DNA of 64,000 nt from Lentimicrobium sp. (GTDB lineage Bacteria > Bacteroidota > Bacteroidia > Bacteroidales > Lentimicrobiaceae): assembly GCA_023957275.1 (NCBI GenBank), contig JAMLHF010000008.1, positions 18,410 to 82,409 on the forward strand, written 5' to 3'. The notes below the pieces were generated by a model that saw only the letters and a program-made list of their open reading frames with translations, ran no database searches and was not told the origin of the DNA. The translations under genes and the position numbers were made by a program. Shown here piece after piece: positions 1 through 64,000 of the stretch (positions are counted from its first letter, which is position 1; every line of letters begins with the position of its first letter).

Positions 1-695
1 AGCGTCCGGATATGCTTATGAACCTTCCGAAACGCGCCCCTCTGCTTTTGCTGAAGCTCTTCGAGAATCTCGAAAGAAACGCACACCCTTATCCGGTGGC
101 GGAGCAGCGTGCGGATGATTTCTTCATTCAGGATGCTGCCGTTGGTAATGATCCTGATGTAAAGTTTAAAGCCACGCTCAGCCGCCAGATCCGCGGCGTA
201 GTCCAACCCCGCGCTGATCAGGGGCCAGGAGAGCATGGGCTCGCCGCCGCCGGCAATCAGGATGTTCAGCTCACAGGGTTCAATGCGGGCAGGATCAATA
301 AAGTACTTCAGCATCGCCCTGAGCGCCTCCGGGCTTAACTCGCTGTCGGAGCGCCCCTTTGCCGAATAACAATATGAACAGGAAAAGTTGCATTTCTGGT
401 TGGGAAGGATGGAGAGGGTGTCGCCCTGCCCGGGCTCTCTGTAATGATGCAGCACCCGTTCCCTGCCGAACGCGAACAGGCCTTCGAGCAACTGTTCCGC
501 TCCGGGTACGGTCGCAGCAGGGAGCCCGCCGCTAATCACTTTCTGCAGCATCATCACTTCCCCGCGCTCAGCAGCAGCAACATATCCCGACAAAGGAGAG
601 AACAACAGCATCCCTCCCCCGGCAATGGCCCGATCCTCCTCCCTGACCGGAATCGCATACACGCCTGCTTCGCTGAGTACTAAAAAGTCTGACAT
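1..695 (-). CDS. Radical SAM protein, C-terminus cut by window edge
   Basis: The minus strand is open from an ATG at 695 to the window edge, giving 231 residues. About 85 residues precede a radical SAM cluster motif, CNFSCSYC (CxxxCxxC), encoded near 375-400. It is followed by a glycine-rich AGGGEP stretch, matching the usual SAM-binding GGEP motif. The N-terminal part, starting MSDFLVLSEAGVYAIPV, has no cluster and may be a peptide-recognition or accessory domain, as in SPASM-type maturases; that is inference. The family is clear but the substrate is not, because the C-terminal half, where SPASM cysteines would lie, is outside the window. No neighbour here looks like a precursor peptide. Confidence 0.85.
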   Translation of the reverse strand, partial: MSDFLVLSEAGVYAIPVREEDRAIAGGGMLLFSPLSGYVAAAERGEVMMLQKVISGGLPAATVPGAEQLLEGLFAFGRERVLHHYREPGQGDTLSILPNQKCNFSCSYCYSAKGRSDSELSPEALRAMLKYFIDPARIEPCELNILIAGGGEPMLSWPLISAGLDYAADLAAERGFKLYIRIITNGSILNEEIIRTLLRHRIRVCVSFEILEELQQKQRGAFRKVHKHIRT

Positions 696-995
696 AGGAA
701 GGTCAAAGATGAAAAGGATTTCGGAATTATCACAGTTTTTCAGACGTTTTTCAGGCATCCATTCTTCAAAACCGGCTGTTTGAACAGATTATTTGCGAAA
801 AAAATTACCGTATCCGCTACACATGCAATTTCGTGGAGAACTTCAATGTAAAAATATCGCGGGACGCGGCGCCTCACATAACCGGTATATTCTCCATTTC
901 CAGCCAGCATACGATGCCTGAACGCCACCGGATGAACAGACTGTCCCTTACATTTCCGGCCTGATAAATGAATTACAGTAAATCAATCCAATCGC
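696..995. other. Intergenic, no supported gene
   Basis: Between two minus-strand genes. A 62-codon open frame on the minus strand (740-928) has no recognisable features and I do not call it. No strong terminator is visible downstream of the neighbouring transglutaminase gene. Confidence 0.5.
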
Positions 996-3659
996 CTATT
1001 TATCCGCTTCTTTAAGTTGCTTAAGCAACTGATCGCCCAGGCCGATGCGGTATCCTTCGGAGTGCCAGCTGATCTCTCCCCTGGTGTTGATCACGGCAAC
1101 CACGGGCCACTGGGGAATTCCATCAATGGAACAAACCGTGCTGACCGCGGCAGCCACCTCCCCTCCGGCATCATGCCCGAACAGCGCAGCGCCCGGCAGA
1201 TCGCGATAAACAGAAGGGGAAAATGCGCGTGTCATTTTATCAGAGGCTACCAGAAACAATACCCTGCCTCCCCACTGATCAAGGGCGGTTTTCACAGCCC
1301 TGATATCCTCCATCAGGTGTTTGGTCGGCTCCTTTGAGGGATCGATCAGGGCTACCACCATGCCCTTTGTACCTGTCAGGGAACCCAGTTTTATGACTTC
1401 GCCGTCCTCCAGTGTTCTGAAGGTTGCGCTCAGGTTGGCTTTGCCCAGAATCCCCGATTTTTCGGTGGCGGCTGCCAGTCTGATGTCAACCACCTGCGTC
1501 TCACCTTCCGTGACCCTGAAGTATGAAATACCAGCAACCACTTCTCCCCCGCTCTGCCGGTTGCCGGTTATCAGCCGGTAATAGCCGGTATCCACCGTCA
1601 CGGTGGCCGGGAACTTCAGCAATGAAGCGTCATACTCATAATCCAGGGTTACAAAGCGGCCCCTGTCGTAACGGGCAATGGTGTAATGCACATAATAACG
1701 GGGCACAAAGTCTTTATCGGCCGAAAGATTGCGGAAGGTGACACTGCCGCGGGGGACAGAGCCCTTAACGGACTGTGCGGCAAAGAACACATCGAGCCAT
1801 TCACCGGCCTTATAGTATTGCGGCCTCCGGGTGGCAGGCTCAAGGCGGGCAGGAATGCCGAAACTGCGGCTGATGGCCACAAACAGCAGGTTGCGCGAGT
1901 ATTCATCCGCCCGGCCAAGTTGCAGCATTCCCTCAGGGCTCAGCGGCACACCATAATAGTTATTGATCGTATCCGGTAAAATGTTGGCTGCAATCCACTC
2001 CCTGATTTTCACGGGGTCTGCACGAAACTCCGCGGCCATAACAGCCGGAAAGACCTGTTGTATGTAACTGCGCCAGCCGGTTACAAACTCCTTGCCGATA
2101 CGCGGAGAGAGGATGTAACGGCGATAATCATCGTCCGGAATCGCTTGTACAGGCTGATAGGTCTTGAGTGCTTCAAGATGGTCAGTCAGCGTGGAAGCCT
2201 GAATATCATGAAGGTCCTTTTCCGAAATATTACCCAGCAACGCCATGCCGGTTTCCCGGTCTTCCGGCTTCAATCCCCGGACAAAACTGCTGATTTCAGG
2301 CCAGTTGCCACGGCTGAGCGAAAGATATTTCCACAATTCAGCGGCATTCAGATTATGATCGGCGGCCAGTTGCGCTCCGGTCAGGGAATCAATAAAGGTC
2401 GCGATGTATATGGCCCGGATCGAATCTTCCTGAAGCAAACGGATGTTATTCTGCGCTGCAAGCAATGAATCTGACGGCGGGATAGCCTGTTTCGCCGGGG
2501 GATGGAGCGTATAAATTCCTTCCGGGAAGAATACGGAAGCATCCCCCAGCCTCACATGCACGGTATCCTGTTCATCGGCGCGCACCAGTGCGGAAGCGGA
2601 TATTCCCTGATGGGAAATATGCAGCATCAGGTCGCCGTATCCTGTAGTGACGGCGCAAATGCCGTTTTCCGCCGTGTATTGCGTGGCGATGGGGTAAAAC
2701 TCCGCATAATTATACAACCCGAACTCTACCCTGGCATCCCGGACAGGTGTACCCTCAGGACCGGTCACTTTTACCGGGAGACTTTTTACGCGGGTATAGT
2801 TTCTTAAAAGGTTAAGCCTGGCATAGCATTCCCGGGTCTCCACCACTTCTTCGCTGCCGTTGTATTTACCAAACACAAAGGTGTGGGTCATCATGGCGCG
2901 CTTTACGGGTTCGGCAAACCAGGCCAAATCGAGGGCCGGCTCCGGTTCACAGGCGCCCAGAAAATGCCAGTTTCCGTCAATCCACACCTCTACCCAGGCA
3001 TGATTATCGTCGGTATGGGCCCAGCGCGGGGTATACACCTGGCGGGCAGGAATGCCTACAGAGCGCATGGCCGAAACCGTAAAGGTGGATTCCTCACCGC
3101 AACGCCCGAAAGCGGTGCGCACCGTAGTCAGCGGACCCGATGTCCGTTCATCGGTTGATTTGTAAATCACCTTTTCGTGACACCAGTGGTTTACCTCCAG
3201 GGCTGCTTCCGCCATCGGCATTCCGGCAATCCGGTCCTTCAGTTCCCTGAAAAAAACCTGACGCGCGGTATCGGTATACTCGTTATTGACCCGGTAGGGC
3301 AAGACAAAATGCAGAAAAACATCCTCAGGAACGGAAGCCCCCCAACTGAAAAACGAACGGGCTTCCAGGGCGGTCCTCACCTGCTTCAGGTAATAGACGC
3401 CGTCGTGCATGGCCAGGTCGCTCAATGGCATAAAGGCATACAGAAATTCCAGCCCCTCTTTCTCCTCCACACTCAGATCCTGTTCAAAAACGCTGAAAAG
3501 CACCGAATCGCGCCCCGCAGCCAGGGATTTCCGGGCCAGAAAATGCGAATGTACCGTCTCGCGGTAGGCCTTGTCCTGAATGAGATGGCTGCCCGAACCT
3601 GGGTCTTTGCAGGATACTACGCTTAAGATCAGAAGAATAGGTAAAATCAGCTGCTTCAT
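996..3659 (-). CDS. Transglutaminase-like lipoprotein with degenerate second domain and thioredoxin-like tail
   Basis: An 887-residue exported lipoprotein: the signal peptide ends in a lipobox-like SVVSC with Cys17. A transglutaminase/cysteine-protease core spans about 150-245, with GRCGEES (Cys187), DNHAWVEV (His220) and GACEPEP supplying a third polar residue. Around 570-625 a second stretch has the same layout (GRADEYS, then FGIPARL, then EWLDVFF), but the nucleophile position is Ala584, so it looks like a catalytically dead copy. The last 130 residues or so resemble a thioredoxin/TlpA fold without a CxxC pair. Similar large transglutaminase lipoproteins are common in Bacteroidetes; the substrate is unknown. 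It may act as a periplasmic or surface peptidase or cross-linker. The ATG directly precedes the signal peptide. Confidence 0.85.
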   Translation of the reverse strand: MKQLILPILLILSVVSCKDPGSGSHLIQDKAYRETVHSHFLARKSLAAGRDSVLFSVFEQDLSVEEKEGLEFLYAFMPLSDLAMHDGVYYLKQVRTALEARSFFSWGASVPEDVFLHFVLPYRVNNEYTDTARQVFFRELKDRIAGMPMAEAALEVNHWCHEKVIYKSTDERTSGPLTTVRTAFGRCGEESTFTVSAMRSVGIPARQVYTPRWAHTDDNHAWVEVWIDGNWHFLGACEPEPALDLAWFAEPVKRAMMTHTFVFGKYNGSEEVVETRECYARLNLLRNYTRVKSLPVKVTGPEGTPVRDARVEFGLYNYAEFYPIATQYTAENGICAVTTGYGDLMLHISHQGISASALVRADEQDTVHVRLGDASVFFPEGIYTLHPPAKQAIPPSDSLLAAQNNIRLLQEDSIRAIYIATFIDSLTGAQLAADHNLNAAELWKYLSLSRGNWPEISSFVRGLKPEDRETGMALLGNISEKDLHDIQASTLTDHLEALKTYQPVQAIPDDDYRRYILSPRIGKEFVTGWRSYIQQVFPAVMAAEFRADPVKIREWIAANILPDTINNYYGVPLSPEGMLQLGRADEYSRNLLFVAISRSFGIPARLEPATRRPQYYKAGEWLDVFFAAQSVKGSVPRGSVTFRNLSADKDFVPRYYVHYTIARYDRGRFVTLDYEYDASLLKFPATVTVDTGYYRLITGNRQSGGEVVAGISYFRVTEGETQVVDIRLAAATEKSGILGKANLSATFRTLEDGEVIKLGSLTGTKGMVVALIDPSKEPTKHLMEDIRAVKTALDQWGGRVLFLVASDKMTRAFSPSVYRDLPGAALFGHDAGGEVAAAVSTVCSIDGIPQWPVVAVINTRGEISWHSEGYRIGLGDQLLKQLKEADK

Positions 3660-3857
3660 GCCAATAAGTTTTAATGACGGTGAAAATTATAAATGTTTAC
3701 CGAATGCGGGCCGGTTTTTCTGACAAAGATGCTTATTTCACAAGAAATAACATGACTGCCGGCTATTCCATTAATCAACCAGTGCCTCCGGGCACAAGAT
3801 ATTTCCCTTTGCAGCGTTATACTTTTTTCAGCGTTCCACCCAGGCATTCTGCGAGTA

Positions 3858-4454
3858 ATGAGACTGATTTGCTCTACAATTACGGTATTGATAATCTGTG
3901 TTTTACCGGTAAAGGCCCAGATGACCTTTGCCGGAAGACTTTCATCCGCGGCAATCAGTCTTACCAAGCAGGAAGTATTGTATGACCCTTCTTATTATGT
4001 GCTGGATTACCCCGGAGGTGATGTGCCGGAAGGCAGGGGCGTATGCACCGATGTGGTTATCAGGGCTTACCGGAAACTTGGCATCGACCTTCAAAAGGAA
4101 GTGCATGAAGATATGATGGCCTTCTTCCATCAGTATCCCAAAAACTGGGGATTGTCAAAACCCGACAAAAATATTGATCACCGCAGGGTACCCAACCTGA
4201 TGACATTTTTCAGCAGGCACGGAGAAATCAGACCAATCACCAACAAGGCAGAAGATTACCTGCCCGGGGACCTTGTTTGCTGGGACCTGGGGCAGGGCCT
4301 TACCCATATCGGAATCGTGGTTGATAAAAAATCGGCCGACGGTAAAAGATACCTGATCGTTCACAACATCGGCGGAGGACAGGTGCTGGCGGATTGCCTG
4401 TTCACTTACAAAATTATCGGTCACTATCTCTATGATTTCTCCTCCGGCAAATAA
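3858..4454 (+). CDS. DUF1287 family exported protein (NlpC/P60-like fold)
   Basis: A 198-residue protein with an N-terminal signal peptide ending near VKAQ (residue 21). The DUF1287 hallmarks are present: a GVCTDVVIRAYR motif with the Cys of the putative Cys-His pair, then IDHRRVPNL, and a C-terminal PGDLVCWDLG...THIGIVV block that carries the His as in NlpC/P60-like folds. A periplasmic cysteine hydrolase or amidase role is inferred from the fold; the family is not biochemically well defined. It is a single gene between the divergent transglutaminase gene and a 500-bp gap. Confidence 0.85.
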   Translation: MRLICSTITVLIICVLPVKAQMTFAGRLSSAAISLTKQEVLYDPSYYVLDYPGGDVPEGRGVCTDVVIRAYRKLGIDLQKEVHEDMMAFFHQYPKNWGLSKPDKNIDHRRVPNLMTFFSRHGEIRPITNKAEDYLPGDLVCWDLGQGLTHIGIVVDKKSADGKRYLIVHNIGGGQVLADCLFTYKIIGHYLYDFSSGK

Positions 4455-4960
4455 TTGACCTTATAAACACTTATACTAACCTCAGCCGGATGCGGCGGAA
4501 GCAACAACCGGCAAGTAATGACAAAAATCTGCTCCACCGCTTAAATAATGCGCGGAATTTTGAGATTTCAATAAAGGTCCGCATCTTTGCATAAGCGAAG
4601 AGATCCTGAAACAGCGCGATAATTTTTATATAAGTATTATCCTGCCAATAAGATCTTTCCCATGCGGATGGTTTGTCATTCCGGATATCCGGTATAACCT
4701 CCTTAATACAACATCCTGATATTATATCAGACAATTGATTTATTTAACTTTTTGAAGAAATCAGGATAAAAGCAGATTACTTAATCTGTATTGATTTATT
4801 AACCTCAGGATCTTTATAAATGAGTCAATCTCCCTGAATCAAAAACCTTAACTTGATTTTGCTTCAACTTCCAGATCCCGGAACAGTTAAAGGCACTTGA
4901 CAGATTATTTATTGATTATGAGATTTTTAACCACACTTACATAATTAATTCTGCATTTAT
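4455..4960. other. AT-rich intergenic stretch upstream of the OmpA-like gene
   Basis: About 500 bp, strongly AT-rich toward the 3' end (after 4735). I see no RNA gene or convincing protein. A minus-strand open frame at 4471-4734 has many Phe, Arg and Cys residues, no homology I recognise and no promoter, so I leave it out. The promoter of the OmpA-like gene must lie here, but I could not pick a single clean -7/-33 pair. Confidence 0.5.
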
Positions 4961-6292
4961 ATGAAAAAATTACTGATCGCATTCTTGCTACTATTTTTTG
5001 TGGTAACCACCGGGCTGTTTGCCCAGGTTGATCTGAACAGGGTGGTAAACCGCAGCATGAAAAAAGCTGAAAGGAACGTTGAAAACCGCGTGGAACGCCG
5101 GCTCGACAGAGGCGTTGATAAAGTGCTCGACAAAACCGAAGAAGGGATTGATGAAACTGTAAAAGGCGACGGAAAGGATAAGAAGAAAGAGGAAGCTCAA
5201 TCTGACAGCAAGGACAAAGGAAACAAATCCGGTTCAAAGTCAGATAATAAGCAGGCGGCTGATAATACCGCTCCTGTAAAAGACGAAACTCCGGCTCCTC
5301 AGGAACCCGAAAAGCCCAAACCTGTGCTGGAATGGTCAAAGTATGATTTTGTACCCGGCACCGAAATTATTTTTGAAGACAATCAGGAAGGGGAGCAAAA
5401 CGGTGAGTTCCCGAGCAAATGGGATTTAAAAACCGGAACTATTGAAAATGCTGTTTTTGACAACAGTAAAGTTATATTTTTCCGCGAAACCGGAAATTTT
5501 CCTAACGGGATTATTCCATTAATTGAGAATAGCAAAAACGATTATTTACCTGATGAATTTACAATTGAATTTGACGCCTATTTTCCGGCTAATAAATTCA
5601 ATACAATTTATAAGATGGTATTCTATGATTCAAAAAATCAAAAAAGAAATAACCTGAGTGTTTTACAACTCTATATCAATAATGCAAAATATGGTGAGAA
5701 TGAAAAAATGTACCCGGATGCAGCCAGAGGCAATATTGATAAATTCGCCAAATGGCGCCATATTGCTATTTCTTTTAACAAACGAGCACTTAAAGTTTAT
5801 ATGGACGATGCCCGCTTGCTAAACATTCCCAACATAACCGATAACCCGACAGGAATTACTTTCGGAGCCTATAACCACTCAGAAGGCGAATATTTCATCA
5901 AAAACATCCGCATAGCCAAAGGTGCAGTTCCCTTGTATGATAAAATACTGACCGATGGCAAATTCGTTACCACCGGCATCAAGTTCGATGTAAACAAAGC
6001 CAGCATCAAGGCCGAATCCATGGGAACCATCAATTATGTTTTAAAAATGATGCAGGATAATCCAACGCTTAAATTTTCGGTAGAAGGCCATACCGACAGC
6101 GACGGTGACGATGTGTCGAACCTGAAGCTTTCGGAAGCGCGGGCCAAAGCGGTCATGGATAAACTTATTGAACTCGGAATTGCCAGAGATCGCCTTGCTT
6201 CAAAAGGACACGGCGAAAGCAAACCTATGGCCGGCAACGATACTCCTGAAGGTAAAGCGCAAAATCGCAGGGTGGAATTTGTAAAGTATTAA
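4961..6292 (+). CDS. OmpA-family outer-membrane protein with charged linker
   Basis: 443 residues. A signal peptide (1-21, ending LFAQ) is followed by a helical basic/acidic region (25-70), a Lys/Asp/Ser-rich low-complexity linker to about 122, and a beta-rich domain at about 130-325 that looks like a LamG/jelly-roll fold. The OmpA C-terminal peptidoglycan-binding domain covers about 335-443 (SVEGHTDSDGD, LSEARAKAV, NRRVEF). The OmpA domain predicts non-covalent tethering to peptidoglycan; the jelly-roll may bind sugar or protein (inference). It leads a run of three same-strand genes, with 19 bp to the next. Confidence 0.85.
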   Translation: MKKLLIAFLLLFFVVTTGLFAQVDLNRVVNRSMKKAERNVENRVERRLDRGVDKVLDKTEEGIDETVKGDGKDKKKEEAQSDSKDKGNKSGSKSDNKQAADNTAPVKDETPAPQEPEKPKPVLEWSKYDFVPGTEIIFEDNQEGEQNGEFPSKWDLKTGTIENAVFDNSKVIFFRETGNFPNGIIPLIENSKNDYLPDEFTIEFDAYFPANKFNTIYKMVFYDSKNQKRNNLSVLQLYINNAKYGENEKMYPDAARGNIDKFAKWRHIAISFNKRALKVYMDDARLLNIPNITDNPTGITFGAYNHSEGEYFIKNIRIAKGAVPLYDKILTDGKFVTTGIKFDVNKASIKAESMGTINYVLKMMQDNPTLKFSVEGHTDSDGDDVSNLKLSEARAKAVMDKLIELGIARDRLASKGHGESKPMAGNDTPEGKAQNRRVEFVKY

Positions 6293-6311
6293 CTGTGGCT
6301 GAATTAACAGA

Positions 6312-7805
6312 ATGAGAAGATGGTTCATCGCCCTGATGGCAGTGTCTATGATACTGCCCGGCATTGCATCGGCCAACCGTGGCAAGATCAGAATAATTGA
6401 ACACTTGTCCACCGAAAAAGCCCCGTCCGATAAAATGCAATCGGAGGTGGCTGATAAATGGATCAGACACAATCAAATGATTGATCTGGTGGAAGCTGGT
6501 TATTTATCCCGGATTCAGGATCTGGCTTACAGGATTGGCAACAATCAGAATCTTGAAGTTGATCAGGATGCCGCCAATACTATGGAAAATTTTATTCTTT
6601 CGGCATCATTTAACTGTATACCTGATGAACTACCTGATGGGGTTGAAAATGAAGACAGTCCTGGTATAAAGGCATCTTATTACTTTGTTTTCCACTTTGA
6701 GCTCACCGATCCGCAGACCAATGAGATTGTCAGCATGTATAAGGTTGACGCGAAATTTACCTCTGCCAACCGCTTAAGTGCTCAGGAACAGGCCGAACTC
6801 GCCTTAAAGTTGCTTGATGATCCGGGCATACCCAACATTGATCAGATTGAAGCTGATATTACTGCAAATACCGATTACCACTCTGCAAGAATCCGCTATG
6901 CAGGAACAAGCGCAGCAAACGGTAAAAATACAGGAAAGGTAACGGTTTCCGGCATCAGGAATAATGTAATCGGGGAGGCAAAAAGCAATCCCATATCGGG
7001 ATTTGAACTCAGATGCGAAAAAGGAAAGTTTAAAAAAACCAATACCCGTTTTGTACGTTTTGAAGGTAATGAGTACTTTCACGGAGGGCCCAATTCCATA
7101 AGTTTTGACTACGAAACCTACAATTGTGCTGATTTTGAAAATGATAAAACCGAGGAAAGGTTTACTTTGGTTCAGATAAGCCGTTTTGCCGGAAATATAG
7201 AGGAGAAATTAGTTCAGGAAGAAGTGATTGAATTTAATTGCGGGTCATACAATATTACAGCTCATTATTCAGCTCCCGGATTTGCCGATGCCAAAGTGGT
7301 GTGGAAAAATGTAAGTGTACTTATTCCCGATGATTTATCGAAAATACCGGTTTATCATGCCGAAGATTTCGAAAATGATGATGTTCCGGAAGTAATTGTT
7401 CCCTATGCCATTAATATTCCTGACTATGGCATGGAATATTACCTGAGTGAGTGTATGGATGAACTTGAAATTCCCGAAATTATTAGTCTCAGAGCCGGCC
7501 GGCCGGGCGCAGTACTGTGGATTGAAAAAGGGGAGGAAGCGCTGAATAAATGTTCGGTTGAAAAAACTCCTGAGAATCCTTTTGTACATCTGGTATTGCA
7601 GTTTGATCTCTATATTGGTGAAAATGAAGGCGATGGCGAACAAATTGCCGTGGGCACCGATTCGGAGTTTCCCGATGCCTATACATTTCCCTGGAAAAGT
7701 ATAGATCCGGATATACTTGAAAAACTGCAAGCCGGGCAATTTGCCGAAAAGAAGCTCAGCAACCAGGCAGGAGCCACACTTACCATAACCTTTGATCCCA
7801 AATAG
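6312..7805 (+). CDS. Exported protein of unknown function
   Basis: 497 residues with a signal peptide (MRRWFIALMAVSMILPGIASA). I do not recognise a family. The first 175 residues are mixed alpha/beta and contain a long 'FHFELTDPQTNEIVSMYKVDAKF' type strand pair; the rest is beta-rich and acidic, with few cysteines. It lies 19 bp after the OmpA-like gene and 38 bp before a lipoprotein gene, so it is probably in the same transcript and part of the same envelope system. No lipobox and no T9SS sorting domain are visible, so a soluble periplasmic location is the simplest guess. Confidence 0.75.
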   Translation: MRRWFIALMAVSMILPGIASANRGKIRIIEHLSTEKAPSDKMQSEVADKWIRHNQMIDLVEAGYLSRIQDLAYRIGNNQNLEVDQDAANTMENFILSASFNCIPDELPDGVENEDSPGIKASYYFVFHFELTDPQTNEIVSMYKVDAKFTSANRLSAQEQAELALKLLDDPGIPNIDQIEADITANTDYHSARIRYAGTSAANGKNTGKVTVSGIRNNVIGEAKSNPISGFELRCEKGKFKKTNTRFVRFEGNEYFHGGPNSISFDYETYNCADFENDKTEERFTLVQISRFAGNIEEKLVQEEVIEFNCGSYNITAHYSAPGFADAKVVWKNVSVLIPDDLSKIPVYHAEDFENDDVPEVIVPYAINIPDYGMEYYLSECMDELEIPEIISLRAGRPGAVLWIEKGEEALNKCSVEKTPENPFVHLVLQFDLYIGENEGDGEQIAVGTDSEFPDAYTFPWKSIDPDILEKLQAGQFAEKKLSNQAGATLTITFDPK

Positions 7806-7843
7806 TTAGAGAAATTATACGTTTAACCCTTAAACCAAACACA

Positions 7844-8533
7844 ATGAAAGCAAACGGAAAAACCGGAGTTGTACTTATGGCAGCAGCTGCCCTTTTCTTT
7901 ACATCCTGCGGCGGAGGTGGCTCAAACATCAATCCCGACTCCAAAATGAGTGAAGTTGCCGGCGAAATGACTGGTATGAAAACCTATATGATTGAGTACA
8001 AGAGCACCCTAAACTCACCTGAGATCAAAAGCGTTACCAAAACCGTTCAGTGGGTTGATACCGAAAACGACCGTTACGCCTTCTTTTCGGAATCAGAAAG
8101 CGATTACATGGGAGAAAAACAGACCGATAACTCACTGATGATCATGAAAGATGGATACAGCTATATCATCAACCTCAAGGACAAAACCGGTTTTAAAAGC
8201 AAGGATGGCGATCTGGAAGATGATCCAACCGATGATGTTATGCCCGAGGATGATGTAACTTTCAGGCAGATGATTGAAGCCGACGGAGGGAAAATTATCG
8301 GAAATGAAAAATTCCTGGAAAGAGATTGTATAGTAGTAGAGATAAATCAGACCGATGACAACGAAGACCCCCTGCCTACCAAAATCTGGTACTACAAAGG
8401 CATCATGCTTAAAATGCAGAATTCCTTTACAACCATGGAAGCCGTCAGGTTTGAAGAAAACGCCGTCATTCCTGCCGAAAAGTTTGAAGTTCCTTCCGGA
8501 ATTCAACTTATGGAGATGCCCGTAATGTCCTGA
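7844..8533 (+). CDS. Lipoprotein, DUF4412/LolA-like
   Basis: 229 residues with a lipoprotein signal ending FFTSC followed by a Gly-rich tether (GGGGS). The body (Met-Tyr-rich strand, then a 'KTVQWVDTENDRYAFF' repeat of strands and a late 'TKIWYYKGIMLKM') resembles the DUF4412/LolA-like half-barrel of Bacteroidetes lipoproteins, where a lipid- or ligand-holding role is suspected. The family call is tentative. It is the last gene of the 4961-8533 run and is followed by a strong terminator. Confidence 0.7.
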   Translation: MKANGKTGVVLMAAAALFFTSCGGGGSNINPDSKMSEVAGEMTGMKTYMIEYKSTLNSPEIKSVTKTVQWVDTENDRYAFFSESESDYMGEKQTDNSLMIMKDGYSYIINLKDKTGFKSKDGDLEDDPTDDVMPEDDVTFRQMIEADGGKIIGNEKFLERDCIVVEINQTDDNEDPLPTKIWYYKGIMLKMQNSFTTMEAVRFEENAVIPAEKFEVPSGIQLMEMPVMS

Positions 8534-8560
8534 TGAGATTTTTCATGAAAAGCATTTACA

Positions 8561-8600
8561 ACCCTGCGGACCTGTCATTCCGCAGGGTTCTTCATTTTCC
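8561..8600 (+). terminator. Rho-independent terminator after the OmpA-like run
   Basis: A perfect 10-bp stem, ACCCTGCGGA (8561-8570) with TCCGCAGGGT (8579-8588), an 8-nt loop, and a T-rich tail (TCTTCATTTT). It closes the 4961-8533 gene run. Confidence 0.85.
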
Positions 8601-8684
8601 GTCAGGGTAAGATATTCACCGGGCATTCATACGGAGACGAATGCACTTCATCAAATCACTCCGCGATATTGCTACTGTGGCATT

Positions 8685-8692
8685 TAGTTTTG
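8685..8692 (+). promoter_or_regulatory. Bacteroidetes -7 element TAGTTTTG
   Basis: A perfect match to TAnnTTTG, 24 bp before the sensor kinase ATG. No TTG sits at the ideal 19-21 bp distance upstream, so the -33 half is weak or absent. Confidence 0.55.
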
Positions 8693-8716
8693 TAAATTAG
8701 CCTGAGAATTTGGGTA

Positions 8717-9724
8717 ATGAAAAACTACAGGTCATATCCGGGATACCTGGCTATGCCGGTATTTCTGTTTTTGATGGTACCGTTGCTGGCCTTTTGGTTC
8801 AATCCTGAAATAATATCCGGTCAGGTATGGGTATTGCTGGTGTGGGTTACCGCGATGGCCGGAATTTCCATTCTCTTACAGAATTTTTTCTTCAAGGCGG
8901 GCCGGAAATCCGGGAAGCTATGGCTTATTATTCCGGCTGCCATGCTGCTGCTGGCCCTCGCCTGGTTTTTTACGCTCAGGGTCAGCAGTGAGATTGTCGG
9001 CCCTGCAAAAGCCTGGGATGCGAAATGGGTCAGCCTGATGATCGTATTGCTTTATTCCGGCGGAGGCTATTTTCTGAATTATCTGATCCGCGAAGGACAG
9101 CTTAGCGTCACGAAACTCGACAATCAGCTAAGCATGAAGGAGCTTGAACTTGATTTCATGAAAAACCAGCTTAATCCGCACTTTCTGTTCAACAGCCTGA
9201 ATAACATCGCTGCTACCATCATGGTTAACAAGGAGATGGCGCTCGATTATACATTTAAACTTTCAGAACTTCTCCGTTATCAGGTAGGGATTTCCGGTCG
9301 CGAGACTGTTCCTGTTGATGAAGAGATCGCTTTTATCCGTAACTTTCTGGATATTGAAAAGCTTCGGTTGGGTGGCAGATGCGAAATAAACTTCACGGCC
9401 GATTCAGGTGATCCTATGGTACTGATACCGCCACTGCTGCTTCACCCGCTGATAGAGCATGCGCTGCGTAAAAGTCTGGGACTTAACGGTAAATCTGTCA
9501 TCAATATCCGGTTGACCTCCAGCCGCGAAGTCGTTAAATTAGAAATAACCAATTCGCTGCCTGAAAATCCGGCCTATAAAAATCTGGCAGGTACCGGTGT
9601 TGAAATGCTGAAAAAACGCCTGAATCTTCTTTTTCCCGAAAAGTACACCCTGCATACTGAGAAAAAAACAAACGAATATGAGCTGGTCCTCGAAGTCCGG
9701 CTCGGTAAAAATCACTCAGCATAA
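8717..9724 (+). CDS. LytS-type sensor histidine kinase with altered N-box
   Basis: 335 residues. Four hydrophobic segments (about 10-30, 36-55, 68-87, 104-123) form a membrane sensor, followed by a His_kinase domain with the phospho-acceptor motif NQLNPHFLFNSLN (His155). The ATP-binding region is degenerate: in the N-box 'PPLLLHPLIEHAL' the usual Asn is His248, and the expected glycine-rich G-box is reduced to GTGVEMLKKRL. LytS kinases normally keep E-N-A-x-K-H here, so ATP binding could be weakened (inference). The gene is followed after 10 bp by its LytTR partner, the usual arrangement. Confidence 0.9.
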   Translation: MKNYRSYPGYLAMPVFLFLMVPLLAFWFNPEIISGQVWVLLVWVTAMAGISILLQNFFFKAGRKSGKLWLIIPAAMLLLALAWFFTLRVSSEIVGPAKAWDAKWVSLMIVLLYSGGGYFLNYLIREGQLSVTKLDNQLSMKELELDFMKNQLNPHFLFNSLNNIAATIMVNKEMALDYTFKLSELLRYQVGISGRETVPVDEEIAFIRNFLDIEKLRLGGRCEINFTADSGDPMVLIPPLLLHPLIEHALRKSLGLNGKSVINIRLTSSREVVKLEITNSLPENPAYKNLAGTGVEMLKKRLNLLFPEKYTLHTEKKTNEYELVLEVRLGKNHSA

Positions 9725-9734
9725 CCCTTGAGGC

Positions 9735-10454
9735 ATGGAAAACATAAATGAAAAACTTAGCTGTCTGGTGGTAGACGATGAGCAACCTGCGCAGTGGGTG
9801 CTCACTTCTTACATCAGTGAAACCAGTAATCTTGAATTAAAGGCCTGTGCATTTGATGCGATGGAAGCGCTTGAAGTCATGAAAAATCATTCCATCGATC
9901 TGTTGTTTCTCGACATCAACCTTCCCGGGCTGAATGGGCTTGAGATGCTTGACACCCTGGAATTTCAGCCCATGGTGATTTTCACCACCGCCTATGCTGC
10001 CTATGCAGCCGATAGTTTTGAATATAATGTTGTCGATTACCTTGTAAAACCGGTTACCCGCCAGCATTTCGACCGGGCAGTAATGAGGGCATTTGAAAAA
10101 GCCAGGCTCCGCGAAGTCACTGCAAATACGGACACACGTTACCCAACGACATCCCTTGAACTTAACCTGGGTGGCTCAACTGAAACTGTTGAAACAGAAA
10201 ACATTGTCTATCTTCAGAGCTACGGGAACTATGTCAAGGTTTTTCTGGAAAACCGCATGATCCTTGCCACCTCCACCACCCATCAGTTGTTGAGTCAACT
10301 GCCGCAGAAATCATTTCTCAGGATTCATAAATCCTTCATAGTAAACCGGAAATATATCAAAGCATACTCCAACAACTCAGTGGTGGCCGGAAAAGAAAAA
10401 CTGCCCATAGGAATATCTTACCGGCAATCCGTTGTCACGGCACTGAACCAATAA
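9735..10454 (+). CDS. LytTR-family response regulator
   Basis: 239 residues. The receiver domain (about 8-120) has the acidic pair Asp14/Asp15, phospho-acceptor Asp60 in LLFLDINLPG, and Lys105 in DYLVKPV. A LytTR DNA-binding domain follows (about 138-237; IVYLQSYGNYVKVFL, FLRIHKSFIVN). It is the cognate regulator of the LytS-type kinase 10 bp upstream. No direct-repeat LytTR site was obvious to me upstream of the pair. Confidence 0.95.
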   Translation: MENINEKLSCLVVDDEQPAQWVLTSYISETSNLELKACAFDAMEALEVMKNHSIDLLFLDINLPGLNGLEMLDTLEFQPMVIFTTAYAAYAADSFEYNVVDYLVKPVTRQHFDRAVMRAFEKARLREVTANTDTRYPTTSLELNLGGSTETVETENIVYLQSYGNYVKVFLENRMILATSTTHQLLSQLPQKSFLRIHKSFIVNRKYIKAYSNNSVVAGKEKLPIGISYRQSVVTALNQ

Positions 10455-10477
10455 AAAGAAAACGAAGCTTAATCCGT

Positions 10478-12661
10478 TCAGGAGATGTATTTGCCGATCA
10501 GCTCGAAGAGTTCTTTTTGCTGGAAAGGCTTGTACAAATAATCACTCACCCCGGCATCCTTCATCTGCTCGGTGGCTTCCGGTGATACATTACCGGTAAT
10601 CATCACCAGCGGAGTTGCCGATTTTTCCGGATCAGGCAATGTTCTTATCCTCCTTGCAAGTTCAAGTCCATCCATGCGGGGCATATACATGTCACTCAGT
10701 ACGATATCGTATCTGTCGGATACAATTTTATCTAAAGCATCTTCACCGTTGTCCGTAAAATCCGTTTTCGCACCGGTCCGTTTAAAGATAGTTTTTAAAA
10801 GCAGCACGTTGAAATAGTCATCATCAGCTATCAGTATTCGTGTTTCAGGCATTTGTATAACGGTACCAAAATCAAATACCCTTGCCGGTAATGATCCGGC
10901 CTCTCCGGGTTCGTATGGGATCCGGACAATAAAGACTGAGCCTTGCCCCATCTCACTTTTTACTTCTATCCGTCCTCCCATTTCTTCAACCAGTTTTTTC
11001 GTTACCGGCAAACCCAGCCCTGTTCCGATCACCCACCGGGAAGAATTCTCCGTATTGAACCTGGCATATTCGTCAAAAACAGTGGCAAGTTGCCCGGATG
11101 TCATGCCAATTCCGGTATCCCTGACGCTGATTTCAAGTATCGTTTTTTCGTTGCCGGGAATCAGTGAAGCTTCCAGCGTGATTGTCCCTTTAACGGTATA
11201 CTTAACAGCGTTACTTATCAGGTTATTGAGCACCTGACGCAACCGGATTTCATCCCCCATCAGCACTTTTCCATGCTTTATTGAAGATACTTTTATCCTG
11301 AGTTTCTTTTCCCGGATCATACTTTCGAATGATCGGACGCATTGACGGATTGTTTCGTCAGGCCGGAAAGGATTGTTGAGGAAGGTCATCTTCCCTGCCT
11401 CAAGTTTGGAGAGGTCAAGAATGTCGTTTACCGTTGTGAGTAATATCTCCGATGAAGAAAGTATCCCCGCAAGGTACTCCGTTTGTTCGCTGTTCAGGCC
11501 GGATTGTTCCAGTTGCTCGGTAAATCCTATCACTGAAGATAATGGCGTTCTGAATTCATGGCTCATATAGGCCAGAAACCTTCTTTTCTCTTCGGCTTCT
11601 TCGATTGCTTTCTGCTTTGAGGCAATGAGCTGTAGCTGGTAACGATGGTTTTCGCGAAGCATCCATGCCAATGCAAGGGCGAGCAAAAAAGCCCCGAATA
11701 CCGATACAATCATTGAGCTATGAAGGATTCCCGCCGAACGGGTAATTGTTCTGGCGGACTGATCACGGAAAACATTTTCATTTACCACCGCCGTTTCCTT
11801 CAGGGCAAACAGTATTTCCCGGATTTCAGCCATCAGGGCATTGTTCAGTTTCACCATCCTCAGTTCACTTTGCCTTAATTCATTGCGGCGCTGCAGTTGT
11901 CTGCGCATCTGAGTCTGGTAATATGAATTTGACCTGCTGATGATGTCATCGGCAAAACGGTGAAGCGAAAATGTGGTATCTGAATCTTCTGCCTCATCAG
12001 GTTGCGGGGGCGGAGTCTCCCCCTGCTTAACCACAACCCTGGCGTTGATGGTCTGTTGCTCCTCCTCCCCTACAAGAAATGTCTTTATTTTCCCAAACAG
12101 TCCCTTTTTCCTCCATCCCTTAGTCTGGCTGAAATCTATGGTATCAATATCCAGCCCTCCGGCCCGGGCAGTGAACTTTCTAATTGTCAGTGGTTCGTCA
12201 GGGTTTGTAAAGGGAACAGACTCCATGGCTGCCGTGATGATCATCAGCGAATCAGCCAGGCGTTTCAGCCTGATGTATGATCCGGCTTCCCGGTCACGTT
12301 CATCAATAATCTTTCTGGCTTCGGTCTTACCGGCTTCAGGATTAAAAGGGGCAATCATTGATTGCAGGGTGTCAAGGTGACTGATCAGCAGGGCAACCTG
12401 ATTGCGGTAATTGTCAAAATGAACTTTATCATATCCAAGCGTGTATTCCTTGAATTCATTTTCGGCCATAAACAAGGCGGCAAGCGTATTCTCAACCTGT
12501 GTTACCGGTTGCCGGCTATCTTTGAGAATCGCCAGGGCGGTTGATATTTCATCTTTTTGCTTCTCCCTGATTAATAAGGCAATTACGGCCACAGCCACCA
12601 TCATTACCAACAGAGATACAGCCAAAAACGGCATCACCCTTTCTCTCCTTAATAGTCTCAT
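10478..12661 (-). CDS. Membrane hybrid histidine kinase with receiver
   Basis: 727 residues. A TM helix (about 10-30), a long helical extracytoplasmic region (about 35-310) with an acidic Pro-rich insert near 215-228, and a second TM (about 314-335). HisKA follows with MSHEFRTP (His368), HATPase_c with N-box NLISNAVKY (Asn484) and G-boxes DTGIGM and GTGLGL, then a C-terminal receiver with Asp657 and Lys711. All catalytic residues are intact. There is no DNA-binding domain, so it must pass the phosphate to another protein or act by contact. It converges on the LytTR regulator gene, with only 23 bp between the stops. Confidence 0.93.
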   Translation of the reverse strand: MRLLRRERVMPFLAVSLLVMMVAVAVIALLIREKQKDEISTALAILKDSRQPVTQVENTLAALFMAENEFKEYTLGYDKVHFDNYRNQVALLISHLDTLQSMIAPFNPEAGKTEARKIIDERDREAGSYIRLKRLADSLMIITAAMESVPFTNPDEPLTIRKFTARAGGLDIDTIDFSQTKGWRKKGLFGKIKTFLVGEEEQQTINARVVVKQGETPPPQPDEAEDSDTTFSLHRFADDIISRSNSYYQTQMRRQLQRRNELRQSELRMVKLNNALMAEIREILFALKETAVVNENVFRDQSARTITRSAGILHSSMIVSVFGAFLLALALAWMLRENHRYQLQLIASKQKAIEEAEEKRRFLAYMSHEFRTPLSSVIGFTEQLEQSGLNSEQTEYLAGILSSSEILLTTVNDILDLSKLEAGKMTFLNNPFRPDETIRQCVRSFESMIREKKLRIKVSSIKHGKVLMGDEIRLRQVLNNLISNAVKYTVKGTITLEASLIPGNEKTILEISVRDTGIGMTSGQLATVFDEYARFNTENSSRWVIGTGLGLPVTKKLVEEMGGRIEVKSEMGQGSVFIVRIPYEPGEAGSLPARVFDFGTVIQMPETRILIADDDYFNVLLLKTIFKRTGAKTDFTDNGEDALDKIVSDRYDIVLSDMYMPRMDGLELARRIRTLPDPEKSATPLVMITGNVSPEATEQMKDAGVSDYLYKPFQQKELFELIGKYIS

Positions 12662-12987
12662 AATGAAAGATGAAATCTGTTCAAAACAAAGTTATTTATT
12701 CTTTTGAACCATGACAAGTTTAATTTGACAAAATGTCGAATTTCAGTGATAACTTCTGTACAGGTTATTTCATTGAAACCGGATGAAACCCTGCCTTAAG
12801 CAATAAACTGTCCGGCTTGATTTTTCATAATTACTATTTCAGGAAGTCAGGATGTAAAATCCCCATTCAAGAAATGCAGCAAATGAATAAATGATAAAAT
12901 TTATACACATTCCAAACAGAAGCAACCAAAATATTTAATAATTTTATCATCCTTTTATGCTCATCATACCTTCCCGAAGCTCCTGAT
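12662..12987. other. Divergent regulatory region between two kinases
   Basis: A 326-bp AT-rich gap between the minus-strand hybrid kinase and the plus-strand PAS kinase. It contains the minus-strand promoter described separately. No promoter for the plus strand is clear; TAATTTTA near 12940 is a weak -7 candidate. No gene is present. Confidence 0.5.
12679..12717 (-). promoter_or_regulatory. Promoter of hybrid kinase, -7 flanked by inverted repeat
   Basis: On the minus strand TTG (12717-12715), a 20-bp spacer, then TAACTTTG (12694-12687): a full match to the Bacteroidetes -33/-7 pattern, about 25 bp before the start codon. The -7 box sits inside an 8-bp inverted repeat, GTTCAAAA (12679-12686) and TTTTGAAC (12702-12709), which could be a repressor site (inference). 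Confidence 0.65.
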
Positions 12988-15480
12988 ATGGCAAAACCTC
13001 CGCACAATAACACAGATTACAGCAAAAAGGAAGGAGACCTTTTGCCATCTGAACTTCCGCAAAACATCATCCCTGCTGCAAAAGAATTACTGGATATTGT
13101 ACGACTTGATTTGACGTGGGATTTTATGGAGGTGATTCCTGCCCCTGTTTTCGTAAAGGACCTTGAACACAGGTTCATTGCCTGTAACAGGCAGTTTCTT
13201 GAAATTTTAAGCTGCACGGAATATGGCAGTGTGTTGGGGAAAACCACCGGTGAGCTCATCGGGAAAAATAATGCCGAAGATCATTTTGCATCCGACAGAC
13301 AAGTTATTCTTTCCGGCAATGGAGTAACTTATGAATCTTCATTCCCTGGTGATAAAGAAAAAGTCAGGATTGCGCTGATCACCAAAACGCCGCTGAAATC
13401 AAAGGACGGCAGCATCAGCGCCATCGTGGGGATCATCACTGACATCAGCAGACTCAAAGCCCTGCAGGTTCAGCAGGAGATTCACAACAACCAGCTCGAA
13501 ACCCTGGTAGCCAGAAGAACCAAAGAGCTTGAACAGAAAAACACCCGTTTACTTAACGAGATTGCTGAAAAAGTAAGTATTCAGCAGGAAATGCTCCGCT
13601 TTGAAAACAGGCTTGAGGTGGCGCTGAAAGCCCTGAAAGCAGGAGCCTGGGAATTTGAGCCCCGCTCCGGCAAACTTGAATGGAGCAGTAAATGTTATGA
13701 GATCTTCGACATTGAACCGGGCTCTGTCAGCCTGGAAAAATGGATGGAAAAAGTTCACCCTGAGGATATTGGCCGGGTGAAAACCCAATGGTCGAGAATC
13801 TCCGCCCGCATGGGCTGGTTCGAACTTGATTTCAGAATAATGGCCTACGGGAAACCCCACTGGATAAGAAAATCAGGTTATTTCCTGCCCGGATCGCATG
13901 AAAACGGGGAAAGAATCACCGGGGTGATGGCGGATATCTCGGAAGAAAAGTATTTCAACGACCGGCTGCTCGACAGTCAACGCTTTTTCAAAGCCATTGT
14001 CGAAGACCAGACCGAGCTTATCTGCAGGATCCGGCCTGACGGTTCTTTTACTTTTGTAAACCAGGCCTTTGCCCGGTTTTTCGGGAAACCGGCCCCGACC
14101 CTGCTCACCCTTACCCTCAGGGAAATCATCATTCCGAAGGATTATGCAAAAATCCGCAGGCTGCTTAACCTGGTAAAGCCGGTAAGTACCGTGGTTAATT
14201 TCGACCACCATCTCGAAAAACCAGGCTCGGGCCCTGCCATGATGCAGTGGACCATCAGGGCAATATATACCGAAGGCGATATCCTTTCGGAATACCAGTT
14301 TGTTGGCAGGGATGTCACCGAAGTGGAATCCTCGCGCGAGGCACTCCGCAGGAGCGAAGAGATGTTCCGGCTGATCGCGGAGAATTCTAATGACATCATT
14401 TCTATCCACCCGCACGACGGGACGGTGGAATACGTTTCGCCTTCAGTGAAAAATATCCTGGGCTATACGGCCGAAGAAATCACCGGCTCAAAGGCCGATA
14501 ATCTGATTTACGAAAAGGACCTGCCCGGCATTGCCACGCTTGGCAAACGCCTCAAAAAATGCCCCAACCCTGTATTGGCTGCTTTTCGCATTAAAGATCA
14601 TGAAGGAAAGCTGATCTGGTTCGAAAGCATGATACAGCCACAGTATGACAGCCATGGTGAAGCAACCGGAAAAATAATCGCGGTAACGCGCGATATCAGC
14701 GCGAGAAAACAGGCCGAAGCACAGCAGAAACTGGTTGAAAAGCAACTGAAGGAAGCCAACTTTACCAAGGACAAATTTTTCTCCATTATTGCCCACGACC
14801 TGCGCAGCCCCTTCACGTCCATTCTCGGATTTTCGAGGTTGCTGAACGAGGAATACGATGACTTCAGCGATGAGGACCGCAAGACCATGGTGCAACAGAT
14901 CCTGATTTCTACCGAACACACTTTTCAGTTGCTCGACAACTTGCTGGCATGGGCCAAAACGCAAATGGGCCATACCTGCGTGTACCCTGAAATTTTCAGG
15001 CTTGAAGGGCTGATCAACGAGACCGTTCAGCTTGCATCCGCCCAGGCGGAAAGTAAAAACATCAGCATCAAACAGTTAAGCAATCATCAATTTGAGGTGA
15101 AGGCTGATGTTAATATGACCAAAACGGTTATGCGCAACCTGCTCTCCAATGCGATCAAATACTCTTATGAGGGCGCGCAGATCGGGGTTGACAGCAAACG
15201 CGAGGGGGATATGGTCAGAATCACGGTTACTGACCATGGCACCGGTATTCATGCCGATACCCTGAGAATACTGTTCAGCCTTGATGAAAAAGTAATTTCG
15301 GCCAAAGGCACGGCCAACGAAAAGGGGACCGGCCTGGGGCTGATCCTGGTCAGGGAGTTTGTTGAAAGGAACGGAGGCACCATTTCGGTTGAAAGTGAAT
15401 ATGGCAAAGGGAGCAGGTTTAGCTTTACGCTCCCCTTGAATCCCGGTAAATACCCGCCTGCAGAACATGACCCTTCCTGA
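12988..15480 (+). CDS. Cytoplasmic multi-PAS sensor histidine kinase
   Basis: 830 residues with no TM segment. There are four PAS-like domains at about 43-157, 208-322, 330-450 and 456-575, with a coiled coil (160-205) between the first two; several end in the typical 'G.I.DIS' PAC signature (IVGIITDIS, ITGVMADIS, AVTRDIS). HisKA follows with IIAHDLRSP (His603), then HATPase_c with N-box NLLSNAIKY (Asn721) and GTGLGL. No receiver and no adjacent response regulator, so it is an orphan; the hybrid kinase receiver next door is a conceivable partner. The signal is unknown and I see no heme or flavin motif. Confidence 0.92.
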   Translation: MAKPPHNNTDYSKKEGDLLPSELPQNIIPAAKELLDIVRLDLTWDFMEVIPAPVFVKDLEHRFIACNRQFLEILSCTEYGSVLGKTTGELIGKNNAEDHFASDRQVILSGNGVTYESSFPGDKEKVRIALITKTPLKSKDGSISAIVGIITDISRLKALQVQQEIHNNQLETLVARRTKELEQKNTRLLNEIAEKVSIQQEMLRFENRLEVALKALKAGAWEFEPRSGKLEWSSKCYEIFDIEPGSVSLEKWMEKVHPEDIGRVKTQWSRISARMGWFELDFRIMAYGKPHWIRKSGYFLPGSHENGERITGVMADISEEKYFNDRLLDSQRFFKAIVEDQTELICRIRPDGSFTFVNQAFARFFGKPAPTLLTLTLREIIIPKDYAKIRRLLNLVKPVSTVVNFDHHLEKPGSGPAMMQWTIRAIYTEGDILSEYQFVGRDVTEVESSREALRRSEEMFRLIAENSNDIISIHPHDGTVEYVSPSVKNILGYTAEEITGSKADNLIYEKDLPGIATLGKRLKKCPNPVLAAFRIKDHEGKLIWFESMIQPQYDSHGEATGKIIAVTRDISARKQAEAQQKLVEKQLKEANFTKDKFFSIIAHDLRSPFTSILGFSRLLNEEYDDFSDEDRKTMVQQILISTEHTFQLLDNLLAWAKTQMGHTCVYPEIFRLEGLINETVQLASAQAESKNISIKQLSNHQFEVKADVNMTKTVMRNLLSNAIKYSYEGAQIGVDSKREGDMVRITVTDHGTGIHADTLRILFSLDEKVISAKGTANEKGTGLGLILVREFVERNGGTISVESEYGKGSRFSFTLPLNPGKYPPAEHDPS

Positions 15481-15584
15481 CGGTAGCTGCGTTTGCCAAA
15501 ATATCAGCGGCAGCCGTTATGCCATTCAGTAAAATACTGTTAATTTAGCGGCGTTTAAGATATTAACCCACCAAATTCAAAACC

Positions 15585-17285
15585 ATGATGTTGCGCAAAG
15601 TAATGACCGTTGTAGCGGTTACCGGCATGCTGGCAATGCTTGCCGGCTGCGGAAAGAGCACTAAAACTGAAGAAGCAATGGAAAATTCACATCCGGGTAT
15701 TATCCCGGCCGCAGAAGCGTTCACCCCGGACCAGGCAACCGATGTTGCCCAACGCCTCTCCATCTTTGCCCCGGTAACACTCACCGCTGATATCAGCCAC
15801 CTTTCGGAGAAAGAAAAACAAATGCTTCCCCTGCTTTTTGACGCAGCAGCCATTATGGATGAAATTTTCTGGCAACAGGCCATCGGGAATAAAGAAAATT
15901 TCCTTTCCCGCATCAGCGACGAGTCTGCCCGGAAATTTGCCGGAATCAACTACGGCCCCTGGGACAGGATGAACGGCAACAAATCATTTATTGCTGAAAT
16001 CGGGGAAAAACCTTTGGGCGCCAATTTCTACCCGGCAGATATGACCAAAGAGGAGTTCGACACGCTTCAGAACCCTGACAAATCAAGCCTGTACACCCTG
16101 ATCCGCCGCAACGATGACGGTACACTGCGCGTGGTATGGTACCATCAGGCTTATGCCTCCAAAATAAAAAAAGCGGCTGACCTCCTGAAGCAGGCAGCAT
16201 CGCTGGCTGAAGACGCCGGACTGAAAAAATACCTTGAACTGCGTGCCGAAGCCCTGCTGACCGACAAATACCAGGAAAGCGACTTTGCCTGGATGGATAT
16301 GAAAACCGCAAATATTGATTTTGTCGTTGGCCCGATCGAGAATTATGAAGACGCCCTTTTCGGCACCAAAGCGGCGCAGGAAGCCTTTATCCTGATTAAG
16401 GACGTGGAGTGGAGTGAACGTCTGGCGCATTTTGCTTCATTGCTGCCTGAACTTCAGAAAGGACTTCCCGTTGACCAGAAGTACAAAAATGAGGTGCCGG
16501 GTTCAGATGCGGACCTCAATGCATATGATGTGGTTTACTATGCCGGCGACTGCAATGCAGGCAGCAAAACCATCGCCATTAACCTGCCCAACGATGAAGA
16601 GGTTCAACTGAAAAAAGGATCGCGCAAACTACAGTTGAAAAACGCCATGAAAGCAAAATTTACCGGGATACTGGAGCCTATCAGTCAGATCCTGATTCAT
16701 GAATCACAGCGTGGATATATTGAATTTGACGCATTCTTTGCCAATACCATGTTTCATGAAGTGGCCCATGGCATGGGCATCAAAAATACCATCAACGGCA
16801 AAGGATCGGTTCGTGAAGCCCTGAAAGAGCAGTATTCTGCCATTGAGGAAGCCAAAGCCGATATCCTTGGCCTTTACCTGGTAACCAAACTTTTCGAAAT
16901 GGGCGAATTGAAGGAAGGGGAAGTCATGGACAACTATGTAACCTTTATGGCCGGGATCTTCCGTTCAGTCCGTTTCGGTGCAGCCAGCGCCCATGGAAAA
17001 GCTAATATGCTCACTTTTAACTATTTCAGCGAAAACGGCGCGTTCACACATCAGGAAGACGGAACCTACATGGTGAATTTTGATAAAATGAAACTTGCCG
17101 TAGAAAGCCTTGGGGGTATGATTTTAACCCTGCAGGGTGATGGAGCCTATGATCAGGTAAAAGACCTGATCCTGACCAAATCAGTGATCCCCGACCAGCT
17201 GCAGCAAGACCTCGACAAACTGAAAACTGCCGGAATCCCGGTGGATATTGTATTTGAGCAGGGTAAAAGCAACCTGGGCCTTTAA
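15585..17285 (+). CDS. M49-like (dipeptidyl peptidase III family) lipoprotein with HExxH motif
   Basis: 566 residues with a lipoprotein signal peptide ending MLAGC. Zinc motifs are HEVAH (391-395) and EEAKAD (421-426), in the order and spacing of peptidase family M49. Classical DPP III has a hexapeptide HELLGH; this protein has a pentapeptide HExxH, a variant reported for some bacterial family members. Surrounding segments (GYIEFDAFFANTMFHEVAHG, DILGLYL) also fit M49. Predicted role: zinc exopeptidase or related hydrolase at the envelope. It is a single gene followed by a strong hairpin, with S46 peptidase next. Confidence 0.85.
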   Translation: MMLRKVMTVVAVTGMLAMLAGCGKSTKTEEAMENSHPGIIPAAEAFTPDQATDVAQRLSIFAPVTLTADISHLSEKEKQMLPLLFDAAAIMDEIFWQQAIGNKENFLSRISDESARKFAGINYGPWDRMNGNKSFIAEIGEKPLGANFYPADMTKEEFDTLQNPDKSSLYTLIRRNDDGTLRVVWYHQAYASKIKKAADLLKQAASLAEDAGLKKYLELRAEALLTDKYQESDFAWMDMKTANIDFVVGPIENYEDALFGTKAAQEAFILIKDVEWSERLAHFASLLPELQKGLPVDQKYKNEVPGSDADLNAYDVVYYAGDCNAGSKTIAINLPNDEEVQLKKGSRKLQLKNAMKAKFTGILEPISQILIHESQRGYIEFDAFFANTMFHEVAHGMGIKNTINGKGSVREALKEQYSAIEEAKADILGLYLVTKLFEMGELKEGEVMDNYVTFMAGIFRSVRFGAASAHGKANMLTFNYFSENGAFTHQEDGTYMVNFDKMKLAVESLGGMILTLQGDGAYDQVKDLILTKSVIPDQLQQDLDKLKTAGIPVDIVFEQGKSNLGL

Positions 17286-17328
17286 TCAGAAAACCGTTCG
17301 TTTCTGAACACAGGTTTCTCAAAACCGA

Positions 17329-17368
17329 ACATGCCTGAATACTGTCTACCGGACAGATTCAGGCATGT
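17329..17368 (+). terminator. Long hairpin after the M49-like gene
   Basis: A perfect 12-bp stem, ACATGCCTGAAT (17329-17340) with ATTCAGGCATGT (17357-17368), extended by CTGTC/GACAG inside. Followed by ATTTGATTCT, a modest T-rich tail. Confidence 0.75.
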
Positions 17369-17491
17369 ATTTGATTCTCTGCTAAATATATAACTGGCAT
17401 GATTTTGGGCAGAGGCAACTGTTATGCTGTTGAAGTACGAAGAGGCCCCAAAGAAATGAATTCACTGAATCATAATTATAAAACCTTGTCC

Positions 17492-19669
17492 ATGAGAAAA
17501 CTTCTCTTTACACTGATGATGCTGGTATCCCTGAGTTTGGGGATGCGCGCGGGAAATCCGCCTGACGAAGGCATGTGGCTGCCGATGTTTGTTGAAAGAC
17601 TCAACTACACCGACATGCAGAAAATGGGGCTGAAGCTATCGCCTCAGGAAATTTACGACATCAACAACGCCAGCCTGAAAGATGCCATTGTAAGTCTTGG
17701 CGGAGGCTTTTGCACTGCCGAAGTGGTATCCCCGAAAGGGTTGCTCTTTACCAACCACCATTGCGCTTACGATGCCATTCAGAAGCACAGCTCCATTGAA
17801 CACGATTACCTTACCGATGGATTCTGGGCCCGCAGCCTGGAGGAGGAATTGCCCAATGAAGGCCTTACCGCCTCATTCCTGGTGAAGATGGATGATGTGA
17901 CCAAATTCGTACTCGAGAAGGTAAAACCTGAAATGAGCGAAAGCGAACGCAGCGCTACCATCTCTAAGGTCATTGAAATTCTTAAAGAGGAGGCCTCCGA
18001 AAATGGTCAGTATGAAGTTGCTGTTAGAAGTTTCTATAACGGGAACGAATATTATCGTTTTGTTTATGAGGTATATAAAGATGTCCGTCTGGTAGGAGCG
18101 CCCCCGTCAGCCATAGGCAAATTCGGCGGTGATACCGACAACTGGATGTGGCCCCGCCACACCGGTGATTTCAGTATTCTCAGAATTTATTCGGGACCCG
18201 ACGGTAAACCGGCTGAATACTCAAAAGAAAACATTCCCCTCAAACCCAAACACTTTTTGAAGATATCGGTTGACGGCGTTGAACGCGAAGATTTCGCCAT
18301 GATCTGGGGCTACCCCGGCTCAACGGACCGTTACCGGACTTCTCACGGTATTCAGGCTACCCTGAATGACATCAACCCGGCCATCATCAAGGTCGGAGGC
18401 CGTATTCTGGAGATTATGAAAGCCGATATGGACAAAAGCGATGAGGTCAGGATTAAATATGCCTCAAACTATGCAGGTCTGGCAAACTTCTGGAAAAACA
18501 AAATCGGGGAAAGCCGCGGTTTGAAACGCCTGGATGTTTACGAAAAGAAAAAAGCCATTGAAGATCATTTCAGCAATTGGGTAAATGCCGATGAAAGCCG
18601 CAGGGAAGTATACGGCAATGTGCTGCAGGATCTTACCGACGCTTACGCCCAGTATGCCGAAATGAACTACAACAAGCGTCTCTGGAATTTCCAGTTGTCG
18701 CTGTTCGGCTCACAGATGATGCAGTTCCCTCTGCAAACACAGGGAATCATCAACATCCTGAAAAGCGGCCAGAAAGGTGAAGAGCTGAAAGCTTCCCTGG
18801 CGCCGTTTTATGCCATGGGCGAAGAGCAGTTCAAAAACTATCATGCGCCTACTGAAGAAAAAATATTTGCGGCCATCCTCGAAATGTACCGGCAGGATAT
18901 CCCCGCGGATGAACTTCCTGATATTTACAACCTGATCGACAAAAAGTACAAAGGCGATGTCAACCTCTTTGCCCGCAAGGTATTTGAAACCTCTGTGCTT
19001 ACCACCCCTGAAAAATACAACGCATTTCTTGGTAAACCCTCCATTAAGGTTTTTGAAAAAGACCTGGCCTACAAAACCACCAATTCATTCTACAATGCAT
19101 TTATGACACAAAACATGAATGCAGGCCCGGTAAATGAGAAGTTGAGAAAAGCCCAGCGTCTTTTCGTGGACGGACTCCGTAAAGCTAATCCCGATAAGGT
19201 ATATTATCCGGATGCCAACTCCACCATGCGGGTAACCTACGGCAAAGTACTCGATTATTACCCGGCCGACGCCGTTCATTACGACTACGTTACTTACATG
19301 GAAGGCATACTTGAAAAAGAAGATCCTACCAATGAGGAATTTATTGTCCCTGCTAAACTGAAGGAACTCCTTGAGAAGAAGGACTTCGGCAAGTGGGCGG
19401 ACAAAGACGGCAAGCTGGTGGTAAACTTTTTAAGTCACAACGATATTACCGGGGGCAACTCGGGTAGCCCTGTGCTTAATGGCAACGGGGACCTGATTGG
19501 TATCGCCTTCGATGGCAACTGGGAGGCCATGAGCGGCGACATCGCCTTTGAACCGGAACTGCAGCGTACCATCAATGTTGACATCCGCTATGTCATGTTT
19601 ATCATCGATAAATATGCCGAAGCGCATAACCTGCTCGATGAAATGGTATTTGTCAAAACCAGGTATTAA
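17492..19669 (+). CDS. S46 family dipeptidyl peptidase, DPP7-like
   Basis: I start at the ATG at 17492, which opens a good signal peptide (MRKLLFTLMMLVSLSLGMRA); an upstream in-frame ATG at 17399 would put about 31 polar residues before it. The protein is about 725 residues, as usual for the family. The catalytic His is in TNHHCAYDAIQ (His90) and Ser in GNSGSPV (Ser657). Eighteen residues later the S1 determinant is Gly in FDGNWEAMSGDI, as in DPP7 (hydrophobic P1) rather than Arg as in DPP11 (Asp/Glu). These are periplasmic enzymes that release dipeptides for uptake. A close paralogue lies at 34507-36720. Confidence 0.95.
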   Translation: MRKLLFTLMMLVSLSLGMRAGNPPDEGMWLPMFVERLNYTDMQKMGLKLSPQEIYDINNASLKDAIVSLGGGFCTAEVVSPKGLLFTNHHCAYDAIQKHSSIEHDYLTDGFWARSLEEELPNEGLTASFLVKMDDVTKFVLEKVKPEMSESERSATISKVIEILKEEASENGQYEVAVRSFYNGNEYYRFVYEVYKDVRLVGAPPSAIGKFGGDTDNWMWPRHTGDFSILRIYSGPDGKPAEYSKENIPLKPKHFLKISVDGVEREDFAMIWGYPGSTDRYRTSHGIQATLNDINPAIIKVGGRILEIMKADMDKSDEVRIKYASNYAGLANFWKNKIGESRGLKRLDVYEKKKAIEDHFSNWVNADESRREVYGNVLQDLTDAYAQYAEMNYNKRLWNFQLSLFGSQMMQFPLQTQGIINILKSGQKGEELKASLAPFYAMGEEQFKNYHAPTEEKIFAAILEMYRQDIPADELPDIYNLIDKKYKGDVNLFARKVFETSVLTTPEKYNAFLGKPSIKVFEKDLAYKTTNSFYNAFMTQNMNAGPVNEKLRKAQRLFVDGLRKANPDKVYYPDANSTMRVTYGKVLDYYPADAVHYDYVTYMEGILEKEDPTNEEFIVPAKLKELLEKKDFGKWADKDGKLVVNFLSHNDITGGNSGSPVLNGNGDLIGIAFDGNWEAMSGDIAFEPELQRTINVDIRYVMFIIDKYAEAHNLLDEMVFVKTRY

Positions 19670-19703
19670 GCCTGTCAATAACAGTATTTTTATCTATTGC
19701 GAA

Positions 19704-19736
19704 AAAATCCGGAGTGGTTGCGCCACTCCGGATTTT
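19704..19736 (+). terminator. Strong terminator after S46 gene
   Basis: A 14-bp perfect stem, AAAATCCGGAGTGG (19704-19717) with CCACTCCGGATTTT (19723-19736), and a 5-nt loop; A and T runs flank it, so it may work on both strands. Confidence 0.9.
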
Positions 19737-19843
19737 CGTTTATTTTAGACCGGCAAAAAAAAGCAGGAAATACATCACTTTCTATAGAACAAAGATCCCC
19801 TGTTAACGTTTAATATCCCTTCCAGACCCTCCAGACCCTCCTG

Positions 19844-21811
19844 ATGAAACAGAAATTCCTAATCCTGTTTGCCTGTCTCATATTATTGGCAGTTTCAGCA
19901 TCCGGACAACAGAAAATTACAGACAGCCTTGAAAGGGCGATCAGAACCGGAGCTGTAAAGGATACAAACCGGATCAATGCCCTGAACCGCCTGGCCATCA
20001 CATACTGGTACAACGACAGTGAACGCGCGCTCAACCTCAGCCGTGAAGCCGTGAGGCTCTCCACCGAAATTGGCTTTGACCGCGGGTTGGCAGTTGCCTG
20101 CAATATTCTGGGTGTAGCATTCGACATTATTTCCGAGTTCGACAGCGCGTTGTATTACTATGAAAAAGCCGCGCATTTAAGCCGTAAAACCGGCTATAAC
20201 GTGATTCTTGCCAGTGCCCTGAACAATATGGGGATGGTCTGTCAGAGCAGGGGGGATTATAAAAAAGCCATCTCGGTCTACCTGGATGCGCTGCGGATTT
20301 TTGAAAAACTGAAGGACCTGAAAGGCATCGGAAATGCATACAATAACATAGGACTGGTATATTTCGACCTTCAGCAATACCGGCAGGCTCTTGACTACCA
20401 TAATAAAGCGTTATCTATCCGCGAAAAAACAGGCGATAAATACGGAATCGGCGCTTCACTGACCAATCTGGGTTTAGCCTGGTCAAATCTTAAGGATGAT
20501 GACAAGGCATTGAACTATTATGAGCGTTCTCTGAAAATCAAAGAGGAAATCGGTGACAAATACGGCCTTGCAATTCTGTTGAACAATATGGCCATCATTT
20601 ATCAGGATAAAAATAAGCTGGATGATGCGCTGATCATGTATGCCAAATCGGAGAACTATCACAGGCAGATCGGGGATTTGCACGGCCTGATCTATACATT
20701 TATCAACACTGCAACGGTGCTGAACAGACTGGGAAAATTCGACCGTTCAGCGACAGTTCTTGATTCAGCAATGTATTATGCCAGGGAAGTAAAATCGCTT
20801 TCGCGGATGGCCAAAGTGCTGGAAGCTTATTCGTATTACTACGGTAAAACCGGGAATTACCAAAAGGCCTGGAGGACAATGCTTAGCCTCGATTCGATCA
20901 AAGACAGCCTTTACTCGGGGGATATGAGGAAGGATATTGCCGAACTAAAAACCAGGTATGAAATTGAAAAAAATGAGCATGAAATTGCTTTCCTGAATCA
21001 ACAGAACGAAATGAAGAACCTTCAATTGCAAACCGCGCGCATCAGGCAAAGGAACAGCCTGTTGATTGCGGGATTTATTCTGCTGGTTGTGCTCTCAGGG
21101 ATGGCTTTCTGGTTGGTAAAAAGCAGGTATAAAACCAAAATGCGGCTCGAACATGAAAAGCGGCTCATACAGAAAGAAGCCTTTTCTGCAATCGTAAATG
21201 CAGAGGAGAACGAACGAAAACGCATTGCCATGGAGTTGCATGACGGACTTGGTCAACTGCTTTCTGCGGCAAAATTAAATATATCGGTGCTTGAAGATAC
21301 AAATTCGGAGGAAGACCGGTTGGCGGTTGATAATGCCGAAAACCTTATCGATCAGGCGATCGCTGACCTCAGGAATATCTCGCACAACCTGATGCCATCG
21401 GCCCTGATCCGGCTTGGCCTGATTCCTGCCATCCATGATATGGCCGATAAAATCAACTCAGGCAGGAAGGTAGTTGTGAAGATTACCTCAGAAGGTTTTG
21501 AAAGCCGGCTGCCCGGTAATCTTGAAATAGCCATTTACCGTGTTATTCAGGAATCGGTTAATAATATTCTGAAGCATGCCGGAGCCGGAAATATATTTAT
21601 CAACCTCAGATACGGGGGAGAAAGCCTTGATCTCAGTATTGAAGATGACGGCAAAGGGATGCCGGAACCTTCCACCTCAAATTCCGGGAAAGGTATAGGT
21701 TGGGACGACATACGCAGCAGGGTCTCCCTGTTCAACGGCCGGATGAACCTGTACTCTGAACCGGGTAAAGGTACCCGCCTGAATATAAACTTTACAAAAT
21801 CAGCATTATGA
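19844..21811 (+). CDS. TPR-containing NarL-type sensor histidine kinase
   Basis: 655 residues. Signal peptide (1-21), then about seven tetratricopeptide repeats (about 45-345) on the periplasmic side, a coiled coil (365-400), one TM (about 405-425), HisKA_3 with MELHDGLGQLL (His466) and a HATPase with N-box ESVNNILKHA and DDGKGM. The kinase domain is intact. The stop overlaps the ATG of the NarL regulator by 4 bp (ATGA), so they form a two-component pair. TPR sensors of this type are common in Bacteroidetes; the ligand is unknown. Confidence 0.95.
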   Translation: MKQKFLILFACLILLAVSASGQQKITDSLERAIRTGAVKDTNRINALNRLAITYWYNDSERALNLSREAVRLSTEIGFDRGLAVACNILGVAFDIISEFDSALYYYEKAAHLSRKTGYNVILASALNNMGMVCQSRGDYKKAISVYLDALRIFEKLKDLKGIGNAYNNIGLVYFDLQQYRQALDYHNKALSIREKTGDKYGIGASLTNLGLAWSNLKDDDKALNYYERSLKIKEEIGDKYGLAILLNNMAIIYQDKNKLDDALIMYAKSENYHRQIGDLHGLIYTFINTATVLNRLGKFDRSATVLDSAMYYAREVKSLSRMAKVLEAYSYYYGKTGNYQKAWRTMLSLDSIKDSLYSGDMRKDIAELKTRYEIEKNEHEIAFLNQQNEMKNLQLQTARIRQRNSLLIAGFILLVVLSGMAFWLVKSRYKTKMRLEHEKRLIQKEAFSAIVNAEENERKRIAMELHDGLGQLLSAAKLNISVLEDTNSEEDRLAVDNAENLIDQAIADLRNISHNLMPSALIRLGLIPAIHDMADKINSGRKVVVKITSEGFESRLPGNLEIAIYRVIQESVNNILKHAGAGNIFINLRYGGESLDLSIEDDGKGMPEPSTSNSGKGIGWDDIRSRVSLFNGRMNLYSEPGKGTRLNINFTKSAL

Positions 21812-22473
21812 ACGGGGAAGAAAACAAAATATATAACGTGCTGATCGCCGACGACCACCAGATGTTTGTGGATGGACTGAAAGCATTGCTCAGAAAAGAA
21901 AAAAACATTCAGATTGCGGGAGAAGTAAGTAACGGTGCAGACGCCCTGCAAGCCATCATCAAAAAACAGCCTGACCTGCTGATCACGGACATCAGCATGC
22001 CCGGCCTGTCGGGGGTCGAACTGACCCGTGAAGTGAAAAGCCGGTATCCCGAGGTAAAAATCCTTGTGCTTTCGATGTACAATGACCGTGAAATTGTCAG
22101 CGAGATCCTGATGTCGGAAGCCGAAGGGTATATTCTCAAAAATACAGGCCGGCAGGAGCTCAGCAATGCCATCAGCCGGATACTGGGCAACAGCACTTAT
22201 TACAGTAACGAGGTGCTGAACATTATGATGACAAGGATTAAGAGACAGAAAAAAGCTGAGAAAAATACTTCCCTGCTTACCGCCAGGGAAACCGAGATTA
22301 TAAAACTGATCATGGAAGAGTATTCCAGTGAAGAGATTGCAGAAAAATTATTTATCAGTAAAAGGACCGTCGATACACACCGTAAAAACATCATTCAGAA
22401 AACCAATACCCGTACCCTGGTTGGTCTGTTGAAATTTGCTATCGAAAACAACCTCGCAGAGATCAATCAGTAG
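21808..22473 (+). CDS. NarL/LuxR-family response regulator
   Basis: 221 residues. The receiver (about 9-125) has Asp15/Asp16 and phospho-acceptor Asp61 in LLITDISMPG, and a LuxR HTH (about 155-215) has the conserved TARETEIIKLI...SSEEIAEKLFISKRTVDTHRKNI. It is translationally coupled (4-bp overlap) to the TPR kinase. The next gene encodes a free HTH that resembles this protein's own DNA-binding domain. Confidence 0.95.
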   Translation: MNGEENKIYNVLIADDHQMFVDGLKALLRKEKNIQIAGEVSNGADALQAIIKKQPDLLITDISMPGLSGVELTREVKSRYPEVKILVLSMYNDREIVSEILMSEAEGYILKNTGRQELSNAISRILGNSTYYSNEVLNIMMTRIKRQKKAEKNTSLLTARETEIIKLIMEEYSSEEIAEKLFISKRTVDTHRKNIIQKTNTRTLVGLLKFAIENNLAEINQ

Positions 22474-22554
22474 AGATGCTTAGACCGAATACCTAAAAAT
22501 CTGTATATTCTACTGTATTTGCGATGGTTAGCTTTGTACCAAAACCCCGCTTCC

Positions 22555-22872
22555 ATGAACAAATACATATATAACGTGCAGATTACCCCGCGCGAAAAGG
22601 AAATACTGCGGCTCGTTGCCCTGGATCACAGTTCAACAGAGATCTCTGAATTGCTTGGCATCAGCATCCGCACCGTTGAAACCCACCGGAAAAATATTAT
22701 CAGGAAAATCAGCAATAACTCCCTGTCCGCATTAACCAGACATGCGATTAAACTCGGATTGCTCGATGAATATACCTATGTTCCTTCTCCTGCCGGCAGG
22801 AAGGTCGTAAAGTTGCCCGAAGAAACCGTAAAAAGCGGCTGCAGACCTGAAATACCGAGTAATACTTACTAA
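22555..22872 (+). CDS. Small LuxR-type HTH protein lacking a receiver
   Basis: 105 residues starting at the ATG at 22555, chosen because the upstream extension would need a TTG start and adds no conserved sequence. The protein is nearly all HTH (TPREKEILRLVALDHSSTEISELLGISIRTVETHRKNI), with a short tail and no receiver or other sensor. It is 81 bp after the NarL regulator, and its HTH shares the ETHRKNII block with it, suggesting duplication of that domain or a remnant of one. It could bind the same sites as a modulator (inference). Its own promoter is not clear. Confidence 0.8.
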   Translation: MNKYIYNVQITPREKEILRLVALDHSSTEISELLGISIRTVETHRKNIIRKISNNSLSALTRHAIKLGLLDEYTYVPSPAGRKVVKLPEETVKSGCRPEIPSNTY

Positions 22873-22891
22873 AAATACCGTCTGATCGGCA

Positions 22892-22922
22892 TTTGCAAGT
22901 CAACCTATCTGCAATAATTTTG
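22892..22922 (+). promoter_or_regulatory. Promoter of lipoprotein gene 22974
   Basis: TTTG (22892-22895), 19-bp spacer, TAATTTTG (22915-22922): both halves of the Bacteroidetes promoter pattern at the right spacing, about 50 bp before the ATG at 22974. Confidence 0.7.
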
Positions 22923-22973
22923 TTAATCACCCAGTAATTACTCATTCATTCAATAACCAAAACTAATCTAAAC

Positions 22974-23726
22974 ATGTTGAAATCAAGATTTCTTCTGCTG
23001 ATTGCCAGCTTTACCCTATTGGCCATGCTGAATGTTTCATGCGATAAAAATGAAGATGAAACGCCTCAGGACAACAACCAGACACCTGCCGACAACCTGA
23101 ATTTCAGTGACTCTTACGGAGTTATGGCCGCTATAAAAACCATCAGTTTTCAGTCGGCCGGGGGATTTACCATCCCGGTTGAGGTGAATACTGCTGTAGC
23201 AGTGTTTGTCCCCACCCCGGGAGCAACCACGTTTGCACCCGCCGGTACTGTCAGCATCAATAGCAGCAGTCTGAAAAAATTCGAGAACAACTCCTATGTT
23301 TACGACAACCTGCTGAATCCTTTGTCATTCAATTCTGTTCAGTGGAGTGTGAGCGGCGAAGGAGAAGTTCCGGCATTTGAGAAAACAGTCAACAGGGGGT
23401 TTCCCAATTTCACCGCTTTTGCATCAATTCCTGAAACCTTCAGCCTTGCTGCCGGACTAAGTGTCCCGCTGGGCTCTTCGGTTTCCAATGCCGATTCGGT
23501 AGTGGTGGTTGTATCAGGCGGCCAGAATGCAGCCGTGAAAACCGTGGCTGCTGCTTCAGCAAACGCCGTATTCACGGCCGGTGAGCTGTCGAACCTTGGC
23601 GCAGGCGCCTCCGGAATGATTTCGGTGACTCCCTACAATTACACCGTCGAAACCATTTCAGGACGTAAATACTACTTTGTAAATCAGTCGAATTACACCA
23701 AAATGAATGTAAATGTAACGCAGTAA
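22974..23726 (+). CDS. Lipoprotein of unknown function
   Basis: 250 residues. Lipoprotein signal with SC at residues 22-23, then an acidic Asp/Gln/Asn-rich spacer (DKNEDETPQDNNQTP). The rest is small-residue-rich and beta-predicted, Ala/Ser/Val/Thr heavy, like a secreted beta-sandwich. I do not recognise a family. Its own promoter and a terminator make it a single-gene unit. Confidence 0.75.
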   Translation: MLKSRFLLLIASFTLLAMLNVSCDKNEDETPQDNNQTPADNLNFSDSYGVMAAIKTISFQSAGGFTIPVEVNTAVAVFVPTPGATTFAPAGTVSINSSSLKKFENNSYVYDNLLNPLSFNSVQWSVSGEGEVPAFEKTVNRGFPNFTAFASIPETFSLAAGLSVPLGSSVSNADSVVVVVSGGQNAAVKTVAAASANAVFTAGELSNLGAGASGMISVTPYNYTVETISGRKYYFVNQSNYTKMNVNVTQ

Positions 23727-23768
23727 CAACAGGTGGAGCTTAAAACGGCTCCCACTTCCGTTACTATT

Positions 23769-23797
23769 AAAAGCGCCTTTCCCCGGGCGCTTTTTAT
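23769..23797. terminator. Terminator after lipoprotein gene
   Basis: AAAAGCGCC (23769-23777) pairs with GGCGCTTTT (23786-23794), 8-nt loop, then T/A tail. Symmetric, so usable in both directions. Confidence 0.85.
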
Positions 23798-23813
23798 TTA
23801 TCAGTTCATTGCG

Positions 23814-23821
23814 TATATTTG
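23814..23821 (+). promoter_or_regulatory. -7 element TATATTTG for GH16 gene
   Basis: A perfect TAnnTTTG 21 bp before the ATG of the glycosidase. No TTG occurs at -33 because that region is the terminator's T-run. Confidence 0.5.
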
Positions 23822-23842
23822 AATATCTGAAATGCACAACTG

Positions 23843-24730
23843 ATGCGGAAATCCCTGAACATTACAGTACTTGCAGCGATGCTGACGCAAACAGCGCTTG
23901 CGCAACATGATACAATATTAATCCAGCCCGTTCCCTGCCCCGAAGGGGAATGGGAGCTTGCGTTTTCGGATGAGTTTGAAGGTGACCGGCTGAATACCGC
24001 CGACTGGATTACCTGGTATCCCTACACCGATGACGGAAGTGACCAGTGCGCCTTCTGCCGCACCCATGGCAACGAGGGACAGGTGTTTCTGGATGAAAAT
24101 GTGGTGGTCTCCGGTGGCTTGCTGAAAATCATCGCAAAAAAAGAAAAAGCCGTGTGGATGGGCGAGGAACGCGAACATACATCCGGAATGATTCACTCCA
24201 GGAGAGCCTTCGGCCATGGGAAATATGAATTCCGGTGCCGCCTGCCCGAAGGCAACGGATACTGGCCGGCTTTATGGACCTTCGGACAGATTTCGGCCGA
24301 AATTGACCTGATGGAAGCCGGAATGCAACGTCCCAAAAGATTTCACACCTCTGTGCATAACTGGAAGATAAAAAAAATGGCCCATAAACGGCACCGGCTA
24401 AAAACCAGCCTTTCCGACGATTTTCATGTCTTCACTATGGAATGGGAACCAAACATCATCCGTTTTTACATCGACGGCAGCGAAGTCTGGCAACTCCATC
24501 GCTTTACCAACCGGAGGGGAAAAAACCTCCGGAAATGTCCGGTCCGCCCGGGCAGGTATCGCACTCAACCCGTTTTCCCGCCGGAAAATGAAAAACTTTA
24601 CATCATTGCCGGCTTGGGCATAGGCACTGAAAAAACCCCTTTTACAAAATTACCGGGGCCTGAAACTGTTTTCCCCAACCAGATGGAAATTGATTATTTC
24701 AGGTATTATGTCAGGAGGAATCATCACTGA
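23843..24730 (+). CDS. Glycoside hydrolase family 16 (beta-glucanase-like), secreted
   Basis: 295 residues with a signal peptide (MRKSLNITVLAAMLTQTALA). The GH16 catalytic motif ExDxxE is present as AEIDLMEAG: Glu153 nucleophile, Asp155, Glu158 acid/base. The preceding SGMIHSR and GKYEFRCRLPEGNGYWPALWTFG blocks are typical GH16 strands. Target is probably a beta-1,3- or mixed-linkage glucan or a galactan; the exact specificity cannot be read from the sequence. No SusC/D genes are adjacent, so it is not in a polysaccharide utilisation locus here. No CBM or T9SS tail. Confidence 0.9.
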   Translation: MRKSLNITVLAAMLTQTALAQHDTILIQPVPCPEGEWELAFSDEFEGDRLNTADWITWYPYTDDGSDQCAFCRTHGNEGQVFLDENVVVSGGLLKIIAKKEKAVWMGEEREHTSGMIHSRRAFGHGKYEFRCRLPEGNGYWPALWTFGQISAEIDLMEAGMQRPKRFHTSVHNWKIKKMAHKRHRLKTSLSDDFHVFTMEWEPNIIRFYIDGSEVWQLHRFTNRRGKNLRKCPVRPGRYRTQPVFPPENEKLYIIAGLGIGTEKTPFTKLPGPETVFPNQMEIDYFRYYVRRNHH

Positions 24731-24870
24731 TCCGATAAGCCTTGTAATCATCCTGAAAATATTTGCAAAGCTCTGACCGAAAAAACCAGCATACTCAAAT
24801 ATTTAAAACCATCGCTGAAAAGACTGATTACATATAAACTTCTTCTCCTTATCTTTACCTTGAAATAAAA

Positions 24871-27852
24871 ATGCGCCCATTGCAACGCCCTGAATTCCAT
24901 GCGTTCCTCATCCGGTGCCGGCTATGTGCAATAGTCATTTCCTTTCTTTTTATTCACAGCAATATTTTCGCCCAGAAACACACTGAAACCCTGTTTATTG
25001 ATTCATACACTTCAGAAAGCGGCCTGAGGCAAAGCATGGTGAGTCAGATACTTCAGGATAGCAGGGGCCTGCTCTGGATGGTTACGGGCGATGGGCTGCA
25101 CTGTTTCGATGGCCGGGAGTTCAGGGTATTCAGAATACCGTATAACGGTATTTACAGCAATGCGGACAATATGATGCGGAAGATCATTGAAACGGAGCCG
25201 GGTATTTTCGTGATTTCAACAGCATCATCCTTTCTGAGATTTGACGTTTTTGCAGGAAAATTTGACCTGATAAGCAGGAAACCCTCGGTCTACCATCATC
25301 TGCTCGATGTGCTCATTGGCAACAAACCACTTGTCTGGGTTTATAATAAAGGACTGAGCGTGGCCGGCGACAGCCTGCAGTCACTGATCCTGAATCCGGT
25401 TGGGAGAACAATTCCGGAGGATTTCGTCCCGGTTCAGGCATTGCCCTGGGGCAGGGATTCCTTCATAGTGATGGGAAACCATGGAATTCTGATCGCCGGA
25501 ACATCGGGAAACGCATCACTTTACACCTGCAATTATAAATGGATTGATGCCGAAGGATGCACGGCAATGGCAACCGACAGAACGGGAAATATATACATTG
25601 CAAAAGGAACCAGCCTTTGCCTTCTCCGGGAAGATTCTGCCCTGGTGAGCATTGCCGACCTGGGAATGCGCATCAACCAGGACCTGAAGATTGACCACCA
25701 GGGCCGTTTCTGGTTCTCCGACATTGCGACAAAGCAGCATTACCGGCTTAGCGGCAATAAGCTTGCAGCCGTTGAATTTGTTGAAATAGCAGGCAAATAT
25801 TACGATACCATCAAACCAAGTGTGAAGCATATCTTTGAAGATAAAATGCATAACCTGTGGTTTGGCACAGATGGGAATGGTTTGCTCAGGTACAATCCGG
25901 ATAAAGTGATCTTCGGAAAATATGCTTTGGGATTTACCCGTTGTCTTGAAGCGCTGAACGGACAGATTTTTGCCGGAACCTTCAACAAAGGATTATGGAA
26001 ACTGTCAGATGACCTTAGCCGGGCTGAACGCGTGAATCCGGCGCTCTTTGGCAATAATGCCTATATCCTTGACCTGAAAAGTGATGATAAGGGCAGGTTG
26101 TGGGTTGCAACGCGTAATGGGCTTTATGTAATTAACAGTGACGGAAGGTGCGTTTTCACATACCCCGCAAACCCGACAACCGCATCCTTTCTTGATCCGG
26201 CCGAAAACATGGTATTGTTGCAATGCGATGCCTCATTGTTCAGGTTCCGCGCGGATCCCGTGCCGTCCCTTGCGGGAGAATCAATCAGCAATTCGGTAAA
26301 CTCCATGTTATATTATGCGGGAAAACAATGGGTCGGAACTCCGCTTGGCCTGTTTATCAAGCCGCATAACACAGATAAGAATATGAATATCCCGTATAAA
26401 AATGACAGTGCTGTATTGCAACATGAAATTTATCAATTGCTACCGTTAAAGGATGAGGTATGGGCGGCCACAGGCAACGGCATCAGTGTATTTTCAGCGG
26501 AAGGTAAACTGATAAATCCCTATTCATCACTCACCTCGCTTACCGATGAAGTTATCTACGCTATACTGCCGGACAACTCCGGAAGAGTCTGGTTTTCAGG
26601 AATCAATGGCATCGGGTGTATAACCAATGACAGGCAAAGGATCGTCAGGTTTACGATGAGGAATAACTTACAGTCACTTGAATTTAACCATAACGCAGCC
26701 CTGAAGGGGCCGGAAGGCAGGATTTACTTCGGAGGCATCAATGGTATCAACGGCATTGACCCTTCACAGGTAAAGACAGAAAAGGAGTTACCCCGCATTC
26801 ATCTTTTTAACCTGTATGTGTCCGATACAATATTTTCGAAGGGTATTCCCCCGGACGGAATAAGCCTGTCGCTCAGCCGCGACGCCGCCCACCTGCATGG
26901 CAGCGTATATACTTCGGGATATGGCGATGCTTCTGACCAGGGCTTCTCCTTTTTGCTTGAAGGTTACGAAAAGGAATGGAATACGCCGGCAGCTTCTCCT
27001 GCATTTGCCTACCGCAACCTGCCACCGGGCGAATACCGCCTGTTAGTCAGGTACACCGATCCATTCCGTACCACCGGGACTCCCATACCATTGCTGACAG
27101 TGAAGGTCGTACCTGCTTTCTGGCAAACCCTGTGGTTTGCTGCGCTGTTAACCATCGCGATAATAGCAATAACCGTTTTCATCGTCAAGAAAGTTCAGCA
27201 CTTCAGATATATAAACCGCATAAAAGCGCTGGAGCAGGAACACGCTATTGAAAAGGAACGTCTTCGCATTTCAAAGGACATGCACGATGAAGTCGGTGCC
27301 AGCCTTACCCGGATTTCCATCCTGAGCGAAATTGCCAAAAGCCGGCAACAGGAGCCTGACAAAACGCAGAAAGTTATCGAACAGATATCTGAAATTGCGG
27401 GGGATGTGGTGGATGAGCTGAGCGAAATTATATGGGCCATGAACCCGAAAAATGACAGCCTTGATAGTTTTGCAGCTTATATCAGAAGATATGCCTCTAC
27501 ATATCTCGAAGCTACCGAAACATTGGTCAGCTACAATTTCCCTGATCCGGTGGCTCCGTTGCCGATGTCGGCGGAATTAAGGAGGAACCTGTTCCTGACC
27601 GTAAAAGAGGCAATACATAATGTAGCTAAGCATGCAGATGCAAAAAACCTAACAATCACATTGCAAACAGATCAGAAGAAACTGATTATTATAATCAGGG
27701 ATGATGGTAAGGGCTTTTCGGAAGAATTGCTTCCGGGGACAGGAAACGGACTGGGAAATATGAACCGCAGAATGGAAGATTGCGGAGGTACTTTCAGGAT
27801 AAGTTCCGGAAAAGGCAACGGAACGGAAATTATCATGACGGTTGGTCTGTGA
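24871..27852 (+). CDS. Two-component sensor with reg_prop beta-propeller
   Basis: 993 residues. A signal peptide (ending near FAQ, residue 34) is followed by a periplasmic beta-propeller with repeated 'D..G.LW....NGL' reg_prop motifs (about 45-640), a Y_Y_Y-type Ig-like domain (about 650-765), one TM (about 760-785), then HisKA_3 with KDMHDEVGASLTR (His805) and HATPase_c (EAIHNVAKHA, DDGKGF). Related sensors in Bacteroidetes bind glycan breakdown products. It is followed by its NarL partner, separated by 80 bp that carry the repeat at 27860. The GH16 gene just upstream is a plausible target, but no copy of that repeat was seen there. Confidence 0.93.
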   Translation: MRPLQRPEFHAFLIRCRLCAIVISFLFIHSNIFAQKHTETLFIDSYTSESGLRQSMVSQILQDSRGLLWMVTGDGLHCFDGREFRVFRIPYNGIYSNADNMMRKIIETEPGIFVISTASSFLRFDVFAGKFDLISRKPSVYHHLLDVLIGNKPLVWVYNKGLSVAGDSLQSLILNPVGRTIPEDFVPVQALPWGRDSFIVMGNHGILIAGTSGNASLYTCNYKWIDAEGCTAMATDRTGNIYIAKGTSLCLLREDSALVSIADLGMRINQDLKIDHQGRFWFSDIATKQHYRLSGNKLAAVEFVEIAGKYYDTIKPSVKHIFEDKMHNLWFGTDGNGLLRYNPDKVIFGKYALGFTRCLEALNGQIFAGTFNKGLWKLSDDLSRAERVNPALFGNNAYILDLKSDDKGRLWVATRNGLYVINSDGRCVFTYPANPTTASFLDPAENMVLLQCDASLFRFRADPVPSLAGESISNSVNSMLYYAGKQWVGTPLGLFIKPHNTDKNMNIPYKNDSAVLQHEIYQLLPLKDEVWAATGNGISVFSAEGKLINPYSSLTSLTDEVIYAILPDNSGRVWFSGINGIGCITNDRQRIVRFTMRNNLQSLEFNHNAALKGPEGRIYFGGINGINGIDPSQVKTEKELPRIHLFNLYVSDTIFSKGIPPDGISLSLSRDAAHLHGSVYTSGYGDASDQGFSFLLEGYEKEWNTPAASPAFAYRNLPPGEYRLLVRYTDPFRTTGTPIPLLTVKVVPAFWQTLWFAALLTIAIIAITVFIVKKVQHFRYINRIKALEQEHAIEKERLRISKDMHDEVGASLTRISILSEIAKSRQQEPDKTQKVIEQISEIAGDVVDELSEIIWAMNPKNDSLDSFAAYIRRYASTYLEATETLVSYNFPDPVAPLPMSAELRRNLFLTVKEAIHNVAKHADAKNLTITLQTDQKKLIIIIRDDGKGFSEELLPGTGNGLGNMNRRMEDCGGTFRISSGKGNGTEIIMTVGL

Positions 27853-27859
27853 TTTATCT

Positions 27860-27879
27860 AAATCACATCAAAGGGTGAT
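27860..27879 (+). promoter_or_regulatory. 20-bp repeat, copy 1: candidate operator upstream of NarL regulator
   Basis: AAATCACATCAAAGGGTGAT, identical to 28741-28760. The outer ATCAC/GTGAT is an inverted repeat. It ends 21 bp before the -7 box at 27901, centring near -45 from the expected start site, where an activator would sit. Confidence 0.7.
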
Positions 27880-27900
27880 GCATTCCAATATTTAACACTC

Positions 27901-27908
27901 TATTTTTG
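27901..27908 (+). promoter_or_regulatory. -7 element TATTTTTG of the NarL regulator gene
   Basis: A TAnnTTTG match 25 bp before the ATG at 27933. The repeat at 27860-27879 abuts where the -33 region would lie. No strong TTG is seen, consistent with activator dependence. Confidence 0.65.
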
Positions 27909-27932
27909 TTTATTACACAGCAACAAAATCCG

Positions 27933-28565
27933 ATGCCTGAACCTATAAGCATAATAATAGTTGAGGACGATGAAGCCGTGCGCGAAGGGTTGCGCTTGCT
28001 TATCAACGGTTCTGAAGGTTATCACTGCCACGCGGCCTGCCCCTCAGCCGAAGAAGCACTGAAGGTTATTCCGGATTTCATGCCCGATGTGGTGCTGATG
28101 GATATCAACCTTCCGGGAATGAACGGGATTGAGTGCGTTATCTGCATTAAGAATGCCTGGCCATCCATTCAGGTGATGATGCTGACCGTTTTCGACAATA
28201 CCGATGAAATATTCAAATCGCTGACTGCCGGAGCAACCGGCTATATGCTTAAAAAAACACCCCCTGCCAAACTGCTCGAAGCCATCGCCGAACTGGTAAA
28301 CGGAGGCTCGCCCATGAGCGGGGAAATAGCCCGCAAGGTTGTGCAAACCTTTGCCCGGCCGGCCATACATCCTTTGCCCGAATCAAACCTTACAGCCAGG
28401 GAGGAGGAAATACTTTCCTATCTCTCCAAAGGATTCCTCTATAAAGAAATCGCTGCTGAGTTGTTTATCAGCATTGAAACAGTCAGAACGCATATCCGAA
28501 AAATCTACCAGAAACTTCAGGTCAGGACCCGCACCGAGGCCTTGCTCAGGTGTATGAAGACTTAA
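27933..28565 (+). CDS. NarL/LuxR-family response regulator
   Basis: 210 residues from the ATG at 27933 (MPEPISIIIVEDDEAV); an in-frame TTG at 27906 is inside the -7 box and was rejected. Receiver with Asp57 in VVLMDINLPG; LuxR HTH near residues 145-205 (NLTAREEEILSYLSKG...IETVRTHIRKIYQKL). It is the partner of the propeller kinase upstream. Its own promoter carries the 20-bp repeat also found before the next gene, so auto-regulation is likely (inference). Confidence 0.93.
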   Translation: MPEPISIIIVEDDEAVREGLRLLINGSEGYHCHAACPSAEEALKVIPDFMPDVVLMDINLPGMNGIECVICIKNAWPSIQVMMLTVFDNTDEIFKSLTAGATGYMLKKTPPAKLLEAIAELVNGGSPMSGEIARKVVQTFARPAIHPLPESNLTAREEEILSYLSKGFLYKEIAAELFISIETVRTHIRKIYQKLQVRTRTEALLRCMKT

Positions 28566-28740
28566 GTTCATAGCCCTAAATAAACAACCATAAATATGAC
28601 TGCTGCCGGTCTGCATCCTGATTTCTGATAAGGATCTCCGGAAGAATTGTCAACATCATACATAGGCTGCAGGGCTGCACCAACCCTTTCCCCAATCAAG
28701 GCAGCCGGCTAATAATCTCTTTTCAGAATCCTGATATCAA

Positions 28741-28760
28741 AAATCACATCAAAGGGTGAT
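28741..28760 (+). promoter_or_regulatory. 20-bp repeat, copy 2: candidate operator upstream of T9SS gene
   Basis: Exact copy of 27860-27879 (20 of 20 bases). It ends 22 bp before a -7-like GAAATTTG at 28783; in copy 1 that distance is 21 bp. The equal geometry argues for one DNA-binding regulator. Confidence 0.7.
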
Positions 28761-28782
28761 TGACAAGGCTTCTTTCTGAGGC

Positions 28783-28790
28783 GAAATTTG
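28783..28790 (+). promoter_or_regulatory. -7-like element GAAATTTG
   Basis: Differs from TAnnTTTG at the first base. Lies 38 bp before the ATG at 28829, downstream of operator copy 2. Confidence 0.5.
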
Positions 28791-28828
28791 CTTTTATCAG
28801 TTAAAACAATTAACCCCCGGAGGCAATT

Positions 28829-29875
28829 ATGAAAAAACCATTACTCATTCTTTTTGGCATTCTTATTTTTCCGGCATTGCACACAGAAGCGCAGATAACC
28901 ATCACCCATGCCGATCTCCCTACAATCGGAACGCAGATCATCAGGGCAGTTGATAATGTAACACAGGTTGACCCGGGAAACCCGGGTTTGAACCGGATAT
29001 GGGATTTCACCAACCTTATTCCCCTGACCCACGACACCACCCTGTATCTTCCCGTACAGGGACTACCCAACTACCAGGCATACCCTGACGCAAATGCAGC
29101 GATCAGCCACCGCAACGGCAATATGATGCCTTATTATGATTATGAATACATTCAATACGATGATGATGGCATCAGATATATCGGAGATGAAGATTTCCTG
29201 ACCATTTTCGGGACATTTACCATGTCTGTGCATATTTCATGCAACCCCGGGCCCCTCAGCCTGCCGCTGCCCTTTACCTATGGACAGAGCCTGAACCAAA
29301 CGACAACCTATGAATGGTTAATGGCTTCACACAGTGACGGGGCATTGCTCGATTCCATCAGACAGATCAGCCATATGGATATTACTTTAAACGGTGATGC
29401 CTCAGGAATTATGTCAACTCCTTTTGGCACTTTTCAGGTGCTCAGGGTAAAAGAGGACATTATTTCACTCGATTCCATCTATAACTGGGAAAACGGCTGG
29501 GTTTTCGATCGGGTTGAAACCAATACGTACACGGTTTACCGCTGGTATGCCAATGATTATTACGAAGTAGGGGAACTCAATCTGAACCCCGGAAAGGCAA
29601 ATGGCTTCAGTTTCTTCAGATCGGAAACCATCGTTAACACCAACCATGCTGAAAAAACAATGGACAGGATTTTCCCGAATCCTGCAACAGATATGCTCTC
29701 GGTTGAATCGGCAGTTGATTATGTCTCTTTCGAAATCATTGACCCGGAAGGCCGTATAATAGACCGTGGCCCATTTGTACCGGCAATCAGTACAGCGGAT
29801 TTAACTCCCGGCTTTTACCTCCTCAGGCTGAAATCAGACCATGGAAGCAGTTGCATCAAATTCATCAAACAATAA
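28829..29875 (+). CDS. T9SS-exported protein of unknown function
   Basis: 348 residues with a signal peptide (ending near TEAQ) and a C-terminal sorting domain of about 75 residues (MDRIFPNPATDMLSVES ... DLTPGFYLLRLKSDHGSSCIKFIKQ), the type A signal for the Por/T9SS machine. The middle 250 residues are an unassigned beta-rich domain with many Tyr, Asp and Asn residues. GGAGG 9 bp before the ATG is a rare strong Shine-Dalgarno here. It should be surface-anchored or secreted and is likely controlled by the preceding NarL regulator. Confidence 0.88.
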   Translation: MKKPLLILFGILIFPALHTEAQITITHADLPTIGTQIIRAVDNVTQVDPGNPGLNRIWDFTNLIPLTHDTTLYLPVQGLPNYQAYPDANAAISHRNGNMMPYYDYEYIQYDDDGIRYIGDEDFLTIFGTFTMSVHISCNPGPLSLPLPFTYGQSLNQTTTYEWLMASHSDGALLDSIRQISHMDITLNGDASGIMSTPFGTFQVLRVKEDIISLDSIYNWENGWVFDRVETNTYTVYRWYANDYYEVGELNLNPGKANGFSFFRSETIVNTNHAEKTMDRIFPNPATDMLSVESAVDYVSFEIIDPEGRIIDRGPFVPAISTADLTPGFYLLRLKSDHGSSCIKFIKQ

Positions 29876-29910
29876 AGCGGATATTCAACCAACTATAAAA
29901 AAACCTGTTT

Positions 29911-30351
29911 ATGAGAAATCTCATCTTCAGACTGATTGTATTTACACTGATACCAGTAATTGCCTGCACCTCAGCACCGGAAACGGCAGAAATCCCTGAA
30001 AGTACTGATGGTCTCTGCCAGCTATGGATTGATGCCTGGAATGCAAGGGATGCGGTGGCCATTGAAGCATGCTTTGCCAATGATGCTTTGTTGATCACGG
30101 ACACTGTATATTCCGGAATTGATGCAATCAGGTCCGGATTTATTGAAAGAGCGACCCCTTACTTTCAGAATCTGACCTGCAGCAAACTGTATGAATCAAT
30201 CAGCGGGTCTATGGCATACCATGCAGGTAAATACGATCATGAATGGATCGTAAACGACTCAACCGTTGAAAAAGCAAGCGGCTACTACACCATGGTATGG
30301 AAAAAATCAGATGATAATACGTGGAAACTTGCTGTTTTTCAGACCAACTGA
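29911..30351 (+). CDS. NTF2-like (DUF4440/SnoaL-type) lipoprotein
   Basis: 146 residues. Signal peptide with lipobox near IPVIAC (Cys19), then a single NTF2-like alpha+beta domain (LWIDAWNARDAVAIEACFANDALLI ... YYTMVWKKSDDNTWKLAVFQTN). Such small folds bind ligands or have hydrolase or isomerase activity; function here is unknown. It lies 35 bp after the T9SS gene, probably in the same transcript, and is followed by a terminator. Confidence 0.8.
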   Translation: MRNLIFRLIVFTLIPVIACTSAPETAEIPESTDGLCQLWIDAWNARDAVAIEACFANDALLITDTVYSGIDAIRSGFIERATPYFQNLTCSKLYESISGSMAYHAGKYDHEWIVNDSTVEKASGYYTMVWKKSDDNTWKLAVFQTN

Positions 30352-30391
30352 AATATAATCAGTATATCCGATTCACATTTAAACATTGAAT

Positions 30392-30435
30392 CAGCAGCCG
30401 GTGCAGTGATCATGTGCCGGCTGCTGCTTTGAATT
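30392..30435 (+). terminator. Terminator after NTF2-like gene
   Basis: CAGCAGCCGG (30392-30401) pairs perfectly with CCGGCTGCTG (30417-30426), 15-nt loop, followed by CTTTGAATTTAT. Confidence 0.75.
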
Positions 30436-30631
30436 TATATTCAGCGCTTCCCGGGAAAAATGCATCCCGACTTGCAAAAAAGGTTAACTTTGAATTGAAT
30501 TTACCCGCTCTGACCATTTACTCTTAGGTCAGAAAAATTATCCTTTGAAAACAGCAGGCCCTGCATATTCAACAACTGCCTGAAGTGCCGGAAACAATGC
30601 TTTTCCCCGGGGTCTGGCAAAATAACGGACT

Positions 30632-31060
30632 ATGAAGCAAAACCACCTGCCTGTCAATCTGAATCTTAACGTCAGGGGGCTTGAAACCTCTGCCACCCTC
30701 AGGATCAATGAAATAAGCAACCGTCTGGTCAGCGAAGGAAAGCGGGTTTACAAATTCGGGTTAGGGCAATCCCCTTTCCCAGTTCCGGAAACCGTGGTTG
30801 AAGCCCTGCGGCAGAATGCCCATCAAAAAGATTACCTTCCGGTGAAAGGTTTGTACAAACTGCGGCAGGCAGTCGCTGACTTTAATTTCCGGCATCAGGG
30901 TATAGTCACAGATCCGGAGGATGTACTCATCGGCCGGGATCAAAGGAACTGATCTTCCTGCTGCAACTGGTTTATTACGGCGATCTGTTGATCCCGACAC
31001 CCAGCTGGGTATCCTATTCGCCTCAGGCACGCATCATTGGCAGGCATGTTGACTGGATTG
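30632..31060 (+). pseudogene. 5' fragment of a PLP-dependent class I aminotransferase
   Basis: The first 100 codons read MKQNHLPVNL...KFGLGQSPFPVPETVVEALR...YLPVKGL, a standard aminotransferase N-terminus. Near 30933 one C appears missing from what should be GGCCCGGGA (Gly-Pro-Gly): the reading frame then runs into a stop at 30950, while the other frame continues with SKELIFLLQLVYYGDLLIPTP...WVSY until about 31060, after which homology stops abruptly. Full family members have about 400 residues; here only about 140 remain. The end abuts a second decayed gene on the opposite strand, so this looks like a truncation by rearrangement. The single-base gap could be a sequencing error but the missing 3' two-thirds could not. 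Confidence 0.85.
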
Positions 31061-31067
31061 CTATGGT

Positions 31068-31966
31068 TCACAACTTTAAAGTGGCATCGGGATATGCCTG
31101 CCTGAAGATATTGGGAAGTTGCGCATTCCTTTTTGGACTATATTTAAATTCGAAGGCCGTTATCAGGCCCTCTTTTTCTTCGATATAATCCACTTCCCTG
31201 CTGAAGTAAGACCGCCAGAAGTAAGCATTAACGGATTGTCCCTGATTGCTGTTATACTTAAAACGTTCCGATATGCAGCAGTTTTACCACAATTCACCAA
31301 CATCATTCCGAATGGATAATGGGCTGAAATTCCGGATAATGGCGTTTCGGATACCTGAGTCATTGAAGCAGATTTTTTGTCCCTTCGAGATCTCGTTTCG
31401 CAAATTTCCACTCAATGAGTTTAACCTGAAAATTACTAAGGATTGCTCAAGTAATTCAATGTACCGTTTTAAAGTGTGCACACTTGTTCCCAGTAAACGC
31501 GACAACTCCTGAAATGATACTTCGCCACCTATCTGCAAGGCCAGCGCTTTCAGCAAATTAAACAGCCGATCGGGACGCTTCAACCGCTCAAATTGAAGTA
31601 CATCCTTGTAAAGGTAATTACTTGCTATTTCGCTCAATTCTTCTAAGGTCTCTTCTTCCGGTTTCCTCCGGGAAAGCATCTGCCGGAATTTATAAGATAA
31701 GGCCTATCTGATCAATATGTTGAGCTTCATCCAACACAACCATGCGATAATTTCCGAGAAAATCCTTCAGTAGTCCGGAATTTGTAGTTGAAAGTGCTGA
31801 TTGGATTTTTAACAACGCGCAATTGAGATAGCACGTACCTTTCAGGTCCTTGATAATTTGTTTTGAAAGAAAGATTTATTACCACTCTCCGGGAACCACA
31901 TATTATGATGACTTCCAATTTAAAAAGCCCCTTTTCAATCCTTGCCTTTAAATGCCTTTGAATCAT
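31068..31966 (-). pseudogene. Decayed AAA_14/DUF4143-type ATPase
   Basis: Minus-strand homology runs from a start at 31966 (MIQRHLKARIEKGLFK...VIIICGSRRV) to a stop at 31068-31070 (YPDATLKL). The P-loop GKTTL is lost: GSRRV leads into VINLSF with a frameshift. Other pieces lie in other frames: KDLKGTCYLNCALL and the Walker B VVLDEAQHIDQIGLIL, a gap, then the 131-residue DUF4143-like part at 31679-31284, then an in-frame TAA where GELWEN is expected, then SERFKYN...YFWRSYFSREVDYIEEKEG to the end. Several independent lesions mean this is a true pseudogene. These ATPases are often fast-evolving accessory genes, so a horizontal origin is plausible. Confidence 0.85.
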
Positions 31967-32151
31967 TTTTAATAATGTCAGATAACAAAGATACTAAAAT
32001 AGATAAAGTTTTGTTCACAAATTTGGTCAAATTTGTGATGTTATGTTCAGGTATTTGAATATTTTAAGTTAAATCAGCTTAATTTATTGAAGGCCTTTCT
32101 TCCTTTTCCGCACCATGTACTCAACATTTTGCCGGATTCCTTTTACTCCGG

Positions 32152-33960
32152 TTATTCTTCCTTAATGATGGTTATCCCCATCCGTTGCATCAGGAAAGTG
32201 GCATTCATATTCCGGGCAATACCGGGCTTCAGCTTATAATCAAAATGCAGCGCTTCGCCGTCAATCACCGCTTCAAAACTATGGTTAATGATTCTCTCGG
32301 GGAACGCTTCGGCCAGCCTTCCCAGTTCAAGATCATGGGTCGCGATAAAACCTGATGCTTCCATACCGATCAGTTGCCTGAGCAAGGCTTTTGACCCAGC
32401 CTGTTTATCCGCTGAATTGGTCCCTTTAAGGATCTCATCCAGCAAAATGTACAACGCTTCACCGGCATTCAGCCTGTCGATCAGCTCTTTCAGCCTGAGC
32501 AATTCTGCAAAAAAGTAGGACTGGCTTGCACTCAGCGAATCAGTGGTCCGGAGGCTGGTATAAATTCCTGCAGGATAAAAGGTGAAGGAACGGGCACACA
32601 CCGGGCTGCCGCACATGGCCAGCACCAGGTTCACCCCTATGGTGCGGAGATAGGTGCTTTTCCCGGCCATATTGGCGCCGGTAATGATGTTGAAATATCC
32701 CTTCCCCTGTAGTGATACATTGTTGTTAACCCGGCCGGCAGCTTCAATCAGCGGATGACCTGCCTCTTCGGCGCTCAGCATTAAACTTCCGGAAGCTGTT
32801 TCAGGAAAAATATAAGCGGGGTTGCAGTATGCAAAAGCCGCGATGCTTGCAATGGCTTCGGTTTCAGCCAGTGCTCCGAACCAGACGGGTATCGACCTCC
32901 TGTTCGCGCGCTGCCATTCCTCCAGTCTTCTGATCTGCCGGATATCCCACAAAAGAAGCACATTCAGCACAAAACCGGCCAGAAAATTCAGGCGGGTATC
33001 AAGGGAGGAAGTAATTCTGCCCAATTTATTTATGCTGTTGCCTGCCCCGTTGTTCCCTGATTGAAGCCTGCCTTTATAATTCAGCATCTGCGCACTGGTA
33101 AAAGGCTCCTGCTCAACCATCGCGAAACGCGAAGCGTACTTCTGCAGCAGGTCTACCTTCCGGCTGAGCATCACGTGCCGCCTGTTGATCCTTTTGGTAT
33201 AAAAACCCGTCAATGATAACGGGATCAGCAGGTAAAGCAGAAAAAGCTGTATGCTGATCAAACCAGCCGAAAGCAGCAACAAAATGGCAAATGACAACAC
33301 CGGGATCAGTACAACGGCGACCCTGAACACAGGGGATGAAAAGAGCTCAGGCGTTTCAAGCCATTGATAAAAAGATCCGAGGTCATTCTCCGATTCATCC
33401 GCAACCATTCCCAGCGCCCTGAACTTTATCCGCCAGCCGGGCATCGCCGACAATTCCTTTACCGCTTCCTGCCGCATCCTGATTTCATCCGGGTTGTTCA
33501 GAAGATTTCTCAGCCATGCGGCCAGCGTCTCCTTGCCCAGGGGGCTGACAGTACGGTTCAGTGCCTGAAACAGTGAAAAGTCACCGAAAAGGTCAAGGTC
33601 GGTGGCATAGGGATGATGAGAATCCGCGAATGAAGCACCGCCTTCAAATAAGGTGTAATTTCCTTTGCAGGCTTCAACTTCCTGCTCCAGCGCCATAATT
33701 TGCGCCCTGTTAAGTTTCTGGGCTTCGAGCACTTTGCCATGCCTGATCATCAGGATGATAAAGCCTGCGAGTAAAACCACAGATGCAATCCACCAGACAG
33801 GCGATGAAGAAACGGAGAGATAAACACCCGCAACAAAAGCCAGAAATGTGATCAGCCTTGCAACCGAATAGCGACGCGCCTTCCCGGCAAGCTTGTCCCT
33901 TTCACTGACCGCTTCCCCGAGCATCTGACGATAAACCCCTTCCGGAGAAAAATCAGCCAT
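32152..33960 (-). CDS. Membrane-associated MutS-like ATPase
   Basis: 602 residues. The C-terminal half is a MutS domain V-type ABC ATPase: Walker A GANMAGKSTYLR (about 428), Walker B YILLDEILKGTN (about 505), THDLELG. The mismatch-reading N-terminal domain of MutS1 (FxE) is absent. Instead there are two pairs of hydrophobic helices at about 34-73 and 213-252, and possibly a further one near 325-345. Family members are annotated as DNA mismatch repair proteins by homology, but a membrane-bound one is unlikely to do mismatch repair; the role is unknown. It overlaps the CYTH gene by 8 bp. Confidence 0.85.
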   Translation of the reverse strand: MADFSPEGVYRQMLGEAVSERDKLAGKARRYSVARLITFLAFVAGVYLSVSSSPVWWIASVVLLAGFIILMIRHGKVLEAQKLNRAQIMALEQEVEACKGNYTLFEGGASFADSHHPYATDLDLFGDFSLFQALNRTVSPLGKETLAAWLRNLLNNPDEIRMRQEAVKELSAMPGWRIKFRALGMVADESENDLGSFYQWLETPELFSSPVFRVAVVLIPVLSFAILLLLSAGLISIQLFLLYLLIPLSLTGFYTKRINRRHVMLSRKVDLLQKYASRFAMVEQEPFTSAQMLNYKGRLQSGNNGAGNSINKLGRITSSLDTRLNFLAGFVLNVLLLWDIRQIRRLEEWQRANRRSIPVWFGALAETEAIASIAAFAYCNPAYIFPETASGSLMLSAEEAGHPLIEAAGRVNNNVSLQGKGYFNIITGANMAGKSTYLRTIGVNLVLAMCGSPVCARSFTFYPAGIYTSLRTTDSLSASQSYFFAELLRLKELIDRLNAGEALYILLDEILKGTNSADKQAGSKALLRQLIGMEASGFIATHDLELGRLAEAFPERIINHSFEAVIDGEALHFDYKLKPGIARNMNATFLMQRMGITIIKEE

Positions 33961-34426
33961 GCTGCCAGTTTTTATAAGGATTCAACGCCAGGGCGGCATT
34001 CAGGTAGCGGTCATCCCCGGTAATTTCTTCGCCAATCCATACAGGCTTACTGAAAGGATAAGCGGGATCGGGAAGTTCAATTTCAGCTACGACAAGACCG
34101 GAATTATCACCTGTATATTCATCCACTTCCCAGATAAGATCATTATCAGGAATAAGATACCGCAGCTTTTCAATCCTGAAACCTGTACACAGGTTGTCCA
34201 GCATAAATGCGGCATCTTCAGCCGGAATGGCATATTCAAACTCATGCCGGGTGGTGTCGTTAACCCTTGCTTTCACAGAAAGACAGCCCTTCTCACCAGC
34301 CAGCCTGACCCTGACCTCTCTTTCGGAAAGGATAGCCAGATAACCCTGCCGGTAGATGACCGGCACGGCAAGTGACCGGTAAAAATCATTTTTGACCAGA
34401 AATTTGCGTTCAATTTCCAGGGGCAT
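33953..34426 (-). CDS. CYTH domain protein (inorganic triphosphatase-like)
   Basis: 157 residues; EIERKFL near the N-terminus is the ExExK motif of the CYTH triphosphate-tunnel fold. Further Arg/Lys/Glu strand motifs occur (REVRVRL, CLSVKAR, WEVDEYTG, VVAEIEL). Bacterial homologues are mainly tripolyphosphatases, so a cytosolic triphosphatase is likely. Its 3' end overlaps the MutS-like gene by 8 bp, suggesting coupled translation; a functional link is inference. It begins just past a terminator of the S46 gene. Confidence 0.9.
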   Translation of the reverse strand: MPLEIERKFLVKNDFYRSLAVPVIYRQGYLAILSEREVRVRLAGEKGCLSVKARVNDTTRHEFEYAIPAEDAAFMLDNLCTGFRIEKLRYLIPDNDLIWEVDEYTGDNSGLVVAEIELPDPAYPFSKPVWIGEEITGDDRYLNAALALNPYKNWQHG

Positions 34427-34470
34427 CAGGACCAGCGTTTACGGAACTTTTATAATTTATGCCGGAAAGC

Positions 34471-34494
34471 AGCAGCCCGGTTTCCCGGGCTGCT
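34471..34494 (-). terminator. Terminator after the minus-strand S46 gene
   Basis: AGCAGCCCGG (34471-34480) with CCGGGCTGCT (34485-34494), 4-nt loop. On the minus strand the tail GCTTTCC is only weakly T-rich. Confidence 0.65.
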
Positions 34495-34506
34495 TATCCT
34501 GACCTT

Positions 34507-36720
34507 TTAATTCTCTATTTCAGCCTCCACGGGCATCTCTTCGCTGCTGCCTGCTTTTTCAGCTTTGCGTCCTTTCGGCACGAGGGTGAGCTCGTTGATG
34601 ATATTCTTCGCCCCGGCGTATTTATCAATGATGAAAAGTACATAGCGGATATCCACGCTGATGGTTCTCTGCAATTCAGGTTCGAAGGCAATGTCGCCGC
34701 TCATGGCCTCCCAGTTGCCGTCGAAGGCCAGACCGATCAGCTCCCCTTTTCCATTGATTACCGGACTACCCGAATTCCCTCCGGTGATATCGGTGGTTGA
34801 AAGAAATGCTACCGGCATTTGCCCGTTATCCATGGCATAAGGGCCAAAATCCTTCTTCTCATACAACTCTTTCAGTTTTGCAGGAACAACAAATTCCCAG
34901 TTGTCGGGATCTTCCTTTTCCATAACGCCCTTCAGGGTGGTGAAGTAGTTGTAATGAACTGCATCGGCCGGATAATAGTCGAGTACCTTGCCATACGTCA
35001 GCCGCATGGTTGAGTTGGCGTTGGGATAGAATTTACGCTCGGGCTGCATTTCCCTTAATCCTGCTACAAAAAGGCGGTTGCCCCGTTCAAGCATCTCATT
35101 GGCTTCTTCAAGATTTTTCTGGTTTTCGCGAAACTTCTCAACCATCATGACTGAAAGTGTGTAGGCTGGATCCTTCTTCAGCACCTTCAGGCCGGGCTTT
35201 TCCAGAAAAGCCCTGACTTTTGCCTCATCGGCAAAAATGGATCTGGCAAAAATCCTGTCAGCCAAAACCTTAAAGTCGCCTTTGTTTTTTTCAACCATCT
35301 GTCTGAAAGCCTCCGGTTGTTGCTGCACGGGCACATTTTCATAGTACATCTGTAGCATCGCCGACAATAATTTTACATCTGTCGGACGGTTATAGTTTTT
35401 AAAATGCCGCTCCACACTTTTGCCAAGCGCCTCCTTCATCCGGTCAATCTTTTCCTGTGAAGGGGCTTTTTCTCCGAGCTCATTTCCCAATCCGGTGAAC
35501 GACTGGGCAAGGGTCATCACTTCAGCACCGCGCATCACCGATTCAATAAAGTACCAGCGTTGCAATGTATATTCTCCGTAGGTTTTATAAGCTGCTTCGA
35601 TATCGCTGAGTACCTTCCCGTATTTCTCCATCCTGACGGGATCAGCATTCACCCATACCTGAAATTCATTTTCGATCTTTTGCTTGTCTTCCAGCACCTT
35701 CAGCCTCTTCAGGCCCCTGGTCTGACCGATAAAGTACTTCCAGTAATTGGAAACACCAGCATACTTCGATGCATATTTGATGGCAACTTCCCGGTTGGCA
35801 TCCATGTCCTTGCGCATGATATCCAGCTTTTTCCCACGTATCTTTACGATGGTGGGATTGCTGATTTCAATGGCAAGATTAACGCCCCAGGAGGTAAGAT
35901 AGCGGTCGGTACTTCCCGGATATCCCATAATCATGGCAAAATCGCCCTTTTCATAACCATCGAGCGAAACAGGCAGGTGATGCCTTGGCTTCATAGGAAT
36001 GTTCTCATCTGAGAACGACGCCGGTTTGCCATCCGGGCCGGTATATACCCTGAACAGAGAGAAATCTCCGGTATGACGCGGCCACATCCAGTTATCGGTG
36101 TCGGCCCCGAATTTACCAATGGATGATGGAGGGGCCCCCACCAGCCTGACATCACGAAATACCTCATATACAAACAGGTAAAACTCGTTCCCGTTGAAAA
36201 AGGAAGCAACCCTGGCATCATAACCGGTACCCTGCGTGGCTTCCGACTGAATGGCTTTCGAAAGTTCAGAAATTTTAGCATTGCGTTCACGCTCAGTCAT
36301 CTGATCATTCAGCCCTTCGAGCACGCGTGCAGTTACATCTTCAATTCTTACCAGAAAACGTGCGGTCAACCCTTCATTCGGCAATTCTTCTTTCAGGTTC
36401 ATCGCCCAGAAACCATCGGCAAGATAATCATGTTCAATGGTACTGTGCGATTGAATGGCCCCATAACCGCAATGGTGGTTGGTAAGCACCAGCCCCTGGC
36501 TGCTGATCATCTCCCCGGTACATCCGTTCCCGAACTGAATGATGGCATCCTTCAAACTCGAATGATTGATACTGTATATTTCCTCAGCGGTGAGTTTCAA
36601 CCCCTCTTTCTGCATATCGACATAGTTCAGCCGGTCAATCAGCAACGGCAACCACATCCCTTCATCTGCACGGCCAAGGGTAGCCAGAAATACAAAAAAC
36701 AGAACAAACAGCTTTTTCAT
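34507..36720 (-). CDS. S46 family dipeptidyl peptidase, DPP7-like (second copy)
   Basis: 737 residues: signal peptide MKKLFVLFFVFLATLGRA, catalytic His in TNHHCGYGAIQ (His83), Ser in GNSGSPV (Ser650), and the S1-determining Gly in FDGNWEAMSGDI. As with the paralogue at 17492, this predicts preference for hydrophobic P1 residues (DPP7 type), not DPP11. The C-terminus extends with an acidic, Lys-rich tail (KGRKAEKAGSSEEMPVEAEIEN) missing from the other copy. It lies 18 bp after manC, so it is probably in the same transcript. Confidence 0.95.
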   Translation of the reverse strand: MKKLFVLFFVFLATLGRADEGMWLPLLIDRLNYVDMQKEGLKLTAEEIYSINHSSLKDAIIQFGNGCTGEMISSQGLVLTNHHCGYGAIQSHSTIEHDYLADGFWAMNLKEELPNEGLTARFLVRIEDVTARVLEGLNDQMTERERNAKISELSKAIQSEATQGTGYDARVASFFNGNEFYLFVYEVFRDVRLVGAPPSSIGKFGADTDNWMWPRHTGDFSLFRVYTGPDGKPASFSDENIPMKPRHHLPVSLDGYEKGDFAMIMGYPGSTDRYLTSWGVNLAIEISNPTIVKIRGKKLDIMRKDMDANREVAIKYASKYAGVSNYWKYFIGQTRGLKRLKVLEDKQKIENEFQVWVNADPVRMEKYGKVLSDIEAAYKTYGEYTLQRWYFIESVMRGAEVMTLAQSFTGLGNELGEKAPSQEKIDRMKEALGKSVERHFKNYNRPTDVKLLSAMLQMYYENVPVQQQPEAFRQMVEKNKGDFKVLADRIFARSIFADEAKVRAFLEKPGLKVLKKDPAYTLSVMMVEKFRENQKNLEEANEMLERGNRLFVAGLREMQPERKFYPNANSTMRLTYGKVLDYYPADAVHYNYFTTLKGVMEKEDPDNWEFVVPAKLKELYEKKDFGPYAMDNGQMPVAFLSTTDITGGNSGSPVINGKGELIGLAFDGNWEAMSGDIAFEPELQRTISVDIRYVLFIIDKYAGAKNIINELTLVPKGRKAEKAGSSEEMPVEAEIEN

Positions 36721-36738
36721 TTTGATTTATTGATTGAG

Positions 36739-37830
36739 TTATACATACTTTTCACCTTTTTCTATAAGCACATCATTCACAAACTGCCTGATCTGCTGCT
36801 CGTCACCCTTTCGGCAAACCAGCAACACCCCTTCGTCTTCAACAACGATGTAATCGTCCAGTCCATGTAATACTACCAACTTTTCCTTAGGCATGTTTAC
36901 GATGCAATTCCGGGTATCATACATCATCACGTTCTGACCAACTACGGCGTTGCCCTGCTCATCCTTCAGGCGGGTTTCATAAAGCGATCCCCAGGTGCCC
37001 AGGTCGCTCCAGCCGAAATCGGAAGCCAGCACATAAACATTGTCGGCTTTTTCCATCACACCGTAGTCGATGGAAATACTTTTACAGATGGTATAGGTTT
37101 TCCGGATAAAGGCTTCCTCTTCAGCCGTATTGTATTTCCCGATACCAGCCCTGAAAAGCTGGTCAACCTCGGGCAGGTATTTATCAAACGCGGCAAGGAT
37201 GGATTTAAGCTTCCAGATGAAAATTCCCGAATTCCAAAGGAAATCGCCGCTGGCCAGAAACTGCATGGCCATTTCGAGCTGGGGCTTTTCGGTAAATGTT
37301 TTCACCTTCCTGATCCTGCTGTCGGCAGCATAACTCCGCGACTCATCAAACTGAATATATCCGTAGCCTGTGTCGGGACGGCTCGGCTGAATGCCCAGTG
37401 TCAGCAACCAGTCGTTTTCCCTGGCTGCATTAAGCGCCGACGTGATAACTTCAATAAACATATCCTCCTTGAGAATAATATGATCTGAAGGAGCCACAAC
37501 AATATTGGCATCGGGATTTATCTGAAGGATGCGGTAATTTGCATAAGCGATACAGGGGGCAGTATTTCGCCTGGAAGGCTCGCAAAGTACCTGCTCCTCA
37601 CGAATCAGTGGCAATTGTTCAAGAACCTGGCTTTTATAAATTTCATTGGTAACAATGTAAATATTCTCAGGCGGACAAATCCTGGTGAACCGGTTGAAGG
37701 TCGCCTGTATCAGCGTTTCGCCGTTGCCCAGGATATCAATAAACTGCTTGGGATGATGCTGGCGGCTTAGGGGCCAGAACCTGGCGCCGATGCCTCCCGC
37801 CATAATGATGCAAAAATTGTTTTTATTCAT
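36739..37830 (-). CDS. manC: Mannose-1-phosphate guanylyltransferase
   Basis: 363 residues, the short bacterial form without the isomerase domain. Nucleotide-binding MAGGIGARFWPLSRQHHPKQF at residues 10-30 (GGxGxRxxPxSR...PKQF), APSDHIIL, FTEKP, and the NSGIFIWK sugar-binding block. Makes GDP-mannose from GTP and mannose-1-phosphate, supplying GDP-mannose and GDP-fucose to glycan synthesis. The manA-like gene at 52184 feeds the pathway. Next gene on the strand is an S46 peptidase, 18 bp away; upstream is a SprT-like gene 47 bp away. Confidence 0.93.
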   Translation of the reverse strand: MNKNNFCIIMAGGIGARFWPLSRQHHPKQFIDILGNGETLIQATFNRFTRICPPENIYIVTNEIYKSQVLEQLPLIREEQVLCEPSRRNTAPCIAYANYRILQINPDANIVVAPSDHIILKEDMFIEVITSALNAARENDWLLTLGIQPSRPDTGYGYIQFDESRSYAADSRIRKVKTFTEKPQLEMAMQFLASGDFLWNSGIFIWKLKSILAAFDKYLPEVDQLFRAGIGKYNTAEEEAFIRKTYTICKSISIDYGVMEKADNVYVLASDFGWSDLGTWGSLYETRLKDEQGNAVVGQNVMMYDTRNCIVNMPKEKLVVLHGLDDYIVVEDEGVLLVCRKGDEQQIRQFVNDVLIEKGEKYV

Positions 37831-37877
37831 CTCCTTGATGGTTGGTTAGTCAATGATCATGAAAGCCTTTAACCGTT

Positions 37878-38519
37878 TCAGACAATAGTGCCGGACTGCT
37901 CCGGATTAAAAGGTATAATTTCGGCCAACGGACTGAAAAGGTATATGCGCTTATTGTTCAGGCACTCGCATTTATAACGCTTCCTGAGCTTGTCACCTTT
38001 TCTGAATACCCGTCCATCGGGCAACGCAAACACAGCCGCCTCCGGCAATTCAGAAATCAGGGTGACATCCCGGGGAGGATCATATCTCCGGAGTACAGCA
38101 GCCAGATTGACATCAGAAGTGCTGGAAGCAGCGGGATTGATCAGGTAATTTCCGAAAGCCCCGCGGATATCATCAGGCAATATACCGTGGGCAAGAAATG
38201 GAAGGCTCAGCCGGCGATAGGCATCCTTCCACTGCACTCCATGCGGTTGCACATGACGCTTGTACTTCAGGAAAACCTCGGCATGCGCCATTTCATGCAA
38301 AAGTGTAATAAGAAAGCTGTAAGGATTGAGGGAATGATTCACTGAGATTACCGGCGGACGGGATGGACTTCCGCTCCGGAAGTCGCCCAGCTTGCTCCGG
38401 CGCGTCCTTGTTATCCACAACATCACATGATGCTGATTAAACCAGGGAACTACCATCGGAGAGCATCCGGCAGGCAGGCAGGCTGACAGGGAATCCCCTG
38501 TTAACTTATTTCTGCTCAT
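37878..38519 (-). CDS. SprT-like zinc metalloprotease-domain protein
   Basis: 213 residues with an HExxH motif in LLHEMAHAEV (His75, Glu76, His79) and downstream HGVQWKDAYRRL, as in SprT-like domains; C-terminal KRYKCECLNNKRIYLFSP carries a CxC pair in a zinc-ribbon-like tail. SprT/SPRTN-like proteins are metalloproteases, some linked to DNA-protein crosslink repair, but for this bacterial group the role is not established. Its start overlaps the stop of the upstream small gene by 14 bp. Confidence 0.85.
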   Translation of the reverse strand: MSRNKLTGDSLSACLPAGCSPMVVPWFNQHHVMLWITRTRRSKLGDFRSGSPSRPPVISVNHSLNPYSFLITLLHEMAHAEVFLKYKRHVQPHGVQWKDAYRRLSLPFLAHGILPDDIRGAFGNYLINPAASSTSDVNLAAVLRRYDPPRDVTLISELPEAAVFALPDGRVFRKGDKLRKRYKCECLNNKRIYLFSPLAEIIPFNPEQSGTIV

Positions 38520-38688
38520 TGTAACTCAGCATCACATTCCGGTCGGCGGGTTTGATGGTGCAACCACAATCCCTGCTGCTGCGCCTGGCCTTTTTGTACT
38601 TATTCTGCTTGTAGGTCGGCGTTGAACAGAGCTGCCTGAGGGCAAACAAAAGAACGGGTATAAAAAAATAACTGCTTTTGAGTTTCAT
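38506..38688 (-). CDS. Small secreted Cys-containing peptide, unknown
   Basis: 60 residues: hydrophobic start (MKLKSSYFFIPVLLFAL), a Cys in CSTPTYKQNKYKKARR, then a DCGC motif. It has the form of a short exported or membrane-anchored peptide. Real-gene support is the 14-bp overlap with the SprT-like gene and the coherent N-terminus; family assignment is not possible. A poor lipobox (RQLC) makes lipidation uncertain. Confidence 0.6.
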   Translation of the reverse strand: MKLKSSYFFIPVLLFALRQLCSTPTYKQNKYKKARRSSRDCGCTIKPADRNVMLSYNEQK

Positions 38689-39177
38689 AGCATTGTTTTA
38701 ATAAATGATTAGCGACTTCAAAAATAATAAATCCTTCATGGCGAACACCATTTTAATAACTTAAAACGGGATTATTGCATGAATATACTTCACTGAGCTT
38801 TCATCCTGCAGGTCCTGTTCAATTTAAAGGTACCTTATCTCTTCTTGAATCCGGAAATAAACTGATACTTTTTAAGTAATCCTGCGATATTTACAGATAA
38901 TATAACTAATCCGGGGACTACAACGAATAACAGCATTTTATGAAAATCTATGGGTTATATTAACAAAAACAGATGCCAAACTATTGACTTTGATTTTGTA
39001 ATATTCGTATCTTTAGCCCCCTTTCTTACAGACCTATCCGTTTTCTGCCCACCTGAAGGAATAGTATACACTCCACAAGGCACTTTCAGTTGTTAAAGAT
39101 TTGTTAATGCCGGAACATAATCATTTTTTCTTTGTTTAAACCTGACCATAATTATTAACCAAAAAACAAATTGCACA
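38689..39177. other. Divergent intergenic region with promoter of 39178 gene
   Basis: About 490 bp, AT-rich. On the plus strand TTG (38984-38986), 21-bp spacer and TATCTTTA (39008-39015), a near match to -33/-7. Transcription would start near 39022, giving a 5' leader of about 155 nt. No ORF and no clear riboswitch fold found in the leader. Confidence 0.55.
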
Positions 39178-40224
39178 ATGAAAACCAGAATCAAACACGC
39201 GCTGCTTCTTATGATGGCAGTGCCATTTATACTCGTTTCGTGCCAGAAAACCGAATATAATGACAATACGGAAAGCACTGCTCCGCTGGCAGGCCAGTTG
39301 AAGACTGTAACAGAAATGGATTACTGCGGAACCCCGCTGGTCGCCCCTATGGTGAATGATGCACAGACTGTTGCCCCCGCAACAGTTACAGTGATGAACG
39401 ACGCCACCAACCTGCTTGTGAAGTTCGAACTCAGTGAGCCGGGATGGTTTATCAACCTTCCGGCACTGTTTATCGGAACTGCGGAGGAACTGGCAGCCCT
39501 TCCGGGTGTGACCGTCGACAATAACGGGCCCAACACCGTCTATTTTATTTCAGTCAACGCCCCCTTCGGTCTCCCCATCGGACCCGGCAACTACGCCAAT
39601 TACGGCACCTACTGGGAGTACTCCATGCCCCTCAGCGAACTGCCTGAATGTTTTGTGGTGGTTGCCTATGCCAGAATCAGGAATATTGACACCAACGGGT
39701 TCCTTGATATCTGGGGCAAGAGTCCTTCAAAGACCTCGGGTTACTACCTGAACTATTGCAGGCAGGAGTGCCCTCCGCCTCCCCCGCTCGGAGGATGTGA
39801 AACAGCTTATGCTTTTGGTGAATCCGTGGCCACCTGCTTTATCAGCATTCCCGGTGTTCAATCCAACAACTGGGGATGGTCAAACGGCCCGCTCGGCGCC
39901 GGAAGTTATTCATGGCCCATGTATGCCGGCGCGGGACAATGCAATATCGGTAACGGAACCCACGTCGGAACCCTAACGGTTAATTACGCCCCGCCGACAG
40001 CCGTTGTAACCTACACTGTTTTCGACGGATACGTGCTGAACGAAACCCATCTGTTTGTCGGTAATGACATCCTTCCAAAGAAAAAGAACAAATACACCAC
40101 GGCGCCGGGACAATTCCCCTTCAAACACGGGAATCTGAACGGTGTCACCTCCGACACATTCACCATCAACGGTTTGTCCGGCAATATATATGTAGCCGCA
40201 CATTCTGTGGTATGCGACGAGTAA
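39178..40224 (+). CDS. Lipoprotein with C-terminal beta-rich domain, unknown
   Basis: 348 residues with lipoprotein signal (FILVSC, Cys22). N-terminal half: a beta-rich domain (VMNDATNLLVKFELSEPGWFI, YYLNYC). Pro-rich hinge ECPPPPPLGG at about 198-207. C-terminal half begins CETAYAFGE and ends GNIYVAAHSVVCDE; that 130-residue type of domain occurs in other Bacteroidetes secreted proteins, but I cannot name it. Cysteines at both ends of the half suggest a disulfide. Function unknown; its own promoter and terminator make it a single unit. Confidence 0.78.
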   Translation: MKTRIKHALLLMMAVPFILVSCQKTEYNDNTESTAPLAGQLKTVTEMDYCGTPLVAPMVNDAQTVAPATVTVMNDATNLLVKFELSEPGWFINLPALFIGTAEELAALPGVTVDNNGPNTVYFISVNAPFGLPIGPGNYANYGTYWEYSMPLSELPECFVVVAYARIRNIDTNGFLDIWGKSPSKTSGYYLNYCRQECPPPPPLGGCETAYAFGESVATCFISIPGVQSNNWGWSNGPLGAGSYSWPMYAGAGQCNIGNGTHVGTLTVNYAPPTAVVTYTVFDGYVLNETHLFVGNDILPKKKNKYTTAPGQFPFKHGNLNGVTSDTFTINGLSGNIYVAAHSVVCDE

Positions 40225-40244
40225 AAGATTGATTCAATCCACTG

Positions 40245-40276
40245 AAGTGCAGGGCGTTCGTCCTGCACTTTTTTTA
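40245..40276 (+). terminator. Terminator after lipoprotein 39178
   Basis: AAGTGCAGG (40245-40253) with CCTGCACTT (40262-40270), 8-nt loop, then TTTTTTA. A textbook hairpin. Confidence 0.9.
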
Positions 40277-40395
40277 TGCTTTAAGATCCGGAAACACTGT
40301 TGCTGAGCAATTTCCATCCCCCAGCCGGATCACATCATCAGTTTGTGTAACCTTCATTGAAAAATATTATCTAATTTAGCACAAACGAAAATACC

Positions 40396-41142
40396 GTGCT
40401 TAAAGGATTTCTGTTTCACATCGGAAGGTATATACTGTTGATGCGTCAGGTTTTTAAACGGCCTGAAAAACAATCGATCTACATCCGCCAGATAATGGTG
40501 GAAATAGATAATCTCGGGCTGGATTCAGTGGGAATTGTTGCATTTATTTCCACTTTCATGGGAGCCGTGCTTTGCATTCAGATGGCGTTCAATATCGATA
40601 CCCCCTTTATTCCGCTTTATACCATTGGTTTTGTTACACGGCAGTCGGTGGTGCTGGAATTCTCACCCACCATCATCAGCCTGATCCTTGCCGGGAAAGT
40701 CGGTTCAAGGGTGGCTTCAGAACTGGGAACCATGCGGGTAACCGAGCAAATCGACGCCATTGAGATCATCGGCATCAACCCGGCAACTTACCTTATTTTT
40801 CCGAAAATAATCGCCGTGGTGCTGATCAATCCCATTCTGATTACCATGAGTATGGTGATGGCTATTATGGGCGGATGGCTTGCCGGAATCCTCACCGGAC
40901 TGGTGCCCACCAGTGAATATGTATACGGGATCAAGGCATTTTTCGAATCTTACGATATTATTTACGCCCTGATCAAAACGGTGGTATTTGCCTTCCTGAT
41001 TGTTTCGATCTCGGGATACCACGGTTATTACACCAAAGGCGGCGCGCTGGAGGTCGGCGCTTCCAGCACCAAAGGGGTGGTACACAGCAGCATCGCCATC
41101 ATCGTTTTTAATCTTATCCTCACCCAACTCCTGCTGTCATGA
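40396..41142 (+). CDS. MlaE/YrbE-type ABC transporter permease
   Basis: 248 residues, GTG start at 40396. Multi-pass membrane protein of the Mla/YrbE family, with the conserved LAGKVGSRVASELGTMRVTEQIDA loop and 5-6 TM segments. With the ATPase in the next gene (4-bp overlap, ATGA) it forms the inner-membrane core of a lipid-transport ABC system that keeps outer-membrane asymmetry in other bacteria. The MCE-domain substrate protein (MlaD) is not in this window. Symbol not assigned because orthology to E. coli mlaE is by family only. Confidence 0.92.
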   Translation: MLKGFLFHIGRYILLMRQVFKRPEKQSIYIRQIMVEIDNLGLDSVGIVAFISTFMGAVLCIQMAFNIDTPFIPLYTIGFVTRQSVVLEFSPTIISLILAGKVGSRVASELGTMRVTEQIDAIEIIGINPATYLIFPKIIAVVLINPILITMSMVMAIMGGWLAGILTGLVPTSEYVYGIKAFFESYDIIYALIKTVVFAFLIVSISGYHGYYTKGGALEVGASSTKGVVHSSIAIIVFNLILTQLLLS

Positions 41143-41882
41143 TCGAAGCTAAAAACGTCTCCAAATCCTTTGGCGAACACCTGGTGCTCGACAATGTTTC
41201 TTGCCGGTTCGAGGAGAGTAAATGCAACCTGATTATCGGGCAGAGCGGATCCGGTAAAACCGTGCTGATGAAATGCCTGGTCGGGCTGTTTACAATAGAT
41301 AAGGGAAATGTAGAATATGACGGCAGGGTCTTCTCGAAGATGTCGTTTGATGAAATGAAGGTGATCCGGCAGGAAATCGGCATGATGTTTCAGGGCGGAG
41401 CGCTTTTCGATTCGATGAATGTGGAAGAAAATATTATGTTCCCACTCTCGATGTTTACCGATCAAAGCCTGGAAGAAAAGCGGGAACGGGCCAATTTCTG
41501 TCTTTCCCGGGTGCGGCTCGAGAACGTCAACAAACTCTTCCCTGCCGAGCTGAGCGGCGGAATGAAGAAACGGGTAGCCATCGCCAGGGCCATTGCCATG
41601 AACCCCAGGTATCTGTTCTGCGATGAGCCCAACTCCGGCCTCGATCCGCTCACTGCCAACGTGATCGATAACCTGATCAGCGAAATTACGCAGGAATACA
41701 ATATCACAACGGTAATCAATACCCACGATATGAATTCCGTGATTGAAATCGGCGACAAAATCGCTTATGTGCACAAAGGGAAACTCTGGTGGGAAGGAAA
41801 CAAGGATACCATCCTGAAAAGCGATAATCCGGAACTCAATGAGTTTGTTTTTGCGACCGAGCTTACCCGTAAACTGAAATAA
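41139..41882 (+). CDS. MlaF-type ABC transporter ATPase
   Basis: 247 residues: Walker A GQSGSGKT (near residue 36), signature LSGGMKKR, Walker B LFCDEPNSGLDP, and switch His in NTHDMNS. A stand-alone ATPase overlapping the permease by 4 bp. Powers phospholipid trafficking at the inner membrane, by homology to MlaF. Confidence 0.93.
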   Translation: MIEAKNVSKSFGEHLVLDNVSCRFEESKCNLIIGQSGSGKTVLMKCLVGLFTIDKGNVEYDGRVFSKMSFDEMKVIRQEIGMMFQGGALFDSMNVEENIMFPLSMFTDQSLEEKRERANFCLSRVRLENVNKLFPAELSGGMKKRVAIARAIAMNPRYLFCDEPNSGLDPLTANVIDNLISEITQEYNITTVINTHDMNSVIEIGDKIAYVHKGKLWWEGNKDTILKSDNPELNEFVFATELTRKLK

Positions 41883-41892
41883 AGTCCGCCTT

Positions 41893-42417
41893 ATGCACTG
41901 GATTGATATTGTAATACTTATATCGCTGGTTATCGCAGCGATCTCAGGTTTCTCGAAAGGGTTTATCGTCGGACTGGCTTCGCTGGCAGGATTTATCCTC
42001 GGTATTTATCTTTCGCTCCGGTATGCGGGCGTCATCGAGCAGATTCTGTGCAATGCCACCGGCTCTCAGGCGCCTTATATGTATGTGATCGCTTTCTTTC
42101 TTTGTTTTACCGTGGTGGTCATCTTTGTCCACTTCCTGGGAAAATCGGTTGAAAAAATCGTGGAGATCGCCGCGCTTGGCTTTGTGAACCGCCTGGCAGG
42201 CGCGGGTTTCGGTGTGATCAAATCCCTGCTTGTATTCGCCATCATCATTCACCTGCTCAATGTATTTGACACAGGTCACAACATCATTAAGCCTGAAAGC
42301 AAGGAAAAATCGATCTTCTACAATCCACTGAGCCAGGTAATCCCCGGCGTTCTGCCGTTTCTCAAAAATCAGATCGACAGAAACAAGGATGAAAACGAAA
42401 CGCCCGCCATTGTCTGA
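41893..42417 (+). CDS. CvpA family membrane protein
   Basis: 174 residues; four hydrophobic helices (about 2-22, 26-45, 60-83, 105-125) and the family's conserved start MHWIDIVILISLVIAAISGFSKGF. CvpA is linked to colicin V export and envelope robustness in other bacteria; molecular role not clear. It is 10 bp after the ATPase gene, so it probably belongs to the same transcript. Confidence 0.88.
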   Translation: MHWIDIVILISLVIAAISGFSKGFIVGLASLAGFILGIYLSLRYAGVIEQILCNATGSQAPYMYVIAFFLCFTVVVIFVHFLGKSVEKIVEIAALGFVNRLAGAGFGVIKSLLVFAIIIHLLNVFDTGHNIIKPESKEKSIFYNPLSQVIPGVLPFLKNQIDRNKDENETPAIV

Positions 42418-42458
42418 CAAACAGCGATGACCGGAAGCAAACCGGGCGAAAGGATGGA

Positions 42459-42950
42459 TTACTGGTTATCGTATTTCAGCGTATCCTCACTCACATAATC
42501 AAGTATAATTCCCGCTTCACGAAACATCTCTTCGGATTCCTGTCCGGCGTGATATTTCTTTTCACACACCACCCGTTCAATCCCGCAATTGATGATCAGC
42601 ATGGCGCAGGTCCGGCAGGGGGTCATACGGCAATACAGCGTGGCGCCTTCCAGGGCAATCCCCAGCCTCGCGGCCTGGCATATGGCGTTCTGCTCGGCAT
42701 GTACCGTGCGCACACAATGATTGGTCACCTTTCCGTCGTCGTGAACCACTTTTTTGAACAAATGCCCTACATCATCGCAATGCGGCAATCCCCTCGGCGA
42801 ACCGACATATCCGGTAACCAGAATCTGCTTGTTGCGGGCAATCACGCATCCGCTCCGGCCCCGGTCGCAGGTTGCGCGTTTGGCGATGGTATTGGCCACC
42901 TCCATAAAATACTCGTCCCAGGTCGGGCGGATATATTTCTGTTCTTCCAT
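42459..42950 (-). CDS. Deoxycytidylate (dCMP) deaminase family protein
   Basis: 163 residues from the ATG at 42950 (MEEQKYIRPTWDEYFMEV). A frame extending to 43067 was rejected: a -7 box lies at 42994-43001, so transcription starts below 43000. Zinc-binding deaminase motifs: HAEQNAI (His-Ala-Glu) and PCRTC. Converts dCMP to dUMP for dTTP synthesis, with allosteric features common in this family. ATG at 42968 is an alternative start. Converges with CvpA, 41 bp between stops. Confidence 0.9.
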   Translation of the reverse strand: MEEQKYIRPTWDEYFMEVANTIAKRATCDRGRSGCVIARNKQILVTGYVGSPRGLPHCDDVGHLFKKVVHDDGKVTNHCVRTVHAEQNAICQAARLGIALEGATLYCRMTPCRTCAMLIINCGIERVVCEKKYHAGQESEEMFREAGIILDYVSEDTLKYDNQ

Positions 42951-42993
42951 AGTCGCAAAGCCGGCCATTTTTATTGGAAAACCGGTCAGCCTG

Positions 42994-43001
42994 CAAAGAT
43001 A
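42994..43001 (-). promoter_or_regulatory. -7 element TATCTTTG of dCMP deaminase gene
   Basis: On the minus strand TATCTTTG fits TAnnTTTG, about 44 bp before the chosen ATG. A CAA (TTG) lies at 43026-43028, with a 24-bp gap rather than 19-21, so the -33 is uncertain. Confidence 0.55.
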
Positions 43002-43175
43002 ACATCTTAATCGGGTTGCCTTGCACAAGCGTCCCATATAATCAGAACCAACCCAGCGCCTGACCATTTCTCACCTGTATCCCGATTGTTTGCTTTTAGC
43101 AGGATTAACACACTTCTATTATATGCCTGATTTACTTTGCTTTACACTTATGATAATTTTAATTCAAAAAAACGC

Positions 43176-43206
43176 TTGACAAACTAAGTTTTTAGTTGTA
43201 GTTTTG
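43176..43206 (+). promoter_or_regulatory. Promoter of the BlaI/M56 pair
   Basis: TTG (43176-43178), 20-bp spacer, TAGTTTTG (43199-43206), a full match to -33/-7. The first operator dyad lies in the spacer; the second lies just past the start site. Confidence 0.75.
43182..43197 (+). promoter_or_regulatory. Operator dyad 1, inside the promoter spacer
   Basis: AACTAAGTTTTTAGTT: arms AACTAA/TTAGTT with a 4-bp centre. Shares AACTAA...TTAGTT with the second dyad at 43218. Confidence 0.7.
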
Positions 43207-43217
43207 TATGGCTGAAC

Positions 43218-43233
43218 AACTAATAAATTAGTT
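43218..43233 (+). promoter_or_regulatory. Operator dyad 2, after the start site
   Basis: AACTAATAAATTAGTT: arms AACTAAT/ATTAGTT with a 2-bp centre. Its centre is 36 bp from that of dyad 1. Probable BlaI-type repressor site, by position and symmetry. Confidence 0.7.
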
Positions 43234-43246
43234 ATACCGGAAAACC

Positions 43247-43627
43247 ATGAAAGAACTTACCCGTGCAGAGGAGCAGATAATGCAGATACTCTGGCGCATC
43301 GGCAAAGGCCATGTGAATGATCTGCTGGAATATTTTCCTGAGCCGAAGCCGGCCTACAATACGGTTTCAACCATTATCCGCATTCTCGAAAAAAAGGAAT
43401 TTGTGGATCATGAAGCCATCGGGAAATCGCACCGCTATTTCCCGAAAGTAAGCAAACGCGAGTATGCCCGTTTTACCATGAAGCAAATGCTGAATGGCTA
43501 CTTCAGCAATTCATACAAGCAGATGGTCTCCTTTTTTACCGGGGAACACGACCTGTCGCTGAAGGAAATGGAGGAAATCCGCCAACTGATAGAACAACAG
43601 ATCCATCAGAAAAAGCAACTGCCATGA
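43247..43627 (+). CDS. BlaI/MecI-family transcriptional repressor
   Basis: 126 residues; winged-helix domain with ELTRAEEQIMQILWRIGKGHVNDLLEYFPEP and NTVSTIIRILEKKEFV, followed by a dimerisation helix (MKEMEEIRQLIEQQIHQKK type). BlaI/MecI repressors are released when the partner membrane protease (M56) is activated and cuts them. The next gene overlaps by 4 bp (ATGA) and encodes the M56 partner. Two 16-bp palindromes at 43182 and 43218 sit in its own promoter, consistent with auto-repression. Confidence 0.93.
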   Translation: MKELTRAEEQIMQILWRIGKGHVNDLLEYFPEPKPAYNTVSTIIRILEKKEFVDHEAIGKSHRYFPKVSKREYARFTMKQMLNGYFSNSYKQMVSFFTGEHDLSLKEMEEIRQLIEQQIHQKKQLP

Positions 43628-45984
43628 CACCGGTTTTTATATACCTGATCAAAGCGGCCCTGATTAACGCCCTGATGCTGGGTGTTTATTACTATGCCAT
43701 ACGCCCCGGCCGCAACTTTTCATTAATGCGTGCGGCATTGCTGGCCACCATCGTCCTGCCGCTGCTGCTACCGCTTATCCCGCAGCCCGTTATTCATCAG
43801 GGCGACACCGCAGTACCGGTATATGTGATTACATTGCCGGAGCCATCCGGAATGGTCACCATACAGCCCGGATCTGAAACCGCTCCTCCTTCATTACCGC
43901 CACTTCATGAAATCATATATTATGCAGTTTCTGTGATCCTTTTACTATCCGCAATGATCGCGGTATTGTCTGTTTTGCAGAAATTAAGAAAAGCAAACGT
44001 CAGGATTACTGCCTACGGAAAAATATACATCGACGATCAGGCAACGAGTCCGTTTTCATTTTTTCGCTGGGTATTTTTCCCCGGGAGCAGCCTTGAACAA
44101 CCCGGCACCGATCTGCTGCTCAGGCATGAATTCAGTCATGTGAAGCGGTTTCACAGCATCGACCGGCTACTATCCATGGTTTTCAGGGCCTTTTTCTGGT
44201 TCAGCCCGTTTGCCCACCTGAACCACAGACTTTTATCCCAAGTACACGAATACCAGGCCGATGCCGATGCCATTCAGATCAGCAGTGATAAAGAGGTTTA
44301 CAACAACCTGATCATCGCTTATACAGGAATTCAGAATCATAATCCTTTAACCAACCCATTCAGTGCGCACCTCAAAAAACGAATCATCATGCTCAATCAC
44401 CTAAAACCCGGAAAACCGAACCTCACAGCCATCATTACCGGCATGATGCTGGTGGCTGCTTTTGCCATCCTTTCAGCCATGATACAACCGGGAACTTCTT
44501 CCACTGAAACCGTTGGCCCTGAGCAGAACATTCAGGACCCTGCAGAAAACGCAAACACCCTGTACACCGGCATTGAGGAAGCTCAGGGAGTGGCAGGCCC
44601 TGCGGAAGACACCACCCTGAAAGAAGCGGAATATCCGGGCGGGGAAGCTGCCAAGCTGAAATTTCTGCAGCAGAACATCCGCTACCCGTCGGAAGCCCGG
44701 AAGAACAATATTCAGGGCACGGTGCTTTGCAGATTTACCGTTGAAACTGACGGAAAGGTCACTTCTCCGGAGATTATCCGGGGGATTGGTACCGGCTGTG
44801 ATGAAGAGGTACTCCGGGTGATGGCCCTGATGCCGCGCTGGCACCCTGCCGAAAAAAACGGGAAACCGGTCAGGTCGTCCATGGTGATGCCGGTCAGATT
44901 TGCCCTTTCGGGCGATTCGGACGATGCCGTTTCGGAAGAAGTCTTTATGGTAGTGGAAAACCCGCCTCAGTTCCCCGGCGGCGATGAAGCCAGGGCAAAA
45001 TATTTCTCCTCGGCCATCCGGTATCCTGAGGAGGTCAGAAAAGAAAGAATCGAAGGGACCGTGTATGTCACCTTTGTGATTGAAAAGAATGGCAGTATCA
45101 GCAACGCGAAGGTAATCCGGGGCGTTGACCCCAGGCTTGACAAAATTGCCCTGGACGCGGTAAACGCGATGCCCGCCTGGACGCCCGGCACGCAGCGGGG
45201 AAAAACGGTAAGGGTGCAATTTAACATCCCTGTGAAGTTCAGCCTTAAAAGTGAATCGGCTAAACCAAGGGAAGTGAAAACAACCAGTCAACTCCCTGAC
45301 GGCAGGGAAGTTTACAACGTGGTGGATGAAACGCCTGAATTCCCCGGTGGAATGGAAAAGCTGGCTGAATTTATAAGCGCGAATACCAAATACACCGAAA
45401 CCGCGAAAAAGGAAAAAATCGAAGGGACTGTTTATGTTTCATTCGTGATTGAAGCCGATGGAAGCGTAAGCAATGCTCAGGTTCTGAGAGGTATAGGCGG
45501 AGGACTAGACGATGTTGCCAGAGAGGCTGTAATGAAAATGCCCGGTTGGAAGCCCGGGAAAAAAGACGGTGTGGCTGTTCCGGTAAGGTTCAATATGCCT
45601 GTGAAGTTTAAACTTGATCCCACCGCGCCCGACAAACCCATGGAACTGCCCGAAAAGATCGTTTACCAGGGCCGTGAGGTGTATTACAAAGCGGAGCAAA
45701 TGCCCGAATACCCGGGAGGAAATGATGCGTTGCTGAAATACTTCAGAAATTACATATCCAACCTGGAATTTGACTCAGAACACGGTAAATCAACCATCTA
45801 CGTAAGTTTTATTGTAGAACCCGATGGCAGCATCACACCGGCTGGAATTGCAGGCTCGCCTGAAGTTACTGTTTCCGATAAATTTACGGAAGCCATAGAA
45901 AAGATGAAAAACTGGAAACCCGGAAAAACCCGGGGAGCAGTGGTTCCGGTGAAACTGAACTACTTTTTCAGTATAAACAAGTAG
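43624..45984 (+). CDS. BlaR1-type M56 peptidase with four TonB C-terminal domains
   Basis: 786 residues. The N-terminal M56 membrane peptidase has TM segments (about 8-25, 35-55, 97-118) and the zinc motif HEFSH (168-172), then TM near 262-283. After a linker come four TonB-type domains, each with PxYPGG/FPGG start, a GTV.V.F.VE.DG core and a W.PG...G..V end (about 337-430, 447-541, 568-662, 692-784). The last is most divergent. The ligand domain of classical BlaR1 is replaced by the TonB repeats. It is translationally coupled with the BlaI gene. Confidence 0.93.
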   Translation: MTPVFIYLIKAALINALMLGVYYYAIRPGRNFSLMRAALLATIVLPLLLPLIPQPVIHQGDTAVPVYVITLPEPSGMVTIQPGSETAPPSLPPLHEIIYYAVSVILLLSAMIAVLSVLQKLRKANVRITAYGKIYIDDQATSPFSFFRWVFFPGSSLEQPGTDLLLRHEFSHVKRFHSIDRLLSMVFRAFFWFSPFAHLNHRLLSQVHEYQADADAIQISSDKEVYNNLIIAYTGIQNHNPLTNPFSAHLKKRIIMLNHLKPGKPNLTAIITGMMLVAAFAILSAMIQPGTSSTETVGPEQNIQDPAENANTLYTGIEEAQGVAGPAEDTTLKEAEYPGGEAAKLKFLQQNIRYPSEARKNNIQGTVLCRFTVETDGKVTSPEIIRGIGTGCDEEVLRVMALMPRWHPAEKNGKPVRSSMVMPVRFALSGDSDDAVSEEVFMVVENPPQFPGGDEARAKYFSSAIRYPEEVRKERIEGTVYVTFVIEKNGSISNAKVIRGVDPRLDKIALDAVNAMPAWTPGTQRGKTVRVQFNIPVKFSLKSESAKPREVKTTSQLPDGREVYNVVDETPEFPGGMEKLAEFISANTKYTETAKKEKIEGTVYVSFVIEADGSVSNAQVLRGIGGGLDDVAREAVMKMPGWKPGKKDGVAVPVRFNMPVKFKLDPTAPDKPMELPEKIVYQGREVYYKAEQMPEYPGGNDALLKYFRNYISNLEFDSEHGKSTIYVSFIVEPDGSITPAGIAGSPEVTVSDKFTEAIEKMKNWKPGKTRGAVVPVKLNYFFSINK

Positions 45985-45994
45985 TTGCCTGCCT

Positions 45995-46450
45995 ATGATG
46001 TGCCGCCTGTTCCTCTTATTGCTGATTGTACCGGCTTCCGCAAATGCCACCGGAGGATGGCCGTTCAGGGCGAAAACCAACCGGTATAACGAAAACGGCC
46101 TGCGCGAAGGGCGCTGGATCTACTACTGGGATGATGCGCAGAAAAAGCCGATGAACAAGCTCCGTTTCAAAAACGGGAGGGAGCACGGCCTGAACCGCTA
46201 TTTCAATGAAAACGGGAAGAAATGGCTGAAATTCAGGGCATTTAAAGATGGCAGGATGAATGTTACCTATTATGATGACAACGGCCGCCGGGAGAAGAAA
46301 GGCAAGGCACTGATGATTTACGACGCAGCAGAACTCAGGTATTGCTGGCACGGCAAGTGGAAATACTATGAGAACGGACGCTATGTCCGTGAGGCGGTGT
46401 ACAACATGGGCAATGAAACGCCCGTACTGCAGAAACAGCGCCGGCGCTGA
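45995..46450 (+). CDS. MORN-repeat-like exported protein
   Basis: 151 residues with a signal peptide (ending ANA, about 18). Tandem MORN/YwqK-like motifs: YNENGLREGRWIYYWD, FKNGREHGLNRYFNENGKKWLKF, DNGRREKKGKALMIY, HGKWKYYENGRYVREAVY. It starts 10 bp after the M56-TonB stop and probably shares its transcript. Similar exported repeat proteins occur in Bacteroidetes; function unknown. Basic tail KQRRR. Confidence 0.8.
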   Translation: MMCRLFLLLLIVPASANATGGWPFRAKTNRYNENGLREGRWIYYWDDAQKKPMNKLRFKNGREHGLNRYFNENGKKWLKFRAFKDGRMNVTYYDDNGRREKKGKALMIYDAAELRYCWHGKWKYYENGRYVREAVYNMGNETPVLQKQRRR

Positions 46451-46472
46451 AAAGAAATTCGTTAACTGACAA

Positions 46473-48203
46473 TCAGGAATGTCCCAGCGTATCCGCGCCT
46501 TCGGTGGTCCAGTCGTAGTTGTACAACCCTTCAAGCAACCGTTGCTGTTTTTCCTCGGGAGAGAGGCGCTCATAAGCCTGTTTTTCGGCTTCAAACGCGG
46601 CGCGCTTTTCGGCTTCCACCCGGTGAATCTCATCCAGGTAAGCCTGCTCCACCCTGCGCTTCAGAAAATCGGAAGCGACGGCCGGGAACAATTCAAGCAG
46701 TAATTCTTCTTTTTCATCAGCAGCCAGTTTCACCCCGCCGTATTCATGGAAAACCGGGTTTTCCTGACGCTTGTAAAACCGGGTATCATAGGGCGTTTCT
46801 TCGCGAACGCCCGCAATGCTGTAGCGGAATTCAGGATCAACCGGAACAGGCGTTTTGCCGTAAATCCCTTTCACCAGGTTGACAAACTGAATCGACTTTG
46901 TGGTGTACATGGGTTGCCCCTTCGACTCATCAATGGCGCAGTTCACCGCCTGCACCCCTACAATCTGGCTGGTTGGCGTCACCAGGGGCGGGCAGCCGGC
47001 ATCCATGCGCACGGAAGGTATTATCTCAAGCGTCCGGGGAAGCAGCTTTTCCAGCTTCAGCTGCTTCAGCTGTGCCAGCATATTGGAATACATTCCTCCC
47101 GGCACTTCCGCCTCCTTCACCTTCTCATCCGGCTCCGGAAAATTAAAATAACTTTCAATCCTTCCGCAGGCGCTCAGCAGATCATCTTCCTTGTCCGCCT
47201 TGGCATAGGCAATGGCCAGCTCAAACAGCTCATCAATATCCCTGGGCAGTTTGTCCGTAACAATATTGAACTCCTTCGGAAATTCCTTATACTGATCATA
47301 TTCAGCCAGTTCGTGCCTGATTTCGCGGAGCAGGGCATCTATCTGCACCACCGCTTCACGATTTACCCCCGTTTCAATATTCATGCGGTCGCAGAAAAGC
47401 TGGATGATCTCAAACGAGGCGGCTGCCGTTCCGCCCGAAAACGACATGATGTTGGTGTCCACTATATCCGCGCCGTTTACGATGGCCATCAGGGTGGAAG
47501 CCAGGCCATAACCCGGCGTGCAATGGGTATGGAAATCTACCGGGATATCCAGGTTTTTCTTCAGCAGCCTCACCAGCCTGCCCGCCCTCAGGGGCGGAAT
47601 CAAGCCGGCCATGTCCTTGATGGAGATCATGTCGGCTCCCATTCCCTGAAGCTTCAGCGCTTTATCGATGTAATACTGGTCCGTAAAGATATGCGTCTGC
47701 AGCGGTTTGGCCTGCAGCAGCGCTTTCAGCCTTTTGAACCGCGAAAAATAAGGATCAACGGTGTAGCAGATGGCACAATCGGCGATGCCGCCGTTTTCTT
47801 TCACCGATCTGATGGTCGATCCGATGTTGTCGGTATCGTTCAGGGCATCGAAAATCCGCATAATGCTGATACCGGATCTGATGGCATTCCGGTTAAACCC
47901 GTCAATCACATCATCCGGATATGGATTGTAACCAAAGAGATTTCTTCCGCGCGACAGGGCGGTGAGCTTCGTGGTATCTCCAACGCCCTCCTTAATCTTT
48001 TCAAGCCTGCTCCAGGGATTTTCATTCAGGTAGCGCATCACCGAGTCGGGTACCGCCCCACCCCACACTTCCATGGCATAAAAGCCGGCTTCACGGTACA
48101 AAGGCAATACCCGGTCGACCTGCTGCTGGGTCATGCGGGTGGCAAACAGCGACTGCTGTCCGTCGCGTAAGGTCAAGTCTCTGATTAAAAGCTTTTTAGT
48201 CAT
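46473..48203 (-). CDS. Carboxyltransferase subunit of pyruvate carboxylase / oxaloacetate decarboxylase type, without biotin domain
   Basis: 577 residues from the ATG at 48203 (MTKKLLIRDLTLRDGQQSLFATRM); a longer frame from 48233 adds ten residues that do not fit the family. TIM-barrel HMGL-like part with RDLTLRDGQQS, MEVWGGA and metal-binding DFHTHCTPG; conserved PycB domain follows. The protein ends soon after the family's linker (GLYNYDWTTEGADTLGHS), with no AMKM biotin carrier, so the biotinyl domain must be on another protein. Acts in anaplerotic or decarboxylation reactions. Converges with the MORN-like gene, 22 bp between stops. Confidence 0.9.
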   Translation of the reverse strand: MTKKLLIRDLTLRDGQQSLFATRMTQQQVDRVLPLYREAGFYAMEVWGGAVPDSVMRYLNENPWSRLEKIKEGVGDTTKLTALSRGRNLFGYNPYPDDVIDGFNRNAIRSGISIMRIFDALNDTDNIGSTIRSVKENGGIADCAICYTVDPYFSRFKRLKALLQAKPLQTHIFTDQYYIDKALKLQGMGADMISIKDMAGLIPPLRAGRLVRLLKKNLDIPVDFHTHCTPGYGLASTLMAIVNGADIVDTNIMSFSGGTAAASFEIIQLFCDRMNIETGVNREAVVQIDALLREIRHELAEYDQYKEFPKEFNIVTDKLPRDIDELFELAIAYAKADKEDDLLSACGRIESYFNFPEPDEKVKEAEVPGGMYSNMLAQLKQLKLEKLLPRTLEIIPSVRMDAGCPPLVTPTSQIVGVQAVNCAIDESKGQPMYTTKSIQFVNLVKGIYGKTPVPVDPEFRYSIAGVREETPYDTRFYKRQENPVFHEYGGVKLAADEKEELLLELFPAVASDFLKRRVEQAYLDEIHRVEAEKRAAFEAEKQAYERLSPEEKQQRLLEGLYNYDWTTEGADTLGHS

Positions 48204-48942
48204 ATAGTAGTGAAAATATGTATAAACAGACAACGCAATACAATCGGGAAAAATTATACCGGGACAATTATTTCTGCCTATGCGACAAAAGTAAAAACTT
48301 TAATATTCAATGCGATAGGAAACGAAAAATAAAAGATTAAATCAAACTGACGGGGACTTCCGCTATGTGATGTGCCTGTATTGACGCTCAATAGTCCGAT
48401 AAATTTAAGAACCGCGCAAGGACGCAAAGATCCCGCAAAAGTGGCGGGGCTGGCAGCAATCAATTGATTATGAATAATTTGTCATCACTAAGCAGGTTTT
48501 CATAATCCGCTATAAATCAATTTATTATAAATTTTCAACGGAATATTGAGCTCTGCAACCTACCTTTAAATGTTTGCCACCATCCCGAACGCGAAAAGGA
48601 CACAAAAGCACAAAAACGCACCAAAGATTTTTTCTCTTTTCATGAAGAAACCGCTGGGCGGCATTTGCAATACAGCCCTGAACACAGGATAATTTGTAAA
48701 AAACAAGGAATTTCATTGAATGGCAAATTCAATGATGTATCATGCGGAATTACATCCAATCATCCGGAAGCGGAGTGCACCCCGCCGGTGGCGGCGGGAG
48801 ATAAATTCCGGATAGCCGGGGACCTGGTAAAAAGAGTCTGATACCGGGAAGCCGGCACAGGAGCTTATTGTTGAATTGCAAATCCGATGGTATGTCAGGC
48901 GGAATTCAAATTCCGCTTGGCCGGGCCCGGATAAAACCAGGG
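48204..48942. other. Long intergenic region with a degenerate 39-bp repeat pair
   Basis: About 740 bp with no credible gene. A -7-like element for the carboxyltransferase lies on the minus strand at 48286-48293 (TACTTTTG). Segments near 48414-48441 and 48587-48628 have a 'gcgcaaagacgcaaaag'-like texture that I associate with dispersed intergenic repeats in this phylum. The repeat pair is listed separately. Confidence 0.5.
48716..48909. repeat. Imperfect direct repeat, 39 bp, two copies
   Basis: Copies at 48716-48754 and 48871-48909 match at 30 of 39 positions, both with a core GCGGAATT; starts are 155 bp apart. No known element is recognised. Confidence 0.6.
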
Positions 48943-49836
48943 TTAAATTACATCCACCTCGATCGCCTGAAGCACCTCTTTGGTGTCATCATCATACACA
49001 AAAGCAATCACACTGCAGTTTTCAGGCACATTTTCCTCTTTAAGGATATATTTGAATGATTTCACCAGCGATTCGGGATTCGGCGTTCCCGCAACGGCAA
49101 TGCTGCTTCCCCAGGTTGATGTAATGGCCGAACGCAACACATGATTGTGTACATATTCCTCGATAACCGGCGTATCGCCCGAGCCGGGATCATTGTTCTT
49201 CTGCGGCTTCACAATGCCGTTTTCGGCAAGCACCACCACCAGTCTGAGGTTTCTGTCAAGCGTAGTGATAAACCTGGTCTTGATATGGGTGCACAGCTTC
49301 CTTTCCGCAGCGTCATAGTCGTTGATCATCTGCAGATCAAGCAGCGGCTGTGTTGACAGGGCGTCGGTTACGTTAGCGCCCCAGGCGGTCGGCGTGATGA
49401 TGTGGTTGTTGGGATGTCCCCTGCGGTTAACCATACCATTGGGATTTCCTACCATCCCGACCCCGAAAAAAACGTCCCAGGCAGTTCCGGCCTCCGTCCT
49501 GAAATCATAGGTAAAATCACCCCCGGGTGTGGGATTGGCAAAATACCCGGCATGCACCGCCAGCAGCACCAGCTTATCTCCGTGCACTTCTTTAAGATCG
49601 TGCGCCAGTTTGGCTGCTTTGGGACAGTTTACACAGGTGTGGCCCGTGTAGTCCTCCAGCAGGACCCGCTTCTGCACCGCTGTTACCGCAGGAAATTCAG
49701 GTACCGGACAGGCTGCCGTATCAAGCGACCCCGTTTTTTTGGTGAAGGGTTCCTCAATCTTATCACATGAACTGATCAGGGCTATTCCCGAGAGCAGCAG
49801 AACCATTCCTATAAATGCTTTTATGCTGATTTTCAT
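48943..49836 (-). CDS. Omp28-related lipoprotein with thioredoxin-like fold
   Basis: 297 residues. Lipobox at SSC (Cys24); then a thioredoxin-fold domain with CVNC (Cys68, Cys71) in LLEDYTGHTCVNCP, as in the Omp28 family of Bacteroidetes. Such proteins may reduce or carry disulfides on the outer surface; no biochemical role is proved. Third gene on the minus strand after a TlpA-like protein and a DUF6029 protein, 24 bp from the latter: a cluster seen often in the phylum. Confidence 0.88.
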   Translation of the reverse strand: MKISIKAFIGMVLLLSGIALISSCDKIEEPFTKKTGSLDTAACPVPEFPAVTAVQKRVLLEDYTGHTCVNCPKAAKLAHDLKEVHGDKLVLLAVHAGYFANPTPGGDFTYDFRTEAGTAWDVFFGVGMVGNPNGMVNRRGHPNNHIITPTAWGANVTDALSTQPLLDLQMINDYDAAERKLCTHIKTRFITTLDRNLRLVVVLAENGIVKPQKNNDPGSGDTPVIEEYVHNHVLRSAITSTWGSSIAVAGTPNPESLVKSFKYILKEENVPENCSVIAFVYDDDTKEVLQAIEVDVI

Positions 49837-49860
49837 TGTTTTGTTTTTTTCAGTTTACAC

Positions 49861-51537
49861 TCAGAAAGCGCTGGTCAGGGTAATGGTTAATCCGTTGGAA
49901 GCAGGGACATTGCGGCAGACACCGCCGACGCAAAGAATGCCTTCACGCTGCTTGCCGTAAGTAAGCGTCAAACGGTTTGATCCGTATGTATAGCCCGCCG
50001 AAACCGCCGGATAATGAAACCTCCTGTCCTTGTCCTGATTACCGTAATTGTACTGATCTGCAACCGTAAGGTACCATTTGGGCGCCACGGTATATTCGAT
50101 CAGGAACTGCAGCCAGTCGCCTTCATCCTCTTTCGTGAGCAGGTGCTGATACTCCAGTTTCACGGCCCTTTTATCCGTAAGGCGGTAGGTACCGTCGGCA
50201 ATAAAAATATGCGCGTTCACCATAGGATCGCCCGGATGCCCTTCAATTACATCAATATTATACTTCAGGTTTACGTAAGATACCAGCAATTTGAAATCGG
50301 CAGAGAACTTCCGCTGGATCTCGATGTTGAAATCCCGGAAATAGAGTTCATTGCCGAAAGCCAGGAAGGGTGAGGTATATCCCGCTGTTCCCGCCCCGCC
50401 GGGAACAGTGTCGCCTTCAAGCGGATCGCGCTGTATGGAAGTGATGCGGGAGTAGTTGATGGCAATATCGGTACCGTATTTTCCCCCGATTTTACTGCCA
50501 CGTTTGATTTTGTAATTCACCTGCCCCTGAAGCGCCATTTCGCCGTTGGGCTGGGTGGCATAGGGGTACATGGCGGAGAGTGCATAGGCATGCTGGCGGG
50601 TGAGGGCCGGAAGATAATTGATATCCAGCGCGCTCCCCGTTTCGGTGCGTTTCGACTTAAAACTCATGTTATCGGTACGCTTGGCCGAAACAATAACGCC
50701 CAGTCCCCTGGTGGAATAGGAGGTCTGCAACAGCAGCGACTCCCCGTTTTTATAGATATAATCATTCATGGCTGAGGGGTCGTTCATTTTGTTTGCATAC
50801 TCCCCGTCGATGGCAAATCCGCCCCTTGAAATATTGAAACGGGCCGCCCACGAAGCCACATTGGCAGGAAGGATCAGCAGCTCATCAGGCCCTGCCGAAA
50901 TCTCCTCAGTGTCCTGATACTTGCTTACAAAACTTCCTCCCAGTGTTACCCTTGTCCTGTATTTCGCTTCCTTATCGAAAATATCGTTCAGCGCAAACTC
51001 ACCGTCAAGTCCGCGAACGATGCCCGGTCCCTGTTCCCAGAAATAACGCTGGGTACCGATCAGACCTTTCAAAACAACACCTTCGGTCGGGCTGAACCGG
51101 ACTTTGGCGCCTTTCAAGGCATTGTCGTAACCAAGGTTCCGTTCTTCGTAACTGCGGAGCACCATACCCGAGCCGAACTGCTCGTAAAAATTTCCCACGG
51201 TGATCTCAAACTGCTCGTTTCTCCAGGAACCAAACCAGTAAGGTACACCATTACCCTTATAGCGGGGATCGTACCCAAGGATGGGATTGAGGTAACTTTC
51301 AGCGCGCAGTCCGGCACTGAAATTCCCGTTTGTATAAAGCAGGTTGGCAAATGAGTTCATGCGCATTTTTTCAGCTACCTCAAAAGCCCCGATGGCCGAG
51401 TCGGCACGGTAAACCTGCGCATCGAGCTGAAAATTGCCGCTTACGCGACCGCCTTCCAGGAAATTCTGGGCACGAACAACGGGAACAGCCAGCAAAAGCA
51501 ACGCTGCTGCAAACATGGTCAGGGAGGTTGTTTTCAA
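49861..51537 (-). CDS. DUF6029-type outer-membrane beta-barrel protein
   Basis: 558 residues: signal peptide (ending VVRAQ), then strands with alternating hydrophobic residues and aromatic girdles (NEQFEITVGNFYEQFGSGMVLRSYEER) through to a C-terminal NGLTITLTSAF, with terminal Phe as in barrel proteins. DUF6029 assignment is from overall layout. It sits between Omp28 and TlpA-like genes. Transport or attachment role is inferred only. Confidence 0.8.
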   Translation of the reverse strand: MKTTSLTMFAAALLLLAVPVVRAQNFLEGGRVSGNFQLDAQVYRADSAIGAFEVAEKMRMNSFANLLYTNGNFSAGLRAESYLNPILGYDPRYKGNGVPYWFGSWRNEQFEITVGNFYEQFGSGMVLRSYEERNLGYDNALKGAKVRFSPTEGVVLKGLIGTQRYFWEQGPGIVRGLDGEFALNDIFDKEAKYRTRVTLGGSFVSKYQDTEEISAGPDELLILPANVASWAARFNISRGGFAIDGEYANKMNDPSAMNDYIYKNGESLLLQTSYSTRGLGVIVSAKRTDNMSFKSKRTETGSALDINYLPALTRQHAYALSAMYPYATQPNGEMALQGQVNYKIKRGSKIGGKYGTDIAINYSRITSIQRDPLEGDTVPGGAGTAGYTSPFLAFGNELYFRDFNIEIQRKFSADFKLLVSYVNLKYNIDVIEGHPGDPMVNAHIFIADGTYRLTDKRAVKLEYQHLLTKEDEGDWLQFLIEYTVAPKWYLTVADQYNYGNQDKDRRFHYPAVSAGYTYGSNRLTLTYGKQREGILCVGGVCRNVPASNGLTITLTSAF

Positions 51538-51610
51538 TGGATTCAGATTGAAAGGGTTATTCCGGTTATTAAACTTTTCGATCCTGAGATTGGTTGTTTA
51601 TCTCCGGGCA

Positions 51611-52138
51611 TCAGTGAGATTCTACCGCTTCTCCGCGGTTGAGTTTACGCACCATCTCGATCAGCTGAAGTTCGCTGCCTTCGCTGAAGGAAGTATGCTG
51701 CCAAACGATCTCTCCGTTGCCGTTCACTAAAAATGTGTGGGGAATCATATTCACGTTCATCGCGCGTTTGAAGTCGCCGTTGGCATCCAGCAGCACTTCG
51801 TAATCCCAGCCTTTGCCGTTTACGGTAGGACCTACCTTAGAGGTTGACCTGGCATCGTCGATGGACACGGCCACCAGCTTCACACCGGTCTCCTCAACCC
51901 AGTCCTGATAAACATCGGCAATGGTAGTCAGTTCGTTGATACAGGGCTTGCACCACAATGCCCAGAAACTGACGATCATCGGTTTGCCGTCATTGTTTAA
52001 ATCAGCAGTATTGAATACTTTGCCATCCAAAGTTTTAACATTGACTGCAGGCAGTTTTTTCAGGTTTTTTTCAGCATCCTGGGCTGCAGCGCCCATCACA
52101 AAAGTGAGCATCAGGGAGAAGAAAATAATTTTTTTCAT
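51611..52138 (-). CDS. TlpA/ResA-like periplasmic thiol-disulfide oxidoreductase
   Basis: 175 residues. Signal peptide (ending AAAQ), then a thioredoxin fold with WCKPC (Cys63, Cys66) and a cis-Pro motif in MIPHTFLVN. Reduces or shuttles disulfides in the periplasm. First of the TlpA-DUF6029-Omp28 run (gaps 73 and 24 bp). The isomerase gene lies 45 bp upstream on the same strand. Confidence 0.9.
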   Translation of the reverse strand: MKKIIFFSLMLTFVMGAAAQDAEKNLKKLPAVNVKTLDGKVFNTADLNNDGKPMIVSFWALWCKPCINELTTIADVYQDWVEETGVKLVAVSIDDARSTSKVGPTVNGKGWDYEVLLDANGDFKRAMNVNMIPHTFLVNGNGEIVWQHTSFSEGSELQLIEMVRKLNRGEAVESH

Positions 52139-52183
52139 GTCGTTTTGTTTGTTTCTCAGCTTTCAATTCAATAATCATGCCTG

Positions 52184-53176
52184 TCAGGCAATATAAACTT
52201 CAAGGATCTCCGAAGGTGACGAAGGAATTATATCAACCCTGTCGATGCCTGCAGGAATCAGCACAGCCTCTCCCTGCGAAAGGGCAATCTGGGGCTCGGT
52301 GGTTCCGTCGTGAACCAGGGTCACTGAACCGGCCACGCAAACGTAAATCACAAACGAGTCCAGCTCGCTGTAATCCTTGCCCAGGGTCTTGTCAAGGCTG
52401 ATCAGGTTGGTGGTGAAAAACGGACTTGTCACCAGGTTGGCCGACCCATTCTTATTCGGTTTATATTTTGACTTATAATCGTCGTAAACATTGAAGTCAA
52501 TGGCATCCAGGGCTTCCTCAATGTGCAGCTCCCGCGATTTACCTTCGTGGTCAACCCGGTCCCAGTCGTAAATCCGGTAAGTAGTGTCGGATGTCTGCTG
52601 TATTTCGGCCAGAAAGGTACCTGGTCCCAGGGCGTGCACCCTTCCGGCAGGCATATAGAAAACGTCACCCTTCTTTACCTTCTCCACATTCAATATATCG
52701 CGCAGCGTTTTATTATGGAGGTGGGTGAGGTAGGTTTCCCTGTCCACCTTCCGGCTGAAACCGCTGATCAGTTCAGAATCCGGATCGGCATCAATGATAT
52801 ACCACATTTCCGACTTGCCGTAACCGATGTTGCGTTTCGCGGCGAGTTCGTCATCCGGATGAACCTGAATGGAAAGGTAATCCGCGGCATCAATAAACTT
52901 GACCAGGATGGGAAATTCATCACCGAACCTCTCATAAACAGCATCCCCGACCAGGTCGCCCATGTAAATCTCTACCAGTTCATTCAGGTCGTTTCCTGCA
53001 AGGAACCCATTGACAATCGCGGTCTGATTGCCATCCACGCCCGAGAGTACCCAGGCTTCACCGCAATTGGGCAGGGGGGAAAAATCAATTCCAAGTACTG
53101 ACCGGATCTTGGTCCCTCCCCAGATCTTATCTTTGAGTACAGGTTTGAATTTTAGCGGATAAAGCTGGTTCTCCAT
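52184..53176 (-). CDS. manA: Mannose-6-phosphate isomerase, class I
   Basis: 330 residues; type I phosphomannose isomerase signatures: KIWGG at the N-terminus, YLSIQVHPDD with zinc ligands, GKSEMWYII, and YMPAGRVHALGPG. Interconverts fructose-6-P and mannose-6-P, the first step toward GDP-mannose made by the manC product. C-terminal cupin barrel is present (GEAVLIPAGID). Confidence 0.93.
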   Translation of the reverse strand: MENQLYPLKFKPVLKDKIWGGTKIRSVLGIDFSPLPNCGEAWVLSGVDGNQTAIVNGFLAGNDLNELVEIYMGDLVGDAVYERFGDEFPILVKFIDAADYLSIQVHPDDELAAKRNIGYGKSEMWYIIDADPDSELISGFSRKVDRETYLTHLHNKTLRDILNVEKVKKGDVFYMPAGRVHALGPGTFLAEIQQTSDTTYRIYDWDRVDHEGKSRELHIEEALDAIDFNVYDDYKSKYKPNKNGSANLVTSPFFTTNLISLDKTLGKDYSELDSFVIYVCVAGSVTLVHDGTTEPQIALSQGEAVLIPAGIDRVDIIPSSPSEILEVYIA

Positions 53177-53293
53177 AAGTAACTATGAATTTAATATTGA
53201 CCCTCAGAACGTCGGATGGAGGGTAAAATTTCCCGGCAACGGGGTAAAATTACAATTAAAATCAATCATTCAAATAGTCACATACTTAATTGG

Positions 53294-53301
53294 TAACTTT
53301 G
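53294..53301 (+). promoter_or_regulatory. -7 element TAACTTTG of lipA
   Basis: A perfect TAnnTTTG about 74 bp before the lipA ATG; no TTG occurs at the matching -33 distance. Confidence 0.5.
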
Positions 53302-53374
53302 TAAAATCTTAAAAAGCCCCCTTATTGAATTATTTTAAAATGTTTGATTTGTTGCAGCGATTCGGATTTCAGCA

Positions 53375-54235
53375 ATGGCAGAAGAGAGGAAAAAGCATCT
53401 TAAAAAGCCTGACTGGTTAAAAATCAGGCTGCCCGGAGGAAAAAATTTTACCCGGGTCAAAGAAATTGTTGAAGGCAACCACCTTCACACCATCTGCAGC
53501 AGCGGCAACTGCCCGAATATGGGTGAATGCTGGAATGCCGGAACCGCCACATTCATGATACTGGGGGATATCTGCACCCGTTCGTGCCGGTTTTGCGCCA
53601 CCAAAACCGGCAGGCCATTTTCTGCAGATCCCCTCGAGCCTCGGCGGGTAGCTGAATCAATCAGGCTGATGAAGCTGAAGCATTGTGTCATTACCTCGGT
53701 TGACCGCGACGATCTGCCTGATGGCGGGGCGGCACACTGGGCTGAAACCATCCGGCAGGTCAGGACCATTAACCCGGGAGTCACCATTGAAGTGCTGATC
53801 CCTGACTTCTCAGGCAACCTGAAGGATGTTGATAAAGTGATTGCGGAAAAGCCGGATATCATATCGCACAATCTTGAAACGGTGCGCCGGCTTACGCCAT
53901 TGATCAGAAGCGCCGCCCGTTACGACAGGAGCCTTGAAGTGCTGAAACACATCGCTGATTCGAAGACGGCAGCTAAATCGGGAATCATGGCCGGAATCGG
54001 TGAAACCGGGGCCGAAGTGCTTGAAACAATGGATGATCTGCTGTCGGCCGGGGTCAGTATTATGACCATTGGCCAGTATCTCCAGCCTACGCGCGCTCAT
54101 CTGCCGGTTGAAGAATACATCACTCCGGAAATATTTGAAAAATATCGTATTGCAGGAATAGAAAAGGGATTCAGGCACATTGAAAGCAGACCTTTGGTAA
54201 GGTCATCCTATCACGCTGAAAAACATGTGCTTTAA
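53375..54235 (+). CDS. lipA: Lipoyl synthase
   Basis: 286 residues. Radical SAM enzyme: auxiliary cluster CSSGNCPNMGEC (Cys41, 46, 52) and SAM cluster CTRSCRFC (Cys67, 71, 74); the conserved C-terminal RSSYHAE has the Ser ligand. Adds two sulfurs to octanoylated lipoyl domains. Alone on the plus strand between an isomerase and T9SS genes; LipB is not in the window. Confidence 0.97.
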   Translation: MAEERKKHLKKPDWLKIRLPGGKNFTRVKEIVEGNHLHTICSSGNCPNMGECWNAGTATFMILGDICTRSCRFCATKTGRPFSADPLEPRRVAESIRLMKLKHCVITSVDRDDLPDGGAAHWAETIRQVRTINPGVTIEVLIPDFSGNLKDVDKVIAEKPDIISHNLETVRRLTPLIRSAARYDRSLEVLKHIADSKTAAKSGIMAGIGETGAEVLETMDDLLSAGVSIMTIGQYLQPTRAHLPVEEYITPEIFEKYRIAGIEKGFRHIESRPLVRSSYHAEKHVL

Positions 54236-54260
54236 AAGCCGGGTATGGGCACAAACAAAA

Positions 54261-54284
54261 CGCAGCACCCGGATGGATGCTGCG
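54261..54284. terminator. Short hairpin between convergent lipA and T9SS gene
   Basis: CGCAGCA (54261-54267) with TGCTGCG (54278-54284), 10-nt loop, A-run 5' of it. Modest strength; may serve both strands. Confidence 0.5.
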
Positions 54285-54307
54285 CCCTGTAAAACATTCA
54301 TCAATAA

Positions 54308-57300
54308 CTACCTCACAATAAGTTTATAACTAAACTGTCGGGAGTCACTGATTATGCTGGCTACATAAATTCCTGACGGGATATTCAGGTTCAGGAAGTA
54401 ATGATTGCTGCCCTGCAGCTGACCGCTGTAAACCTGCTGACCCTGAAGGTTGTAAAGCATCAGGCTGAGTTTACCGGTATTTTCCGTCTGCACCCTGATT
54501 TCCTTGTTATAGGAGTATATGGCCAGGCCGCTGTTTTCCGGCCGGTCAATCCCGATGGAAATCAGGTCAAGGAGCAGTACATTGTCAAGTCCGCCGGAAG
54601 GATTGCGTGTGTCGGTTTCTATCCAAACCCCTGAAGGAACTTCATAGGTATGTACAATGGTTCCGTCTTCACCGCTGCGGATTTCCACGCGCTGCACACC
54701 GGCATCGTTCACATTCGGTACAATTCCGCCCCATGATCCGTCAGATCCGGCTACCTCACTGATATAAAAAGGCGCATAAGAAGTGATGGAAGCAAAGTCC
54801 ACTTCGCTGGTTTCGATATGGGCTGCATAAAGCGGGCGGCCTGTGCCAGCGGTGTTGTCATAAAGCAATGCAAAATCCTTGGGGGTATCTTCACTGATGC
54901 CCATGATGGCCGTTCCATAAGTGGGATCAGCTTCAGTTCCGAACTGCAGCACGGTAGCATAATCGGCAGTGGTGAGGCGATGGGCAACATCGCTTCCACC
55001 GGCACCATCATTCAGCGAAATGCGCATGTAAATCTGGTTACCCGGCGTGAACCTCGCGTTACCGGTCGGCTCTGCGATAAACCATCCGGTGAAGGCTCCG
55101 GTAGCATCGGTGGTAAATTCGCCGTACTCACCCGGATTTGCCAGGGAGGTGCTGGTGGTGCGCGAATAGGTTCCGTCAGCGGCGATAAAGATGCAGTTGC
55201 CCGCACCATCGGCCGTTGGCAGGTCCGATTCAAGCACAACCTTGTTGAAATACCTGTAAGTTGCTTCAGGCGTCAGGTTTTCGAGGGTAGCCCAAAATGC
55301 ATAAGGTACACGGGTATTGTTGGACCCGTTGATTCCCTGAACAAACTGCGGCAGGATCACACCCGAAATTCCCGGCTGCACGGCGGCGGTAACACTGCCG
55401 TTGCAGGTGACCACTTTATCTGCTGCGCCTCCGCCGGCGTTAAGAATGGTTTGTCCGCTGTAATCGCCGGCGGGGAGTCCGGCCACCAGGCGAACGGAAA
55501 CGGTTACCGGCTGGCCGGTAATCACGCCTTCGGCAAACGGAAATTCCAGGGACGCAGTAAAGTTTACTCCATCCGCTGACAGTTCATAATCTTCAGGTGC
55601 AGAAACCACAATATTTCCGCTGCCTTCAAGATCGGTTCCGCTAAGCAGATAAGTTTGAACCTCTGACGGTCCGCTGCCTTCCACATAATTAAATCCGCTG
55701 AGTGTAGCAGGAGAAACGGTCAGCAGAGGATCACCTGAGGGCAATAGATCAATTACAAGAATATCAACTTCTCCTCCGAAGGGATTCCGGGTATCGTAGA
55801 TTCCCCATACACCATTTTCGGAAGTATGCACGGCCACCAGGCTTCCGTCGGCATTGCTGCGTTCTTCAATCCGGCGAATACCATCGGGAAGCAGGTTGGG
55901 AACGATACCGCCCCAGGAGCCGTTGACTCCCTGTACCTGTCCGGTGTAAAATCCAACATAAGTACCCGCAGCAGCAAAATCGACGCCGGTAGTTTCAATA
56001 CTGCTTCCGTAAACAGGCCTTCCGGTACCGGCCATGTTATCATATAGATAAACAAGATTACCCGCTGCAGCTTCGGAGATTCCCCGGATTCCGGTTCCCA
56101 TCTCAGGCAGATTCTGATTTCCGAAATTGATTACGGTTGCAGCTTCCGCAGATGTAACCCGGTTCACCACAGATGTCCCTTCATTACCATCATTCAGCAT
56201 AATCCGCATGAAAAGCTGATTACCCGGGGTAAACCTGGCGTTACCGCTGGGTTCGATCATAAACCATCCTGTGTATTCTCCGTTCGCATCCGTTGTAAAC
56301 TCTCCATATTCTCCGGGATTCCCAAGATTGGTAGATGTGGTTCGCAAGAAACTGCCATCGGAATTGACAAAAATAGTATTCCCTGCCCCATTGCTTGTCG
56401 GCGAATCAGTACCAAGAACTATCTTATTAAAATAGCGATAGGTGGTATTTGGGTATAAATTACTGATGGTAGCACTAAATGCATAAGGAACCCGCTGCGA
56501 ATTCGTTCCATTGATTCCCTGAATATATGCAGGTATTGTAGCTACGCTGAAATAAGGAACCAGATCGGTAACCGTACCATTGCAGGTCACGTTTGCAGCA
56601 GCGGCACCCCCTCCTGAATGTACAATCACCTCATTGTTGTAATTTCCTATTGCAAGATCAGCTTTAAGCCTCACGGAGACGGTAACAGGCTGTCCGGTGA
56701 CGACCCCTCCCGCAAACGGGAATTCAAGCATCGAAACGAAGTCACTGCCATTGGATGAAATTTCATAGTTTTCAGGTGCAGTGACAACAATATTGCCGCT
56801 TCCGGCCAGATTTTCTCCGGTAAGCTCATAGGTTTGAGCAGATGAAGGCCCGTTGCCAATCTCATAGGTAAATCCGCTGAGGGTGGCAGGTGTCGCTGTG
56901 ATCACAGGTAAATCTCCTGGCATTACCGAGACATTATCGACCTGCCAGAGGCGATAGAACCCTGCATTATAATGGTATTTGAAAGCAATATAAACATTCG
57001 ATCCCATTATGGAAGAAAGATCAATAGCTCCTGAAGGTGTCCAAACCTGCTCCTCAGCCGGATAATTAAAGGTAAGTTCATTCCAGGTTGATGAAGTGGG
57101 GTCTCCAACACCCGGATAATCTGTAGAATACAACACCTTGAAATAATTATCCGCATCATCGCTGCCATAACGCATCCAACTTTCAAATGAAAGGTTGCAA
57201 TTGAAGTTTTCATTCAGATTGATTCCTGGAAGAATAAGCCAATCTTCTTCAAGCACGCCGGTGTTGAAACCGTTCATATAGGCATATTCTCCGGATGTAC

Positions 57301-58480
57301 TGTGTTTCCAGAACTGTGAGGGCCCTGCAACACTTTTTGTATAACAAAGTCCGAAACCTGATGAAAAATCTTCAGTATAGGGCAATGTAGTTGTGGCGGA
57401 CGCTTCCACATTACCATTGCATATGACGACAGCATTAGTCGCACCACCGCCCGCATTGATAATCTGTTCACCGGTGTAGGTTCCGCCGTTTAATCCGGCC
57501 TTTAACCTTACATAAACAGGCACGGCACTGAGGGCGCCTGCAGAATACGGCACATTAAGAACGGACTGTGAAAAACTGATATCATCCAGGGAAATTTCAT
57601 AATTTGCCGGTGGGGTAATGGTAATATTCCCATTGGCCGGGGTAAGGTTAGAACCTGACAGATTATAGCTTTGCGATGCGGAAGGTCCGTTGTTAACAGT
57701 ATATGTAAATCCGGAAAGGGTTCCGGGTGATGCTGAGATCGCCGGATTGGTTCCTGAAGACGGCGCAACCGCTTCTGCCCATGTTGTGGCAACCCTGATG
57801 CCATCAACGATTATACGTTGAGAAGCATTATATTGTCGGAGGGCAATGGATCCGACATTGGAAAAGTTGGCAGTTTCTGTTACAGTCGCATCGGGAACCG
57901 GAGGTTCTGTTGCCGGATATGTATTAAAAATATAAAAACTTGAAGTTTTAGTAGCTATTTCAAGTTTCATTACAATCAATGCAGGAACACCCGGAGTGAT
58001 AGGAAGGAAAGTAGCCGGAGGAGTATTCCCGAGGCCAAGGCCAATTCCATCACCTGCAGCGTTTATATATATCCTTGTAAAAAATGTTGTACCTATTGTA
58101 CTCTGACCAAAATGAAGAAAATAGCCGGCTGAATTAGGCCCCTGAGTTTGCACAACAGCTGCTGCATAAATAACCCCCGTAGTCTGTTCGGGAAAAGTCC
58201 TGTGTACATCCTCTCCGGTATTATCCAGATTTGCCCCACCGCCGATCCCTGATCCGGCATATCCGTCAAAAATCAATCCATTAGTAACATCGATTGACTG
58301 ACTTCCACCACTACTATGTGCGGTCCAGCCATTATCCGTCAGAAGTGCACCGATTGAGTAATCAAAATCCTCAATCAAAAGCGGTTGAGCGGTTGAAATA
58401 ATTGTCATCAGCGAAATGACTGTTGCCAGAATAAGCCTTGGTAACATTGCTCTTCCGGACTGTAAGTTCTGATTTTTCAT
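54308..58480 (-). CDS. Giant T9SS-secreted multi-domain surface protein
   Basis: 1390 residues. Signal peptide (to about 32), N-terminal jelly-roll domain (about 35-235), three copies of an Ig-like domain opening with TPATLSGF or a variant (about 247-357, 526-637, 922-1031), a choice-of-anchor J domain (about 367-521), two copies of a 275-residue module (641-915 and 1034-1308), and a T9SS sorting domain (about 1320-1390; NLQGQQVYSG...IPSGIYVASI). Module hallmarks: QGINGxN.RVPYAF, GEFTTDA...GWF..EP.GNARFTPGNQ, GSWGGIVPN, DTRNP.GG. Exported to the surface; partners unknown. No catalytic motif recognised. Confidence 0.9.
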   Translation of the reverse strand: MKNQNLQSGRAMLPRLILATVISLMTIISTAQPLLIEDFDYSIGALLTDNGWTAHSSGGSQSIDVTNGLIFDGYAGSGIGGGANLDNTGEDVHRTFPEQTTGVIYAAAVVQTQGPNSAGYFLHFGQSTIGTTFFTRIYINAAGDGIGLGLGNTPPATFLPITPGVPALIVMKLEIATKTSSFYIFNTYPATEPPVPDATVTETANFSNVGSIALRQYNASQRIIVDGIRVATTWAEAVAPSSGTNPAISASPGTLSGFTYTVNNGPSASQSYNLSGSNLTPANGNITITPPANYEISLDDISFSQSVLNVPYSAGALSAVPVYVRLKAGLNGGTYTGEQIINAGGGATNAVVICNGNVEASATTTLPYTEDFSSGFGLCYTKSVAGPSQFWKHSTSGEYAYMNGFNTGVLEEDWLILPGINLNENFNCNLSFESWMRYGSDDADNYFKVLYSTDYPGVGDPTSSTWNELTFNYPAEEQVWTPSGAIDLSSIMGSNVYIAFKYHYNAGFYRLWQVDNVSVMPGDLPVITATPATLSGFTYEIGNGPSSAQTYELTGENLAGSGNIVVTAPENYEISSNGSDFVSMLEFPFAGGVVTGQPVTVSVRLKADLAIGNYNNEVIVHSGGGAAAANVTCNGTVTDLVPYFSVATIPAYIQGINGTNSQRVPYAFSATISNLYPNTTYRYFNKIVLGTDSPTSNGAGNTIFVNSDGSFLRTTSTNLGNPGEYGEFTTDANGEYTGWFMIEPSGNARFTPGNQLFMRIMLNDGNEGTSVVNRVTSAEAATVINFGNQNLPEMGTGIRGISEAAAGNLVYLYDNMAGTGRPVYGSSIETTGVDFAAAGTYVGFYTGQVQGVNGSWGGIVPNLLPDGIRRIEERSNADGSLVAVHTSENGVWGIYDTRNPFGGEVDILVIDLLPSGDPLLTVSPATLSGFNYVEGSGPSEVQTYLLSGTDLEGSGNIVVSAPEDYELSADGVNFTASLEFPFAEGVITGQPVTVSVRLVAGLPAGDYSGQTILNAGGGAADKVVTCNGSVTAAVQPGISGVILPQFVQGINGSNNTRVPYAFWATLENLTPEATYRYFNKVVLESDLPTADGAGNCIFIAADGTYSRTTSTSLANPGEYGEFTTDATGAFTGWFIAEPTGNARFTPGNQIYMRISLNDGAGGSDVAHRLTTADYATVLQFGTEADPTYGTAIMGISEDTPKDFALLYDNTAGTGRPLYAAHIETSEVDFASITSYAPFYISEVAGSDGSWGGIVPNVNDAGVQRVEIRSGEDGTIVHTYEVPSGVWIETDTRNPSGGLDNVLLLDLISIGIDRPENSGLAIYSYNKEIRVQTENTGKLSLMLYNLQGQQVYSGQLQGSNHYFLNLNIPSGIYVASIISDSRQFSYKLIVR

Positions 58481-58539
58481 AATTGTTCGTTTTAGCTGAT
58501 AGTAATTTCAATGGAAACAATACTTTATCTGAAGAAAAG

Positions 58540-58568
58540 CCCTTTCCGGAAATTATTTCCGGATAGGG
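58540..58568 (-). terminator. Terminator between the two T9SS genes
   Basis: CCCTTTCCGGAAA (58540-58552) with TTTCCGGATAGGG (58556-58568), one mismatch, 3-nt loop. Read on the minus strand it is followed by CTTTTC. Confidence 0.75.
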
Positions 58569-58596
58569 ACTTTTTCCAAAAAAAGCAATTCATGGA

Positions 58597-60696
58597 CTAT
58601 TTAAGAAGGACTTTGGTGCTGAATGAACCCTCGCGGCCAATAACCCTGACGATATAAATACCTGCGGGTAAGTCAAGGGAATAGGTGGCTTTGCTGCCGT
58701 TAATACTAAAACTGTGTACCTCCTGACCGTAGAGGTTGATGACCCGGATGCTTCCGTTCATCACCTGATCCAGCTGAATGCTGAGCTCTTTGCCATAGGT
58801 GAAAATTTTACCAAACTGGGTTTCAGGAGCGCCGATTCCAAGGGTGGTATTGATTACCAGCACATTATCAATGCCTCCGGCAGGATTTTTTGTATCCACA
58901 GTACCCCATACACCATCATCATCGGTATAATTGCTGACGATGGCCCCGTTCGTCAGGCTGCGTTCTTCAACCCGTTTTACCCCTTCCGTGTTGATATTCG
59001 GCACAATGCCGCCCCAGGCGCCATCGGTACCTGCCACATCATTGGCGTAAAATTCCGCATAGGTCCCTGCAATAAAACTTACCCCGGTGGTTTCTACCTG
59101 GGTGCCATACAGCGGGCGACCGGTTCCGGCGGTATTGTCGTAGATAAATACAAAATTTTTCGGAGTAAAATTGCTGATTCCGCGGATGGCTGTTCCGGTC
59201 GAGTCGGCAGCGCTGGTATAGAAACCCAGCGATTTAACACTTTCGGTAATGGTAAGACGGGTGGCTTCAGCAGTTCCGCCGGCACCGTCATTAAGCATAA
59301 TGCGCATAAATAATTCATTGCCCGGTTTAAACCTGGCATTGCCGGTAGGCTCGGTAATAAACCAGCCGCTGAAACTACCATTGGCATCTGTTGTAAACTC
59401 ACCATACTGACCCGGAGTTGTCATGGAAGCACTGGTAGTACGCACAAATTCCCCGGTAGAGGGATTCACGAAAATGCAATTTCCTGCTCCGTTGTAATCA
59501 GGACCATCGGATCCACTTACAATCTTATTGTAAAAACGGTAGGTTGAGGAAGGCAGAAGGTTCGAAAGTGTGGCATGATAGGCAAACGGCACCCTGTTGA
59601 TGTTGGATGGAGTGGCCCCTTCGATAAACTTTGGCAGAATGTAGGCCGAAATGGATGCAGGAGTGGAAGTTGAAACACTGCCGCTTAAAGGGATCTGAAG
59701 TTCGGGAGCGCCGCCGCCGGTAACGGTGAAAACACCTGAATAGCTACCGGCCGGCAATCCGGCTTTCAAACGGATACGTACAGGAACATCCCCGGTACCG
59801 GGGAAACTTCCGTTCTCGTAAACCACATTGCCCGGATCGCTTATAAAATTAACGCCATCAACGGAATACTCATAATCAGCTGAAGGGGTCATTGTAACGG
59901 CACCTGATGCCGGGGTCAGGTTGAAGGCGTTCAGGGTGGTAATCTGCATTTCAGAAGGACCAGCACCTTCCAGGTAAGTAAATCCTGATAAGCTTGAAGG
60001 CGTTGCAGTAATCATCGGAGAGCTGCCTACCCCTTTGAACGTGACATTGTCGTAACGGAGGGTTCCGTTAGGACTGTAGGATGAGGTTGAGGTCGCGGCA
60101 CCATATTCAGAACCGTCAACAAATTCGGTTACAATTCTGACTCCAAATGCAGCATTGCCCTCAACGCCCGAAATACCTGAGAAATCAGCACTTCTCTGAT
60201 ACCAGGTATCGCCTGCGTCCGCAATAAAGCGTCCGTTATCAAAACCTTTATCTACTCCCGCGGCGGTATTGACGGCGTTACCTTCATTGGCTTCAAAGTC
60301 TTCCCAATCGGTTCCGTTCAGCGTATACTGAACCCTGAGCCTGTTGGCAGAAGTATTGCTGTGACGGCCATCCCAGCTAAGGGCTATGGCGCTGTAGCCG
60401 GAGGTAGAAACCAGAAACTCAACCCCTGCGGTACCTGATCCGGTACCCTGCGCGGGATAAGCAGCTGAATTCCAGGCCCGCCCGCCGGTACCTGTTCCGG
60501 TATACCCTGTTGCGAAGGTGGCTGTAGTTCCGCCAATCAGTGCGGCGGTTCCCGACCCGGTGCTGGGTGTAATCACATCGCCCTCAAAAGTCCACTGTGT
60601 AATGGTAACCTGGGCATTTGCCATTTCAGCGGTGAAACCAAAACCGGCAAACAGTAATAATGCCAGCATGAACATTCTCGTGTAATTTTTCTTCAT
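58597..60696 (-). CDS. T9SS-secreted surface protein sharing modules with the 1390-aa protein
   Basis: 699 residues. Signal peptide (to about 28, ending NAQ), N-terminal beta-rich domain (about 30-225), one Ig-like domain (TPSSLSGF, about 229-341), one copy of the 275-residue module (344-620) and a T9SS sorting domain (about 630-699; NLYGQEVHSF...LPAGIYIVRVIG). The module keeps all hallmarks of the two in the neighbouring protein, so the pair arose by duplication. No catalytic residues recognised. About 115 bp separate the two genes, with a terminator in between. Confidence 0.9.
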   Translation of the reverse strand: MKKNYTRMFMLALLLFAGFGFTAEMANAQVTITQWTFEGDVITPSTGSGTAALIGGTTATFATGYTGTGTGGRAWNSAAYPAQGTGSGTAGVEFLVSTSGYSAIALSWDGRHSNTSANRLRVQYTLNGTDWEDFEANEGNAVNTAAGVDKGFDNGRFIADAGDTWYQRSADFSGISGVEGNAAFGVRIVTEFVDGSEYGAATSTSSYSPNGTLRYDNVTFKGVGSSPMITATPSSLSGFTYLEGAGPSEMQITTLNAFNLTPASGAVTMTPSADYEYSVDGVNFISDPGNVVYENGSFPGTGDVPVRIRLKAGLPAGSYSGVFTVTGGGAPELQIPLSGSVSTSTPASISAYILPKFIEGATPSNINRVPFAYHATLSNLLPSSTYRFYNKIVSGSDGPDYNGAGNCIFVNPSTGEFVRTTSASMTTPGQYGEFTTDANGSFSGWFITEPTGNARFKPGNELFMRIMLNDGAGGTAEATRLTITESVKSLGFYTSAADSTGTAIRGISNFTPKNFVFIYDNTAGTGRPLYGTQVETTGVSFIAGTYAEFYANDVAGTDGAWGGIVPNINTEGVKRVEERSLTNGAIVSNYTDDDGVWGTVDTKNPAGGIDNVLVINTTLGIGAPETQFGKIFTYGKELSIQLDQVMNGSIRVINLYGQEVHSFSINGSKATYSLDLPAGIYIVRVIGREGSFSTKVLLK

Positions 60697-61346
60697 AAAA
60701 TATTGGATTAAATGGTTGAAACTTCAGATGTTTATAGGGCAGGAGGGAATAATCTTCCCGGATTTCCAATTTACAAATTTAGTGGAATTTTGGATTCACC
60801 ATGTTAACAAATCCTAAAGATTTGCCGCTGTCTGATTAAATATTCTCCCCGTTCAACCGAAGCACTGATATATTACTCAAAATCTATAAATTAGGCTGAA
60901 ACAATTAAACATATTATCACTGCAGGCATGAACGCAGCGGGCATTTTTGCCGGGTTAAGGCTTAACTTTAAAGTTCAGTCTGATCCATACAAACAAAATG
61001 CCCGGAAAATATTTTTCAACCTCTTTTTGTGAAAATTCACTTCCAAAATCAGCCAAGATTCAGGCTAATTATCCAACACCCATCCGGATATGGCAGAACC
61101 TCAGCCAGGTAATCTCGATAAAAAAGGAAATAATTAACCAAACAATATCTCTACATCGAATGAAATAATAATTAATTAATCTAATACCAACCTCTACATA
61201 TTATAATTTATACTACTGTCTATTAATTTCTTAAAATATTTACTTTCCTCTACATCAAAGATTGACTGTAAAAATAAGTACACAACAATTTACATTTAAA
61301 ATTCACAGGATTTCTTAGCTTTGATTGGTCTTTAAACGGATTTTTT
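60697..61346. other. Divergent intergenic region between T9SS gene and phosphate locus
   Basis: About 650 bp, AT-rich, no gene found. Candidate -7 boxes: TAAATTTG on the minus strand at 60781-60774 for the T9SS gene, and TAGCTTTG on the plus strand at 61316-61323, 24 bp before the DUF47 gene. A long-range inverted repeat, CGGGCATTTT (60939-60948) with AAAATGCCCG (60996-61005), may form a hairpin; meaning unknown. No Pho-box-like repeat was identified. Confidence 0.5.
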
Positions 61347-61994
61347 ATGTTTCTGTTCAAACATGCCGCAAAATCCATTGAACTGATAGATAACTTCCTG
61401 AATATTATTGATCAGGGGGCAATTCTATTCAAAGAGGGGGTCAGAAATTACCTCTACGGCAACAGGGAAAATTTTCTGAGCAACCTGCAAACGCTCTCAT
61501 CACTTGAAACTGAGGCGGATATCATCAAGCGGAAAACGGAAAACCTGCTTTATACGCAATCTCTTATGCCGCAGCTGAGGGGCGATATCCTGAAACTGCT
61601 CGAAGAGCTTGATAATATTATTGACCTTGCCAAGACGAACCTGTTTCAGTTTGATGTCGAGATTCCGTTTATTCCGGCCGAATTAAACCAGGAGTTGGTA
61701 AAACTTACCGAATTATCGGTTTCTGCCATAGAGTCGGTGATACCGGCGGCAAGGGCATATTTCAAAGATCCTGAATCAGTCAAAGAAAAACTGCACAGGG
61801 TATATTTATATGAGAAAGAGGCTGACAAGCTGGCTGATGCAATCAAACGCAGGGTTTTTCATGAGATGCCCAACCTAAAGCTCAGCGAAAAATTTCATCT
61901 GAGGTATTTTACCTTACATATAGAAATACTGTCGGATGCTGCTGAGAAAACAGCCGATGTATTGTCGATTATGGCTATTAAACGTACCATTTAA
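61347..61994 (+). CDS. PhoU-like DUF47 protein
   Basis: 215 residues, all-helical; the layout matches DUF47 (Pit-accessory PhoU-like proteins), with FKHAAKSIELIDNF at the start and conserved Glu-rich helices (ETEADIIKRKTENLL, EKEADKLADAIKRR). Such proteins sit next to low-affinity phosphate transporters and are thought to regulate them. Stop and the PiT start are 14 bp apart. Confidence 0.92.
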   Translation: MFLFKHAAKSIELIDNFLNIIDQGAILFKEGVRNYLYGNRENFLSNLQTLSSLETEADIIKRKTENLLYTQSLMPQLRGDILKLLEELDNIIDLAKTNLFQFDVEIPFIPAELNQELVKLTELSVSAIESVIPAARAYFKDPESVKEKLHRVYLYEKEADKLADAIKRRVFHEMPNLKLSEKFHLRYFTLHIEILSDAAEKTADVLSIMAIKRTI

Positions 61995-62008
61995 CATCAG
62001 GTAACCGG

Positions 62009-63757
62009 ATGTTGCTGCTGATCTTTCTGTCGAGCGGGTTATTCCTTGGTTGGTCCCTTGGGGCCAATGATGCGGCGAATATTTTCGGGTCGGCGGTAGG
62101 ATCTAAAATGATCCGTTTCAGGAAGGCTGCCATCATTGCCAGTATTTTTGTGGTCCTGGGCGCAGTTTTTCAGGGCCGGGGCACGGCCGATACCCTCTCA
62201 AGCCTCGGAGCCGTTGACGCATTGGCCGGAGGATTCACCGTTTCGCTTTGCGCCGCGCTTACAGTGTTTTGGATGACCCGATATGCCATTCCGGTATCCA
62301 CCAGCCAGGCAATTGTCGGGGCGATCATCGGCTGGAGCATGTTTGCAGGTCTGCCCACCAATTATACCGTACTTACAAAGATTGTATCCACATGGGTATC
62401 AGGCCCCATCCTGGGAATGGCCTTTGCAGCAGGGCTTTTCCTGCTTCTGAGGGGATTTCTCCGGCGTACCAAAATCCATGTGATCAAACTTGACTCTTAT
62501 ATCCGGATCTCGCTGATCGTGGCAGGGGCTTTCGGAGCTTACAGTCTGGGGGCCAATAATATTGCCAATGTCATGGGGGTATTCGTCAATGCCGCCCCGG
62601 ACGTTTTTCTTAATTTCGGCCTTTTCACCCTCGACGGGGTTCAGTTGCTGTTTTTGCTGGGCGGGCTGGCCATTGCGCTCGGAATATTTACCTATAGCGA
62701 AAGGGTTATGCACACGGTTGGCAACGGCATCCTTTCGCTCAGTCCCGAGGCCGCCATTGTGGTTGTTTTATCGCAGGCCCTGGTGCTGTTTATCTTTTCG
62801 TCTTCCTCACTATCCGCTTTCCTGATGTCGATGGGGTTACCGGCAATTCCGCTGGTACCGGTTTCAAGCACACAGGTGGTGGTGGGTTCGGTGATCGGAA
62901 TCGGATTGGTGAAAGGAGCCCGCGAAATAAAATTAAAGGCACTTGGTGAAATTGCTGCCGGCTGGGTGGTTACCCCGCTGGCAGCCGGTTTCCTTACCTA
63001 TATCGCCCTTTTCTTTGTCCAGAATGTCTTTAAATTACCGGTGTTTTCAGGCAAAGTACAGGGTACCCCAATTCGGCCGGATACCATAACTGCCGTTGCT
63101 GAAAATGCAACGGAAATTGATCTCATCCTTCCGGCCATCCTGGCAATGGCTGCTTTGGCAATTATCATACTGATCTTCCTGGTATTCCGTCAGCAAAAAC
63201 TGCGGCTTAAAACTGAAAATGAGCTACTTCATCAGCAAAATAACTATTACCAGGCTCAAAAGACACTGAGCGGAATGGAAGTTACGGCTGTGCATCTTGA
63301 AAACAGCCTGCTGAGCCAGAAACTGGAAACCAAACGCCGTGAATATATCAACATCGCCCTGAATATCTCTTCACAGCGGGAGTTTCTGCAGTCTGTTGCC
63401 GCGAAAATCGATGAAATCAGGCTGGTCGGGGATCAGCAACAGCTACTGGAACAGCTGAATGACTTATCCCTTATGGTTAAACAGAAGATGAACTTCAGTG
63501 ATGAAACGGAAGAGTTATATGCGCAGATAGAATTGATCCACAAAGATTTCAGGCAGAAACTTGCCAATGCCTTTCCTGACCTGACAGAACAGGAAAAACG
63601 GCTGGCGGTACTGTTGCGCCTGAACTTTTCATCCAAGGAAATCGCTTCATTGATGGGTATATCTCCAAAAAGCGCTGAGATTGCCCGTTACCGCTTAAGG
63701 AAAAAACTGAATCTCGGAAAAGGCGAAAGCCTCACCTTTTTTATACAGAACCTTTAA
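62009..63757 (+). CDS. PiT phosphate transporter fused to C-terminal LuxR-like HTH
   Basis: 582 residues. Residues 1-394 are a PiT inorganic phosphate permease: signature repeats GANDAAN (18-24) and GANNIAN (181-187) and about 10-11 TM helices, the last at about 372-394. Beyond lies a cytoplasmic coiled coil (about 395-460), an alpha-helical linker, and a winged or LuxR-type HTH (about 523-582; LTEQEKRLAVLLRLNFSSKEIASLMGISPKSAEIARYRLRKKL). The HTH resembles tails of TPR-LuxR proteins in this phylum. It is one uninterrupted frame. Typical PiT proteins have no such tail, so a transporter-linked regulator is suggested (inference). Confidence 0.9.
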   Translation: MLLLIFLSSGLFLGWSLGANDAANIFGSAVGSKMIRFRKAAIIASIFVVLGAVFQGRGTADTLSSLGAVDALAGGFTVSLCAALTVFWMTRYAIPVSTSQAIVGAIIGWSMFAGLPTNYTVLTKIVSTWVSGPILGMAFAAGLFLLLRGFLRRTKIHVIKLDSYIRISLIVAGAFGAYSLGANNIANVMGVFVNAAPDVFLNFGLFTLDGVQLLFLLGGLAIALGIFTYSERVMHTVGNGILSLSPEAAIVVVLSQALVLFIFSSSSLSAFLMSMGLPAIPLVPVSSTQVVVGSVIGIGLVKGAREIKLKALGEIAAGWVVTPLAAGFLTYIALFFVQNVFKLPVFSGKVQGTPIRPDTITAVAENATEIDLILPAILAMAALAIIILIFLVFRQQKLRLKTENELLHQQNNYYQAQKTLSGMEVTAVHLENSLLSQKLETKRREYINIALNISSQREFLQSVAAKIDEIRLVGDQQQLLEQLNDLSLMVKQKMNFSDETEELYAQIELIHKDFRQKLANAFPDLTEQEKRLAVLLRLNFSSKEIASLMGISPKSAEIARYRLRKKLNLGKGESLTFFIQNL

Positions 63758-63768
63758 AAACCATAAGT

Positions 63769-64000
63769 ATGAGAAAAATGAATCATCCAAAATTAATGCT
63801 GTTACTGGCTGTTTTCTGGTTAACAGGTGGTTATGCCCTCGGACAGGAAACCGACACCACGGTGCGTTACAATCAGTATGGTGCCAGAGTGAACCGTACG
63901 CCGCTGAAAGCGGAGGAGAGGAACGGGATACTTGTGCTGGAAAGCAAGGACCAGAAGTACAAAATATGGTACGACGCCCGTGTACAGGTGGATGGCGCCA
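63769..64000 (+). CDS. Porin, N-terminal part (phosphate-selective porin O/P type), cut by window end
   Basis: 77 residues are visible from the ATG at 63769; a second ATG follows at 63778. Signal peptide (ending near ALGQ), then ...NRTPLKAEERNGILVLESKDQKYKIWYDARVQVDGA. The start of the first barrel strands after a KYKIWYDARVQVDGA type phrase matches the porin O/P group often found beside Pit genes. It is 11 bp after the transporter, so the three form a phosphate uptake operon. Confidence 0.6.
   Translation, partial: MRKMNHPKLMLLLAVFWLTGGYALGQETDTTVRYNQYGARVNRTPLKAEERNGILVLESKDQKYKIWYDARVQVDGA

Follow-up and report, generated by a model that had tools for sequence, protein, structure and literature searches.

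The SusR-like regulators of Bacteroides (SusR, BT3705) are membrane proteins with a sensor outside the cytoplasm and a DNA-binding domain inside it; SusR is reported to carry a periplasmic maltose sensor domain and is assigned two predicted sites with a spacer of 67 or 77 bp. CbrA of Pseudomonas is an SLC5 transporter-histidine kinase transceptor that signals through the kinase and the response regulator CbrB; nutrient transceptors, in which a transporter is coupled to a signalling output, are described in the same source as rare (PMC13022988). The sodium-dependent phosphate transporter TmPiT (6l85) and the other PiT/SLC20 proteins have the PF01384 domain and signature motifs.

Here we analyzed a 64-kb stretch of Lentimicrobium sp. 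DNA (hereafter, the window) that encodes a protein resembling all of these in part. Like the SusR-like regulators it is predicted to hold a DNA-binding domain on the inner side of the membrane, but its sensor is a multi-helix permease and its predicted sites are three, 43 and 56 bp apart. Like CbrA it combines transporter domain and signal output in a single chain, but the output here is a DNA-binding domain carried by the transporter. It has PF01384 in common with TmPiT, its best fold match, which is without the extra transmembrane (TM) helix or helix-turn-helix (HTH); of the two signature motifs of the fusion the first reads GANDAAN and the second GANNIAN, and two of its orthologues are motif-less. 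Neither the SusR-like regulators nor CbrA couple a permease directly to a DNA-binding domain, and we found no report of a PiT-HTH fusion in the open-licence PMC literature. We consider it likely that the protein is a membrane-bound one-component transcription factor with a PiT sensor, which binds an array of sites upstream of its own operon and controls that operon.

The PiT-HTH fusion protein

The fusion gene and its parts are as follows.

62009..63757, + strand: PiT-TM-coiled coil-HTH fusion protein, 582 aa (ORF, Pfam, orthologues, model, dN/dS)
62060..62995, + strand: PiT/PHO4 domain, residues 18-329 (PF01384, 209.9 bits against a cut-off of 33.7 in the Pfam scan; fold match 6l85)
63131..63184, + strand: extra TM helix, peak at residues 375-392 (hydropathy; absent from tail-less PiT orthologues)
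63194..63565, + strand: predicted long helices/coiled coil, residues 396-519 (AlphaFold model; dN/dS)
63575..63751, + strand: LuxR/GerE-type HTH, residues 523-581 (Pfam, orthologues, model, dN/dS)

A sequence-only reading of this DNA had proposed that a PiT transporter and a LuxR-like HTH share one reading frame, and the 582-residue ORF confirms this, with the motifs GANDAAN (residues 18-24) and GANNIAN (181-187) where that reading had placed them. The fusion recurs in 15 distinct near-full-length genes, the window included (L007 and G116:C65 being the same gene). In the AlphaFold model of the window protein (8-row alignment, mean pLDDT 72, pTM 0.56), for which Foldseek returned TmPiT as the top match (E 6.6e-14; sequence E 1.1e-22), long helices at residues 373-471 and 476-521 are followed by four short ones at 527-537, 542-549, 553-566 and 575-581, modelled with moderate confidence, which together form a four-helix HTH of the GerE/LuxR type. 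The LuxR-type response regulators StyR and VraR were matched by Foldseek with probability 1.00 and weak E values (0.11 and 0.24). In Pfam, the window protein scored 19.4 bits for GerE (22.0 for the tail alone; cut-off 23.5) and 25.1 bits for Sigma70_r4_2 (27.4 for the tail alone; cut-off 25.7), and three orthologues passed the GerE cut-off (L008, 39.8; L011, 32.2; L012, 26.4 bits). The proviso that homologues might reveal something other than an HTH fold is thus answered by the GerE matches in these orthologues, the modelled helices and the Foldseek matches.

The same reading had placed the last TM helix of the permease near residue 394. A very hydrophobic helix is indeed present, peaking at residues 375-392 after a variable linker and followed by K/R residues; it is, however, not a PiT helix but belongs with the graft, since L055-L058, PiT orthologues of the same order that have no tail, stop short of it. 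Tail-less orthologues in this order are 51-61% identical to the PiT part. PiT proteins generally have their C-terminal end outside the cytoplasm, and an extra helix makes topological sense if the PiT part ends there in the fusion too; the charges fit this predicted topology, with K/R residues preceding the last helix of the PiT part and following the extra TM. From the Pfam scan, hydropathy and orthologue comparison, the predicted topology puts sensor, TM and cytoplasmic HTH on a single chain with no kinase or receiver, so that a transporter domain and a signalling output are combined in one protein, as in a transceptor.

A search with the whole protein matched 130 of the 198 genomes of the window's order at E ≤ 1e-10, most of the matches listed covering only residues ~370-582. 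The window's own genome holds seven further tail relatives. Of seven relatives that were scanned, three carry TPR domains and two carry Reg_prop or Y_Y_Y domains; in the remaining two, short proteins of 206 and 212 aa, the HTH alone was recognised. The TPR and Reg_prop/Y_Y_Y proteins are homologous to the fusion tail across TM, coiled coil and HTH, while their N-terminal part is a TPR or beta-propeller region rather than a permease. Because its relatives are attached to TPR or Reg_prop/Y_Y_Y sensors, the grafted piece is a complete, exchangeable TM-coiled coil-HTH output module of Bacteroidota membrane-bound regulators, with the PiT permease occupying the place of the usual sensor.

Selection was assessed as dN/dS for one pair, the window protein and its orthologue L005, with values of 0.046 for the PiT part, 0.49 for linker plus TM, 0.047 for the coiled coil and 0.089 for the HTH; the low values for the PiT part, the coiled coil and the HTH indicate that, between these two sequences, all three parts, and hence the tail, are under purifying selection. 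Residues K554, S555, R560, Y561, R562 and L563 are identical in 15/15 fusion proteins, and the possibility, raised at the outset, of a tail devoid of DNA-contact residues finds no support in this invariant set. By the dN/dS comparison with L005, the fusion is one functional protein and not a spent read-through.

The operon and the probable signal

Two operon genes flank the fusion gene in the window.

61347..61994, + strand: PhoU_div (DUF47) protein of 215 aa, encoded by the operon's first gene (PF01865, 63.7 bits; cut-off 24.4)
63769..64000, + strand: start of a Porin_O_P gene, the next operon gene, truncated by the window/contig end (99% identity to the L005 porin)

The window's contig includes 231 bases of the porin gene and stops 243 bases past the fusion gene; the first 77 codons (63769-63999) provide the match to the L005 porin, which itself scores 134.1 bits for PF07396. 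Across the fusion loci, a PhoU_div gene lies directly 5' of the fusion gene in 15/15 and a Porin_O_P gene directly 3' in 14/15, the contig of L048 ending at that point. The full order is PhoU_div, PiT-HTH, porin, LTD-repeat protein, 213-residue protein, CYTH protein and DASS symporter. Where contigs reach beyond the porin, the 213-residue protein is found in 12 loci, the CYTH-domain protein in the same 12 and the DASS symporter in nine. On the other side of the operon, two large repeat proteins are encoded on the − strand (54308-58480 and 58597-60696) and face away from it; similar genes occupy the same place in L005 and L006, and for the second of them the relative in L005 carries a T9SS sorting tail.

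The 213-residue protein (L005:10174-10812; orthologue, for example, L011:8763-9407) has no Pfam match, is 86% conserved on average over seven rows, and was not found in a search of the rest of the window's 95%-complete genome. Its model (pLDDT 69) matched 26 PDB chains at E ≤ 0.001 with TM-scores of 0.35-0.52, and the titles of these chains are mostly thiamine triphosphatase, AtTTM3, Sulfolobus triphosphate tunnel metalloenzyme, CYTH-type putative adenylate cyclase and viral RNA triphosphatase. On the model, the protein resembles a triphosphate tunnel enzyme, and the gene content speaks for phosphate or polyphosphate handling across both membranes.

If the protein is an autoregulator with a PiT sensor, phosphate is probably its signal. 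A regulator of the same design could instead respond to sulfate, another oxyanion or polyphosphate status. Several features lean that way: the second motif is GANNIAN, which the aligned tail-less relatives have as well, and not GANDxAN; NCBIfam ranks a CysP-type sulfate-permease model above PitA, at 92.5 of 400 bits and hence far below the cut-off; and the operon includes a DASS symporter, a family with sulfate members. The PhoU_div protein, the porin of a phosphate-selective family and the CYTH and triphosphate-tunnel-like proteins encoded alongside argue against a different signal, which we regard as unlikely, if the most serious of the alternatives.

The promoter array

The sequence-only reading had also pointed to the gap at 60697-61346 as a place where the domain might bind DNA. 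Three same-strand boxes were found there, ahead of a promoter element.

61149..61156, + strand: box A, CTCTACAT (exact match; second-best matrix score on both strands of the 64-kb window)
61192..61199, + strand: box B, CTCTACAT, 43 bp downstream of A (matrix score ranked third in the window)
61248..61255, + strand: box C, CTCTACAT, 56 bp downstream of B (matrix score ranked first in the window)
61316..61323, + strand: candidate -7 promoter box TAGCTTTG, 68 bp after C (TAnnTTTG pattern; ATG at 61347)

The Bacteroidota -7 promoter consensus is TAnnTTTG, and on that basis we take TAGCTTTG at 61316 to be a candidate box of this kind; in 13/15 fusion loci the pattern lies between -25 and -42 relative to the start codon. 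Using a matrix derived from 29 boxes of 13 other loci, with the window and L005 left out, the window boxes score 15.1, 13.4 and 13.3 and rank first to third, the next site reaching 12.2. Upstream of PhoU_div in the 15 fusion regions, CTMTACA occurs 21 times on the + strand versus twice on the − strand, against a mean of 0.94 and a maximum of 5 in 300 shuffled controls. Information in the matrix amounts to ~1.2-2.3 bits at most positions of the CxCTACA core and to 0.27 bits or less outside it, so the flanks are not conserved. Twelve loci show a best box spacing of 41-43 and 54-57 bp. As described for SusR-like regulators, the predicted sites are direct repeats with long spacers upstream of the putative target operon.

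We then scored each fusion promoter without its own sites, using matrix seeds and spacing ranges that were set after the arrays had been seen. The three-box score was at least 10.7 in 13/14 scorable fusion promoters and was equalled by at most 2/200 shuffles; several of these promoters combine two strong boxes with a weak third, and that of L012 has two strong boxes 11 bp apart. The exception was L011 (score 4.0, with 32/200 shuffles as good), which has two boxes 33 bp apart. The upstream region of L010 was too short to score and shows one box. In 15 comparison loci (14 tail-less loci plus L059, whose gene is cut by a contig end at 253 residues), three-box scores did not exceed 7.9, the best by shuffles being L070 (3/200), and no same-strand box above 9 bits was found. 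Ten of the 14 tail-less controls come from outside the class and are weaker controls than the same-order L055-L058, because the PhoU_div gene there often closely follows a symporter gene. L069 and L071, for which no clean PhoU_div ORF was called, and G186 were not part of the promoter set. The fusion loci share ancestry, and the array and the tail could have been co-inherited rather than functionally linked.

Beyond these promoters, a tight doublet occurs in the window's genome only at the PhoU_div-fusion operon and once inside an ORF, and control by the array therefore looks local to the operon. A loose doublet gave 23 matches in 18 genomes versus 15 for the reversed control, so that we do not claim a regulon beyond the operon. 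The strict triple was found in 13 of the 198 order genomes (reversed control, 4), among them G169, where it lies in simple-repeat DNA; the other 12 places are three fusion promoters (G000, G062, G146), three positions beside TPR-HTH genes (G103, G167, G020) and six elsewhere, and the strict triple misses 7/10 fusion genomes of the order. G169 itself contains dispersed CTCTACAAC-like simple-repeat arrays on many contigs, with 28 pattern matches (L113, L125-L141).

Arrays of this type also accompany some TPR-TM-CC-HTH genes. In G134 and in G592, to which L010 belongs, doublets with the same 43-44 bp step adjoin TPR-HTH genes, and 3'-end arrays of similar spacing were noted at L087 (G103:C6), L091 (G134:C3), L092, L118 (G167:C132) and L121 (G020:C96). 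Unlike at the PiT loci, they lie just past the 3' end of the regulator gene and face away from the reading direction of the next gene. Since regulators whose sensor differs and whose HTH is related have similar arrays nearby, the array probably goes with the HTH and not with phosphate genes as such, and the TPR-HTH-adjacent CTCTACA arrays are possibly the DNA code of a wider regulator family.

The same distribution bears on the possibility that the HTH is real but has its targets elsewhere, the CTCTACA array being bound in trans by another TM-CC-HTH regulator or by a phosphate-gene factor. The seven additional tail relatives in the window's genome supply candidates for such a factor, and the arrays beside TPR-HTH genes in other genomes also fit it. 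Six of the seven paralogues, however, have no array pair beside them and one (L081) has a weak pair; the tight doublet in the window's genome is confined as described; and the comparison loci, 14 of them tail-less, are without a strong same-strand box upstream. We judge binding in trans to be rather improbable, and prefer the reading in which the fusion protein binds the array of its own operon.

Distribution, degenerate lineages and the proposed circuit

A tail of this kind might have been a general PiT feature, a reservation attached to the original proposal. Order-wide and phylum-wide genome searches rule this out: the full fusion is present in 10 of the 198 order genomes, and tail-less orthologues exist in the same order. 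Of 395 genomes from across the phylum, 13 had a match to the fusion profile at E ≤ 1e-60, and none of these matches except the window's own extends over the tail; in nine of the other 12 the ORF (~490-515 aa) has a different C-terminal extension, without a match to the tail profile. The PiT proteins L069 and L071-L078 from other Bacteroidota are extended at the C terminus by an unrelated stretch of roughly 130-160 residues; in several of them the first motif reads GANH or GANN instead of GAND. A genome scan with the tail found nine loci, eight in Bacteroidales or other Bacteroidota assemblies and one in Cupriavidus, matching 45 HTH residues only; a search of a plasmid collection gave no near match. 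The two other same-genus genomes of the 198-genome set (G005 and G124) have no full-length fusion match, and the distribution is therefore patchy.

One of the ten order genomes, G075, carries a fusion gene with an internal TAA stop (L060:5990-7807), which may be decayed or reflect a sequencing error, and what looked like a second copy in G146 (C98) turned out to be a detached continuation of that genome's own fusion gene, with 98% identity across 114 residues. In the tail tree, from which L060 was left out, 14/16 tails fall in one clade (support 100/100), with L053 and L054 outside; the PiT tree left out L060, for its internal stop, and L009, which is tail only. When separate origins were tested with these trees, a single fusion origin was not rejected (p 0.22 for tails, 0.35 for PiT).

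Two lineages have lost the permease signature. In L011:4870-6525 and L012:4942-6549, both PiT motifs are gone and PF01384 is unmatched (E up to 0.5), and the tail, array region and operon are retained. In a profile comparison the region can still be aligned with PiT, across 307 columns (probability 98.7, E 2.4e-16). Identity to the window protein is 21% (L011) and 23% (L012) in the PiT part and 68% and 65% in the HTH, and the PiT branches are saturated (length 10) in the trees, where the tail branches measure ~0.8-0.9. L008 is intermediate, with the motif GAKDAPN. In 295 genomes of the class, a degenerate-type query matched only the window's own genome at E ≤ 1e-30. An unfused second PiT is present in 15/15 fusion genomes, those of L011 and L012 included. 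A tail that served only the transporter would not be expected to survive the loss of the transport motifs, as it has in L011 and L012, and we think it likely, from sequence comparison, that in these two proteins a transporter has turned receptor.

The same observation counts against a non-regulatory function, in which the tail would dimerise or anchor the protein and steer the transporter, the HTH fold serving protein contacts or being a relic. That the window HTH scores below the GerE cut-off and that the PiT motifs are intact in most fusions would be compatible with such a tail; the invariant K554, S555, R560, Y561 and R562, the dN/dS of the HTH, its far better preservation than the PiT part in L011 and L012, and the presence of the promoter array argue against it, and we hold this explanation to be very unlikely. 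An artefact, whether a frameshift, a chimeric contig or a misassembly joining two genes, might be suspected from the contig end so close behind the fusion gene, and is ruled out, as 15 distinct genes taken from separate assemblies all have this uninterrupted arrangement.

A regulatory role for the fusion protein rests on its conservation, its operon and the association of the array with tail-bearing loci. The proposal of a membrane-held one-component regulator has gained support from the HTH fold, the restricted occurrence of the tail, the invariant residues and the upstream array; its further suggestion, that the HTH is under the control of phosphate flux or of the PhoU-like neighbour, may apply as well. 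From these data we infer that the HTH binds the array, and as more than one subunit. The PiT domain would bind phosphate and, in most lineages, probably still carry it; the chain would cross the membrane once more after the PiT part and present the coiled coil and LuxR-type HTH in the cytoplasm. Several subunits, possibly a dimer or a larger assembly, would grip the three CTCTACA boxes upstream of PhoU_div, and the bound HTH would determine the activity of the -7 promoter from which the whole operon would be transcribed. The conformational state of the PiT part, possibly together with a PhoU_div partner, would set HTH activity, and activation under phosphate shortage appears the likelier sign of control. 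We give about even chances to the most specific form of this mechanism, in which the permease is the transcription factor of its own operon, its cycle is relayed via TM and coiled coil to the HTH on three boxes, the promoter is tethered at the transporter, and in L011 and L012 the permease has become a pure receptor.

A transporter joined directly to a DNA-binding head would be the shortest possible nutrient-to-gene circuit, and would mean that the Bacteroidota TM-CC-HTH output module accepts a permease as sensor. The CTCTACA boxes at steps of ~43 and 56 bp offer a candidate DNA code for part of a large, mostly unassigned regulator family. With lineages preserved in which the transporter part seems to be a receptor only, the family, if this reading is true, would make visible a path from transporter through transceptor to receptor.
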